DNA of 44,416 nucleotides, taken from positions 1 to 44,416 of the forward strand of contig JAUXTH010000010.1 in NCBI GenBank assembly GCA_030679035.1. Reading direction: 5' to 3'. A program made the position numbers and the translations under genes. Position 1 is the first letter of the stretch. Every line of letters starts with the position of its first letter. The notes below the pieces were generated by a model. That model had not been told where the DNA came from. It did not search any database and was given only the letters and a program-made list of their open reading frames with translations. The stretch is from Methylobacter sp. (GTDB lineage: Bacteria > Pseudomonadota > Gammaproteobacteria > Methylococcales > Methylomonadaceae). Shown here one piece after another: positions 1-44,416 of the stretch.

Positions 1-2
1 TG

Positions 3-95
3 CGTAAATTACTCCATGCTATACACGGTATGTTGAAGCATGATGTGCCTTTCGATAATACCCGTTTTTATGCAATTCCGGCATCTGTCGGATAG
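3..95 (+). CDS. IS110-family transposase, C-terminal end (cut by window edge)
   Basis: The frame starting at base 3 is open from the window edge to a TAG at 93-95. It encodes about 30 residues including LLHAIHGMLKHDVPFD and ending near FYAIPASVG. This matches the usual C-terminal tail of IS110/IS1111-type transposases, which cut and paste circular intermediates with a DEDD catalytic domain. The catalytic part lies outside the window, so I cannot say whether the gene is intact. No inverted repeats are visible in the 47 bp before the next gene, as expected for classical IS110 elements. Confidence 0.6.
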   Translation, partial: RKLLHAIHGMLKHDVPFDNTRFYAIPASVG

Positions 96-142
96 CTAAA
101 AACCAATGAAATAAGTTTGACTTTAAACAGAGTATCTACGCC

Positions 143-1246
143 CTATTTAACCGCAGCGAAAGCTCGCGACAACACGGCTCGCGCGTCAAACATTGAATTT
201 TTCGTATCTTCGGCGGCGCGGCTTGCCTCGGCTTCGGCTTGTTCGGCGCTACGGGAATACTCCAAAGTGTGAGCTGTAGCTTCTTGGGCTTGTTCATGTA
301 ATTTCTGAATAGCGTCACGCAGCCTTTGCGCATCATCGCGAGCCTGTTCAGCCAAGCGCTGGGCATCTTGCGTTTCCGAAAGCGCTTGTTGCAGTTGTGA
401 TAATACAAACTCGGCCTGACGATGAAGCCCCCGTATCCTATCCATAGAAGTTTGCGTTTCGCTGAGCTGTTGTCCAATTTCTTGAACGCGATTGGCCGAC
501 TGCTCACTAAACTGGGCTGCTTGGTTGGCGTGTTCCTGAGATTGTCCCGCTGCCTGACCGGCTGTATAAGCGGATGTTTGAGCAGCGCTGGCAAATCGAG
601 CGGCTTGTAACGCTTCATTCTCCGCCTTAATGGCTGCCTGGGCTGCTGTTTGGGCGTTGCCGTTTGCATCCTGAGCTGAGTTGCCGGCATTTTCAGCCTG
701 CTGTTGGGATTGTGCTGCACAATCTTGCGCCGTCCGCGCAGAAGTCTCGCTTTCAGTCACCGCACGAGCGGCCGATTCAGTGTGGGCGCGGGCTTCTTGC
801 TCGGCACTGTTCGCATTTTCGGCGTTGGCCTTGGCTTGCTCGGCATTGCCGGCTGATGTCTGAGCGTGTTCCTGAGATTGCCCCGCCGCTTGACCGGCTG
901 TATAAGCGGAGGTTTGAGCAGCGCTGGCAAATCGAGCAGCTTGTAGCGCTTCATCCTCTGCTTTGGTAGCTGCCTGGGCCGCTGTTTGGGCGCTGTCGTT
1001 AGCATTCTGAGCTGCGTTACCGGCAATTTCAGCATGTGTTTCAGCATGATGGCGAACTAATGCGGCTTGATGAGCATGCTGATCAGCTTGAACTGCGCGT
1101 TCGGATGCGGCTTGTACCTGTAGTTCAGCGGCTCGTTGAGATTGTTCAGCAGATTGAGCGAAATCTTCACAACGGTTTGCCGCCTCTCTAGCGCGTTCGG
1201 CTTCTTGATTGGCAATATCGAGTGCTTCGGAAATATGTTCGGACAT
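143..1246 (-). CDS. Ala/Gln-rich coiled-coil protein with internal repeats
   Basis: The 367-residue protein is composed almost entirely of Ala, Gln, Glu, Ser and Asn in heptad-like patterns such as EAERAREAANRCEDFAQSAE. This predicts a long alpha-helical coiled coil. It has no signal peptide, transmembrane segment or recognisable catalytic domain. Two blocks are nearly identical: a segment containing EALQAARFASAAQTSAYTAG occurs twice about 110 residues apart, matching a DNA duplication at roughly 528-650 and 862-1001. The start ATG is preceded by AAGGTAA at ribosome-binding distance. The stop is just downstream of the IS110 fragment, and the gene stands alone. Function is unknown. Repeats of this type occur in tail-fibre-like, structural and surface proteins, but nothing here picks one. 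Confidence 0.75.
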   Translation of the reverse strand: MSEHISEALDIANQEAERAREAANRCEDFAQSAEQSQRAAELQVQAASERAVQADQHAHQAALVRHHAETHAEIAGNAAQNANDSAQTAAQAATKAEDEALQAARFASAAQTSAYTAGQAAGQSQEHAQTSAGNAEQAKANAENANSAEQEARAHTESAARAVTESETSARTAQDCAAQSQQQAENAGNSAQDANGNAQTAAQAAIKAENEALQAARFASAAQTSAYTAGQAAGQSQEHANQAAQFSEQSANRVQEIGQQLSETQTSMDRIRGLHRQAEFVLSQLQQALSETQDAQRLAEQARDDAQRLRDAIQKLHEQAQEATAHTLEYSRSAEQAEAEASRAAEDTKNSMFDARAVLSRAFAAVK

Positions 1247-1529
1247 GAGCGTTACCTTCTAATTTGGGTAATTTATTATGGTTTAAGGTTAATTGGATTC
1301 TATCAGCAAAAGTATTGCCTGAACAACATCGGCATCATCCAGATGAAAGTCGGGCAGACCCTGCCTCCGGCTTATGCTTGACATACCTTAGCATGACTAC
1401 TGACATTGGCTAAAATAATTTCCTTGAAGGGGTACAGGAAGCGTAACGCTAGTGGAGCGGTGTGCGACGTCCCTCGCGTAACCAACGGCCGGGCGTTTTG
1501 ACGAAGTTGTGCGCGTAACGGACGGAATG

Positions 1530-1564
1530 CTGTAGGGTGGATTCGCCGCTAGGCAATCCACACT
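1530..1564. repeat. Palindromic intergenic repeat, family R2 (copy 1)
   Basis: GTGGATT and AATCCAC form a 7-bp stem around a GC-rich centre (CGCCGCTAGGC). The same sequence in reverse orientation lies at 32643-32676. The 350-bp gap 1247-1596 in which it sits shows no other feature I can support; its left part is the leader of the minus-strand coiled-coil gene. REP-like elements of this kind often lie between genes in gammaproteobacteria. Confidence 0.6.
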
Positions 1565-1596
1565 GCAATTGCGACTTGATGTTCACACTGGAGGAT

Positions 1597-2748
1597 TTAG
1601 CCCAAGGGCGGTGCAGCCTTGCGTGTGATCTTCACCTTGATGTCTGCTTTGGCTTTATGGAAGTTTTTACTTTTAGCTGGACGTTTGGCGACGCTCTTGG
1701 TTTGAACAATGCTTTTTGGCTGAATCTTGCTCTTGTTAATGGGCTTGATGCTGGTTCTGACCCGGCTGATCGTTTTAGGCTGAACCTTGTTAATGCTTCT
1801 GCTGTTATTTTTGCGCGCAGGCTTATGGTAACTGCGATTGGATGTCGTTACTGCATGTGTCGCGCCTCCATTGCCGCAATCCAGTTGGTAGGGCGGGTTG
1901 CCTGCCGAGCTGGTCGACATGGTGTTGATATTTCTTGTCGGCTCGGCGCTGGTTAGATTGGCGAACCCGTTATCCATTTTTTGCATCATTAACTGGTAGC
2001 GTTCTTTGCTGGTCGTGCCGCCCATGACCACGCCGATCAGGTGTTTGCCGTTTTGATGCGCCGCGCCGATCAGGTTGAAACCCGATCCGCAGGTAAATCC
2101 GGTTTTCATGCCTTCGGCGCCGGGATAGTTTGCGGTAAACTTGTTGATGCCGCGCAGTTCTGTGCCTTTGAAGTTGAAGCTGTGCGCAGCAAAGTAGTGA
2201 TAATATTCGGGGAAATTGCGCTGCGCTTTCCAGGCCAGAACGGCCATATCGCGGGATGTGGTCACTTGCCAGTTGTTGGGCAGGCCGGTCGCGTTCATGA
2301 AATGGGTGTTGTACATGCCCAAGGAATGCGCTTTTGCGGACATATTACTGGCAAAGTTTTCTTCGGTGCCGCCCAGGTGTTCGGCAAGAACAACGGAAGC
2401 GTCATTTGCGGAACGGGTGATAATCGCCAAAATAGCGTCTTCGACGGTTATATGCTCACCGCGTCTTAAGCCCAGTTTGCTGTTGGGTTGCTGTGAGGCA
2501 TGAGCCGATGCGGTCAATGAATCATGCAGATGAATTTGACCCGCTCTCAATGCGTCGAATGTCATGTACAGTGTCATGAGTTTGGTTAGCGAGGCGGGAT
2601 ACCATGACTGAGTCGCTTCTACTTCATGCAAGACGTTGCCGTTATCGGCGTCGATAATGATGGCGGCATGGCGGGCGTAACTGGCCTCGGGCACTGCAAA
2701 CAGCCATACGGCATTTAAAACAAGTAGCGCTAGTTTAACTTTAGTCAT
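1597..2748 (-). CDS. Serine-type D-Ala-D-Ala carboxypeptidase (penicillin-binding protein, peptidase S11)
   Basis: This 383-residue periplasmic enzyme of the DacA/PBP5-PBP7 family trims the terminal D-Ala from peptidoglycan pentapeptides. A hydrophobic N-terminal signal (about residues 5-20, AVPEASYA before the mature part) is present. All three active-site motifs are visible: SLTK at 53-56 (nucleophile Ser53), SAN at 113-115 and KTG at 215-217 in MKTGFTCGSG. After about residue 280 the catalytic domain gives way to a Lys/Ser/Asn-rich tail with repeated KPINKSKIQPKS-like units instead of the usual beta-sandwich and amphipathic anchor. The tail is strongly basic and could bind cell wall or DNA. 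Closest in layout to PBP7/PbpG-like endopeptidases; substrate specificity cannot be settled from sequence alone. Confidence 0.88.
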   Translation of the reverse strand: MTKVKLALLVLNAVWLFAVPEASYARHAAIIIDADNGNVLHEVEATQSWYPASLTKLMTLYMTFDALRAGQIHLHDSLTASAHASQQPNSKLGLRRGEHITVEDAILAIITRSANDASVVLAEHLGGTEENFASNMSAKAHSLGMYNTHFMNATGLPNNWQVTTSRDMAVLAWKAQRNFPEYYHYFAAHSFNFKGTELRGINKFTANYPGAEGMKTGFTCGSGFNLIGAAHQNGKHLIGVVMGGTTSKERYQLMMQKMDNGFANLTSAEPTRNINTMSTSSAGNPPYQLDCGNGGATHAVTTSNRSYHKPARKNNSRSINKVQPKTISRVRTSIKPINKSKIQPKSIVQTKSVAKRPAKSKNFHKAKADIKVKITRKAAPPLG

Positions 2749-2850
2749 TTAAAACGGGTCTCAGGAAAATCGATGGCCGAAAGCACAAGTGCGGCTTTGA
2801 TGTCGGTGCATCAAGTCCACTCTACGTATCTTAAGGGGGTAAATTAGTTT

Positions 2851-2922
2851 TGTAGGATGTGCCGAGGAACGCAGGCGCATCATTCGCGGACGATGCGCGT
2901 CACTATGTTCAGAACATCCTAC
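2851..2922. repeat. Nested palindromic intergenic repeat (family R3)
   Basis: GTAGGATGT (2852-2860) pairs perfectly with ACATCCTAC (2914-2922), and inside it GCGCATC (2875-2881) pairs with GATGCGC (2892-2898). The result is a two-tier cruciform of about 72 bp between the minus-strand carboxypeptidase and GH17 genes. The inner motif resembles the GAAGCGCATC palindrome at 31784-31810. It is probably a REP/MITE-like dispersed element and may also end transcription. Confidence 0.55.
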
Positions 2923-3018
2923 GCACTACAAATTTCAGAAGACGCAGATTATAAACTGCGATGTTTGTAATGCGTAAGCGGATTTTAATTTTCAGTAAAA
3001 ATCGTGGTCAAAAGACAA

Positions 3019-3999
3019 CTAAAACTTTATGCAGGTGTAAGGAGGCTCTCCCTTGCAAACCCCCCAGAAACTGCCGAAATCGCCTTCTTCGCTGGTTTTC
3101 CAAGTTTCTGAAAATGCTTCGAAGACTATGCCGCTCCAGCCTTTTTCAGCCAGTTTTTTGAATGTCGATTTGACGACCAGCGCCTGATTTTTCTTGCCTG
3201 CAACGCCGCAACGCTGCTGAGTGAATTTATTAGGTTCAGTGCCGCCTTCGGGGCCGTTCGGCCAGCCGAATTCTGTCAGTATTACTTCTTTACCGGGATA
3301 AGCCCGGCGTAGTTCTTCAATTCGTGCAATATGAAAATCAGCGGCTTTGTTTGCAGGGGTGCAAGGAATAACATCGGAATGTTTGTTTTCCCACCACGGA
3401 AAAACATTGATGCCTATCCAATCGACTTGCGCGCCGAAATTGGTTATGTGGCAGGGTGAAACGCGATTACACCATTCCCACCAGGTATCTATCGTGGTGA
3501 TCGGCTGAGAGACGCCCGCTTCGCGCAAAGCGTTTATGCAGCGGGTGATTTCACCATCGAAGGCATAATCATTGCGGGTTCTGACTTCGGAACCGCAGCT
3601 TAGCTTTATGATGGTTTTGGGATAGGCTTTTGCGACTTCAATGCCTGCGCTTATGGAACGCGAATTGACGGCGATGTCATCGTCCAGCCAGATGATTGCA
3701 ATGACTTTAATATGCCGGGCTTCGGCGGCGGCGAAGGTGTATTCCAGGCCATTCATGACGCCGTAGGTCATGATGCAGCGGAAAGGGGTTTCTTTGATTA
3801 ATTTGTCCAATAGCTCATTGATTAACTCTTTGGACGGTTGCTCGCCGTAATCGGGGTTGAGCTTGCCTACATAGGGGCTGAAGGCAGCGCACTGTAAGAC
3901 TTCTTTATGGGGCGGTTTTTTTACCTGCTCGCGTGCCGTTGCGTTTTGGCTCATAGCCAATGTGATGGAAACTATGATTAGTAACAATAACTGTTTCAT
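3019..3999 (-). CDS. Secreted GH17-type beta-1,3-glucanase / glucan-modifying enzyme
   Basis: The 326-residue protein starts with a clear signal peptide (MKQLLLLIIVSITLAMSQNA, cleavage near residue 22). The (beta/alpha)8 features of glycoside hydrolase family 17 follow: strand-end Glu138 in KLSCGSEV fits the acid/base position, and Glu243 in VILTEFGWP fits the nucleophile motif. WIGINVFPWW is also typical of the family. Bacterial GH17 proteins hydrolyse or transglycosylate beta-1,3-glucans and often assist cyclic glucan synthesis. Here no glycosyltransferase is adjacent, so the substrate is open. There are several cysteines (for example C35, C75, C135), suggesting disulfides in the periplasm. 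GAGAGG-like ribosome-binding sequence precedes the ATG. Family assignment is fairly sure, function less so. Confidence 0.7.
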   Translation of the reverse strand: MKQLLLLIIVSITLAMSQNATAREQVKKPPHKEVLQCAAFSPYVGKLNPDYGEQPSKELINELLDKLIKETPFRCIMTYGVMNGLEYTFAAAEARHIKVIAIIWLDDDIAVNSRSISAGIEVAKAYPKTIIKLSCGSEVRTRNDYAFDGEITRCINALREAGVSQPITTIDTWWEWCNRVSPCHITNFGAQVDWIGINVFPWWENKHSDVIPCTPANKAADFHIARIEELRRAYPGKEVILTEFGWPNGPEGGTEPNKFTQQRCGVAGKKNQALVVKSTFKKLAEKGWSGIVFEAFSETWKTSEEGDFGSFWGVCKGEPPYTCIKF

Positions 4000-4130
4000 G
4001 AAACCCTCTCAAGTAGGTTTAGGCTGGACGGGATTTGCAATGCAATTCGCATCATTCGCATGCTGTTGGCTTTATCTTTAGTATAGTGTTTGCACTTCAA
4101 AATTCGGTTTATAAAATCTCCTCACCCCAG

Positions 4131-4150
4131 CCCTCTCCAGCAGGAGAGGG
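4131..4150. repeat. Short perfect inverted repeat
   Basis: CCCTCTCC and GGAGAGGG are separated by four bases and form an 8-bp stem. It lies in the 432-bp gap 4000-4431, which otherwise holds only the larger palindromic element at 4253-4375. No T-run follows on either strand, so it is not an obvious terminator. Confidence 0.45.
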
Positions 4151-4252
4151 CGTAAATGTGCCGAATTTTGATGTGCGATGGGTATAAAGGTGAGGAAGGG
4201 CAAGGGTAGGGCGTGCCGTGCGCGCCTTTTACCGATGCTTGAATTATCGTAG

Positions 4253-4375
4253 CTACTCAGCATTCTCAAACACAATGGAGCACTGATGACACGTATGGAG
4301 ATGAATACAGATTAAATCTTATTTAATCATAATTATCAGCGTCATCAGTGTTCCATTTTGCTAACTGCTGAGTAG
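4253..4375. repeat. Palindromic MITE-like element, family R1 (copy A)
   Basis: Perfect 10-bp terminal inverted repeats CTACTCAGCA (4253-4262) and TGCTGAGTAG (4366-4375) bound an imperfect palindrome whose arms read AATGGAGCACTGATGAC and GTCATCAGTGTTCCATT. Three more copies lie at 14907-15027, 16150-16269 and 29577-29690. It carries no ORF of its own. It resembles a non-autonomous ERIC/MITE-type element and is the clearest member of its family here. Confidence 0.75.
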
Positions 4376-4431
4376 TTGGGGATTATCTTCCAATTCTTTG
4401 GTGCGCGCAGCACGACCTACTGATATTCAGC

Positions 4432-5088
4432 TCACTTCACCCATTTGTTTCTTACAACAAAAAACGGGACAACGCAGCCTATCAATACGCACAAAATCAA
4501 CACGGCCCAAGTTACTTGGCTCCAGTCTACCGGATAAATATCGGCTTTGACCGGTTTGCTGATGCCGGGGATGCTGGGCAAATCGACATCGCCGCCATCG
4601 ACTTTTAACTGCGCCTTCATGCCTTTTTCCATGTGCTGAGCCAATTCGCAATGTACGAGGTAGGTTTTTTTCTGGCTGGGCACAATCAGTGAAGCTTTCA
4701 ATTCGCCTTGTCCGTAGAGTTCCAGGTGAAACATGCCCTGCGGGTAGATATAGCCCGGCAAGCCGTGAATCATCAATTGATGGCGGATCTGGTCATCATT
4801 GATGAAGGTGATATTGATTCGGGAGCAGGGCTTAACATCCCATTCCTGGTTGTCGAAAGCGAACATTTTACCGGGGAATTTCAGCGCGTGTTTTTGGCCG
4901 GCATGGATGGTGATGTTGACGTCGCCTGAAATCTTCGGGCAGTCTTTGGGCAGATTATCCCTGTTGGCGTTCATGATCATGCCTTTTTCATTCATCATCA
5001 TACCATCCATCATCGCCATGGTTTCGTCGGCAAATGCCGCGTGGCAATGAAAGCCCAGCATTATCAGGAGTGTCACTAATAATTTCAT
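4432..5088 (-). CDS. Membrane-anchored cupredoxin with Met-rich N-terminus
   Basis: The 218-residue exported copper protein has a signal peptide (about residues 1-20) followed by a Met-rich stretch (MAMMDGMMMNEKGM) of the kind that binds Cu(I). A plastocyanin-like domain spans about residues 55-165, with candidate type-1 copper ligands His103 (IRHQLMIHG), Cys147, His152 and Met153 or Met157 in VHCELAQHMEKGM. A C-terminal transmembrane helix (about 188-212) ends in a positive tail, leaving the copper domain in the periplasm. Its ATG overlaps the stop of the multicopper oxidase gene (ATGA), so the two are translationally coupled. It probably exchanges electrons with, or carries copper for, that oxidase. 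Confidence 0.8.
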   Translation of the reverse strand: MKLLVTLLIMLGFHCHAAFADETMAMMDGMMMNEKGMIMNANRDNLPKDCPKISGDVNITIHAGQKHALKFPGKMFAFDNQEWDVKPCSRINITFINDDQIRHQLMIHGLPGYIYPQGMFHLELYGQGELKASLIVPSQKKTYLVHCELAQHMEKGMKAQLKVDGGDVDLPSIPGISKPVKADIYPVDWSQVTWAVLILCVLIGCVVPFFVVRNKWVK

Positions 5089-6749
5089 AGCTTTTGCTTC
5101 CGTTTGTAAACCAGCACCACAAAGATAAACAGTCCTATGCCCAAACCGGCGGCCAAGCCAAAAATGATGATCTGAACATAATCGGGTGCAATTAAGCCGG
5201 CTTCTCCGAGTAATGGCGCAAAATCGCCTTCACCCCAGACCGCTTGTTTCTTGGCATAGTAATCTTTGTTGAATACTTGATCGAGCAGGGCGTCATGCAT
5301 TTTCGGCATGCCTTGTTCGTCAATCATGGGCTTGTAGGCCAGGATAGCCATGTTGCCGCCAGGCTCCATGCCGTCGGTTGTGGTGCCTGTCGGCACATGG
5401 TCATGAAACATCCAGAGGCCGGGGCCGTAACTGTCCAAGCCGTTGTTTCGGGTGCTCAGACGTAAATCAAGTCGTTGCGCCGGTGCGATGTCGAATACAT
5501 CCCGCGTTATCTGCGACCCCGCCGGTTGTTCAACGCCGTCATAAGCCGTGATGGTGGCCTTATGCCCGTGGATATGCAGTGCCACCAACGAGCGCTGGGC
5601 GTTGGCGACATGCAGTTTTATATCTTCATTTTCATTGGCGACGATCACCGCGTCCCTCAGCGTGTAAGGGAAGGAATGGCCGTTTAACATAAAGTAGTTT
5701 TCAAACGATTCGGTCATGTTGTATTCGCGGCTCATCCGGTGTGCGATTAGCCTTGGATCGTTCGCATTCTGTATGATTTTCGCCAGTTTTTTATCGACCG
5801 ACTGATAATACAAGTCGTATTCCTGGCTGTAGGATTTTTGCACAGCAACCGAAGGATGGCGCACTTGTCCCGCGCCGATATTAAAGGTTTGCACCCAGTT
5901 ATCGGGCTGATTTTCTTCGACGATAAACATGCCATTCAAGCCCATCATATAATGCTGGGCGGTTTGTACGTGGCAATGATAAAACATGGTTCCGGCATGC
6001 CGGGGCTGGATTTCATAGGTGTGGCTTTTGCCGGGGAACACCGGGTGTTCTTCCATGCCGTCATTATCGTCGCCGGCAGCGGTTACCCAGGCATGGTCGA
6101 CGCCGTGAAGATGGATGGTGTGCGGCAAATAATGGGTATTTTCCAGCGTGACATAAACCTTGTCGCCCTGTTCAACCCGAATCACCGGCGAGGGCGCGCG
6201 CAGCAGCGGATTGGCGACCAGCGAGTTGAAGTTCTTAAGCGCCATGCCGCTGGATTTTGGCGCGAATACCCAAAGCCCAGGCTGGATGCCGGGGGCAATA
6301 TCAAAGGTGTTGATCAGGAAGTCGCCGTCGGGACTCGCGCCGTTTAGCTCCACGACTTCCAGTTTGATACGGATGACGTCGGGGTCGCCGTCGTTGTCCA
6401 GGTCATCGGACATAGTCAACGCATCCTGAGCCAGATGCGTCTGCATCAAGGTCTGCATTGATACGTTGTTGGTGCCTTTGACAGCCACGGCAATGTCGTA
6501 AGGATTGTCCGGTTCGCAGGACGGCGCGGCTTCGATTTTTACGCCGTCGATAACCTGCGCCTGTCGCCAGTCGGGATGCTCGTTGGAGCAGGGTTTTTCC
6601 ACAGCGACGGTTTCTGCTGAGCGGTTAAAGACGGTTGCGGGGGGCGTAATGCCTGCCTTTTGTGACGGAGTCGGTACAAAATATACGGCAACAGCGGTTA
6701 ATACGGCGATAAGCAGTATTGCTAAAAGGATGAGGTATTTTTTGGGCAT
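5085..6749 (-). CDS. Membrane-bound multicopper oxidase with type-1 copper site in the first domain
   Basis: This 554-residue protein has an N-terminal hydrophobic segment (about 5-24) and a C-terminal membrane helix (about 524-548). Four trinuclear-cluster His pairs are visible: His213/215 (TIHLHG), His258/260 (FYHCH), His392/394 (LHIHGH) and His449/451 (MFHDH). The type-1 cysteine, Cys259, lies in the first of these domains with His266 and Met268/269 after it. The C-terminal motif has Asp450 where three-domain laccases have Cys. This is the reverse of classical laccase and like two-domain, type-B enzymes. An extra domain of about 150 residues precedes the first cupredoxin. It probably oxidises Cu(I), metal or phenolic substrates in the periplasm, with the coupled downstream cupredoxin as partner. 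Confidence 0.85.
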   Translation of the reverse strand: MPKKYLILLAILLIAVLTAVAVYFVPTPSQKAGITPPATVFNRSAETVAVEKPCSNEHPDWRQAQVIDGVKIEAAPSCEPDNPYDIAVAVKGTNNVSMQTLMQTHLAQDALTMSDDLDNDGDPDVIRIKLEVVELNGASPDGDFLINTFDIAPGIQPGLWVFAPKSSGMALKNFNSLVANPLLRAPSPVIRVEQGDKVYVTLENTHYLPHTIHLHGVDHAWVTAAGDDNDGMEEHPVFPGKSHTYEIQPRHAGTMFYHCHVQTAQHYMMGLNGMFIVEENQPDNWVQTFNIGAGQVRHPSVAVQKSYSQEYDLYYQSVDKKLAKIIQNANDPRLIAHRMSREYNMTESFENYFMLNGHSFPYTLRDAVIVANENEDIKLHVANAQRSLVALHIHGHKATITAYDGVEQPAGSQITRDVFDIAPAQRLDLRLSTRNNGLDSYGPGLWMFHDHVPTGTTTDGMEPGGNMAILAYKPMIDEQGMPKMHDALLDQVFNKDYYAKKQAVWGEGDFAPLLGEAGLIAPDYVQIIIFGLAAGLGIGLFIFVVLVYKRKQKL

Positions 6750-7013
6750 ATAGCGATAGAAAATTTCTATAAAGTAGAGTTATTGTAAATGCCTGCCAAG
6801 TTAAAACCTAGGCGCATTTTTAAATGGCTTTCATGCGAAGATGAGTAAGGTAATCATCTTTGCTCAGGATACTCGGTTTTTTTTAATAACACAGCCGGGC
6901 ATTATAATTGTTATAATTCCATGAAATTCTAATGTTCACCGGGTGAGTTATTCTTAGTGAAACATAAAACTCATCAGCCTTTATTGGTACAAATCTTTAC
7001 TTGGTATTAAAGT

Positions 7014-7553
7014 ATGTCTAATTCGAACTCGTACAACCCTGATCTTGATTGGACCCAAGTAAGGGAAACGTCCAAAATGCTCATTTTATCGGCCATTCAA
7101 GTGGAAGATATGATGAATGAGTCTGACTTGTCGGTCAACACGCTGACTGAATCGTTTACCTCCATCGTTGAACACATGCAAGCCATTAATGATCATCTGC
7201 TCGCTCTTGATTCCAGTGACATCAGGGATGAGGCATTAGCCTGCTGCGCAGAAACAACCGACAAAATTCAGGCTTCCATTATCGCTTTCCAGTTCTATGA
7301 TCGGATGCAACAATGTTTGCAACATGTCACCTTAAACTTAAAAGGCTTGTCTGAACTGGTGGAAAGTCAGCGTCGTCTTTATAACCCGGAGGAGTGGCGG
7401 CAATTCCAGAGTCAAATCCGTTCCCGGTACACGATGGAGTCTGAAAAACTGATGTTCGATGCCATTGTGCAAGGTAAGACAGTAGAAGAAGCACTGGCGA
7501 TAAAAAATGCGCATCAAGAAGAAGATGAGTCCGACAACATAGAGCTTTTTTGA
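7014..7553 (+). CDS. Helical protein with CheZ-like FQFYDR motif, function uncertain
   Basis: The 179-residue soluble protein is mostly alpha-helical and acidic. Its most striking segment is IIAFQFYDRMQQCLQHV (about residues 90-107), which resembles the conserved Q-F-x-D-R helix of CheZ-type CheY phosphatases and related chemotaxis helpers. The rest is too short and divergent to make this a firm call. The ATG at 7014 lacks a clear Shine-Dalgarno sequence. The gene is followed after 3 bp by a lipoprotein gene and likely forms a two-gene unit with it. TATAAT-like stretches lie around 6900-6920. No che genes are nearby. Confidence 0.6.
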   Translation: MSNSNSYNPDLDWTQVRETSKMLILSAIQVEDMMNESDLSVNTLTESFTSIVEHMQAINDHLLALDSSDIRDEALACCAETTDKIQASIIAFQFYDRMQQCLQHVTLNLKGLSELVESQRRLYNPEEWRQFQSQIRSRYTMESEKLMFDAIVQGKTVEEALAIKNAHQEEDESDNIELF

Positions 7554-7556
7554 TAA

Positions 7557-8318
7557 ATGATAATGCTTAAACGATTAGTCATAATTTGCGCATTACCCTC
7601 TTTTCTTGCCGGTTGTGCTGATTTTTCCGGTTCACAGCCTCCTGCTCCGGTGTATGGCGACCAACCCAAGACTCAAAAACAGGCAGCCAAAACACAAAAG
7701 AAATCCAAGTCGCGTAAAACACAATCCAAACAAGTTGTTAAAACGCAACCGCTTAAGGAATTCTCGGAAATAAAGCCAGAACCCTTGTTATCTTCAACGT
7801 CACCGACTTCAGAGCCGATAACTTTAGAGTCAGCACCTTTAGAAACGCAGCAACCCGCATTGCCGACGCCTCCTGAGGCTCGGGAAGAGCAGGAGCCATC
7901 TTTGTCGACATCTCCATTTGTTTCGGAAACGCCGAAATCACCGCCCCCGCCGTCTTCGGAATTGACACCGTTCGAGCCGATAGAGGCTACCGTGCCGTTA
8001 TCGCCAGCGGTAGGCGCTTTAGTTTCAGCAGCCAATCATAACAGTAAAGACGGCGACCTGGATTCCGCGGCCGCTTCTATTGAACGCGCCATCAGAATCG
8101 AACCAAGAAATGCGACCTTGTTTTATAAACTGGCGCTATTAAGATTAAAACAGTCCAAGCCACATTTGGCAGAAGATCTGGCAAAGAAATCCGCGTTACT
8201 GGCTTCTACCGACAATACCTTGAAAAAACACTGCTGGTTACTGATCGCCCATGCTAGGGAACTGCAACAGGATTTTACCGGGGCAAAGGCTGCGCGGGCA
8301 AAGGCTGATGATTTTTGA
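7557..8318 (+). CDS. Proline-rich lipoprotein with C-terminal TPR-like domain
   Basis: The 253-residue protein opens with a lipoprotein signal ending in LAGC (Cys20), so it is lipidated and anchored in a membrane. A Lys/Gln-rich then Pro/Ser/Thr/Glu-rich linker (about residues 30-155) would span space in the periplasm. The C-terminal 95 residues (from about AVGALVSAANHN) form two to three helical hairpins of tetratricopeptide type, with IEPRNATLFYKLALLRLKQ as the clearest repeat. TPR lipoproteins usually scaffold envelope complexes. The gene begins 3 bp after the preceding one. A second in-frame ATG at 7563 is an equally good start. Confidence 0.75.
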   Translation: MIMLKRLVIICALPSFLAGCADFSGSQPPAPVYGDQPKTQKQAAKTQKKSKSRKTQSKQVVKTQPLKEFSEIKPEPLLSSTSPTSEPITLESAPLETQQPALPTPPEAREEQEPSLSTSPFVSETPKSPPPPSSELTPFEPIEATVPLSPAVGALVSAANHNSKDGDLDSAAASIERAIRIEPRNATLFYKLALLRLKQSKPHLAEDLAKKSALLASTDNTLKKHCWLLIAHARELQQDFTGAKAARAKADDF

Positions 8319-8591
8319 TGTCTGAAGTAAGGAAGTGCTGATTTAATCTTTCGGCTGGATCAGCGCAGAGGGTGCGAGCCCGTTAGTGGTGAGCGTGTCG
8401 AATCAGAAATGAAAATAATTTGCCCCGCGCTTCCTTATAACCGTTGGTAGGAATTGTCGATTCAAAATCAGTATTGGTTCATGATAAATGCCATAGGGGT
8501 GCGATAAACCCCGCTCAGACTCATTTTTAGCTATTAAGGAAGTCTACAGCCAAAGCATCGGTATCTTTTCAAATATGTCAGGAGAAAACGC

Positions 8592-9170
8592 ATGAGCAAA
8601 ATAGACGATATCAATATTGAACTACAACATATGCAGCAGCAAATGCAGACCTATTTGCAAATGCATTGGCGGCTTTTTCTGGCGGAAGGTGTTTTCTTCA
8701 TTATCCTTGGACTTTGCGCTATTGTAGTGCCGCAGTTTTTTACGGTGGCGATAGTCGTATTTTTAGGCTGGATTTTGCTGTTCGGCGGGATAGTTCATGT
8801 TAGCCGGGCCTTTGTTTTTCAGAATATGCCTGGCTTTGGCGGATGGCTATTCATGGGCGTCTTGCAGGTTATCATCGGTTTATTGTTTGTCACCAAACCG
8901 GTTGCCGGTGCGCTGACGTTGACGATGCTGGTGACGGTGTTTTTTGCGCTGGAAGGTATTGCCAAAATTTCCCTGGCATTGATGATGCGCCCCTTGGCTA
9001 ACTGGGGATTTATTCTGTTCAGCGGGTTTACGGCTTTGGTTTTTGCACTGATTATCTGGTTTAGCTGGTCCGAATCGGCGCATTGGCTGCTGGGCTTGTT
9101 TTTGGGTATTAACATGGTTTTTCTGGGCTGGTCACTGGTTAAAATAAGCTTGCACCATAAAGAGCAATAA
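8592..9170 (+). CDS. HdeD-family (DUF308) membrane protein
   Basis: The 192-residue protein has about six transmembrane helices, from RLFLAEGVFFIILGLCAIVV to the last at ALIIWFSWSESAHWLLGLFL and LGINMVFLGW. The pattern of short helices with GWILLFGGIVH and GWLFMGVLQVIIGLL is that of HdeD, an acid-stress membrane protein in E. coli. Outside enteric acid-fitness islands the role of the family is unknown. The ATG has a strong ribosome-binding site (GGAGAA, 7 bp upstream). A second small membrane protein follows 18 bp downstream, so the two probably form an operon. The 273-bp gap before it (8319-8591) shows no supported feature. Confidence 0.8.
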   Translation: MSKIDDINIELQHMQQQMQTYLQMHWRLFLAEGVFFIILGLCAIVVPQFFTVAIVVFLGWILLFGGIVHVSRAFVFQNMPGFGGWLFMGVLQVIIGLLFVTKPVAGALTLTMLVTVFFALEGIAKISLALMMRPLANWGFILFSGFTALVFALIIWFSWSESAHWLLGLFLGINMVFLGWSLVKISLHHKEQ

Positions 9171-9188
9171 GCTTTTTCAAGGGGAACG

Positions 9189-9551
9189 ATGATGCAACAA
9201 AAACACAATAAAAAACTGATTGTAAAAGTGCTGGTTGTCGGCGCAATCATCGCCATTCTGAGCTATTTGTTTCATCCCGGCGTCGGGCAACTCAGTGTTA
9301 TGCTCAACGGTGAACCGGTCGCTGAGCCGCTGGTTCGCTTTGCCGCCGTGCCGACCTTTTTGTTGATCATGATTATCACCGGCGTACTGATGGTGCTGCT
9401 GTTTTTAGGCGTCGGCGTGTTTATGTTCCTGTGTGCGATGTTCGTCGCATTGCTAGGAATTTTTATCATGGCGCCATATTTCTGGCCTGTACTGGTTATT
9501 GTTGCGCTGATGATAGCGCTGATGACTGTGGGGAATGGGAATAAAGAATGA
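9189..9551 (+). CDS. Small hydrophobic membrane protein, unknown function
   Basis: The 120-residue protein has an N-terminal helix (about 9-27) and a run of closely packed hydrophobic segments from about 50 to 115 (FLLIMIITGVLMVLLFLGVG and later VIVALMIALMTV), so three to four membrane passes. No enzymatic motif is visible. AGGGGAA precedes two tandem ATGs at 9189 and 9192. Either could start the protein. It follows the HdeD-like gene closely, which suggests co-expression and perhaps a common stress role. I do not recognise a named family. Confidence 0.6.
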   Translation: MMQQKHNKKLIVKVLVVGAIIAILSYLFHPGVGQLSVMLNGEPVAEPLVRFAAVPTFLLIMIITGVLMVLLFLGVGVFMFLCAMFVALLGIFIMAPYFWPVLVIVALMIALMTVGNGNKE

Positions 9552-9648
9552 GTGATTTAATTTCATAGTCATCACCTTGCTCTGCCCATTTATCTGTTCA
9601 GACGGTACAATATGAGTTATTACGATTAACTCATCGGTCTTGTTCAAT

Positions 9649-10134
9649 ATGGAAAAAATAAAGGTTCTTTTCGTCTGCATGGGCAACATCTGTCGTTCAC
9701 CTACGGCTGAAGGCGTGTTTACAAAACTGATCAGGGATCATAAGCTGGACGCGCATTTTGCTATCGATTCAGCCGGTACGCATGCGTACCATGTGGGCCA
9801 TGAACCGGACTTGCGTTCGCAAGCGGCGGCCCGAGAGCGGGGCGTTGATTTGTCCAGTTTGCGAGCCAGGCAAGTCATTCATGGGGATTTTGAGGATTTC
9901 GATTATGTATTGGCGATGGATGATGAAAATTATTCAATACTGATCGGTGCCTGTCCCGAGCAATACAAACCCAAAATCAAATATTTTCTTGATTACGCGC
10001 CGCATCTGAATGAGCGCCAAGTGCCCGATCCTTATTACGGCGGTCAATACGGTTTTGAGCGAGTGCTGGATTTGGTAGAAGAGGCTTCCGCAGGTTTTTT
10101 AAAAGCCCTGCGAGATTCCGGCAGCATTAAATAA
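9649..10134 (+). CDS. Low-molecular-weight protein-tyrosine phosphatase
   Basis: The 161-residue cytoplasmic enzyme carries the P-loop VCMGNICRSPTAEG with nucleophile Cys10 and Arg16 just after the start, and the general-acid motif VPDPYYGG near residue 125. These define LMW-PTP. Such phosphatases dephosphorylate tyrosine kinases of exopolysaccharide export or arsenate-like substrates. No kinase or polysaccharide gene is adjacent, so the partner is unknown. I start at the ATG 9649 because it gives the family N-terminus (MEKIKVLFVC); a TTG lies three codons earlier. The dienelactone hydrolase gene starts 15 bp downstream. Confidence 0.92.
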   Translation: MEKIKVLFVCMGNICRSPTAEGVFTKLIRDHKLDAHFAIDSAGTHAYHVGHEPDLRSQAAARERGVDLSSLRARQVIHGDFEDFDYVLAMDDENYSILIGACPEQYKPKIKYFLDYAPHLNERQVPDPYYGGQYGFERVLDLVEEASAGFLKALRDSGSIK

Positions 10135-10149
10135 AGAGGGGGCAATGTC

Positions 10150-10869
10150 ATGGCAATCGTATCGAATACCGTAGCTTATCTGGATGGCGATGTAGTACTG
10201 GAAGCTTTTTTTGCCTTTGATGATGCACTGACAGGGCGCAGGCCGACGGTTTTAATCAATCATACTTGGGCCGGGCGAGATAATTTTGTTGCCGAGAAAG
10301 CCAAAAAACTTGCTGCTTTAGGTTATGTCGGCTTTGCGGTTGATATGTACGGCAAGGGCGTTTTAGGTACAAGCCCTGAAGAAAACATGAAGCTGATGCA
10401 GCCTTTTATGGCTGATCGGGCCATGCTGCAACAGCGCATGAAAGCGGCTTTGGCTGCGGTGAAATTGATGCCCTGGGTTGACGACAGCAAAATCGCTGCG
10501 ATCGGCTTTTGTTTTGGCGGCTTGTGTTCGCTCGATCTGTCCAGAACAGGTGTCGATATTAAAGGCGTGGTCAGTTTTCATGGATTGCTGGTGCCGCCAG
10601 GAAATACGCAGGATAATGCCATTAAGGCAAAAATTCTGGCTTTGTGTGGACGGGATGACCCGTTGGTTCCGGCTGAACAGGTGCTTGCTTTTGAGCAGGA
10701 AATGACCGATGCGGGCGCAGACTGGCAGCTACATAGCTATGGCAATACCATGCATGGATTCACCAATCCGCTCGCCAATGATCCGGCATTCGGTACCGTG
10801 TATCAGCCTGACTCAGATCGGCGTTCATGGATAGCGATGCAGAACTTTTTGACGGAAATATTTGCCTGA
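10150..10869 (+). CDS. Dienelactone hydrolase family protein
   Basis: The 239-residue alpha/beta hydrolase has the family triad: Cys121 in the nucleophile elbow IGFCFGGL, Asp169/170 in LCGRDDPLVP and His202 in TMHGFTNP. The oxyanion region lies in LINHTWAGRDNF. Dienelactone hydrolases open dienelactone in chlorocatechol breakdown, but most genomic members, including this isolated one, are general carboxylester hydrolases of unknown substrate. AGAGGGGG precedes the ATG. It appears to be co-transcribed with the tyrosine phosphatase gene. A 308-bp gap follows, containing a degenerate CACGAA/TTCGTG repeat around 10940-11000 and the gyrA promoter. Confidence 0.85.
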   Translation: MAIVSNTVAYLDGDVVLEAFFAFDDALTGRRPTVLINHTWAGRDNFVAEKAKKLAALGYVGFAVDMYGKGVLGTSPEENMKLMQPFMADRAMLQQRMKAALAAVKLMPWVDDSKIAAIGFCFGGLCSLDLSRTGVDIKGVVSFHGLLVPPGNTQDNAIKAKILALCGRDDPLVPAEQVLAFEQEMTDAGADWQLHSYGNTMHGFTNPLANDPAFGTVYQPDSDRRSWIAMQNFLTEIFA

Positions 10870-11025
10870 CGGGTGGAAATTGTAACTATTCAGGCGACCC
10901 CAATTTAAAGAACACCCCAAGCATCTAATCGGTAGAAAACCATAAATCACAAGAAGTACGAAGGAATCGTATTTTCGTGCTTTTCGTGCCTTTGGTGGAC
11001 AATTCTTTTTAAAACACTATCAGCT

Positions 11026-11054
11026 TCGACACTAGTAAGACAATTTGTTATAAT
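11026..11054 (+). promoter_or_regulatory. Sigma-70 promoter for gyrA
   Basis: TCGACA (11026-11031, one mismatch to TTGACA) and a perfect TATAAT (11049-11054) are separated by exactly 17 bp. The gyrA start is about 120 bp downstream, leaving a leader of about 115 nt in which supercoiling-dependent control could act. Confidence 0.7.
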
Positions 11055-11177
11055 CCCTCACTTATTTCATGCCATGTAGTCGCACTTAACCCAAAAAAAA
11101 GCAATAAAAAGTGTTCGTACGTAGCCAGGAAACCATGCCGGTCTGAATGAGCGGCACACTGTAGTGTATAGGGATCA

Positions 11178-13814
11178 ATGTCAAACTTCGCTAAAGAAAT
11201 AATACCTGTCAATCTCGAAGATGAGATGAAACAGTCCTATCTCGATTACGCTATGAGCGTTATCGTCGGTCGAGCCCTTCCAGATGTCAGAGACGGCCTA
11301 AAGCCGGTGCATCGCCGTGTTTTATACGCGATGAGCGAGTTAGGCAATGACTGGAACAAACCTTATAAAAAATCGGCGCGTGTAGTCGGTGACGTGATCG
11401 GTAAGTATCACCCGCATGGCGATACGGCGGTTTACGACACGATGGTACGGATGGCGCAGAATTTCTCAATGCGCTATATGCTGATCGACGGGCAGGGCAA
11501 TTTCGGTTCGGTAGACGGCGACTCGCCTGCGGCGATGCGTTATACCGAAGTGCGCATGTCAAAAATCGCCCATGAACTGCTGGCCGATTTGGACAAGGAA
11601 ACGGTTGATTTTGCGCCGAACTATGATGAATCCGAATCTGAACCGAAAGTATTGCCGACACGGGTGCCGACTTTATTGATTAACGGTTCGTCCGGTATCG
11701 CGGTGGGCATGGCGACCAATATTCCGCCGCATAATTTGTCTGAAGTGATCAGCGCCTGTCTGGCGATGATCGATCAGCCGGATCTGACCGTACATGACTT
11801 GATGGCTCATATCCCAGGGCCTGATTTTCCTACCGCCGCCATTATCAACGGCGCTTCCGGCATTTACAACGCCTACACCACTGGGCGCGGCAAGATTTAT
11901 CTGCGCGCACGATGCCATTTTGAAGACATCGGCGACAGCAGCCGTCAGGCGATTATCACCACGGAACTGCCTTACCAGGTCAACAAGGCCAGGCTGCTGG
12001 AAAAGATCGCCGAACTGGTTAAGGAAGGCAAGCTTGAAGGCATTTCCGGTTTGCGTGACGAGTCGGACAAAGACGGTATGCGCATGGTGATTGAGCTGCG
12101 TCGCGGCGAGATGCCTGAGGTGGTGTTAAACAATCTGTACAAGCAGACCCAATTCCAAACGGTGTTCGGCATCAACATGGTCGCCTTGCTGGATGGCCGT
12201 CCGCATTGCATGAATCTCCATGAGATTATCAGCGCATTTATCAATCACAGACGGGAAATTGTCACCCGCAGAACGATTTATAACCTGCGTAAGGCTAGGG
12301 AAAGGGCGCATATTTTAGAAGGGCTTGCGGTTGCGTTAGCCAATATCGACGAAATGATTGCGCTGATCAAGGCGGCTGCCACACCCGCCGACGCTAAAGT
12401 CGGTTTGTTGGAGAAAAGCTGGGATGCAGGACTGGTTGCAGCGCTGCTGGATCGCGCCGATGCGGATCGTTCAAGGCCGGATGATTTGGCCGTAGAGTTC
12501 GGCATTCATGCCGGAATTTATCGTCTGTCAGAAACCCAGGCTCAGGCCATTCTTGAATTGCGTCTGCATCGCCTGACCGGCCTGGAGCAGGACAAGATAG
12601 TCAATGAATACAAGCAGCTGCTGGAACAAATTGATGAGTACCTGTTTATTCTGGGCAGCGATGTCCGCCTGATGGAAATCATCAGGGAAGAGCTGGTGGC
12701 GATCAAGGAGCAGTATTCCGACGAACGGCGCACAGAAATTTTACAAAATCATTCGGATTTGTCCGATGAAGACCTGATTACCGAGGAAGATATGGTCGTG
12801 ACCATGTCGCACGAAGGCTATGTCAAGTCTCAGCCGCTTACCGATTACAAGGCGCAACGGCGCGGCGGCCGCGGCAAATCGGCGACCGCTACTAAAGAGC
12901 TGGATTATGTCGACAAGCTGATTGTGGCCAATACCCACGATACTATTTTGTGCTTCTCTTCGCGGGGCAAGGTTTACTGGCTTAAGGTCTATCAATTGCC
13001 GGTTGCCAGCCGTGCGGCCAGGGGTAAGCCTTTCGTCAACTTGTTGCCATTGGAGCAAGGCGAAAAAATCAATGCGATGCTGCCGATACGAGAATTTACC
13101 GACAGCAAATTTATCTTTATGGCAACATCGGCGGGCACCGTTAAAAAGACCCCGTTAAAAGAATTCGAGCGCCAACGCACTAACGGTAAAATCGCGATTG
13201 ATTTAAGAGAAGACGATACGCTGGTGGGTGTTGCGGTGACCGATGGACACCAAAACGTGCTGTTGTTTAGCAGCACCGGCAAGGCGGTCTGCTTTAACGA
13301 AGAAGATGTGCGCTCGATGGGCAGAACGGCATCCGGCGTGCGCGGAATTCGTTTGCAGGAAGGGCAAAAAGTCATTTCCCTGATTATCGCTTCCGAAGGC
13401 ACGGTGTTGAATATCACCGAGAACGGCTACGGCAAGCGCACCAAGCTCGAAGAGTTTACCTGCCATAAACGTGGCGGCCAGGGTTTGATTGCGATACAAA
13501 CCTCTGCGCGTAACGGCGCAGTGGTTGGCGCGGTGCTGGTTAACGACAATGACGAAATCATGCTGATTACCGATGGCGGTACTTTGGTTCGTACTCCGGT
13601 TGACGGCATTTCTGTGGTTGGCCGCAATACTCAGGGCGTAACGATTATCAAGCTTGATAAGAAAGAAAAAGTGATCGGGGTTGACCGTATCGAAGGCTTG
13701 GCAGGGGTGGATGATGCCGATGATGAAGACGCTCTTTTAGATGATGCTGAATCAGAACTGGATGCATCGGATGAAACAACAAATGACGATAGTGAATCAG
13801 GTGAGGAATCGTAA
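11178..13814 (+). CDS. gyrA: DNA gyrase subunit A
   Basis: The 878-residue subunit forms GyrA2GyrB2, which introduces negative supercoils using ATP. The catalytic tyrosine is Tyr122 in AAMRYTE. The quinolone-determining region reads [10 protein letters not shown], with Thr at position 83 (E. coli numbering is identical) where E. coli has Ser, and Asp87 intact. Thr83 is the normal residue in Pseudomonas-type gyrases, so no resistance is implied. The GyrA box QRRGGRGK lies near residue 560 and the six-bladed C-terminal DNA-wrapping domain follows. The last 35 or so residues are a strongly acidic tail rich in Asp and Glu, as in E. coli GyrA, where it regulates supercoiling. Its TAA overlaps the serC ATG (TAATG). 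Confidence 0.98.
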
Positions 13815-14893
13815 TGTCCAGAGTTTATAATTTCAGCGCAGGGCCGTCGGCATTCCCTGAATCGGTATTGCAGCAAGCGCAGCAGGAAATGCTGGAATGG
13901 CGCGATAGCGGCATGTCGGTCATGGAAATGAGTCATCGCGGCAAGCATTTCTCTGTGATTGCCGAAGAACTGGAAAGCGATTTGAGATCGCTGCTGGCTG
14001 TTCCTGAAAACTATAAAGTTTTGTTCCTGCAAGGCGGTGCATCGGCGCAGTTTTCGCTGATACCGCAGAATATCCTGAACGGCAAAACCAAAGCCTGTTA
14101 TTTGAAAACCGGCGCCTGGTCGGAAAAAGCCATCAAGGATGCAGGCGCTTATTGCGATGCGGTAGTCAGCGCCAGTTCGGAAGATACGAAATTCACCACG
14201 ATTCCCGAGGCTTCAAGCTGGGCCATCGATAGCGAAGCGGCCTATCTGCACTATACCTCGAACGAAACTATCCATGGCGTGGAGTTTCAATCTTGCCCTG
14301 ACAGCAAGGGCTTGCCGCTGGTGTCGGATATGTCGTCGAATATTTTATCGCGCAAGATCGATGTCAGTCAGTACGGCCTGATTTATGCCGGAACGCAGAA
14401 AAACATGGGGCCTGCTGGCGTCACCGTGGTAATCATCAGGGACGATTTAGTCGGTCATGCGCCTAAATCCGTGCCTCCGGTTTTCAACTATGCCGAGCAG
14501 GCAAAGAACCAGTCCATGTTGAATACGCCGGCAACCTATAGTTGGTATTTGACCGGGTTGGTGCTTAAGTGGTTAAAAGGGCAGGGTGGCGTCGAAGGTA
14601 TCGAGCAACGCAATATCACTAAAGCGGCGAAACTGTATCAGGCCATCGACCAGTCGGCTTTGTATTCCAATCCGGTAGAAATAGCATCCCGTTCGCGAAT
14701 GAATGTGCCGTTTATTCTGGCCGACGAAAGCCTGGATAAGCCGTTTTTGGCCGCTGCCGAAGCCAATGGTTTGTTTGAGCTGAAAGGCCATCGTTCGGTG
14801 GGCGGCATGAGGGCGAGTATTTATAATGCGATGCCGGAAGCCGGTGTGCAGGCCTTGATCGATTTCATGGCTGAGTTTGAACGCACTCATTAA
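13814..14893 (+). CDS. serC: Phosphoserine aminotransferase
   Basis: The 359-residue PLP enzyme converts 3-phosphohydroxypyruvate and glutamate to phosphoserine, and also serves pyridoxine synthesis. The family N-terminus YNFSAGPSAFPESVLQQAQ is exact. The Schiff-base lysine lies in AGTQKNMGPAGVT, and GHRSVGGMRASIYNA marks the C-terminal substrate region. Length matches the usual 360. The start codon overlaps the gyrA stop and is preceded by GAGGA inside gyrA, so translation is coupled. An R1 palindrome separates it from pheA. Confidence 0.97.
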   Translation: MSRVYNFSAGPSAFPESVLQQAQQEMLEWRDSGMSVMEMSHRGKHFSVIAEELESDLRSLLAVPENYKVLFLQGGASAQFSLIPQNILNGKTKACYLKTGAWSEKAIKDAGAYCDAVVSASSEDTKFTTIPEASSWAIDSEAAYLHYTSNETIHGVEFQSCPDSKGLPLVSDMSSNILSRKIDVSQYGLIYAGTQKNMGPAGVTVVIIRDDLVGHAPKSVPPVFNYAEQAKNQSMLNTPATYSWYLTGLVLKWLKGQGGVEGIEQRNITKAAKLYQAIDQSALYSNPVEIASRSRMNVPFILADESLDKPFLAAAEANGLFELKGHRSVGGMRASIYNAMPEAGVQALIDFMAEFERTH

Positions 14894-14906
14894 CCGAAAA
14901 CCGTAA

Positions 14907-15027
14907 TTACTCAGCTATTGAATATAATGGAACGCAGATAACGCAGATGAATATGATTACCGCAGATAATCTTATTTAATCATAACTATCAGCGTCATCA
15001 GCGTTCCATTTTCTAACTGTTGAGTCG
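14907..15027. repeat. Palindromic MITE-like element, family R1 (copy B)
   Basis: Copy B lies between serC and pheA. The left arm reads TACTCAGCTATTGAATATAA then AATGGAACGC; the right arm reads ATCAGCGTCATCAGCG then TTCCATTTTCTAACTGTTGAG. The inner segment (AATCTTATTTAATCATAA) is almost identical to copy A at 4253-4375. The element fills nearly the whole intergenic space of an otherwise compact cluster. Confidence 0.7.
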
Positions 15028-15060
15028 TTACCGAAAACCTAATATTTGAATCAGGCCGCC

Positions 15061-16146
15061 ATGTCATCCGTCACCCCGCTTTCTGAATTAAGAGACAAAA
15101 TTGATGCAATCGATAAGCAGATTCTGCAATTGATGAATCAACGTGCGTCTTGCGCAATGGAAGTTGCCAAAACCAAGATTGCGCAGGGTGAGAATGGCTC
15201 ATTTTACCGCCCGGATCGTGAGTCATTGGTGTTGCGGCGCATCAAGGACCTGAATCAGGGGCCTTTGTCCGACGATACCGCCGCTCATTTTTTCAGGGAA
15301 TTGATGTCGGCGTGTTTGGCGCTGGAAAAACCCCTGGACGTGGCGTATTTAGGTCCCGAGGGCACATTTACCCAGCAAGCCGCAATTAAACATTTCGGCT
15401 CTGCGGTTAAAACCGTACCGGCTGCAACCATTAACGATATTTTTAATGCGGTTGAGAGCGGCAACTGCCAGTTCGGCGTCGTGCCGGTCGAAAATTCTAC
15501 CGAGGGCGTCATCAGCCATACGCTGGACAGGTTTTTGAATTCGCCGCTAAAAGTATGCGGCGAAGTTGAAATCAGGGTACATCAAAACTTGTTGGGGCTG
15601 GTGGACAGCCTGGATGAAGTGACCGAGGTGTTTTCGCATCAGCAATCCCTGGCTCAGTGTCGGCAATGGCTGGATAATCATTTGCCGAACGCGAAACGGA
15701 CAGCGGTCAACAGCAACACCGAGGCCGCCAGGTTGGCGTCAACCAATAAACAGGCCGTTGCGATAGCGGGCATCGTTGCCGCTGAAATTTATCAGCTGAA
15801 TGTCATCGAAAAAAATATCGAAGACGAACCCAACAATACCACTCGCTTTATCATTATCGGACAGCAAATATCGTCTTCCACCGGCAACGATAAAACCTCG
15901 CTGGTTGTTTCCACGGGCAATCAGCCCGGCGCGCTGTACCGGATACTGGAGCCTTTCGCGAGATTTAACATCGGCATGGTGCATATTGAATCCAGACCGT
16001 CGCGCCAGGGATTATGGGACTATGTGTTTTTTATCGATATTGAAGGCCATAGCGAAGATGACGATGTCGCCCAGGCTCTGGCTATATTGAAAGACAACGT
16101 CAACATGCTCAAGCTATTGGGTTCCTATCCTAAGGCTGTTCTTTAA
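15061..16146 (+). CDS. pheA: Bifunctional chorismate mutase / prephenate dehydratase (P-protein)
   Basis: The 361-residue protein makes phenylpyruvate from chorismate. Residues about 8-90 are an AroQ-type chorismate mutase (LRDKIDAIDKQILQLMNQRA). A prephenate dehydratase domain follows, starting YLGPEGTFTQQAA and containing VPVENSTEGV. The C-terminal ACT domain carries the ESRPSRQGLWDY motif that binds Phe for feedback inhibition. I chose the ATG at 15061, since it gives the usual short N-terminus; a TTG lies five codons upstream. The order serC-pheA-hisC-tyrA-aroA is the Pseudomonas aromatic cluster. R1 palindromes flank the gene on both sides. Confidence 0.96.
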   Translation: MSSVTPLSELRDKIDAIDKQILQLMNQRASCAMEVAKTKIAQGENGSFYRPDRESLVLRRIKDLNQGPLSDDTAAHFFRELMSACLALEKPLDVAYLGPEGTFTQQAAIKHFGSAVKTVPAATINDIFNAVESGNCQFGVVPVENSTEGVISHTLDRFLNSPLKVCGEVEIRVHQNLLGLVDSLDEVTEVFSHQQSLAQCRQWLDNHLPNAKRTAVNSNTEAARLASTNKQAVAIAGIVAAEIYQLNVIEKNIEDEPNNTTRFIIIGQQISSSTGNDKTSLVVSTGNQPGALYRILEPFARFNIGMVHIESRPSRQGLWDYVFFIDIEGHSEDDDVAQALAILKDNVNMLKLLGSYPKAVL

Positions 16147-16149
16147 TTA

Positions 16150-16269
16150 TGATAATGGAACACGGATGACGCTGATTGGGGCGGATTTAAACGGATTTTT
16201 TCTTTTTTATCAGTGATCATCAGTTTAATCCGCGTCATCCGTGTTCTATTTTTCTAACTGCTAAGTAAT
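16150..16269. repeat. Palindromic MITE-like element, family R1 (copy C)
   Basis: Copy C occupies the pheA-hisC gap. Arms read AATGGAACACGGATGACGC on the left and GCGTCATCCGTGTTCTATT on the right, with the terminal CTAACTGCTAAGTAA as in the other copies. The left terminal repeat is lost. Arm changes are compensatory (ACGGATGAC with GTCATCCGT), which suggests selection for the folded form. Confidence 0.7.
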
Positions 16270-16299
16270 TTTCCTCATACTTTCGCCTAACTGCAACCA

Positions 16300-17415
16300 A
16301 TGAATAACAGCGACAATATATACAGCCTTGCCGTGTCCGGCGTGCAAAAGCTGATCCCTTATACACCCGGCAAGCCGATTGAAGAACTTGAGCGCGAGTT
16401 GGGGCTTTCTAACATCATAAAGCTTGCGTCCAATGAAAATCCTTTAGGGCCAGGAAAAAAAGCCTTGGCTGCGATACAGGCGACGTTGAAGGATTTGGCC
16501 TTGTACCCGGACGGCAACGGTTTTAATCTAAAACATGCGTTAGCTGATAAATATGCCGTCGATATGAGCCAGATTACATTGGGCAATGGCTCCAATGAAA
16601 TTCTTGAGCTCGTGGCCAGGGCGTTCTTAACGCCGGGACTTGAAGTGGTTTTTTCGCAGCATGCTTTTGCGGTGTATCCAATCGTAACCCAAGCAGTCGG
16701 TGCTACGGCGGTTGTCGCCCCCGCATTAAATTACGGTCACGATCTGGATGCGATGTTGCAACGGGTTAATGACAAAACGCGGCTGGTTTTTATAGCGAAT
16801 CCCAATAACCCAACCGGCACATTGTTGGATCATGGTCGTTTGGAGTCCTTTATTGGGGCATTGCCGGACACTTGCATCTGTGTGCTCGATGAAGCCTATT
16901 GTGAATTTGTTGGTGACCAAGGTGCGGACAATTCAATCACCTGGCTGAGACAATACCCTAACTTGTTAATTACCCGCACCTTTTCCAAGGCCTACGGTTT
17001 GGCCGGATTGCGCATAGGATATGGCTTATCCAGCCCACAACTGGCCGACATCCTGAATCGGGTGCGCCAACCTTTCAATAATAATATGTTGGCCTTGGCT
17101 GCCGCCGAAGCGGCGTTGACGGATATTGAACATTTGCAAAACACCATTGCCGTTAATGCTCAAGGTATGCAGTTTATCACCGATGGCTTTAAGAAACTGG
17201 GCTTGGAATGGATTCCATCGGCAGGTAATTTTGTGTTGGTCGACCTCAAGCAGCCTGCGATGCCGATTTATGAGGCATTGCTGCGCAAAGGGGTTATCGT
17301 CAGGCCGGTTGGCGTCTATGAATTGCCCAATCACCTGCGCATTACTATCGGCACGCAGGCGGAAAATCAGTTGTTTCTACAAGCATTAACTGACGTTTTA
17401 TCGGGCAATGTTTAA
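16300..17415 (+). CDS. hisC: Histidinol-phosphate / aromatic aminotransferase (HisC2 type)
   Basis: The 371-residue class I/II PLP aminotransferase has the HisC signatures: ASNENPLGPG near the N-terminus, IANPNNPTG and the PLP lysine in TRTFSKAYGLAGLRIGYG (about residue 229). Placed between pheA and tyrA it most likely transaminates phenylpyruvate and hydroxyphenylpyruvate as the second HisC of Pseudomonas-type clusters does, rather than serving histidine synthesis. It overlaps tyrA by 8 bp. No strong ribosome-binding site precedes the ATG. The enzyme class is sure; the physiological substrate is inferred from context. Confidence 0.92.
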   Translation: MNNSDNIYSLAVSGVQKLIPYTPGKPIEELERELGLSNIIKLASNENPLGPGKKALAAIQATLKDLALYPDGNGFNLKHALADKYAVDMSQITLGNGSNEILELVARAFLTPGLEVVFSQHAFAVYPIVTQAVGATAVVAPALNYGHDLDAMLQRVNDKTRLVFIANPNNPTGTLLDHGRLESFIGALPDTCICVLDEAYCEFVGDQGADNSITWLRQYPNLLITRTFSKAYGLAGLRIGYGLSSPQLADILNRVRQPFNNNMLALAAAEAALTDIEHLQNTIAVNAQGMQFITDGFKKLGLEWIPSAGNFVLVDLKQPAMPIYEALLRKGVIVRPVGVYELPNHLRITIGTQAENQLFLQALTDVLSGNV

Positions 17416-18286
17416 CCGACTTTGCATTATCGGCGTCGGCTTGATAGGTGGGTCTATCGCCCGAGCCGCACGGCAGAACGGTTTATGCAATAACATAGTC
17501 GGCTACGGTCGAAAGCTCGATGAGCAAAATCTGCAAACGGCGAAAAATTTGGGTGTTATTGACGACTATACGCTGGAGCTTTCGGAAGCTGTTCAAGGTG
17601 CGGATTGTGTAGTCATTGCGACGCCGGTTGCTAGCATCGAAAGCATTTTTGCCCAGCTTAAGCCGCTGTGGTCGGATGAGGCGATTTATACCGATGTCGG
17701 CAGCACCAAAGGCAGCGTTATTGCCGCAGCAGAACGGGTTTTCGGTGTTGTGCCGGATAACCTGGTTCCGGCCCATCCCATCGCCGGAGCAGAGAACAGT
17801 GGGGTGACGGCGTCGGTTGACGATTTATTTCTGAATAAACGCCTGATCATCACGCCGGTCGACAATACCCGGCCTGATGCAGTGCAAAAAATCCAGTCTT
17901 TCTGGCAGCGGCTGGGGTCGTTGGTGTCGGTGATGGATGTGCAGCATCATGACAGCGTATTGGCCGCAACCAGCCATTTGCCGCATATTCTGGCCTTTGC
18001 CTTGGTCGATATGCTTGGTCATAAAGACGAGCAAAGCGAGATTTTTCAATATGCGGCAGGCGGATTCAAGGATTTTACCCGGATTGCTTCCAGCGACCCG
18101 ACCATGTGGCGGGATATTTGCGCTGCCAATAAAGACGAAATCATCCCTTTAATCGAGCAGTTAAAGGGAGAATTGGATAAAATACAACGTTTGCTGGAAA
18201 CGAATGATAGCCGGCAGCTTTTTGAAACCTTTACGTATGCCAGAAACGCACGGCAACGCTTTCTTGACCAGCTCGATAATAATTAA
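17408..18286 (+). CDS. tyrA: Prephenate/arogenate dehydrogenase
   Basis: The 292-residue NAD(P)-dependent enzyme oxidatively decarboxylates prephenate to 4-hydroxyphenylpyruvate for tyrosine. The Rossmann fingerprint IIGVGLIGGSIA begins at residue 7. DVGSTKGSV and HPIAGAENSG (active-site His) follow, then the helical dimerisation domain with ATSHLPHILAFAL and FTRIASSDPTMW. There is no chorismate mutase or ACT domain, as in Pseudomonas TyrA. The gene overlaps the hisC end and is followed by aroA after 1 bp, so the enzymes of the branch are translated as a block. Confidence 0.95.
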   Translation: MFNRLCIIGVGLIGGSIARAARQNGLCNNIVGYGRKLDEQNLQTAKNLGVIDDYTLELSEAVQGADCVVIATPVASIESIFAQLKPLWSDEAIYTDVGSTKGSVIAAAERVFGVVPDNLVPAHPIAGAENSGVTASVDDLFLNKRLIITPVDNTRPDAVQKIQSFWQRLGSLVSVMDVQHHDSVLAATSHLPHILAFALVDMLGHKDEQSEIFQYAAGGFKDFTRIASSDPTMWRDICAANKDEIIPLIEQLKGELDKIQRLLETNDSRQLFETFTYARNARQRFLDQLDNN

Positions 18287-18287
18287 T

Positions 18288-19607
18288 ATGTCAAAATCAA
18301 TCACATTTTACGTTCAACCAGGCGGTAAATTACAAGGCGAGGCTCGTGTGCCTGGCGATAAATCAATGTCGCATCGTTCAATCATGCTGGGATCGCTGGC
18401 CGAAGGCGTGACTCATGTCAAAGGCTTTCTTGAAGCGGAAGATGCGCTGGCAACCTTGCAGGCTTTTCGCGATATGGGCGTTGAAATTGAAGGCCCGGTC
18501 AATGGCGAACTGACTATACACGGCGTCGGCAAGCACGGCTTAAAAGCGCCGAAAAATGATCTGTATCTGGGCAACTCAGGCACATCAATGCGTTTGTTGA
18601 GCGGTTTATTGGCAGGTCAGGCATTCAACTCAGTATTAACCGGCGATAAATCATTGTCCGGCAGACCGATGAAACGGGTCACCGAGCCATTGGCGGCGAT
18701 GGGCGCGGATATAAAAACCACTGAGAAAGGCACCGCGCCTCTGCACATTACCGGCAGGGCAGGGCAGTTGACCGGTATTGATTATGCGATGCCGATAGCC
18801 AGCGCCCAGGTCAAATCCTGCCTGTTACTGGCAGGCATGTATGCGCAAGGCGTAACCAGCGTTACCGAACCTGCGCCTACCCGCGATCATACCGAACGCA
18901 TGCTGACCGGTTTTAATTATCCGGTGAAGCAAGAAGGCAATAAAGTCAGCATTACCGCTGAAGGCCGTTTAACGGCAGCCGATATTGATGTGCCCAGCGA
19001 TATTTCATCAGCGGCATTTTTCCTGGTCGGGGCATCCATCGCGCCGGGTTCCGATCTGCTGTTGAGACATGTGGGTATTAATCCTACGCGCACCGGCGTC
19101 ATCGACATCCTGAGATTAATGGGTGCCAACATTGAAGTCCTTAACGAACGCACCGTCGGCGGCGAACCGGTTGCCGACCTGCACGTTGTTTACAGTCCAC
19201 TCAAAGGCATAGACATTCCCGAGCATCTGGTGCCATTGGCCATTGATGAGTTTCCTGTGTTGTTTGTTGCCGCAGCCTGTGCAGAAGGTCAAACACGGTT
19301 AACCGGTGCGGAAGAGCTCAGGGTAAAGGAATCTGATCGTATCCAGGTGATGGCTGACGGCCTGCAAATTTTGGGCGTAGATGCTCAATCGACCGAAGAC
19401 GGCATGATTATTCAGGGCGGTTCGATAGGCGGCGGTGAAGTTATATCGCATGGCGACCACCGAATTGCGATGTCGTTTTCAATTGCCGGACTACGCGCCA
19501 ATGCGCCTATTACTATCCACGATTGTGAAAATGTGAATACCTCGTTTCCTGAGTTTAGGGACTTGGCAAGGCGCTTGGGTCTTGATCTGGTTTGCAGGGA
19601 AGAATAA
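18288..19607 (+). CDS. aroA: 3-phosphoshikimate 1-carboxyvinyltransferase (EPSP synthase)
   Basis: The 439-residue enzyme condenses shikimate-3-phosphate with PEP in the shikimate pathway. Motifs are PGDKSMSHRSIMLGSLAEG, LGNSGTSMRLL (PEP-binding loop), SAQVKSCLLLAG and EELRVKESDRI. The first motif and the GFLEAEDALATLQAF context are closer to the class II (CP4-like) enzymes than to E. coli AroA, though the loop lacks the Ala of CP4. The ATG at 18288 is the family start (MSKSITFYVQPGG); the open frame runs further upstream inside tyrA but is not needed. The stop overlaps the cmk start (TAATG). Confidence 0.96.
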   Translation: MSKSITFYVQPGGKLQGEARVPGDKSMSHRSIMLGSLAEGVTHVKGFLEAEDALATLQAFRDMGVEIEGPVNGELTIHGVGKHGLKAPKNDLYLGNSGTSMRLLSGLLAGQAFNSVLTGDKSLSGRPMKRVTEPLAAMGADIKTTEKGTAPLHITGRAGQLTGIDYAMPIASAQVKSCLLLAGMYAQGVTSVTEPAPTRDHTERMLTGFNYPVKQEGNKVSITAEGRLTAADIDVPSDISSAAFFLVGASIAPGSDLLLRHVGINPTRTGVIDILRLMGANIEVLNERTVGGEPVADLHVVYSPLKGIDIPEHLVPLAIDEFPVLFVAAACAEGQTRLTGAEELRVKESDRIQVMADGLQILGVDAQSTEDGMIIQGGSIGGGEVISHGDHRIAMSFSIAGLRANAPITIHDCENVNTSFPEFRDLARRLGLDLVCREE

Positions 19608-20263
19608 TGACAGTGCCTGTATTGACTATTGATGGTCCTAGCGGCGCAGGAAAAGGCACGGTTAGTCGGGCGGTTGCGAAAAAATTGGGCTGGAACTATC
19701 TGGATAGCGGCTCTATCTATCGTTCATTGGCAATTGCGGCGTTAAAACAGGCTGCTGATCTGGAAGATGAAGCGATCATTGCCGATATAGCCCAAGCAAT
19801 GGTGTTGGAATTTGATTGCGGCGATGAACTGATCGTTAAGCTGAACGGTGAGGACATAACCGCCCAGTTAGGCCTTGAGAGCACAGGTAATGCAGCCTCC
19901 GTCGTGGCGGCACTGCCAGAAGTCAGGCGTGTTTTGTTGCAAAAACAAAAAGACTTCAAACAACTGCCGGGGCTGGTTGCAGACGGACGAGACATGGGGA
20001 CTGTAGTTTTTCCTGATGCCCAAAACAAGGTGTTTTTAACCGCCAGCGCAGATGAAAGAGCGAAGAGGCGATATAAACAGTTGAAAGAAAAAGGGATTGA
20101 TGCTAACCTAGCGCAGATAACAAATGAGATAGAAGAGCGAGATCGTCGGGATATGGAGCGTAAGTCAGCTCCGTTAGCTATGGCCAGTGACGCGCTGTAT
20201 ATCGATTCTTCGGATATGGCATTAAATGCTGTTATTGAAGAAGTACTGAATTTAATCCGTTAA
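19607..20263 (+). CDS. cmk: Cytidylate kinase
   Basis: The 218-residue enzyme phosphorylates CMP and dCMP with ATP. The P-loop TIDGPSGAGKGT is at the N-terminus, and LDSGSIYR, GRDMGTVVFPDA and the LID segment with RAKRRYKQL follow as in E. coli Cmk. The start ATG overlaps the aroA stop. Gene order cmk-rpsA-ihfB is conserved across gammaproteobacteria. About 100 bp separate it from rpsA, which probably has its own promoter. Confidence 0.96.
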   Translation: MTVPVLTIDGPSGAGKGTVSRAVAKKLGWNYLDSGSIYRSLAIAALKQAADLEDEAIIADIAQAMVLEFDCGDELIVKLNGEDITAQLGLESTGNAASVVAALPEVRRVLLQKQKDFKQLPGLVADGRDMGTVVFPDAQNKVFLTASADERAKRRYKQLKEKGIDANLAQITNEIEERDRRDMERKSAPLAMASDALYIDSSDMALNAVIEEVLNLIR

Positions 20264-20364
20264 GGATTTTTTACGTGGTCACCTCAAGTTGTTTGCGTGT
20301 GATCTTTTTTTAACTTTGATAAAGAAAAGGCTTGTTGTTGTTTCGACAGGCTTGGGAATGGAAA

Positions 20365-22026
20365 ATGAGCGAAAGCTTTGCTGAATTATTTGAAGAAAGT
20401 CTAATCAAGACGGAAATGCGTCCTGGTGCCATGTTAATGGGTACGGTTGTTGATATCGAAAACGATATGATCATCGTCAGCACCCATTCTAAATCAGAAG
20501 GTGTCATTCCAAAATGGCAGTTTCTAAATAACGATGGCGAATTAGAAGTTGCCATTGGCGACGAAGTTGAGGTTGCCCTTGATTTATTTGAAGACGGCTT
20601 AGGTGCCACACTTCTTTCTCGTGATAAAGCGAAGAAAAACAAAGCTTGGTCCGAACTTGAAAATGCTTTTGAAAAAGAAGCAACCATTATCGGTCGCATT
20701 ACCGGTAAAGTTCGCGGTGGTTTCACCGTGGCGGTTGGCGCATTACGTGCTTTCTTGCCTGGCTCATTGGTTGATGTTCGCCCGATCAGAGACACGACTT
20801 TCCTGGAAAATCGTGATCTGGAATTCAAAGTTATAAAAATCGATCAAAAACGTAACAACGTGGTTCTGTCTCGTCGTGCAGTTGTAGAAAAAGAATACAG
20901 CGCAGAAAGAGAAGAATTGCTGAAAACGCTGGAAGAAGGCGCAGTTGTTACCGGTGTGGTTAAGAACCTGACTGATTACGGCGCGTTTATCGATCTTGGC
21001 GGTATTGACGGTCTGTTACACATCACTGATATGGCATGGAGACGCGTACGTCATCCGTCCGAGTGTGTAGAAATCGGCCAGGAAATTAAAGTTAAAGTCC
21101 TGAAATACGACAAAGATAAAAACCGTGTTTCATTAGGCATGAAGCAAATGGGTGAAGATCCATGGCAAAACATTGCCCGTCGCTATCCAGCCGGCACACG
21201 TGTATTCGGTAAAGTAAACAACCTGACCGATTACGGCTGCTTTGTTGAAATTGAAGAAGGCGTAGAAGGTTTGGTTCACGTTTCTGAAATGGACTGGACC
21301 AACAAAAACGTTAATCCTTCTAAACTCGTTCAGTTGGGCGATGAAGTCGAAGTGATGGTTCTGGAAATTGACGAAGAACGTCGTCGTATTTCTTTAGGCA
21401 TGAAGCAGTGCAAAACCAATCCTTGGGATGAATTTGCAGCAACACATAACAAAGGCGACAAAATCTCTGGAAAAATCAAATCAATTACTGATTTTGGTAT
21501 TTTCATCGGTCTTGATGGCGGTATCGATGGTCTGGTTCACATGTCTGATATTTCTTGGGCAGATGAAGGTGAAGCTTCGGTTCGTGATTTCAAAAAAGGC
21601 GATGAACTGGAGACTGTTATCCTGGCGGTTGATTCTGAACGCGAACGTATCTCTTTAGGTATCAAACAACTTGAACAAGATCCATTCCAAAACTTCCTAG
21701 CTACTCACGAAAAGGGTAGTTTGGTAAAAGGAACGGTTAAAGAAGTTGATGCTAAAGGTGCAGTTATCACTTTAGCTGATAATGTTGAAGGCTACTTACG
21801 CGCTTCTGAGATTCAACGTGATCGCGTTGAAGATGCCAGAACCTTGTTAAAAGAAGGCGACGAGCTTGAAGCTAAGTTCATCGGCGTAGACAAGAAAAGC
21901 AAATCAATTTCTTTATCTATTAAAGCTAAAGATTCTGATGAAGAGACTCATACGATTAAAGATCATTCCCAGCAATCAATTGGCGCACCAACTTTCGCCG
22001 ATATCTTTAAGCAAATGGAAAAATAA
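20365..22026 (+). CDS. rpsA: 30S ribosomal protein S1
   Basis: The 553-residue protein has six S1 RNA-binding repeats. The typical repeat phrases are visible: [40 protein letters not shown] and [20 protein letters not shown], each followed by GLxHxSDxxW. It recruits mRNAs to the ribosome. The ATG at 20365 gives the family start [12 protein letters not shown]; an upstream in-frame TTG at 20332 is unlikely. The gene has more A/T-ending codons than its neighbours, as expected for a highly expressed gene. Confidence 0.97.
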
Positions 22027-22035
22027 AAATCATGA

Positions 22036-22061
22036 GGGGGTATGTATCCGTACATATCCCC
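22036..22061 (+). terminator. Hairpin between rpsA and ihfB
   Basis: GGGGGTATGTA pairs with TACATATCCCC over 11 bp (one G-T wobble) around the tetraloop TCCG. The following sequence (CTGTGTTTATTTG) is only moderately U-rich. It could be a partial terminator or mRNA-stabilising hairpin that reduces ihfB expression relative to rpsA. Confidence 0.55.
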
Positions 22062-22090
22062 TGTGTTTATTTGTTTTCGCAGGATAGAAT

Positions 22091-22396
22091 GTGACAAAAT
22101 CAGAATTAATTGAAGCACTTGCTAAACATCAACCGCATCTGGCACAGAAAGATGTAGAGATAGCGGTAAAATGTATCATTGAACAAATGAATCAGGCGTT
22201 ATCTTCCGGTGAAAGAATCGAGATCAGAGGTTTTGGTAGTTTTTCACTACATTTGCGTCCTCCTCGCATGGGGCGTAACCCTAAAACAGGTGAATCGGTA
22301 GCGTTATCAAAAAAACATGTACCGCATTTCAAGCCTGGCAAGGAATTGCGTGACCGTGTGGATGCTTCGCGGAATAAATGTAAGATAGTCGATTAA
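22091..22396 (+). CDS. ihfB: Integration host factor subunit beta
   Basis: The 101-residue HU/IHF-family protein starts [11 protein letters not shown] and contains the DNA-intercalating beta-arm [13 protein letters not shown] with the conserved proline. It pairs with IhfA to bend DNA at specific sites. The start is GTG (22091), preceded by AGGA at good distance. An ATG two bases earlier is out of frame. The C-terminus ([14 protein letters not shown]) is slightly longer than in E. coli. Its location downstream of rpsA is the conserved gammaproteobacterial one. Confidence 0.96.
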
Positions 22397-22410
22397 TTGC
22401 TAGTGTATTG

Positions 22411-22447
22411 AAGCTCTGCAAAACATAGTTGCAGGGCTTTAATTTTT
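22411..22447 (+). terminator. Rho-independent terminator of the gyrA-ihfB region
   Basis: AAGCTCTGCAA pairs with TTGCAGGGCTT (one G-T wobble) and is followed by TTAATTTTTT. It closes the long plus-strand cluster just before the convergent Nudix gene. Confidence 0.8.
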
Positions 22448-22463
22448 TGTAGGCCCCTCCTTT

Positions 22464-23069
22464 TTATTTATTCCCCCATAGTTGCTTAAGCTTTTGTCGA
22501 TTCAATGCCAGCCACTGAATCGCAATGATAGGTATTGCCGATTCTATCTCGCCGTTTTCCAGCATAAGATACACCTCATTAAAATCAACGGCACGCACCA
22601 AAATATCCTCGTCCTCGTGATCTAAGCCATGAATGCCGCCCACTTGCGTGCTATCTACTTTGCCGCAAAACAGCGTGATCCACTCTGAGAAAGCGCCCGG
22701 CGTGGTATAAAACTCATTGATAACCATCAATTGTTCAATTTCACAGCCCGCCTCCTCCAACGATTCACGATAAGCGACTTCCTCGGCCGATTCGCCTTCC
22801 TCTATCGCTCCTGCAACAATTTCGACCAGCCAGGCTCTATCAGGATGTAAAATTGCGGCGGCGGTTCTGAACTGTTCGATCAGCACCACCTTGTCGGCAT
22901 CGGGATCATATAATAGAACCGCAACGCAGCTGCCGCGCATGAATAGCTCGCGGGTTATTTCTGCGCTCCAGCCTCCGCCAAACAAGGTGTGTTTAAGGCG
23001 GTATTTTTCCACGCGGAAAAAGCCCTGATAGACGATTTCCTTAGCCAAAACATCAAACTGTTTATCCAT
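22464..23069 (-). CDS. nudF: Nudix hydrolase, ADP-ribose pyrophosphatase type
   Basis: The 201-residue enzyme has a complete Nudix box starting at Gly87 (GAIEEGESAEEVAYRE, then SLEEAGC). Its N-terminal beta-strands and the RAWLVEIVAGAIEEG context are those of ADP-ribose diphosphatases (E. coli NudF/AspP), which split ADP-ribose to AMP and ribose-5-phosphate. I start at ATG 23069 (MDKQFDVLAKEIVYQGFFRV); a TTG lies six codons upstream. The start overlaps the stop of the dehydrogenase gene by 8 bp, so the two are coupled. Substrate specificity is by family resemblance. Confidence 0.9.
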   Translation of the reverse strand: MDKQFDVLAKEIVYQGFFRVEKYRLKHTLFGGGWSAEITRELFMRGSCVAVLLYDPDADKVVLIEQFRTAAAILHPDRAWLVEIVAGAIEEGESAEEVAYRESLEEAGCEIEQLMVINEFYTTPGAFSEWITLFCGKVDSTQVGGIHGLDHEDEDILVRAVDFNEVYLMLENGEIESAIPIIAIQWLALNRQKLKQLWGNK

Positions 23070-24189
23070 GGTTACCGTTGTACTCAACTTTATAAATAAT
23101 GCCGAGCTTATCGTCGCTAATCAATAGGCTGCCATTAGGCATTTCCAGAATATCGACCGGGCGGCCAAGCACATTGCTGTCTTTGTTTAGCCAGCCATCA
23201 ATAAAAACCTGTTCGGCAACAGGCTTGCCCTGATTGAATTTTACCAAGGCAACACGATAACCGTGTGGCTCAGACCGGTTCCATGAACCGTGCTCAGCGA
23301 CAAATAATTGATTTTGATATTCGACAGGGAATTGCTTGCCCCGATAAAAACGCAGCCCCAACGGTGCTATATGAGCCTTAAATTTCCATGCCGGTGCGGT
23401 AAATTGCGAGCACTTCTTACCGGCGGCGAACTCGGGGTCGGGAATGTCGCCGCCATGACAATAGGGAAAACCAAAATGTTCGCCGATAGTCGTCCACCGA
23501 TTAAGTTCATCGGGCGGCAGGTCATCGCCCAAATAATCACGGCCATTCTCGGTAAAAAACAAGGCATCGGTTTCCGGTTGCCAGTCAAAGCCGACCGAAC
23601 TTCTGATACCTCTGGCAAGTATTTCAAAACCGCTGCCATCTGCATTTAACCTGACCAGCGAGGAATAGATCGGTTTTTCAGGCTCACAAATATTGCACGG
23701 CGCTCCAACTGAGGTGTACAGCTTATTGTCAGGGCCAAAGCGCAGATATTTCCATCCGTGGTGCTCCTCTGATGGAAATTGATTGTAAACCACAACAGGT
23801 TTAGGCGGATTAGCCAACTGCTGAGTAATGCGGTCAAAACGGATAATGCGGTTAACTTCCGCCACATACAGTGAATCGTTTTTGTAAGCAACGCCGTTGG
23901 GCAGATATAAATGGTTAGCAATCACATAACGCTTATCCGCTACGCCGTCGCTATTGCTGTCCTGTACGGCATAAATCACGCCTTCAGAACCCGTACCTAC
24001 AAACACCACACCGTTATCGCCCAAGGCCAAACTTCGGGCATTAGGCAGGTTATCGGCAAAAATAGACAAGGTGAAACCTTGGGGTACATGCAGTTGCTTT
24101 AGAATATTCTGATGACTGCTTGGCTGTGCAAAAACCAAGTAAGGGCTAATTAAAAACAAAGTACTCAAGATTACTTTTATAATAGACAT
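23062..24189 (-). CDS. Secreted sorbosone/glucose dehydrogenase-like beta-propeller
   Basis: The 376-residue protein has a signal peptide (IIKVILSTLFLISPYLVFA) and six repeats of a beta-propeller: FADNLPNARSLALGDNGVVF, LYTSVGAPCNIC, GFDWQPETDALFFTENGRD, FVAEHGSWNRS and LLISDDKLGIIY. These match soluble PQQ-dependent aldose or L-sorbosone dehydrogenases, which oxidise sugars in the periplasm. The PQQ-binding His and Arg residues cannot be assigned with certainty by eye, so some other ligand is possible. The ATG at 24189 is preceded by GGAGG 8 bp upstream, better than the ATG 18 bp earlier. It is coupled to the Nudix gene downstream. Confidence 0.82.
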   Translation of the reverse strand: MSIIKVILSTLFLISPYLVFAQPSSHQNILKQLHVPQGFTLSIFADNLPNARSLALGDNGVVFVGTGSEGVIYAVQDSNSDGVADKRYVIANHLYLPNGVAYKNDSLYVAEVNRIIRFDRITQQLANPPKPVVVYNQFPSEEHHGWKYLRFGPDNKLYTSVGAPCNICEPEKPIYSSLVRLNADGSGFEILARGIRSSVGFDWQPETDALFFTENGRDYLGDDLPPDELNRWTTIGEHFGFPYCHGGDIPDPEFAAGKKCSQFTAPAWKFKAHIAPLGLRFYRGKQFPVEYQNQLFVAEHGSWNRSEPHGYRVALVKFNQGKPVAEQVFIDGWLNKDSNVLGRPVDILEMPNGSLLISDDKLGIIYKVEYNGNHG

Positions 24190-24301
24190 GACAATAACCT
24201 CCATCAATGAACTTAAGCTATATTAGCACTGTTAGGAGGCTTGGAATGTGTTATTCAAGCCCCATATCGATTAAATCTTAACTTAAAAAAGGCTCAAATA
24301 T

Positions 24302-25177
24302 ATGATGCGTATTTTTCTTTTTCTTGCGACCAATGCGGCTATATTGGTTGTGGTCAGTATTATTTTTAATGTCTTAGGTTTAAGTGGCACTCTGGATGCT
24401 CAAGGTGTCGATCTTAATCTGAATGCTCTTTTAGTCATGTCGGCCATCATCGGCATGACCGGTTCGGTTATTTCTTTGGCGATGTCAAAATGGTCGGCAA
24501 AAAGGGCGATGGGCGTACACGTTATCGAACAGCCTCAGAATCAAACCGAGCAATGGTTGATCGAGATCGTGGCTAGACAAGCCAAGCAGGCGGGTATCGG
24601 TATGCCGGAAGTCGGTATATTCCAAACGCCTGATGCCAATGCTTTTGCTACTGGCATGAGTAAAAACAATGCGTTGGTAGCGGTCAGTACCGGCTTGCTG
24701 CAAAACATGAAAGCCGATGAAGTCGAAGCGGTAGTCGGCCATGAAATCAGCCATGTAGCCAACGGCGATATGGTAACGATGGCGTTGATGCAGGGCGTGG
24801 TAAATACCTTTGTTTACTTTTTTGCCACGATCATCGGCCATGTTGTCGATCGGGTTGTGTTTAAAACCGAGCGTGGCTACGGTCCGGCCTATTACATCAC
24901 CCAAATGGCGGCCCAAGTTGTCCTGGGGATTCTGGCCTCTATGCTGGTGATGTGGTTCTCCCGTTACCGCGAATTTAAGGCGGATGCCGGCGGCGCAAAC
25001 CTGGCCGGACGCGAAAAAATGATCGGTGCTTTGCGTGCCTTGCAGCGCGGACACGAAGCGGAAGACCTGCCGGGGCAACTGGCGGCTTTCGGCATTAACG
25101 GCGGTGGAGTGAGCAAATTGTTCATGAGCCATCCGCCATTGGAAGAACGCATTGCCGCGTTACAAAACAATCGTTAA
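24302..25177 (+). CDS. htpX: Membrane zinc metalloprotease HtpX
   Basis: The 291-residue inner-membrane protease degrades damaged membrane proteins together with FtsH. The zinc motif HEISH (His147, Glu148, His151) lies in VVGHEISHVANGDM, and the third ligand Glu is in YREFKADAGG. Four hydrophobic segments are visible: about 3-25, 42-60, 157-178 and 196-215. Length equals E. coli HtpX (293). It is expressed alone. A 16-bp perfect inverted repeat sits directly downstream. Confidence 0.96.
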   Translation: MMRIFLFLATNAAILVVVSIIFNVLGLSGTLDAQGVDLNLNALLVMSAIIGMTGSVISLAMSKWSAKRAMGVHVIEQPQNQTEQWLIEIVARQAKQAGIGMPEVGIFQTPDANAFATGMSKNNALVAVSTGLLQNMKADEVEAVVGHEISHVANGDMVTMALMQGVVNTFVYFFATIIGHVVDRVVFKTERGYGPAYYITQMAAQVVLGILASMLVMWFSRYREFKADAGGANLAGREKMIGALRALQRGHEAEDLPGQLAAFGINGGGVSKLFMSHPPLEERIAALQNNR

Positions 25178-25190
25178 TTAAAAGCATAAA

Positions 25191-25288
25191 ACCACGAAGA
25201 CACGAAGGGCACGAAGTTTTATTTCTCGGCAATTGCTCCTGCATTGCTCTACCTCCTACATCCGTGCAGTCGTTCGTGTCTTCGTGGT
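25191..25288. repeat. Inverted repeat element with 16-bp perfect arms (family R4)
   Basis: ACCACGAAGACACGAA (25191-25206) pairs perfectly with TTCGTGTCTTCGTGGT (25273-25288) around a 66-bp loop. It lies between htpX and the DUF2835 gene. A decayed relative can be seen at about 10940-11000 (CACAAGAAGTACGAAGGA and TTTTCGTGCCTTTGGTGG). It is probably a dispersed palindromic element, possibly mobilised in trans. Confidence 0.65.
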
Positions 25289-25313
25289 GAATTATTTTTA
25301 TGCGTATATCATC

Positions 25314-25544
25314 ATGACCCAACACCAATACATCCGCTTTGCGCTTAGTCTGTCATACGACCAATACCTTAAGGTTTATCAAGGTGCGGCCAAAAATGTT
25401 TCGGTCGTCGCCGATGACGGCAGAAGAGTGGCTTTTCCGGCAGGCAGAATTCAGCCTTTTTTGACCAAGCAAGGCATCAATGGTTATTTTGAAATGGAAT
25501 TAACGCCTGAATATAAATTTGTCAGTATCAAAAAGCTCAAATAA
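25314..25544 (+). CDS. DUF2835 family small protein
   Basis: The 76-residue protein (MTQHQYIRFALSLSYDQYLK onwards, with GRRVAFPAGRIQPF in the middle and MELTPEYKFVSIKKL at the end) matches the layout of DUF2835, a short beta-rich protein common in gammaproteobacteria with no known role. I use the ATG at 25314 because it gives the full family length; the open frame upstream lies in the palindrome. No good ribosome-binding site is visible (ATATCATC), so translation may be low. Confidence 0.8.
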   Translation: MTQHQYIRFALSLSYDQYLKVYQGAAKNVSVVADDGRRVAFPAGRIQPFLTKQGINGYFEMELTPEYKFVSIKKLK

Positions 25545-25613
25545 AACGTCATGGTTATCTGCCTTTCAGATGCCGATAAATTCTCATCACGCTAACTAAT
25601 TGAAGGTGCGCAA

Positions 25614-27017
25614 TTGAAAACAGAAGTTCTGGTGCTGGGCGGTGGCCCTGGAGGTTACACGGCGGCGTTTCGTGCGGCCGACTTAGGTAAGCAAGTCACG
25701 TTGGTTGAGCGTTATCCGGTGTTGGGCGGGGTTTGTTTAAATGTCGGCTGCATTCCGTCAAAAACCCTGTTGCATGCGGCCGCAGTGCTCAATGAAGCCA
25801 AGGAAATTAATCCTGCCGGGATCAGTTTTGCCGAACCCAACATTGACCTGGAAAAACTACGCGGCTGGAAAAACACCATCAGTTCCCAGTTAACTACGGG
25901 CTTGGCTGCGTTGGCAAAACAACGCAATGTGACGATTGTAAAAGGCGTTGGGCGTTTTGTTTCCGACACACAGGTGCAGGTTGAAGGCGGCGACGATACC
26001 CAGTCCATTGAGTTTAAACAGGCTATTATCGCGGTCGGCTCCCAGCCGGTAAAAATACCGTCGTTTCCGAATGACGATCCTCGGCTGATGGATTCCACCG
26101 ATGCGCTCAACCTTGAAAGCATCCCGAAAAAACTGCTGATTATCGGCGGCGGCATCATCGGCCTGGAAATGGCGACCGTTTATAACGCGCTGGGCAGCAA
26201 GATCACCGTGGTTGAAATGCAGGATCAGATTATCTCCGGTTGTGACAAGGATCTGGTCAGACCCTTAATGCAGCGGATCAAAAAACAATACGACAATATT
26301 TTTCTGGAAACCCAAGTAACAAATATTGAAGCATTGCCGGAAGGCTTGGAAGTCAGTTTTCTCGGCAAAGACGCACCCGAAACCGATGTATTCGATAAGG
26401 TACTGGTCGCGGTGGGTAGGCGATCCAACGGCCACTTAATCGATGCCGACAAAGCCGGGGTTAATGTCGATGAACGCGGATTTATCAACGTCGATAAACA
26501 ACAGCGCAGCAACGTGAAGCATATTTTTGCGATCGGCGATGTGGCGGGCAATCCGATGCTGGCGCACAAAGCGACGCATGAAGGCAAAATAGCGGCTGAA
26601 GCAATTGCCGGAAGGTCGACCGAGTGGCGTGCTTTGACCATTCCTTCGGTGGCTTATACCGATCCTGAAATCGCCTGGATGGGCCTGACTGAAAATGCCG
26701 CTAAAGCGCAAGGCATCGCTTATGAAAAAGCTGCCTTCCCGTGGGCTGCAAGCGGTCGGTCATTAAGCATCGGGCGCAAGGAAGGCGTGACCAAATTGCT
26801 TTCCGACAAACAAACCGGCCGCATTTTAGGCGCAGGCATCGTCGGCACCAATGCGGGGGAATTGATTGCAGAAGCCGTCTTGGCTTTGGAGATGGGCGCA
26901 AGCGTTGAAGATTTGGCATTAACGGTACACGCGCATCCGACGCTGGCCGAAACCTTGGGCTTTTCGGCAGAAATGATCGAAGGCACTATTACTGATTTAT
27001 TGATTAAAAAACGATGA
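25614..27017 (+). CDS. lpdA: Dihydrolipoamide dehydrogenase (E3)
   Basis: The 467-residue flavoprotein reoxidises lipoamide of pyruvate/2-oxoglutarate dehydrogenase and of the glycine-cleavage system. The FAD motif GGGPGGYTAA, the redox-active pair Cys41/Cys46 in GGVCLNVGCIPSK, the NAD motif IIGGGIIGLEMA and the C-terminal HPTLAE catalytic His-Glu are all present. No N-terminal lipoyl domain is fused. The start is TTG (25614) with GAAGG upstream. It is followed by, and overlaps by 4 bp, a DUF445 gene. The E1/E2 genes are not in the window. Confidence 0.96.
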   Translation: MKTEVLVLGGGPGGYTAAFRAADLGKQVTLVERYPVLGGVCLNVGCIPSKTLLHAAAVLNEAKEINPAGISFAEPNIDLEKLRGWKNTISSQLTTGLAALAKQRNVTIVKGVGRFVSDTQVQVEGGDDTQSIEFKQAIIAVGSQPVKIPSFPNDDPRLMDSTDALNLESIPKKLLIIGGGIIGLEMATVYNALGSKITVVEMQDQIISGCDKDLVRPLMQRIKKQYDNIFLETQVTNIEALPEGLEVSFLGKDAPETDVFDKVLVAVGRRSNGHLIDADKAGVNVDERGFINVDKQQRSNVKHIFAIGDVAGNPMLAHKATHEGKIAAEAIAGRSTEWRALTIPSVAYTDPEIAWMGLTENAAKAQGIAYEKAAFPWAASGRSLSIGRKEGVTKLLSDKQTGRILGAGIVGTNAGELIAEAVLALEMGASVEDLALTVHAHPTLAETLGFSAEMIEGTITDLLIKKR

Positions 27018-27739
27018 AAGAAAAATTTTTAAACAAAAGCTTCATGACCAATTTTATTTCGGTTGTGATTATTGCAATCGGCTATGTTAGCCCTGCACAA
27101 CCGGAGCTAATTAAATCCATCGGTTTTTTTGCCCTATCCGGCGCTATTACCAACTGGCTGGCTATTTACATGCTGTTTGAGAAAGTGCCTTTTTTATACG
27201 GTTCAGGCGTTATCCCGGCAAGGTTTGAAGAATTCAAACTGTCGATCAAACAGCTGATGATGGAGCAGTTTTTTACTGCAAACAACATCGAACAGTTTAT
27301 TGAAAACGAGGAACAGCAAGGCAAAAAACTGTTGAATCTTGAACCATTGTTGAACGCAGTCGATTACGACAAGGTTTACGAAGGCTTGGTGTCGTCGATT
27401 ATGGGTTCGTCTTTTGGTGGCATGTTAATGATGATGGGCGGCGAAGAAGCGCTGGTGCCGCTAAAAGAGCCGTTTACCGAAAAAATGAAAGTCACCTTGA
27501 CCGAAATGGTCGAATCCGACCGGTTTAAAGCCGCATTAAAACACGGATTGGATGCGCACAAAATCGGCGGCGATATTGTCGGCAAAATTGAATTAGTGAT
27601 CGATAAGCGCCTAAGTGAATTAACCCCGCAACTGGTTAAAGAAATGGTCCAGGCCATCATCCGTCAACACTTGGGCTGGCTGGTGGTTTGGGGCGGTATA
27701 TTCGGCGGTTTGATGGGCGCATTATTCGTTTTCGCCTGA
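27014..27739 (+). CDS. DUF445 family membrane protein
   Basis: The 241-residue protein has an N-terminal membrane pair (about 10-55, with the typical GAITNWLAIYMLFEKVPFLYG phrase) and a C-terminal helix (LVVWGGIFGGLMGALFVFA) around a helical domain. The GAxTNxLAIxMLF motif is the hallmark of DUF445 proteins such as YtwI/YjiN types. Function is unknown. The gene overlaps the lpdA stop (ATGA) and its own stop overlaps the esterase ATG (TGATG), making a coupled lpdA-DUF445-esterase operon. Confidence 0.82.
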   Translation: MKEKFLNKSFMTNFISVVIIAIGYVSPAQPELIKSIGFFALSGAITNWLAIYMLFEKVPFLYGSGVIPARFEEFKLSIKQLMMEQFFTANNIEQFIENEEQQGKKLLNLEPLLNAVDYDKVYEGLVSSIMGSSFGGMLMMMGGEEALVPLKEPFTEKMKVTLTEMVESDRFKAALKHGLDAHKIGGDIVGKIELVIDKRLSELTPQLVKEMVQAIIRQHLGWLVVWGGIFGGLMGALFVFA

Positions 27740-28515
27740 TGGAAACAGTAGAACTTACTTTTGATGAATTCGGCGACCCTGATAACAGCCCGCTGATTAT
27801 CCTGCATGGCTTTTTTGCCTCCTCGCGTAACTGGCGACAGGTGGCGCAAAAACTGGCTGCCCGGTTTCATGTTTATGTGCCGGACATGCGCAATCACGGC
27901 GTGTCGGAGCATCATCCGTTAATGGATTATCCATCCATGACCGCTGATATATTGCAGTTCATTGACGAGCGCGGCTTGGAAACTGTCAGCTTGTTAGGGC
28001 ACAGCATGGGCGGAAAGATTGCCATGTGGCTTGCACTTACATCGCCCAACAAAGTGAATAAACTGATTGTGGCCGATATTGCGCCGGTCAGCTACCGGCA
28101 CAGTTTCGACAACACCGTGCTGGCGTTAAAAGCGCTGCCGCTGGCTGAACTTAGCAATCGTAAACAAGCCGAAACGCTGCTTGCAGTCGCCATACCCGAG
28201 CTGAGTTATCGCCAGTTCCTGTTGCAGAATCTCATCTTGAAAGACGGCAAATATTGCTGGCGGCTTGATCTGGATATTTTTCACCGGATGGCCCCCAATA
28301 TCGCGGCCTTTCCGAAGGCCGATCATTTAGCGCCATTTACCGGCAAGGCCTTGTTTATCGCAGGAGGCAATTCAGATTTCGTTCAGCTTGAAGATATAAA
28401 CTCATTATTCCCGGACGCGGCTTTCAGCACCATAGCCGATGCCGGACATTGGCTGCATGTACAACAACCGGATGCTTTTATGGCACGGGTTGAAGATTTT
28501 TTAGCGTTCGAATAA
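27739..28515 (+). CDS. ybfF: Alpha/beta hydrolase, YbfF-type esterase
   Basis: The 258-residue hydrolase has the oxyanion motif ILHGFFASSRNW, the nucleophile elbow LLGHSMGGK (Ser89), DIAPVSY after strand 6 and the C-terminal His in DAGHWLHVQQP. This set, particularly ILHGLxGSxxNW and VADIAPxxY, marks the YbfF family of short-acyl esterases/thioesterases. The ATG overlaps the previous stop. A strong terminator follows. Symbol given by family resemblance. Confidence 0.85.
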   Translation: METVELTFDEFGDPDNSPLIILHGFFASSRNWRQVAQKLAARFHVYVPDMRNHGVSEHHPLMDYPSMTADILQFIDERGLETVSLLGHSMGGKIAMWLALTSPNKVNKLIVADIAPVSYRHSFDNTVLALKALPLAELSNRKQAETLLAVAIPELSYRQFLLQNLILKDGKYCWRLDLDIFHRMAPNIAAFPKADHLAPFTGKALFIAGGNSDFVQLEDINSLFPDAAFSTIADAGHWLHVQQPDAFMARVEDFLAFE

Positions 28516-28592
28516 ATAGTTTCGTATTGAAAGATAGAGTTAAAACCAAGAAAAAGCTTAAAATGAATCGCTCTTTTTGAAGGGCAGGGATG

Positions 28593-28622
28593 ATCAGATG
28601 CTGCGCTCAGCATCTGATTTTT
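28593..28622 (+). terminator. Rho-independent terminator after the esterase gene
   Basis: ATCAGATGCTG and CAGCATCTGAT form a perfect 11-bp stem with loop CGCT, followed by a run of T. It separates the lpdA operon from galU, which starts 31 bp later. Confidence 0.8.
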
Positions 28623-28652
28623 AATGATCTGTATTGTCGAGAATCACTTAAG

Positions 28653-29531
28653 ATGAATCAAAAAATAAAAAAAGCAGTTTTTCCGGTTGCGGGTCTCGGA
28701 ACCCGCTTTTTGCCCGCCACCAAAGTCAGCCCAAAGGAAATGCTGCCGGTTGTGGACAAACCCTTAATCCAGTATTGCGTTGAAGAGGCTGTAGCAGCAG
28801 GCGTCGATACGATTATTTTTGTCACGGGCCGAACCAAAAACGTCATCATGGATCATTTCGACAAAGCCTATGAACTGGAAACTGAGCTGACTAACCGTGG
28901 CAAGACTGCGTTATTGAAAACGCTTAAGGACATCATCCCGCCGAACGTGTCATTCGTGTTTGTTCGCCAGTCTGAGGCATTGGGACTGGGCCATGCGGTG
29001 CTTTGCGCCAAACCGGTCGTTGGCGATGAACCGTTTGCTGTTATTCTGGCCGACGACTTGATTGCAAATAGAAGCGGCAGCGGTTGCATGACTCAAATGG
29101 TTCAGCAATACGATCAAAATCAGTGCAGCATTTTAGGCGTTGAGCGGGTTGATCCAAAGGAAACCGACAAATACGGTATCGTCAAAACCACCGAAGTCTC
29201 GCCATCGGTAGGCAAGGTTGATCTGATTGTTGAAAAACCGGCTCCAGATCGTGCACCATCTAACCTCGCAGTAGTCGGACGCTATATTTTAACACCTGCA
29301 ATTTTTAACAAGATCGAAACAACTGAGCGCGGCGCTGGCGGCGAAATCCAGCTGACCGATGCTATTGCCGCATTGATGCATGACGAGCAGTTCTTGGCCT
29401 ATGAGTTTGAAGGCAAGCGTTATGATTGCGGTTCAAAACTCGGTTATTTGCAGGCTACCGTTGAATACGGCTTGGAACATGACGAGTTGAAGGGCGATTT
29501 CCGGGAATATTTGAAAAGCCTGACTCTTTGA
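28653..29531 (+). CDS. galU: UTP-glucose-1-phosphate uridylyltransferase
   Basis: The 292-residue enzyme makes UDP-glucose for polysaccharide and trehalose synthesis. The nucleotide motif VFPVAGLGTRFLPATK and the KEMLPVVDKPLIQY segment open the protein. Further family features are LGLGHAVLCAKP, ILADDLI and YDCGSKLGYLQA. I use ATG 28653 (MNQKIKKAVFPVAG), the family start, rather than an earlier in-frame ATG inside the terminator region. It is transcribed alone and followed by an R1 palindrome. Confidence 0.96.
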   Translation: MNQKIKKAVFPVAGLGTRFLPATKVSPKEMLPVVDKPLIQYCVEEAVAAGVDTIIFVTGRTKNVIMDHFDKAYELETELTNRGKTALLKTLKDIIPPNVSFVFVRQSEALGLGHAVLCAKPVVGDEPFAVILADDLIANRSGSGCMTQMVQQYDQNQCSILGVERVDPKETDKYGIVKTTEVSPSVGKVDLIVEKPAPDRAPSNLAVVGRYILTPAIFNKIETTERGAGGEIQLTDAIAALMHDEQFLAYEFEGKRYDCGSKLGYLQATVEYGLEHDELKGDFREYLKSLTL

Positions 29532-29576
29532 TTAAGCTTTATCCTCGAAAGACACCAAATAAATAGACTAGGGCAA

Positions 29577-29690
29577 CTACTCGGCAGTTAGAAAAATGGA
29601 ACGCTGATGACGCTGATAATTAAGATAAAATAAGATTTTTCTTAATCTATCAGTGATCATCATATTCATCTGCGTCATCAGCGTTCCATT
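29577..29690. repeat. Palindromic MITE-like element, family R1 (copy D), running into a gene
   Basis: Left terminal sequence CTACTCGGCAGTTAGAAAAA is followed by AATGGAACGCTGATGACGC, and the right arm reads TGCGTCATCAGCGTTCCATT. The right terminal repeat seen in copy A is missing. The right part (from 29650) is the last 13-14 codons of the minus-strand ATP-grasp gene. Confidence 0.7.
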
Positions 29691-30978
29691 CCTCTGTGGC
29701 AACCACAACAACAGATGCAAACCCGCTGCCGGGAGTGCGAAAATTGGTGGTTTGTCCCTGATACAAACGGGCGCTGGTTAGCTGCGTTTGCCCCCTGTAA
29801 ACATACTGCCTCAGATCAAGTTTGAGATCGACCAGTTCATTTTCCACTTTTAACTGTTGCTCGGTGGGCTTTACCAGCGTTTGAGCCACATAATTGCCTT
29901 GTAAAATCTCCCCGAACACCCGCTTGGTCATCCTGTCGCCCCGATAGGCAGCCTTGCTACCATAGCCTTTGGCCGGTTTGAAGAACAGCTGTTTGCGAGC
30001 GGCCCATAAGGCTTCGGCGTCTTCTTTATGTACACAAATCGTGTGGGCAATGCCTTCAAGCAACAGGGTTCTGGTCTCCTCGGCAACGCCCATGTCCCGT
30101 AACGCGGCTTCATCAGTCAATATCACCAGATTTCTTTTATCGGCGTAAAGGGCATGAGCTCGAGGATGCGGCGTGACGACAACGGCTTTTGCTAGGTAGG
30201 CTTCGCGCAAGGGTTTAACCAGTTCTGCTTCCAATCCGAAGTCGGTCAAACGGTTGTAAACGAGGTCGATAGGCCTATCGCCATGCCAAAGCGCCCCATC
30301 GCGGTAATCAAGTTCGGAAGGGTCGCAAATAACGGTGTTGATATGATTTTGCTCAAACAGTTGCTTGAACAATAAAAATTCCGGCAGCATGAATTGGGTC
30401 GGCGGATCTTCATCGACTATAGCGATTGACTGCAATGGTTGCTGCCCGCGTTCGGCCTGCCACTCATCATAAAACATCGCCATAAACACCTGCTCAATGT
30501 CTTGAACCGCATTCACTCCAGCCGGATCGAAACAAGCCGATTGCGCCCTAGCCAGCACGGCATTGAGCAACGCTCCTCCTGCATTGGAATTTATCTCAAT
30601 TAATTGCGGCCCTTTAGGGCTTAAGTGAAAGTCATAGCCGAAAAAAACGCCGTGCGCCTTCGGAATAAATTGTGCCGTTTCGGGGGCGTAAGCCAGAACG
30701 CGTTGTTGATAGGCGGGCATTGCAATTAAGCTTTCTATCGCGGCAATGATCTCGCGTTGCCTGCGTATGACGCTCTCGGCGACAAAAACCACGGATTCGG
30801 CAAATAGGTGAGGGCGCTCGTCAACTAGCATCCTGTACAACAAATCATCATCCAGTTGCTGCCGTAATGCGTTGCGCATGGCTTCCCGGTCGAGCGAAAC
30901 GTAACGGCATTCGGCGTTGCGTTGATCGACCGGCTGAAAGCATTGATGATCGGCGGCAGCTTGGGGAAATAGGGGCAT
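29650..30978 (-). CDS. ATP-grasp-like protein (glutathione synthetase-like fold)
   Basis: The roughly 442-residue protein carries ATP-grasp features: LIEINSNAGGALLNA (Mg-binding Glu/Asn) near residue 125 and LFFKPAKGYGSKAAYRG near residue 330, with VVVTPHPRAHALYADKRN between. It probably forms an amide or peptide bond using ATP, but the substrate cannot be told. The order of motifs suggests a permuted or atypical domain arrangement. I prefer the ATG at 30978; a TTG four codons upstream is possible. The last residues (EEWNADDADEYDDH) are encoded by the R1 palindrome and are probably a later addition. Convergent with galU. Confidence 0.7.
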   Translation of the reverse strand: MPLFPQAAADHQCFQPVDQRNAECRYVSLDREAMRNALRQQLDDDLLYRMLVDERPHLFAESVVFVAESVIRRQREIIAAIESLIAMPAYQQRVLAYAPETAQFIPKAHGVFFGYDFHLSPKGPQLIEINSNAGGALLNAVLARAQSACFDPAGVNAVQDIEQVFMAMFYDEWQAERGQQPLQSIAIVDEDPPTQFMLPEFLLFKQLFEQNHINTVICDPSELDYRDGALWHGDRPIDLVYNRLTDFGLEAELVKPLREAYLAKAVVVTPHPRAHALYADKRNLVILTDEAALRDMGVAEETRTLLLEGIAHTICVHKEDAEALWAARKQLFFKPAKGYGSKAAYRGDRMTKRVFGEILQGNYVAQTLVKPTEQQLKVENELVDLKLDLRQYVYRGQTQLTSARLYQGQTTNFRTPGSGFASVVVVATEEWNADDADEYDDH

Positions 30979-31173
30979 GTTGTTTGGCAATATAGGACTG
31001 GATTAGCCAACAGATTATTACAGAAAAGCCGGGGGTTGTAGAGCAGTGTAGCTGATTGACTGAACAAGAATTGTAGGTGCTTGTATTTGAGCGATTTTTA
31101 TCGGATACTGAATTTTGACTGGAATTGGCTATAGGCTGGCTCCAAATAACAACCTTGATAATGAGGATAGATA

Positions 31174-31683
31174 ATGCGTGTAATTCGTTTGTTGTTGTGC
31201 GGCTTGGTACTGGTTGGTTGGAGTCTGGTGGCTGATGCTGCAAGTTATGAAGCGCTTAAGCCGCTGCTTGGCGATGTGCCTGATTGGGTCGGCGAAGCGG
31301 CGGAAGGTTCCAGCATGGACATGGAGGGTGCAAAAATGGTCACCGCCACCCGCCACTACCAGCGCGGCGAAGGGCAAAGCCTTAATGTCCAGCTGGGCCT
31401 ATTGCCGGGAGCCATGGCCGCTCCCATGCAGATGGTGATGGGCATGAATATGGAAACCGAAGAAGCCGTCATGAGCACCACCACGATTGACGGCTTCCGT
31501 GTACACCAAAGCCATGAAAAAGCCCAGAAAAGCGGCGCTATCATCGTCATATTGGGTGGAGATGATAAAAGCAGTGCAATATATAGCATGGATTATGCAG
31601 GCATAAGCGCCCAGGATGCGCTGGCAATAGCCAAAGGCTTCGACTGGAAAAAGATGCAAGCAGCCGCGGCGGCATTACATTGA
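31174..31683 (+). CDS. Secreted protein of unknown function
   Basis: The 169-residue protein has a good signal peptide (MRVIRLLLCGLVLVGWSLVA, cleavage after ADA). The mature part is acidic and Met-rich (MQMVMGMNMETEE), ending in an alpha-helical segment GFDWKKMQAAAAALH. GAEGSSMDMEG and ATRHYQRGE show no known motif. AGGATAG precedes the ATG. The Met cluster could bind copper, but no His/Cys site supports it. Convergent with the next gene across a bidirectional hairpin. Confidence 0.65.
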   Translation: MRVIRLLLCGLVLVGWSLVADAASYEALKPLLGDVPDWVGEAAEGSSMDMEGAKMVTATRHYQRGEGQSLNVQLGLLPGAMAAPMQMVMGMNMETEEAVMSTTTIDGFRVHQSHEKAQKSGAIIVILGGDDKSSAIYSMDYAGISAQDALAIAKGFDWKKMQAAAAALH

Positions 31684-31783
31684 TCCTTAGAAAAATCAGT
31701 TAATCTGTGAAACTAAAGTAAGTGCTTTTAGGCGACACAAAAAGCACGAAAATGTTCAAAGTCGTACACAGACTGAGCGTACA

Positions 31784-31810
31784 TGAAGCGCATCAATTTG
31801 ATGCGCTTCA
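31784..31810. terminator. Bidirectional hairpin between convergent genes
   Basis: TGAAGCGCATCAA and TTGATGCGCTTCA are perfect inverted copies separated by one base. It lies between two convergent genes and could terminate both. The core GCGCATC is shared with the repeat at 2851-2922, so it may equally be a dispersed repeat reused as a terminator. Confidence 0.5.
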
Positions 31811-31826
31811 CTATTTAAGTCACATC

Positions 31827-32333
31827 TTATGCGCTGAGTTTTTCATAATCACATATCAGCTGCTCCCTTGTTTTTTTATCGTGTAAACACCGAGCAATTT
31901 TGGTTACTATCATCGTATCGTAATGGCGGCGTAAAACCGACTCCATAGGCCGTGGGGGAGCAAGCGCTTCAATCATCGAGCATAAATGGGTGAAGTAATG
32001 CCGTCTCAATATTGAATCTTGGGGAAGGGCGCTGCTGTTGCATTCAGCAGGGGAGGCCGTCGGCGCTTCTTTTGCTTGCTGCGTTGCAGGCGGAGCAACA
32101 ACGGTTGTAGCCGTTGCTTGTGGGCTCTCGGCAGCAGGTTCAGCGCTAACTACGGGCTTGTTGACTGCCTTTGTCTCGGGCCGTGGCTTTACCGGCTCTA
32201 GCGATTTAGGCTCACTTTTCAGAGTTTCTTTTGATGAACAACATGATGAACATTTTTTTCGTTTTCTTAAAACGACGAGAATTGTAATCAACAGAATAAT
32301 AAGTGCGACTGTAATTCCAATTTCGAGCATCAT
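31827..32333 (-). CDS. Membrane-anchored protein with duplicated LRRHY motif
   Basis: The 168-residue protein has one N-terminal membrane helix (about 4-22), a basic/Cys stop-transfer (KRKKCSSCCSSK), a long Pro/Ala/Thr linker (about 45-105) and a conserved-looking C-terminal domain. In that domain DSILRRHYFTH (106-116) and ESVLRRHYDTM (141-151) are clear repeats, joined by MIEALAPPRP. This linked-domain plan is typical of proteins that present a small cytoplasmic or periplasmic binding module; I know no function. AGGAGAG precedes the ATG. The 427-bp gap behind it holds an R2 palindrome and the IS target site. Confidence 0.7.
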   Translation of the reverse strand: MMLEIGITVALIILLITILVVLRKRKKCSSCCSSKETLKSEPKSLEPVKPRPETKAVNKPVVSAEPAAESPQATATTVVAPPATQQAKEAPTASPAECNSSALPQDSILRRHYFTHLCSMIEALAPPRPMESVLRRHYDTMIVTKIARCLHDKKTREQLICDYEKLSA

Positions 32334-32642
32334 AATAGCTCTCCTGATTTTAAAATGAATTTGCGTTGAAATTATTGGATGCTAAAAGCACTCTGTTTCT
32401 ATCATTATTTTCAGCAAAAAAATTATCATGAATTAGGGGGAGTGGCAATAGGTATCAATGCTAACAAATATAGGTCAAACTGCTGATGGCAGGTGCCGAG
32501 CAACCGCCGCTTGATAAAAGGCTGTAAAGGTTACAAGAGGCGTGGGATAGGCAACATCTTTTCGTTGCCCAACATTTTTAGCGTCCGATGATGCGACGGT
32601 GTTGGAAAGCGCGTACAACGCAGATGTCAGCCTAGCGTAGTT

Positions 32643-32676
32643 GTGGTGGATTGCCTGCGGCGAATCCACCTTACAG
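32643..32676. repeat. Palindromic intergenic repeat, family R2 (copy 2)
   Basis: GGTGGATT and AATCCACC flank a GCCTGCGGCG centre. The reverse complement matches copy 1 at 1530-1564 over about 33 bases with few changes. An apparent 93-residue minus-strand ORF here (32475-32756) is not supported as a gene. Confidence 0.6.
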
Positions 32677-32715
32677 CGTTTTTTCGTATTTTCCGAATCA
32701 GGCAACGGTAATCCG

Positions 32716-33458
32716 CTAGAGTAGCGGTATTGACACTTTAGCCGATTTTGTGGCAAGAGCTAGGTTCTGTTGACGTTTCATCTCAGCCATAAAAGCACCG
32801 ATGAAACCGAACATGCATTCGACTGCATGCCGCTCCTTATAATGCCAATAATCGCATTCAATTTCTTCTTTCCGGTTCGATTTTGGCGGGATGACGGCTT
32901 TTATTCCCCGACATTCTAACCACTCCCTCAACTCGTTTGTGTCGTAAGCTTTGTCCGCCAAAACGGCTGAGGCGTTAACGTTTTCCAGCAAGGGTATGCT
33001 CGCTTGCATTCAGCTTCTTGACCGCCTGTCAGGATGTACTTAATCGGCATGCCCAAGGCATCACAGAGCGCGTGAACCTTACAGCCAAAACCACCTTTGG
33101 AACGCCCCAGCGCTTCATTCTCGACGGAGCTGTTTGCCGCCCCAGCCGCACAGGCATGCGCTCTAATCACCGAGCCATCCATAGAAACATCCTGTAAATC
33201 AGCCACTTCAGAAAAATGACTTAAGAGCTTCTCCCATGCGCCATTGGCGCGCCAGCGTGAAAAACGCTTGAATATGCTATTCCACTTACCATGCGTTGGC
33301 GGCAAAACCCGCCACTGTGCTCCCGAGCGTAATATCCACAAGCAGGCACTAATAAATTGTCTGCAAGTGTCTGGTTGCCCGACATGAATGCCTGTCAATT
33401 TCTTTAAGTTTGCCAATATACGCATCCACTCTTCATCGCTTAAATTAATCCGGTTCAT
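32716..33458 (-). pseudogene. IS5-type DDE transposase, frameshifted and C-terminally short
   Basis: The first frame starts MNRINLSDEEWMRILANLKK (ATG 33458; another ATG lies at 33476). It includes the helix-turn-helix-like region, LRSGAQWRVLPPTHGKW and the first catalytic Asp in DVSMDGSVIRAH. The second frame begins near 33009 and has the second Asp in VLADKAYDTNELREWL and the Glu in RHAVECMFGF. The two join if four bases (AAGC) are restored to give AECKQASIPLLE, so loss of one unit of an AAGC tandem is the simplest cause. After GFI the usual basic tail (YRR...RYDK type) is missing. The frame runs through the terminal repeat and stops outside the element at 32716. A programmed frameshift is possible in IS427-group elements, but no slippery run is seen. 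Confidence 0.7.
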
Positions 33459-33507
33459 GTCACCCAAAATGACCAATTCTACCTGATTGGCGAAACGTCA
33501 ACAGAAC
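32764..33507 (-). mobile_element. IS5-family insertion sequence (744 bp), probably inactive
   Basis: Perfect 16-bp inverted repeats GTTCTGTTGACGTTTC (32764-32779) and GAAACGTCAACAGAAC (33492-33507) are each flanked by CTAG, a plausible target duplication (or TA within it). The enclosed reading frames encode an IS5-type DDE transposase, broken by a frameshift near 33009 and apparently short at its C-terminus. At 744 bp the element is shorter than typical members of the family (about 850 bp). Confidence 0.85.
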
Positions 33508-34578
33508 CTAGAACTTTTGGGCTTTATTTGTAAATGTTGGTTTTGATTGATCGTTAGGGTCAATGTGTTTTAAAAGCTGTGTTGCGGCAATAGATGAGAT
33601 AATACCAATCAGTACCGCTAATACAAGTGATGCCGCGCTATAAAAAATACTTTTTTTAATGCTAGCTTTTGATTTGTCGATAAGGTTTGTATCGGCTGGC
33701 GTGAAATTTATATATGAAATTTCATATACTTGACTAAAATTACGGTTTGTAAATTCACCGATATATAGTCCGATTCTATAAAAAATAAAGACACTAAGCA
33801 TGCAGTATAGAATAAATTCCGCTGTTTCTTGTAGACCAACGCCTGGCGGGAGTATTTCTCTCGAATAATTAGATATATAAGATGTTGCTATAGCCAAGAA
33901 ACAATATTTAATAATTTTAGGCGCTTGTTGTGCCATTGATCGTAGTATTTTTAATGTGGAACTTTTTTTTGTTGTTGTTAGACCTTCAGTCCACGTTTTG
34001 ATTGTGGTCATGATTGCATTGGCGACGGTTATATCGACAAAATCTATTGATATTTCACCGGTTTTTATTAGTTCAAAATGGAATAGCGGTATGTCAAATA
34101 GAAGTGAATCGAAATCTTTTCGCATTCCTTCAATTTTTGCTACTCTTGAGTTCAAGTTGATTGATATTTTGTATTCTTGTGGCCTTTGTGTTTTGGGTAA
34201 AACTATTAAAAGATTATATACGAGATTAATTTCTTCTACAGCACATCCTTTATGCCCTATATGTAGCTTTAGGCGCTCGATGGAGCTATATCGTTCACTT
34301 GAATCGCCAACATAGCTAATCGAAATGCTAGCATTCTGTGAGACAATATTATATTGTTCAGTCGATTGAATTAAACGTCTGTCAAGGTTTTCAATATCAG
34401 AAAGCGATAATATAAAGGGTGAATTTATTTTTTCTGTTAGGCGCTCTGATTTACCGGTTATTTCGTTGTAGAAGTCCTGCGCAAGCTGAAAACTTATGAT
34501 GTTGCCAGCTGATTCATTACCAAGTCGAATTGGTTCGTTGTTATTGTCATCTCTTGAAGCGCTGATTATGTCATTCAT
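33508..34578 (-). CDS. Orphan membrane protein beside the dif-type site
   Basis: The 356-residue protein has a mainly hydrophilic N-terminal half (to about 210) and three predicted membrane helices: IIKYCFLAIATSYISNY, FILYCMLSVFIFYRIGLYIG and SIFYSAASLVLAVLIGIISS. No motif is recognised. Base composition is visibly richer in A/T than the chromosomal genes, indicating recent transfer. AAAAGGA precedes the ATG 34578. Its TAG stop lies in the CTAG next to the IS, so the IS landed on the stop codon without shortening the protein. Position at the edge of a phage-element array suggests an accessory (for example exclusion or defence) gene; this is inference only. Confidence 0.65.
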   Translation of the reverse strand: MNDIISASRDDNNNEPIRLGNESAGNIISFQLAQDFYNEITGKSERLTEKINSPFILSLSDIENLDRRLIQSTEQYNIVSQNASISISYVGDSSERYSSIERLKLHIGHKGCAVEEINLVYNLLIVLPKTQRPQEYKISINLNSRVAKIEGMRKDFDSLLFDIPLFHFELIKTGEISIDFVDITVANAIMTTIKTWTEGLTTTKKSSTLKILRSMAQQAPKIIKYCFLAIATSYISNYSREILPPGVGLQETAEFILYCMLSVFIFYRIGLYIGEFTNRNFSQVYEISYINFTPADTNLIDKSKASIKKSIFYSAASLVLAVLIGIISSIAATQLLKHIDPNDQSKPTFTNKAQKF

Positions 34579-34633
34579 GTTTTTTCCTTTTGATTGAAGC
34601 AATGATGGTCGACTTCATCAATTTTCAGATTGT

Positions 34634-34664
34634 GAGGGCAGGGGCAAGTTGTACTTGTCTTTTT
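34634..34664. repeat. Diverged copy of the phage pre-repressor motif
   Basis: GAGGGCAGGGGCAAGTTGTA continuing CTTGTCTTT aligns with GAGGACAGGGGTAAGTAGTA continuing CTGTCCTTT at 35363-35391 and 44388-44416. Here CAAGT and ACTTG can still pair. It follows a minus-strand accessory gene, as the copy at 35341-35391 does, suggesting a remnant of another element. The gap 34579-34983 also holds the short ORF and att site listed below, nothing else. Confidence 0.5.
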
Positions 34665-34733
34665 GCTTTGCTAAGTGTCTGTCTTGGTTATTATTTTTAG
34701 ATTTTATCACTTTAGTTTTTTTCTTGTCGATAA

Positions 34734-34964
34734 ATGTCACATTTAATGACTTTCTATCAATTGAACAAGGCTCGACTATGCCGTTTTCATTCTGCAACGC
34801 CTGAGGCGGTTTATCTCCAAGCTTGCACAGGCGTAGCGCAATGCGCTAATTTCCTCACAACGCACAAAGTCGCCGTTGGGCGCTTCGATACATTCACCCG
34901 TAATTCGAAAACCCCGCCAGCGCTTGAAAGACTTCGCATAATACATACAGGCTTTTTTGCATAG
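34734..34964 (+). CDS. Short ORF running into the att site, doubtful
   Basis: An open frame of 76 codons (ACTGVAQCANFLTTHKVAVG in the middle, ending RLRIIHTGFFA) crosses the left half of att site 1. The corresponding frame at att site 2 is also open and reads RLRIIETG at the same place. That shared frame and the ORF's reasonable composition suggest a small conserved phage gene ending in the att site. No start signal is convincing, and it may be chance. Confidence 0.3.
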   Translation: MSHLMTFYQLNKARLCRFHSATPEAVYLQACTGVAQCANFLTTHKVAVGRFDTFTRNSKTPPALERLRIIHTGFFA

Positions 34965-34981
34965 GGCGCATTATGCGAGGT
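34931..34981. other. Left dif-like attachment site (inverted pair, short form)
   Basis: A first arm begins ACTTCGCATAA at 34931. The opposite strand of 34954-34981 begins ACCTCGCATAA, then TGCGCC, then CTATGCAAAAA. TCGCATAAT and ATTATGCGA form the stem. These halves resemble the E. coli dif XerC box (GGTGCGCATAA) and, for the second arm, the XerD box (TTATGTTAAAT) at 7 of 11 positions each. The copy lacks 43 bp of hairpin found in site 2. Confidence 0.65.
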
Positions 34982-34983
34982 CA

Positions 34984-35322
34984 TTATTTCTTTTCGATTT
35001 CCTTAATGGCGCACATCATAATTTCCTTGTTAATTTCTTTTTGGCACTTATACACTCGCCAGACTGTCCAGATTAGATAAAGAAATCCGCCGCCTACGCC
35101 AATAATTGAACTTAGAAAAATACCGAATCCTTTACGTAACCGATTAAGGTCACTAGGTGCTATATCCGCTGATGTTACCGGGTCGAATTGGAAGTAAATT
35201 AGTCCAATTGCGAGGGATATAAGTATGATAATTCCATAATGGAATATCTGTTTTGATCGAGGGAGCAAGTACTTCCGTTTCTTTTCCTCTGCGATTCTTT
35301 TTCTTTTTTCATCCAGATTCAT
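34984..35322 (-). CDS. Small two-helix membrane protein next to att site
   Basis: The 112-residue protein has a highly charged N-terminus (MNLDEKRKRIAEEKKRKYL) and two membrane helices (IFHYGIIILISLAIGLIYF and IFLSSIIGVGGGFLYLIWTV). It ends with a Lys/Glu-rich tail. I recognise no family. It lies between the att site and the phage regulator, transcribed away from rep, in the position where inovirus elements often carry non-essential accessory genes. A role in superinfection exclusion is possible but unproven. No good ribosome-binding site is seen. Confidence 0.55.
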   Translation of the reverse strand: MNLDEKRKRIAEEKKRKYLLPRSKQIFHYGIIILISLAIGLIYFQFDPVTSADIAPSDLNRLRKGFGIFLSSIIGVGGGFLYLIWTVWRVYKCQKEINKEIMMCAIKEIEKK

Positions 35323-35340
35323 AGTTTATTTTTACCATTT

Positions 35341-35391
35341 AAGAACGATTCGCATCAAGCGCGAGGACAGGGGTAAGTAGTACTGTCCTTT
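35341..35391. repeat. Conserved hairpin block upstream of phage regulator (copy 1)
   Basis: AAGAACGATTCGCATCAAGC continues into a hairpin AGGACAG (35364-35370) / CTGTCCT (35383-35389). The block recurs almost unchanged at 44367-44416, 9.03 kb away. Its position at the end of the accessory gene and before the regulator suggests a replication origin, terminator or recombination point. Confidence 0.6.
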
Positions 35392-35419
35392 ACTCTCATG
35401 GATGATAGTAATTTTGTTT

Positions 35420-35614
35420 TTACTCTTCGTCTTCTTTTATGAAGATTCCGTCCTGATCTGCTTCAAATTTATCAACGTAGTGATCTATCAGATAATTAAT
35501 TAGGTCTGTTTCGGTCACTCTTTCTTTTAGCTTTATTGTTAAATCAATAGCTTTGTCTTGTAGTTTTTCTGCTCTGTCCTGCCTGATTCTCGTGCCTGTA
35601 ATTAACTTAGCCAT
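35420..35614 (-). CDS. Ribbon-helix-helix-like regulator, candidate phage repressor
   Basis: The 64-residue basic-then-acidic protein (MAKLITGTRIRQDRAEKLQD, then helices around LKERVTETDLINYLIDHYVD) fits the short beta-alpha-alpha pattern of MetJ/Arc-type DNA-binding proteins. GAGGG lies before the ATG. It is divergent from the replication gene across a 135-bp region packed with repeated motifs, the classic setting of a lysogeny repressor controlling its own and rep promoters. Fold assignment is by eye and moderate. Confidence 0.65.
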   Translation of the reverse strand: MAKLITGTRIRQDRAEKLQDKAIDLTIKLKERVTETDLINYLIDHYVDKFEADQDGIFIKEDEE

Positions 35615-35627
35615 TTGTTTGCCCTCT

Positions 35628-35714
35628 TGTTATCTGCTTTCATATTAACATATTTACTTGTTAGCAGCTTTCATGTTGTAATTTAATTAACAGCTAATTT
35701 GTTAGCAGATAACA
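35628..35714. promoter_or_regulatory. Operator-like repeats between regulator and rep genes
   Basis: TGTTATCTGCT (35628-35638) and AGCAGATAACA (35704-35714) are perfect inverted copies. Between and overlapping them, TTGTTAGCAG occurs twice (35658-35667 and 35699-35708), 41 bp apart (about four helical turns). This suits binding of dimers of the small divergent regulator and possibly DNA looping. Confidence 0.6.
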
Positions 35715-35749
35715 TTGCATTTATTTTTTCGATATACCATTTCAAAATC

Positions 35750-36784
35750 ATGATCGATTGGTTCCGCGGTGAAATAGAATTTCTACACGACCCTATACCG
35801 GCAGGTCGTGTGCTTTCTATTGAAGCCAGCGGGGAAATTACCTGGGAATGTGTTAAGTCGATAGATTGCCGATCCAGTCACGAAACAAGCTTAAAAATCA
35901 AATCAACGGGCGGTAATGGCGAGGGTAGGGCAACCGCCTTAATGATTGACGGCAACCTCTGCAAGTTCTTACAGGGCCATAACGTTTTTGGGTCTCGTGA
36001 TTTGAATACACTCTTGTTGCTGTCCTTTCGCAAAGTCTACGAACTACATGCCGAGCATTTGCACGGTTGCTCAAGCCCCTTATTGACTGAAGCCAAGATT
36101 AAGAAGGGCGACTACAAAGTCAAAATGTTAGACATCAACGAACTTTATGATGTCGGCAATGATGCCAGTGTTGAAGCTTGGTTACATGCTGCCGGAATGC
36201 GTGCACGTTCCCGCCATGGTCGTAGCACTCGCGACAAAGGCACCGTTTACCTGGGCAAGAATTCACGTCGCTGGGCCATTAAGTTTTACAACAAAGCGCG
36301 TGAAATGATCGCTAAAGGCAAAACCCATGCTTTACCGGACTATTTAAAAAACATCGGCCTCGAAAAGTTTATTCAAGGCAAGCTTCGCGCCGAACTGCGC
36401 ATTTTTTCCAAGGAACTCGAAAAGCACGGAATCACCCACGGCTACCACCTAACCCCTGATCTTATCAATCAATTATTCAATGACTACTTGGGGAAAATTG
36501 ACATGACTACACAAGCCACTTTGCACGATGAGCAATTATTCAAAATGCCACGCCATTTAATGGGGACTTACCAGCTCTGGCGGCAAGGCGCCGATCTTCG
36601 TCAGCTTCTTTCTGAGGCAACCTATTTCCGGCATCGTAAAGCCTTGCTTGAGTATGGCGTGGATATTTCCGCCATGCACCTTGAACCCGAACACAACAAT
36701 GTTGTTCCTCTAATGCGCATCATAGAAGCCGTGCCGGTCGCTATCCCTGCATGGGCTTATGAGCGCGGTTTGATAGCGGCATAG
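35750..36784 (+). CDS. Phage replication initiation protein (gene II/X family)
   Basis: The 344-residue protein starts MIDWFRGEIEFLHDPIPAGR, the pattern of the Phage_CRI (pII) N-terminal domain, followed by KFLQGHNVFGSRDLNTLL. A Tyr-containing helix WAIKFYNKAREM and the C-terminal Phage_X-like domain (TYQLWRQGADLRQLLSEATY) follow. Such proteins nick the replicative form at the origin and start rolling-circle replication. The ATG 35750 is preferred to a TTG at 35699 in the operators. A Zn-finger-like gene follows 16 bp later. Family assignment is strong, though catalytic tyrosines are not pinned down. Confidence 0.85.
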   Translation: MIDWFRGEIEFLHDPIPAGRVLSIEASGEITWECVKSIDCRSSHETSLKIKSTGGNGEGRATALMIDGNLCKFLQGHNVFGSRDLNTLLLLSFRKVYELHAEHLHGCSSPLLTEAKIKKGDYKVKMLDINELYDVGNDASVEAWLHAAGMRARSRHGRSTRDKGTVYLGKNSRRWAIKFYNKAREMIAKGKTHALPDYLKNIGLEKFIQGKLRAELRIFSKELEKHGITHGYHLTPDLINQLFNDYLGKIDMTTQATLHDEQLFKMPRHLMGTYQLWRQGADLRQLLSEATYFRHRKALLEYGVDISAMHLEPEHNNVVPLMRIIEAVPVAIPAWAYERGLIAA

Positions 36785-36800
36785 GGCAGGGGCTTAACTC

Positions 36801-37055
36801 ATGAATAAATGTGCTTATTGCTTTGGCCCATTGACTGAAAAAGGTCGCGGTCGTATCCCTGTTTTTTGCAGTAATTCCCATAGGCAGGCCCATTATCGTC
36901 TGGGTAAAACAGGATCACATATCGTTGCCGATAAAAACCGCCACCAATCTCGCATTAAAGCGTTACGAAATGCTACCGGCGCTGACTTAAACCAGGGGCA
37001 ACCGTTACGAAACGCCGGCTCTTTTTCACAGGTTGACTGGACTGAGGAAAATTAA
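36801..37055 (+). CDS. Small zinc-ribbon-like phage protein
   Basis: The 84-residue basic protein has a metal-site pattern: Cys4, Cys7 (CAYC), Cys23 and His27 or His31 (FCSNSHRQAHYR), close to the N-terminus. The remainder is Arg/Lys/Asn-rich and likely unstructured, ending acidic. It probably binds nucleic acid. Its stop overlaps the next ATG (TAATG), so it is translated as part of the rep operon. I know no named family. Confidence 0.65.
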   Translation: MNKCAYCFGPLTEKGRGRIPVFCSNSHRQAHYRLGKTGSHIVADKNRHQSRIKALRNATGADLNQGQPLRNAGSFSQVDWTEEN

Positions 37056-37414
37056 TGGTTACGCCAAATCCCAAGGCGCATATGTCGCCTAAAGACTTAA
37101 CCCGTGTCCTTGCGCTTGAAGCTCAAACCGTTCCCGGCTGGGGGCTTAACGATAAAGCGTTTCACGCTTCCTTTGCTGCCAATCGTGAAGCTTTCTCTTT
37201 TATTGCAAAGATTCACCAAGCCATTAAAGCCTTTTATTTGAACCAGGGGCATACCGTTGAGCAGTGGCAAGTTGTCAGCTCAAACCTTAAACAATTTAAC
37301 CGCGTTTGGCGTCAGTCGTTGGGATTGATGCCGGACGATTCACCACCGCCGTTGGCATTCCGCCGAGTTTTACCAAAACCTTCTTTCATACTTAATCAGG
37401 AAAAATCCATATGA
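37055..37414 (+). CDS. Phage protein of unknown function
   Basis: The 119-residue soluble protein is alpha-helical (AFSFIAKIHQAIKAFYLNQG) with a Pro-rich C-terminus (LMPDDSPPPLAFRRVLPKPS). It overlaps genes on both sides by 1 and 4 bp, and so is firmly part of the replication operon. No motif is recognised. Its place between Rep and the likely ssDNA-binding protein suggests a replication or regulatory helper. Confidence 0.6.
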   Translation: MVTPNPKAHMSPKDLTRVLALEAQTVPGWGLNDKAFHASFAANREAFSFIAKIHQAIKAFYLNQGHTVEQWQVVSSNLKQFNRVWRQSLGLMPDDSPPPLAFRRVLPKPSFILNQEKSI

Positions 37415-37725
37415 AATTTATAGTTGCTGCTGCATTCACTAACACGGGCATTGCTAAAGCCTCACAACAACCTTATTCAATGACTCGCGCACTGGTTTTA
37501 ATGCCGTTTACCGATGTCGAGAACTCCAATTTTCAATCACGCGGAGAGGGATTCAGTGCGGTTGAATTGTCGGTTGCTTCATCTTTTGCGACCCAATTTC
37601 AGAATCAGTTTAATTCGTCTTTTAAAGGTTCCCCCGTTCAAATGGAGCTTATTACTTCGCTGGATCGTGAGGGCCGAAATGTCATTGTCGGCCTTGAGTC
37701 TCCGCAAAATAAGACTTCGGCTTAA
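37411..37725 (+). CDS. Possible ssDNA-binding protein (pV analogue)
   Basis: The 104-residue protein (MKFIVAAAFTNTGIAKASQQ onward) is rich in beta-forming residues and aromatic residues, with no membrane segment despite the hydrophobic start. In inoviruses a protein of this size following rep coats the displaced single strand. Features compatible with an OB-like strand pattern are VQMELITSLDREGRNVIVGL at the end. There is no decisive motif. The ATG overlaps the preceding stop (ATATGA). Confidence 0.45.
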   Translation: MKFIVAAAFTNTGIAKASQQPYSMTRALVLMPFTDVENSNFQSRGEGFSAVELSVASSFATQFQNQFNSSFKGSPVQMELITSLDREGRNVIVGLESPQNKTSA

Positions 37726-37728
37726 ACA

Positions 37729-38034
37729 ATGACCGGAACAACTCAACGTGTTTTGGTTTGTGTGGATAGCGTTTCGGCTCCTACCTCTGCTTGGATTCTT
37801 GAGGCTTGCCCCGCTTACTTAAATAACGGTTCTACACAGTACCAAACTATCGCGGTTGTTCCGGCTTACGTGCTTGATTCAAGCATGGCTGCTGGTATTG
37901 AGGCTTCTTTAGGGCCTTTTGATTATGTTTATGCTGCCGGTCTCTGGACATTATCTTTTACCTTTGTTGTCGCTTTGTTTTTGGTTGCCCGATCATCGGG
38001 AGTCGTCATTAATTTTATTCGGGGTCGCACCTGA
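37729..38034 (+). CDS. Small single-pass membrane protein of the phage
   Basis: The 101-residue protein has one strong membrane helix near its C-terminus (YAAGLWTLSFTFVVALFLVA), followed by a basic RSSGVVINFIRGRT. N-terminal residues are polar and contain two cysteines (C11 and C27). Proteins with this topology and position, just upstream of the major coat gene, serve as minor virion-end or assembly proteins in inoviruses. Functional call is by position only. A terminator-like hairpin follows 12 bp downstream. Confidence 0.6.
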   Translation: MTGTTQRVLVCVDSVSAPTSAWILEACPAYLNNGSTQYQTIAVVPAYVLDSSMAAGIEASLGPFDYVYAAGLWTLSFTFVVALFLVARSSGVVINFIRGRT

Positions 38035-38045
38035 TTAAAGAGCGT

Positions 38046-38069
38046 ACCGGCGTTTTTCCGGTTTTTTTT
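38046..38069 (+). terminator. Terminator-like hairpin just upstream of the first coat gene
   Basis: ACCGG and CCGGT enclose a 7-nt loop followed by a run of eight T. The stem is short (5 bp), so it may be weak. It separates the replication genes from the coat gene. Confidence 0.55.
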
Positions 38070-38087
38070 GTTGTAAGGAGTTTTATT

Positions 38088-38294
38088 ATGTTGAGAGTAT
38101 TTTTAGCTGCATTGTTGTCTTTTGCTTTCGGTTCAAGTGCGTTTGCTGTTGGCCCTGATATGTCTGGTTTGACCTCTGCCGTTGATTTTGGCACGGTTAC
38201 AGTTGCGGTTCTTGCTATCGCTGGCATGTTGGCCGTTGTTTATGTTGCTGTAAAAGGCGCATCAATTGGTTTGGCAATGCTTCGCAGCAAATAA
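38088..38294 (+). CDS. Major coat protein 1 (pVIII-like)
   Basis: The 68-residue precursor has a 20-residue signal peptide (MLRVFLAALLSFAFGSSAFA) and a mature protein of about 48 residues. The mature part is VGPDMSGLTSAVDFG, then a membrane helix VTVAVLAIAGMLAVVYVAV, then a basic end (KGASIGLAMLRSK), the layout of inovirus major coat proteins. The acidic start lies outside and the basic end contacts DNA in the virion. TAAGGAG gives a strong ribosome-binding site. A perfect terminator follows the gene, keeping this transcript short and abundant. A close paralogue lies 80 bp downstream. Confidence 0.85.
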   Translation: MLRVFLAALLSFAFGSSAFAVGPDMSGLTSAVDFGTVTVAVLAIAGMLAVVYVAVKGASIGLAMLRSK

Positions 38295-38309
38295 TTTACT
38301 GCGGATCGG

Positions 38310-38346
38310 AAGGGGAGCGTCTTTATTTGTCGCTCCCCTTTTTTTT
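38310..38346 (+). terminator. Strong rho-independent terminator between the two coat genes
   Basis: AAGGGGAGCG (38310-38319) and CGCTCCCCTT (38331-38340) form a perfect 10-bp GC-rich stem with an 11-nt loop followed by eight T. This is the strongest terminator in the window. The second coat gene and virion-end genes must be reached by read-through or a separate promoter. Confidence 0.9.
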
Positions 38347-38373
38347 GATTTTAAGAAAGTGAGGCTTTCCATT

Positions 38374-38580
38374 ATGAAAAAAATCGCCGCTTTAATCGCT
38401 GGTTTTTTTGCTTCTTCAAGTGCTTTTGCTGTCGGCCCTGATATGTCGGGGTTGATGAGTCATATTGACTTTGGAAGCTCTATTGTTTCGGTGCTTTCTA
38501 TTGCGGGTGCTATCGCTGTTTGCTGGGTGGCCGTTGACGGCGCTTATATGGTGTTAGACATGATTCGTTACAGGAAGTAG
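38374..38580 (+). CDS. Major coat protein paralogue 2
   Basis: The 68-residue precursor has signal MKKIAALIAGFFASSSAFA and a mature part starting VGPDMSGLMSHIDFG, identical or similar to coat protein 1 through VGPDMSGL. The helix reads IVSVLSIAGAIAVCWVAV; then DGAYMVLDMIRYRK. It differs in a Cys in the helix, an Asp where protein 1 has Lys after VAV, and a more basic end (RYRK). GAGG lies 16-19 bp upstream. Being downstream of the terminator, it is likely made in lower amounts and may be a minor or specialised coat subunit. Confidence 0.82.
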   Translation: MKKIAALIAGFFASSSAFAVGPDMSGLMSHIDFGSSIVSVLSIAGAIAVCWVAVDGAYMVLDMIRYRK

Positions 38581-38642
38581 TTAAAACTTTAGATTTAGGG
38601 GGTGTCACTGTGTTGGTGATGCCTCTTTTTGTTGGGGTAGTT

Positions 38643-38726
38643 ATGACGGTTAATGATCTTTGGTATTTGTTTATTTTTGTTTGGGGCTTGATTTCTGCCT
38701 GGGCGGTTGTTGAGGGTTTAAAGTAA
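38643..38726 (+). CDS. 27-residue membrane peptide (candidate pVII/pIX analogue)
   Basis: Between the second coat gene and the adhesin gene, ATG 38643 opens a 27-codon frame: MTVNDLWYLFIFVWG then LISAWAVVEGLK, ending TAA. It is one hydrophobic helix with charged ends. This is the size and nature of pVII or pIX, the virion-end peptides of f1. An in-frame ATG at 38619 would give 35 residues. GGGG lies before the ATG 38643. The stop is 11 bp before the next start, so coupling is likely. Confidence 0.6.
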   Translation: MTVNDLWYLFIFVWGLISAWAVVEGLK

Positions 38727-38737
38727 AGGGGTTGGTT

Positions 38738-40000
38738 ATGCGCTTTCGTCGATTTTTGGTTGTTTTTCTTGTTTTGTTGTTGGCTCATCAGAGCTATGTG
38801 TATGCTTCAATCGTTGGCTCTGCTGCTAAGGTGGCCGCTTCGGTATCTGGTGTTATTGAGGCTCAATTGATTAGACGGGGATTCGCCGCTAACGATCCGC
38901 GTTTTCAAGCTACTTTGGCGGCGGTGTCAGCTGTCGCGAATAATTCCGTTGCTGGTACTGCGGGGGCTGCTGCTATGGCGTTGGCCGGTATTGCTGGATT
39001 GCCGGTCTGGGCAACTATTGCCGTGGGTCTTGGTGTTGGTGCATTGGTTTATGGCATTTATAGCTTTACCAAGGATTCATCCGGGAATCTTGTTTATTCG
39101 GCTCCGGGAGCTACTGATCCAGCTGGTTCTTTATATTGGACTTATACGAATAAAGCCGGTGTGACTAAGACTTATTTGCAGAATGTTTCTAATGCTAATT
39201 TTATTTGTAACGATTATTGGACATCTACGTTTTGCGGCGGTCGTACTGGTAGTGCTACAACAATCACTTCTTGCACCGTTACTTATTCCCCTGGTAGCGC
39301 TTGCCTTCCTAATCCTCCTCCACAGTATGCGCCTTTTAATAGCATGTCTTCATCAGTAACACCTGGTTCTGATTATGTTGTTGCTCCTGTAACGATTACT
39401 GGCAACATGGACACTATAGCGCCGTCCTTGCCCGCCGCTGCTTTGGCCGCTCCTATTTCTGATAATTCACTTGCTCAGGTAACTGATGCGCTTTATAAGC
39501 AAGCTGCCGCTCAGATAGGCTATTCCGGTATTCCTTATTCGATGGTTGATCCTGTAGGGGCTACTGATGCGGCTACTTGGAAAGCGGCCAATCCTTCCGC
39601 TGTTCCCACGATGGCTGATGTTCTTTCGCCTATTGGCAGTGCCGTTGCTTTGCCTGATCCTACGGCCGCAACTTCCGGATCGACCACACCGACAACGGTA
39701 ACACCTACGCCGGTTGATTTAGGCGTTGATCCTGGTGTTGCTCAGCCAGGGCTTGAAACAACTCCGACCGCAGCACAGATTCTTGCTCCTGTTTTGGGTT
39801 TGTTGCCCACCTTAAAATCTTTTGTGGTGCCGTCTCACACGGCTACTTGTCCACGCCCTACGGCTTCGGTTTGGGGCAAGACTCTCATTTTATCCGGTCA
39901 TTGTGATTTGCTTGATGCTCCTGCCGTTCACGATACGCTTTATGCGGTGATGGCTTTGGTTTGGACGATGGTAGGTCTTTTTATTGTGTTAAAGGCATAA
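38738..40000 (+). CDS. Adsorption protein (pIII / TspB-like minor coat)
   Basis: The 420-residue protein has an N-terminal signal (MRFRRFLVVFLVLLLAHQSY) and an Ala/Gly-rich hydrophobic segment (about 60-100). A Ser/Thr/Pro-rich middle has multiple cysteines. A C-terminal cysteine-bearing domain (TCPRPTASVWGKTLILSGHC) precedes a final membrane anchor (LYAVMALVWTMVGLFIVLKA). That plan fits pIII/OrfU proteins and TspB of Neisseria phages. It would sit at the virion tip and bind the host receptor. The middle is low-complexity with TSGSTTPTTVTPTP. Codons prefer T-ending forms, unlike chromosomal genes. Confidence 0.75.
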   Translation: MRFRRFLVVFLVLLLAHQSYVYASIVGSAAKVAASVSGVIEAQLIRRGFAANDPRFQATLAAVSAVANNSVAGTAGAAAMALAGIAGLPVWATIAVGLGVGALVYGIYSFTKDSSGNLVYSAPGATDPAGSLYWTYTNKAGVTKTYLQNVSNANFICNDYWTSTFCGGRTGSATTITSCTVTYSPGSACLPNPPPQYAPFNSMSSSVTPGSDYVVAPVTITGNMDTIAPSLPAAALAAPISDNSLAQVTDALYKQAAAQIGYSGIPYSMVDPVGATDAATWKAANPSAVPTMADVLSPIGSAVALPDPTAATSGSTTPTTVTPTPVDLGVDPGVAQPGLETTPTAAQILAPVLGLLPTLKSFVVPSHTATCPRPTASVWGKTLILSGHCDLLDAPAVHDTLYAVMALVWTMVGLFIVLKA

Positions 40001-40009
40001 GGGGGCTTT

Positions 40010-40303
40010 ATGTTTGGGATTTTAACGTCTGCGTTTAACGTTGTGCTCGGCTTTGTTTTTCGGTCGATCATTGTTAAGTTTGTGTTGTTTTTTGGCCTTT
40101 TCTTTATCACAACAGAGTTCATTCAAATTTTGGTTAGCTCTGGTTTGCTTCCTACTGCATCGTCTTTAAATGGCGTTTTTGGCGGAATTCCTGCTGGGGT
40201 TTGGTATTTCCTCGATCTTTTTAATTTTTCAATGGGATTTTCAACGGGCCTTTCTGCTTTTGTCACTCGGTTCATTATTAGGCGCATTCCGGTGATTGGA
40301 TAG
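40010..40303 (+). CDS. DUF2523 membrane protein (pVI analogue)
   Basis: The 97-residue protein has three hydrophobic segments, and the C-terminal phrase FLDLFNFSMGFSTGLSAFVTRF plus IIRRIPVIG is the DUF2523 signature. Members lie between pIII and Zot in inoviruses and are equated with pVI, the cap protein released at the virion's end. It starts 9 bp after the adhesin stop (GGGGGC before the ATG) and ends 13 bp before the Zot start. Confidence 0.82.
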   Translation: MFGILTSAFNVVLGFVFRSIIVKFVLFFGLFFITTEFIQILVSSGLLPTASSLNGVFGGIPAGVWYFLDLFNFSMGFSTGLSAFVTRFIIRRIPVIG

Positions 40304-40316
40304 GGGAGGGGTTTCA

Positions 40317-41414
40317 ATGCCAATTAATGTTTACACCGGTCTTATGCGTTCCGGCAAAAGTTACGAGGTTGTTTCAGAAGTGATCGTTGAGGCTATCGCC
40401 TTGGGCCGTCGTGTTGTTACTAACGTTGATGGAATCTCGAATGATTTGGTTCGGGAATATGTCGCAGAGAAGCGCAAAATCGATATTGATAAACTCGGTC
40501 ACGTTTTTCACGTTGTTAATGAGGATGTTTTTAAGGCTGATTTTTTTCCTTATTTTGATGACCATCGGGGCGAACACACGGACACTATAGCTCAACCAGG
40601 GGATTTAGTTTGTATCGATGAAGCGTGGCGTTTTTGGGGGTCGGATCAAAAGATTCTGAAAAATCACAAATCTTTCTTTCTTGAACACGGCCATTTCACT
40701 CATCCAGATACCGGTATTGCTTGCGATTTGGTAATGATGATTCAGGATATGGGAACGCTGCACCGGTCGATAAAAGCGGTTGTCGCTTTCTCTTTTCGTA
40801 CACACAAGAAAGTTTCCCTGGGCATGGGCAATACGTACAGTGTGACCATGTGGGAAGGCTCCAAAATGGTCAAGGGTTCGTTAATTGGTTCTTGGGTTCG
40901 CCGTTACGATAAAAAGGTCTTTCCGCTGTATAGCAGTTTCAAGGGTGGCGCTGATGGCAAGATGGTCAATGTTGATAGTCGTCAAAACATATTCAATAAT
41001 CCTAAGCTATGGCTTGGAATCGTGGCGCTTTTTGTGGTTGGTTTCTTTTCGCTTCGTACTATCTGGGGTTTTTTCCATCCAACGCCCGTTGCCGTTGTTG
41101 CCGATACTAAAACATCGGATGCTAAAGGCTTAGACGGTAAGGGTTCCGCTTCTGCCGATGTTCCTGGTACAACTCAATATGCTGCGGCCAATCCGGTGCC
41201 GGTTCCTGCCACTCCTGCTTTTTCTGAATCCTGGCGTTATGCCGGACAACTAAAGCTGCCGAATACGACCTATTCGGTTGTTATGGGTTCCTCTGGCCAT
41301 GTTCGTTTTGAGTCACCTTCTGTTTTTCATAACTCCGGCCTTGCCTCGGTCGGTGATGTGGATGGAAGCAAGGTAACGTCTTTTTCTGGTTCTTCCGTAG
41401 GGTTAAAAAAATGA
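40317..41414 (+). CDS. zot: Zonula occludens toxin family / pI assembly ATPase
   Basis: The 365-residue protein has an N-terminal ATPase domain with Walker A YTGLMRSGKSYE (residues about 6-17) and Walker B LVCIDEAWRFWG. A membrane helix follows at about residues 229-250 (LWLGIVALFVVGFFSLRTIW). The C-terminal 115 residues are periplasmic and Ala/Pro-rich. Zot/pI drives ATP-dependent extrusion and assembly with pIV. In Vibrio the periplasmic part has toxin activity, which cannot be presumed here. The ATG 40317 (MPINVYTGLMRSG) has GGGGAGGGG upstream. It overlaps the secretin gene by 4 bp. Confidence 0.9.
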   Translation: MPINVYTGLMRSGKSYEVVSEVIVEAIALGRRVVTNVDGISNDLVREYVAEKRKIDIDKLGHVFHVVNEDVFKADFFPYFDDHRGEHTDTIAQPGDLVCIDEAWRFWGSDQKILKNHKSFFLEHGHFTHPDTGIACDLVMMIQDMGTLHRSIKAVVAFSFRTHKKVSLGMGNTYSVTMWEGSKMVKGSLIGSWVRRYDKKVFPLYSSFKGGADGKMVNVDSRQNIFNNPKLWLGIVALFVVGFFSLRTIWGFFHPTPVAVVADTKTSDAKGLDGKGSASADVPGTTQYAAANPVPVPATPAFSESWRYAGQLKLPNTTYSVVMGSSGHVRFESPSVFHNSGLASVGDVDGSKVTSFSGSSVGLKK

Positions 41415-42706
41415 AAGTCTTTATTCTCGTGATGGCTTTTTTTTTGGCTTTTTCTGTCCATGGCGCTGAACACAAAAAGGCACTCCCAGGCGGCGGCGTT
41501 TCGTTTGAGCTTGATTCTGTGCCGGTATCCGAGATTGTGCGCGTGATATTTACCGAAGTCGTGAAAACTCAATACGTTCTCGATCCGGCAATAATAGCCG
41601 ATACTCGCCCCGCCTCTTTCCGTTGGAATTCTGAAACGGGTAACGTTAGGCCTTTCCTCCTGGCTTTTTTGGATTTGATGGGCTACCAGATTAAAACGGT
41701 GTCTGGCGTTGATCTGATAAGTACCAAACAGGAAGTTAAAGACGTAGAGAAGCCGGAAGTCGAGAAAGAAACGTTTGTTTATCATCCTCGTTTTCGTGAC
41801 GGTTCGTATTTGGCCGATTTACTCTCTCCACTGCTTAAGGGTTCATTTACCGCTTCACGAGCCGTACACGCCCCAGAATCATCAAAACAAGATAACAGCA
41901 TGGTTCCACCTGGTTCCGCTGCCGCAATGGTCGATAGAAAGTCGGATACGCTTGTTTTCTCCGGCACCGATAAGGAAATTGAAAAACTTAAGAAATTGTT
42001 GGCCGAAGTTGATACTTCAAGCGGTGAGGTGCTGGTACGTGGTTTGCTTTACGAGGTTAACACGGGCAATCAACAAGGCACCGGTATACAGCTGGCCGCT
42101 TCGCTTCTTTCCGGCGCTCTGATGACCGGCTTTGGCGGTCCTATCGCTCCCGTTGTATCTACAGCTATGAATAGCTATTTGCATTACAAGGGTTCCCCTG
42201 TGGCAGGTGTTTCAGTTGATGCCGTCATGCAGGCGCTTTCGACCGATACACGATTTAAGGTCGTTTCCTCGCCGTCATTGCGGGTTTTATCCGGTTCAAC
42301 GGCTCATATCACCATAGGTCAGGACGTGCCTATTCTGGGCGCTTTATCGTTTCCCCAGGGGGCAGGGCAGGCGGTTCAATCTGTCCAGTATCGTTCCGCT
42401 GGCGTATTGTTCGATTTAACCCCGTCTGTTCGTGAATCGGTGATTGATCTTAAAATTAATCAACAAGTCTCTAGTTTTGTGCAAACAAATACCGGCGTTA
42501 ATAACTCGCCGACATTGACAAAACGGGAAATATCGACGAATGTTTCCACGAATACCGGTGATGTCATCATATTGGGCGGCTTGAATGAAACCAAGTCAAC
42601 CGAGACAGATGCCGGTTTTTCCTTTATCCCCGATTGGTTCTTTTCTCATACTGAAGATAAGAGCGAGTCTGAAATTATTTTGATTTTGCAAATAACAAAG
42701 GTTTAG
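41411..42706 (+). CDS. Phage secretin (pIV, GspD family)
   Basis: The 431-residue protein has a signal peptide (MKVFILVMAFFLAFSVHGAE) and N-domains about 25-190 (FELDSVPVSEIVRVIFTEVV), a phage N0/STN type domain. The secretin pore domain follows, about 195-431, including VVSSPSLRVLSGSTAHITIG then QDVPILGA, ending at SEIILILQITKV. It forms the outer-membrane gated channel for virion export. CTX phage borrows the host EpsD instead; this phage carries its own, like f1. The start overlaps Zot (ATGA). The stop is followed by a strong hairpin. Confidence 0.88.
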   Translation: MKVFILVMAFFLAFSVHGAEHKKALPGGGVSFELDSVPVSEIVRVIFTEVVKTQYVLDPAIIADTRPASFRWNSETGNVRPFLLAFLDLMGYQIKTVSGVDLISTKQEVKDVEKPEVEKETFVYHPRFRDGSYLADLLSPLLKGSFTASRAVHAPESSKQDNSMVPPGSAAAMVDRKSDTLVFSGTDKEIEKLKKLLAEVDTSSGEVLVRGLLYEVNTGNQQGTGIQLAASLLSGALMTGFGGPIAPVVSTAMNSYLHYKGSPVAGVSVDAVMQALSTDTRFKVVSSPSLRVLSGSTAHITIGQDVPILGALSFPQGAGQAVQSVQYRSAGVLFDLTPSVRESVIDLKINQQVSSFVQTNTGVNNSPTLTKREISTNVSTNTGDVIILGGLNETKSTETDAGFSFIPDWFFSHTEDKSESEIILILQITKV

Positions 42707-42720
42707 GGGATGTATCCAAT

Positions 42721-42781
42721 TCCACACCCCAAAACTTCGCCCGGAGTGCGCAAGCGCGAGGACGAAGTTTTGTGGTGTGGA
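42721..42781. promoter_or_regulatory. 19-bp-stem hairpin after the secretin: packaging-signal/origin candidate
   Basis: TCCACACCCCAAAACTTCG (42721-42739) pairs with CGAAGTTTTGTGGTGTGGA (42763-42781) at 18 of 19 positions around a 23-nt loop that holds its own CGC/GCG pairs. In f1 the packaging signal hairpin lies directly after gene IV. The single-stranded genome would fold here. No T-run follows, so it is not a typical terminator. Confidence 0.55.
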
Positions 42782-42804
42782 GTTATGCTAAGTACTTTTC
42801 TGAG

Positions 42805-42826
42805 AAAATTGGTCATGACCAATTTT
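42805..42826. repeat. 22-bp perfect palindrome
   Basis: AAAATTGGTCA followed directly by its own complement TGACCAATTTT. It overlaps the first TTTTCGCG repeat. Perfect symmetry without loop suggests a dimer-binding operator rather than a transcription hairpin. Confidence 0.6.
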
Positions 42827-42852
42827 TCGCGCCCGCGAAAATTATTGTTTAT
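42824..42852. repeat. Left 29-bp direct repeat bounding accessory module
   Basis: TTTTCGCG and CGCGAAAA with CC between them (18 bp), then TTATTGTTTAT. It recurs at 43678-43706 as TTGTTGCCTAT after the same palindrome. The two enclose about 825 bp containing the antitoxin-like remnant and the minus-strand gene. Confidence 0.7.
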
Positions 42853-42954
42853 CTAACATCATTTAATATGAAGGTTTACTACACCAATGAGACTCAAAGA
42901 CAAGCTGGAAAATTTGATTAGCCTGCAAGAAATTGAGGCAAGCGGTGTGTCACA

Positions 42955-43071
42955 GAGTACCAATTTGATTTAGTCAGTTTACTTGACGATGTCACGCCCG
43001 AGAATAAACATTCTGAAACGGATTGGGGTTGGCTTGTTGGCAAAGAACGCCTATCTATAAAGAAGAGTTGA
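42955..43071 (+). pseudogene. C-terminal fragment resembling a MazE-type antitoxin
   Basis: The frame from 42955 gives EYQFDLVSLLDDVTPENKH followed by SETDWGWLVGKERL and a stop. DLxxLLxxVTPENxHxExDWGxxVGKE is the typical toxin-binding C-terminus of MazE/PemI antitoxins. The upstream DNA-binding part is absent: the only ATG nearby (42887, MRLKDKLENLISLQE) is in another frame that ends at 42982. No toxin gene follows. It is best read as a decayed antitoxin. The rest of the 417-bp gap 42707-43123 holds the hairpins listed separately. Confidence 0.5.
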
Positions 43072-43123
43072 AGCGTTTATCTACCTTTATTTTAGCCGCT
43101 AAAATTTAGCTGTTTTCGTGTCT

Positions 43124-43651
43124 TCAGGTATTTTCTATCTCAGAAATAAGCCTATCTACTATAGCTGGTTTCCATTGTATGTATGGACGTTCACCTTCTT
43201 CCTCATCTCTTTGTCGACATAAATCTATAGCTTTGTCAGTCATAACCCATCCTTTTTTTTTACGTTGTTGGAATCCATTTTCTTCTAGTAGCTTGTTGGT
43301 TTGAATTGCATTCAATTTAGGATTTAATTGGTCACCTATGTCTGTTGCGTTAAACCAAGTTTTAGACTCCCAATATTCCTGTCTCATTGTTTCTTCATAT
43401 GATTCAAATTTTGTTTCTTCCTCATCTTCTAGTTTTTTTGCTTTTTGATAAACAGCTTCCGCTATGCCAACTAATTCGTAATCCTTGATTTCAAGTGCGA
43501 TTTTTTTTATAAATCGTCCAGTTTCCATTGCTCCGGTTAATGATAATGGATTTTCATTGTCATCAAGTTCGTCAAAGATTCCTCGCCATTGCTCCAGTTC
43601 TTCAAGAAGGAGATTTAGATGATGTTTAATCTGAAATTTCATATTTTCCAT
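43124..43651 (-). CDS. Possible antirepressor-like regulatory protein
   Basis: The 175-residue acidic protein (MENMKFQIKHHLNLLLEELE onward) is helical. In its second half, WFNATDIGDQLNPKLNAIQT then NKLLEENGFQ and KGWVMTDKAIDLC resemble the KilA-C/antirepressor C-terminal domain, where TxxxIGxxLxxxxxxxNKLLxxxGxQ is a helix-turn-helix-like core. The N-terminal half is a coiled helix. ATG 43651 has AAGGAAAG upstream; an earlier ATG (43678) lies within the direct repeat. It reads opposite to the phage genes. In CTX elements the satellite RstC antirepressor has a comparable place, which makes regulation of phage repression plausible but not shown. Confidence 0.55.
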   Translation of the reverse strand: MENMKFQIKHHLNLLLEELEQWRGIFDELDDNENPLSLTGAMETGRFIKKIALEIKDYELVGIAEAVYQKAKKLEDEEETKFESYEETMRQEYWESKTWFNATDIGDQLNPKLNAIQTNKLLEENGFQQRKKKGWVMTDKAIDLCRQRDEEEGERPYIQWKPAIVDRLISEIENT

Positions 43652-43677
43652 TACGCTTTCCTTTGACCAAATAATCA

Positions 43678-43706
43678 TTTTCGCGCCCGCGAAAATTGTT
43701 GCCTAT
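43678..43706. repeat. Right 29-bp direct repeat bounding accessory module
   Basis: Same 18-bp palindrome as 42824-42841 followed by TTGTTGCCTAT. It overlaps the upstream edge of the minus-strand gene's leader. Identity in the first 20 bases is complete. Confidence 0.7.
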
Positions 43707-43720
43707 ACACAAAGTAAAAG

Positions 43721-43827
43721 GATAATTACGGTAATTATCGTAATTATCGTAATAGGGTGATTATCATTTTTTAATCAATCTTATTACATATCGTACTGTA
43801 TCGTATTGATATTATTACGATACAGTA
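43721..43827. promoter_or_regulatory. Iteron/operator cluster in A/T-rich DNA
   Basis: GATAATTAC and GTAATTATC form a palindrome at 43721-43739, and GTAATTATC repeats at 43740-43748. Further on TACTGTATCGTA (43794-43805) and TACGATACAGTA (43816-43827) are perfect inverted copies around 10 bases, and GATACGATACG follows. The region lies upstream of the minus-strand regulator and holds no gene. It could be a replication origin or regulator-binding array. The stretch 43707-43943 otherwise looks empty. Confidence 0.5.
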
Positions 43828-43943
43828 TGAAACGATACGATACGTTTTTCTTCATTTATTTAATTTGCACTCTGGATGATGCACCTTTAGTAGACAGGCG
43901 TTAGCCGTCGCGGCGTAAGCAACTGGCGCTTGCGTCATTTAAC

Positions 43944-44198
43944 TTGTCCAATAGTGGCGCTTCGCGCCCATGCTGCGCGTGGGTAATGGCTCAATCAGGC
44001 ACTTCCACAATATCGCGCAATACCGTCAATCGGCTGCGCCATTCCACACCCTATACAGCCGCTTTAAACATTCACACCACGCAAACAGTCGGCAGCGAAG
44101 CAGCCAGCGTCCAGGTATTGCAAAATATCCAATCAGATAATTTTGTCGACAAAATTTTCTACAGGCGGGTGCCGTATTTTTGTCGACAAAAGTCTTAA
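43944..44198 (+). CDS. Short ORF before att site 2, doubtful
   Basis: An 84-codon frame from TTG 43944 contains VGSEAASVQVLQNIQSDNFV and ends YRRVPYFCRQKS just before att site 2. It is GC-rich compared with the phage genes nearby and carries the two GTCGAC palindromes in its end. It may be a small accessory gene of the phage end, like the ORF at 34734-34964 beside site 1. No start signal supports it. Confidence 0.25.
   Translation: MSNSGASRPCCAWVMAQSGTSTISRNTVNRLRHSTPYTAALNIHTTQTVGSEAASVQVLQNIQSDNFVDKIFYRRVPYFCRQKS
44139..44191. promoter_or_regulatory. Pair of TTTTGTCGACAAAA palindromes
   Basis: The 14-bp palindrome TTTTGTCGACAAAA occurs at 44141-44154 (extended to 18 bp as AATT...AATT) and 44178-44191, starts 37 bp apart, directly before att site 2. 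Two such sites near a recombination point suggest protein binding that organises the att region. Confidence 0.55.
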
Positions 44199-44204
44199 CC
44201 CAAG

Positions 44205-44298
44205 ACTTCGCATAATAGAAACAGGCTTATGTAGAAAAGCCCCGGTGGATAATGAGATCCCGCCGGGGCTTTTTTGCATAGGGCGCATTATGCGCAGT
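44205..44298. other. Right dif-like attachment site (inverted pair, full form with inner hairpin)
   Basis: First arm ACTTCGCATAA at 44205. The opposite strand of 44271-44298 begins ACTGCGCATAA (9 of 11 to the E. coli dif XerC box), then TGCGCC, then CTATGCAAAAA. Between the arms AAAAGCCCCGG (44235-44245) pairs perfectly with CCGGGGCTTTT (44263-44273), followed by T: a fork like the folded attP of CTX phage. The hairpin can also act as a terminator. Site 1 has lost 43 bp of this, probably between GGCTT repeats. Confidence 0.65.
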
Positions 44299-44310
44299 CG
44301 TTTTTCTTTA

Positions 44311-44326
44311 TCGTAACGCGTTACGA
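44311..44326. repeat. 16-bp perfect palindrome after att site 2
   Basis: TCGTAACG followed by CGTTACGA. It stands 12 bp beyond att site 2 in DNA that resembles the start of another element. No counterpart lies after site 1. Confidence 0.5.
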
Positions 44327-44366
44327 AAATTCAACGCTTTTTAGCTTTTGCTTTTCTCGTCCAATT

Positions 44367-44416
44367 AAGAATGATTCGCAAAAACGCGAGGACAGGGGTA
44401 AGTAGTACTGTCCTTT
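44367..44416. repeat. Conserved hairpin block (copy 2) at the window end
   Basis: AAGAATGATTCGCAAAAACG continues to the same AGGACAG (44389-44395) / CTGTCCT (44408-44414) hairpin as 35341-35391. In the prophage this block sits before the regulator gene, so a second element probably starts just outside the window. The gap from 43652 to the end is otherwise covered by the sites listed. Confidence 0.65.

Follow-up and report, generated by a model that had tools for sequence, protein, structure and literature searches.

Inovirus filaments are usually treated as a polymer of one major coat protein. A prophage in the window, i.e., the 44,416 nt stretch of Methylobacter sp. DNA analyzed here (contig JAUXTH010000010.1), carries two genes of the major coat protein (pVIII) type in tandem, termed A and B. 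This raises the question of what the second gene contributes to the phage. On balance, the evidence leans towards B being a low-abundance accessory coat subunit that would co-assemble with A.

The prophage and its two coat genes

The prophage spans about 34.9–44.2 kb and is located at the window end. The presence of pII, pVIII, pVI and pI/Zot genes in canonical order identifies it as a member of the Inoviridae. It is flanked by direct repeats 9,274 bp apart, the exact pattern of which occurs nowhere else in the same genome. The features are as follows.

34931–34954 (+): left direct repeat D9, attachment-site-like, partner of 44205–44228
35753–36784 (+): pII-type replication initiation protein (Pfam Phage_CRI, 3.6e-51; G2P_X_C, 1.4e-16)
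37411–37725 (+): RstB-like protein (phrog_929, 2.6e-9), which we take to occupy the ssDNA-binding/pV position
37729–38034 (+): 101-aa protein with a C-terminal membrane helix, immediately 5' of pVIII (phrog_3679, 2.1e-6, unknown function); a minor tip-protein candidate
38074–38080 (+): Shine-Dalgarno sequence of A, TAAGGAG, read from the sequence
38088–38294 (+): gene A, pVIII major coat protein (phrog_2186, 1.1e-13; relatives found)
38308–38346 (+): T1, intrinsic terminator 3' of A, also present in phages without B
38357–38364 (+): Shine-Dalgarno sequence of B, from alignments; a near-identical stretch is present in locus L007, which has no B gene
38374–38580 (+): gene B, second and more acidic pVIII paralogue (phrog_2186, 3.1e-10; dN/dS 0.14)
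38597–38632 (+): T2, hairpin or terminator-like element 3' of B; the stretch folds at -21.7 kcal/mol (z -4.8)
38643–38726 (+): 27-aa membrane peptide (MTVNDLWYLF...), with relatives in many of these phages; a pVII/pIX-like minor coat candidate
38738–40000 (+): pIII-position (adsorption) protein, named from its position (phrog_7187, 3.8e-61, unknown function in PHROGs)
40010–40303 (+): pVI-type protein, DUF2523 (Pfam, 3.4e-12; phrog_974, 1.2e-20)
40317–41414 (+): pI/Zot-type assembly protein (phrog_197, 1.2e-63)
41411–42706 (+): ORF at the pIV position, presumably secretin-like, 97–99% identical in L001, L003 and L062
44205–44228 (+): right copy of the flanking direct repeat, partner of 34931–34954

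Two other structures are found at the margins of this map. A very stable long hairpin is present at positions 42717–42785, just 3' of the pIV-position gene (-43.3 kcal/mol and z -6.0 for 42700–42790), and is possibly a terminator, an origin or a packaging signal. Further near-identical direct repeats occur at both prophage ends (35357–35391 and 44382–44416), which suggests that another element or repeat unit adjoins the prophage.

An earlier note on this DNA described A and B as tandem coat paralogues, and this description is borne out. Both ORFs are present, and the two proteins are identical at 37 of 64 positions by BLASTP (E 3e-21). Each precursor is 68 aa and, as determined from sequence and alignment, consists of a leader and one further membrane helix; the predicted mature start, VGPDMSGL, is the same in both, with the cleavage site read from the sequence. 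Both proteins match the virion-protein family phrog_2186, and neither reaches the cut-off of any family in a Pfam search. A search for solved homologues of the coat protein yielded none, with one chance match. Among isolated phage records there are three weak matches for A and one for B, at one place per record; the record matched by B, OR148977, has one annotated gene beneath the match.

The two genes share a block of 41 nt (90% identity), and recent gene conversion between them was considered. The block mostly reflects protein conservation, and the comparison of A–B dS in the core (0.48–0.67) with the overall value (0.85–1.06) is based on about 11 synonymous sites. Gene conversion is thus possible, but it is not needed to explain the block.

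The proteins differ in the charge of the C-terminal end. The Lys/Asp difference given in the earlier note is real (VAVKGA in A, VAVDGA in B), as is the difference in the basic end: the last 16 residues have a net charge of +3 in A but only +1 in B. B contains a further acidic change, LDM in place of LAM, and thus has two Asp residues in this segment. A table of the last 16 residues in 39 tree rows shows that all 30 non-B rows with a leader (29 distinct) have a net charge of +3 or +4 and all four B rows (three distinct) one of +1. For the five leaderless second proteins, truncated ahead of their extensions, the value is +1 or +2. Where B has Asp, all 16 coat proteins of alignment A9 have Lys, and two rows outside that alignment (L083 and L091) have Arg. 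B is therefore not a redundant copy, since its charge and Asp residues are unlike those of the other leader-bearing coats. The two Asp residues are seven positions apart and would lie on the same helix face. In f1, as described in the available text of PMC10175506, four lysines per pVIII line the DNA cavity. By analogy with f1, the C-terminal end of B would face the lumen, and B would be ill-suited to coat DNA by itself.

Retention, expression and loss of gene B

Relatives were surveyed for co-retention of both copies, as the earlier note had proposed, and the arrangement A–T1–B is found in the window and in all six B-bearing viral contigs (L001–L006). In the viral_contigs set, relatives of A are present at 16 loci and B in six contigs, all of which are also A loci. 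A B-profile search returns the same six contigs and L038, the latter being the single coat protein of L008, matched at 57%. Four of the A–terminator–B contigs were aligned with the window, with the non-carriers L007 and L008 among the rows. When contigs of 99.8–100% identity are collapsed, three B lineages remain besides the window (L001/L002, L003/L004/L005 and L006), i.e., four are known in all. A family search with B through 237 genomes gives four matches, but B itself only in its own genome; the other three match through other coat genes. With the A3 profile, a search at class level through 369 genomes returns only the own genome.

A comparison of B from the window and L006 shows dS 0.414 and dN 0.058, a ratio of 0.14 (Fisher p 1.4e-5 on rounded counts). 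The corresponding values for A are dS 0.656 and dN 0.106, a ratio of 0.16. By these ratios B is under purifying selection and is as constrained as A. The last 28 residues are invariant across the four aligned B proteins, and the B proteins of the window and L003 are identical. The decaying duplicate that the earlier note named as the case against its proposal is not seen, given the purifying selection and the intact ORF in relatives. The A–B dS of 0.85–1.06 shows that the split between the two genes is old. In the protein tree B forms a clade with 99/100 support, a long stem and short tips; a burst of change followed by constraint would fit the acquisition of a new role. The coat proteins are short and the trees correspondingly weak, and the tree does not place the origin of B, either in the A of its own lineage or in another phage (A and B of this group as one clade, p-AU 0.207, 50 columns).

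The strong terminator claimed between the two genes holds up: T1 folds at -23.2 kcal/mol (z -4.0, with 0 of 200 shuffles as good) and has a U8 tail. A simple consensus terminator scan leaves it out, its loop exceeding the length that the scan allows. Terminator folds also follow pVIII in L007, L008 and L009, which have no B (z -3.9, -4.7 and -3.8). T1 is therefore the ordinary post-pVIII terminator and not a switch for B. Directly after B is a second hairpin with a short U-run, T2, which was absent from the earlier note, as was the 27-aa ORF. The window and L001 have a strong T2, but the L003 stretch does not reach significance (z -0.9) and that of L006 prefers another fold (z -2.2), so a terminator dedicated to B is not a general feature. 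A simple sigma-70 scan detected no promoter-like site in the A–B interval; the scan is crude and says little, with 2 sites in the 3.5 kb covered and 4.1 in shuffled sequence. Judged by eye, the Shine-Dalgarno sequence of B (GTGAGG) is weaker than that of A. With B behind the post-A terminator, no sigma-70 site between the genes and a weaker Shine-Dalgarno sequence, A and B are likely expressed unequally, B at the lower level.

L008 and L007 are close relatives without B. Locus L008 is 97–99% identical to the window in pII, the RstB-like protein, the 101-aa protein, pVI, Zot (262 of 365 aa covered) and pIV (235 of 431 aa covered). Identities are lower in a 119-aa protein (93%), an 84-aa protein (76%) and A (79%), and pIII shows a 58% match across half its length. 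L008 has no B; its nucleotide identity to the window is high as far as the coat genes, then drops sharply over the B region and a large part of pIII. The second such locus, L007 (= L062/G048), from Methylobacter tundripaludum OWC-G53F (NZ_PTIY01000005.1), is 97% identical to the window in Zot and 99% in pIV, with an unrelated-looking pII (22%), and also lacks B. The coat proteins at the NZ_PTIY01000005.1 and G048 loci are identical and the two are taken to be one record; the host genome of the window and G048 have a common genus code. In L007, T1 and a stretch resembling the Shine-Dalgarno sequence of B are present and are directly followed by the leader of the 27-aa gene. This apparent leftover of the leader stretch of B favours loss of B by deletion in L007. 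Distances between the A genes were also considered as an argument for this loss and were set aside: by dN the A of L007 is nearest L006 (0.034), but by dS it is nearer L003 (0.30) and the window (0.36) than L006 (0.43), and the protein tree leaves the matter open. The low dN between carrier L006 and non-carrier L007 indicates no visible adaptation of A to B.

Judged from these close relatives, B is dispensable, i.e., an accessory gene, and the relatives lacking it presumably make virions. Both minor tip-protein candidates, the 101-aa and 27-aa proteins, occur with and without B; B is thus additional to them.

Extra pVIII-like genes in other loci

A wider survey covered 47 loci, or 39 after eight repeated coat regions were dropped (L002, L004, L005, L026, L027, L034, L062 and L092). 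The set is biased in that a leaderless second protein was the query that fetched L092–L095. In agreement with the earlier note, a single pVIII is the rule in this sample, although several other lineages have extra pVIII-like genes. Five of the 39 loci encode a second leader-bearing pVIII: L087 and those of the four B lineages. L087 matches L090 along two long stretches, at 98.0% and 99.0% identity, which are separated by 236 bases with the extra pVIII gene in L087 (1531–1766) and by 25 bases in L090 (4221–4245). The first pVIII of L087 has no other relative in viral_contigs.

In four of the 39 loci, the position between pVIII and a gene of 27–33 aa holds a leaderless, C-extended pVIII-like protein:

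L012, 778–1026
L029, 6283–6555
L036, 5204–5527
L089, 3092–3394

The 3' end of each of these genes overlaps the start of the 27–33-aa gene by one to four bases. Proteins of this kind are found elsewhere in the locus in L011 and L095, and L066 is a weak case (E 0.016). Weak matches alone were not counted, as even the upstream minor protein gives a weak score in L084, L085, L087 and L090. Isolated phage records contain no match for the L029 coat or the L012 second protein. The leaderless proteins in this slot apparently represent a recurrent, unnamed minor structural gene, and pVIII-like genes recurring in one slot suggest a minor structural component that is unrecognized in this phage group.

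The 27-aa motif is present in 25 of the 47 loci, with looser forms seen by eye in L029, L036, L089 and L095, and membrane-helix proteins of 71–117 aa lie 5' of pVIII in all 12 loci examined. The second pVIII genes thus come on top of both minor-protein candidates.

Two further loci have unusual layouts. L077 (G003) encodes four small pVIII-like proteins in one inovirus locus (2215–2355, 2358–2492, 5563–6018 and 6026–6244), with a tandem pair ahead of a 26-aa gene and another two behind the Zot gene; two of the four have weak scores against the pVIII profile and two were judged by eye. L067 (G061) has two closely related inovirus prophages in tandem (5044–5250 and 11808–12014).

Possible roles of B and comparison with known systems

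The role of B that these data favour somewhat is that of a minority coat subunit. The product of A would be the ordinary major coat protein, and B would be made at a lower level because its gene is behind the terminator of A. B would be exported and cleaved as A is, having the exposed N-terminus and membrane helix of A, and could then join the growing filament as a minority partner. The Asp in place of the conserved Lys, and the second Asp seven residues on, would make its lumen end less basic, so that B alone would coat DNA poorly. It may be scattered among A subunits or placed at sites of weak DNA contact such as the filament ends. As an accessory module, B could be acquired, lost or exchanged, and close relatives would form virions without it.

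A more specific version is offered tentatively. The capsid may have two components, a basic pVIII doped with an acidic one, in which Asp36 of B pairs with Lys36 of a neighbouring A and tunes DNA packing, stiffness or end structure. B would then exemplify a broader tendency of these phages to add further pVIII-like genes in or close to one slot 3' of the coat terminator.

It is less probable that B is a third kind of minor coat protein, derived from pVIII and confined in few copies to a tip or junction at one end of the filament. The location of B would suit this: its gene follows T1, lies with the minor coat genes and is flanked by pVIII and the 27-aa gene, and the same slot in L012, L029, L036 and L089 holds a different, leaderless and C-extended pVIII-like protein. 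A less basic lumen end suits a DNA-free place, and the f1 tip described in the available text of PMC10175506 has a bond between pIX Glu29 and pVIII Lys40. However, L008 and L007, both close relatives, have no B, and B differs from its slot-mates in having a leader, no extension and no overlap with the 27-aa gene.

Doubtful also is a role in the inner membrane, where B would stay as a modulator, e.g., limiting assembly or superinfection by related phages. Presence in some close relatives and absence from others fits such genes, and some inovirus proteins cause superinfection exclusion according to the available text of PMC6813254. On the other side, B resembles a coat protein in its leader, exposed N-terminus and size, it is constrained like A, and no result here ties it to exclusion.

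The switchable capsid raised in the earlier note finds no support. B as an alternative full coat, with the phage switching between A-type and B-type filaments, would account for two complete precursors, but this is very improbable: the terminator follows pVIII in B-less phages as well, no inverted repeat of at least 22 nt (the length sought) flanks A and B, and B has a charge not seen in the other 30 tabulated coats with a leader. A recent, redundant duplicate that is being lost, to which the absence of B from L007 and L008 and the apparent leader leftover in L007 might point, is hardly credible with a dN/dS of 0.14, an ORF intact in the window and all six B-bearing contigs, an A–B dS of 0.85–1.06, and a well-supported B clade with a long stem and short tips.

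Compared with known proteins, the accessory subunit proposed here most resembles inovirus pVIII itself (phrog_2186) in precursor size, leader, GPD...DF mature start, one further helix and gene position. It differs in being a second copy in the genome, in the Asp for a conserved Lys and in a net charge of +1 versus +3 or +4. The Ff minor proteins pVII and pIX are likewise membrane helices encoded beside pVIII, are of low copy in Ff, and are leaderless and about 30 aa long. B is a clear paralogue of pVIII, with 68 aa and a leader, and the phage has two other minor-protein candidates besides; B is thus not of the pVII/pIX type. Lipothrixviruses, archaeal dsDNA filamentous viruses, have two paralogous coat proteins that are both major components. 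They share with the window phage two coat paralogues in a filamentous virus, but the viruses are unrelated.

A search of the open-access literature by title or abstract start gave no account of an inovirus with two natural pVIII genes. Roux et al. 2019 (PMC6813254) annotated 51 protein families as major coat proteins, and the available portion of that paper makes no mention of two major coat proteins in one genome. The closest parallel is engineered. Type 88 phage-display vectors are Ff phages with two gene VIII copies, and their capsid is a mosaic of both proteins, as stated in the available text of PMC6024655. The window phage likewise has two pVIII genes per genome, but the pair is natural, diverged and under selection, and a mixed capsid is plausible. 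If the proposed reading is true, a retained second pVIII whose lumen charge is altered would parallel the type 88 phages in nature, and the relation of coat charge to DNA packing and a tunable filament composition would become testable.
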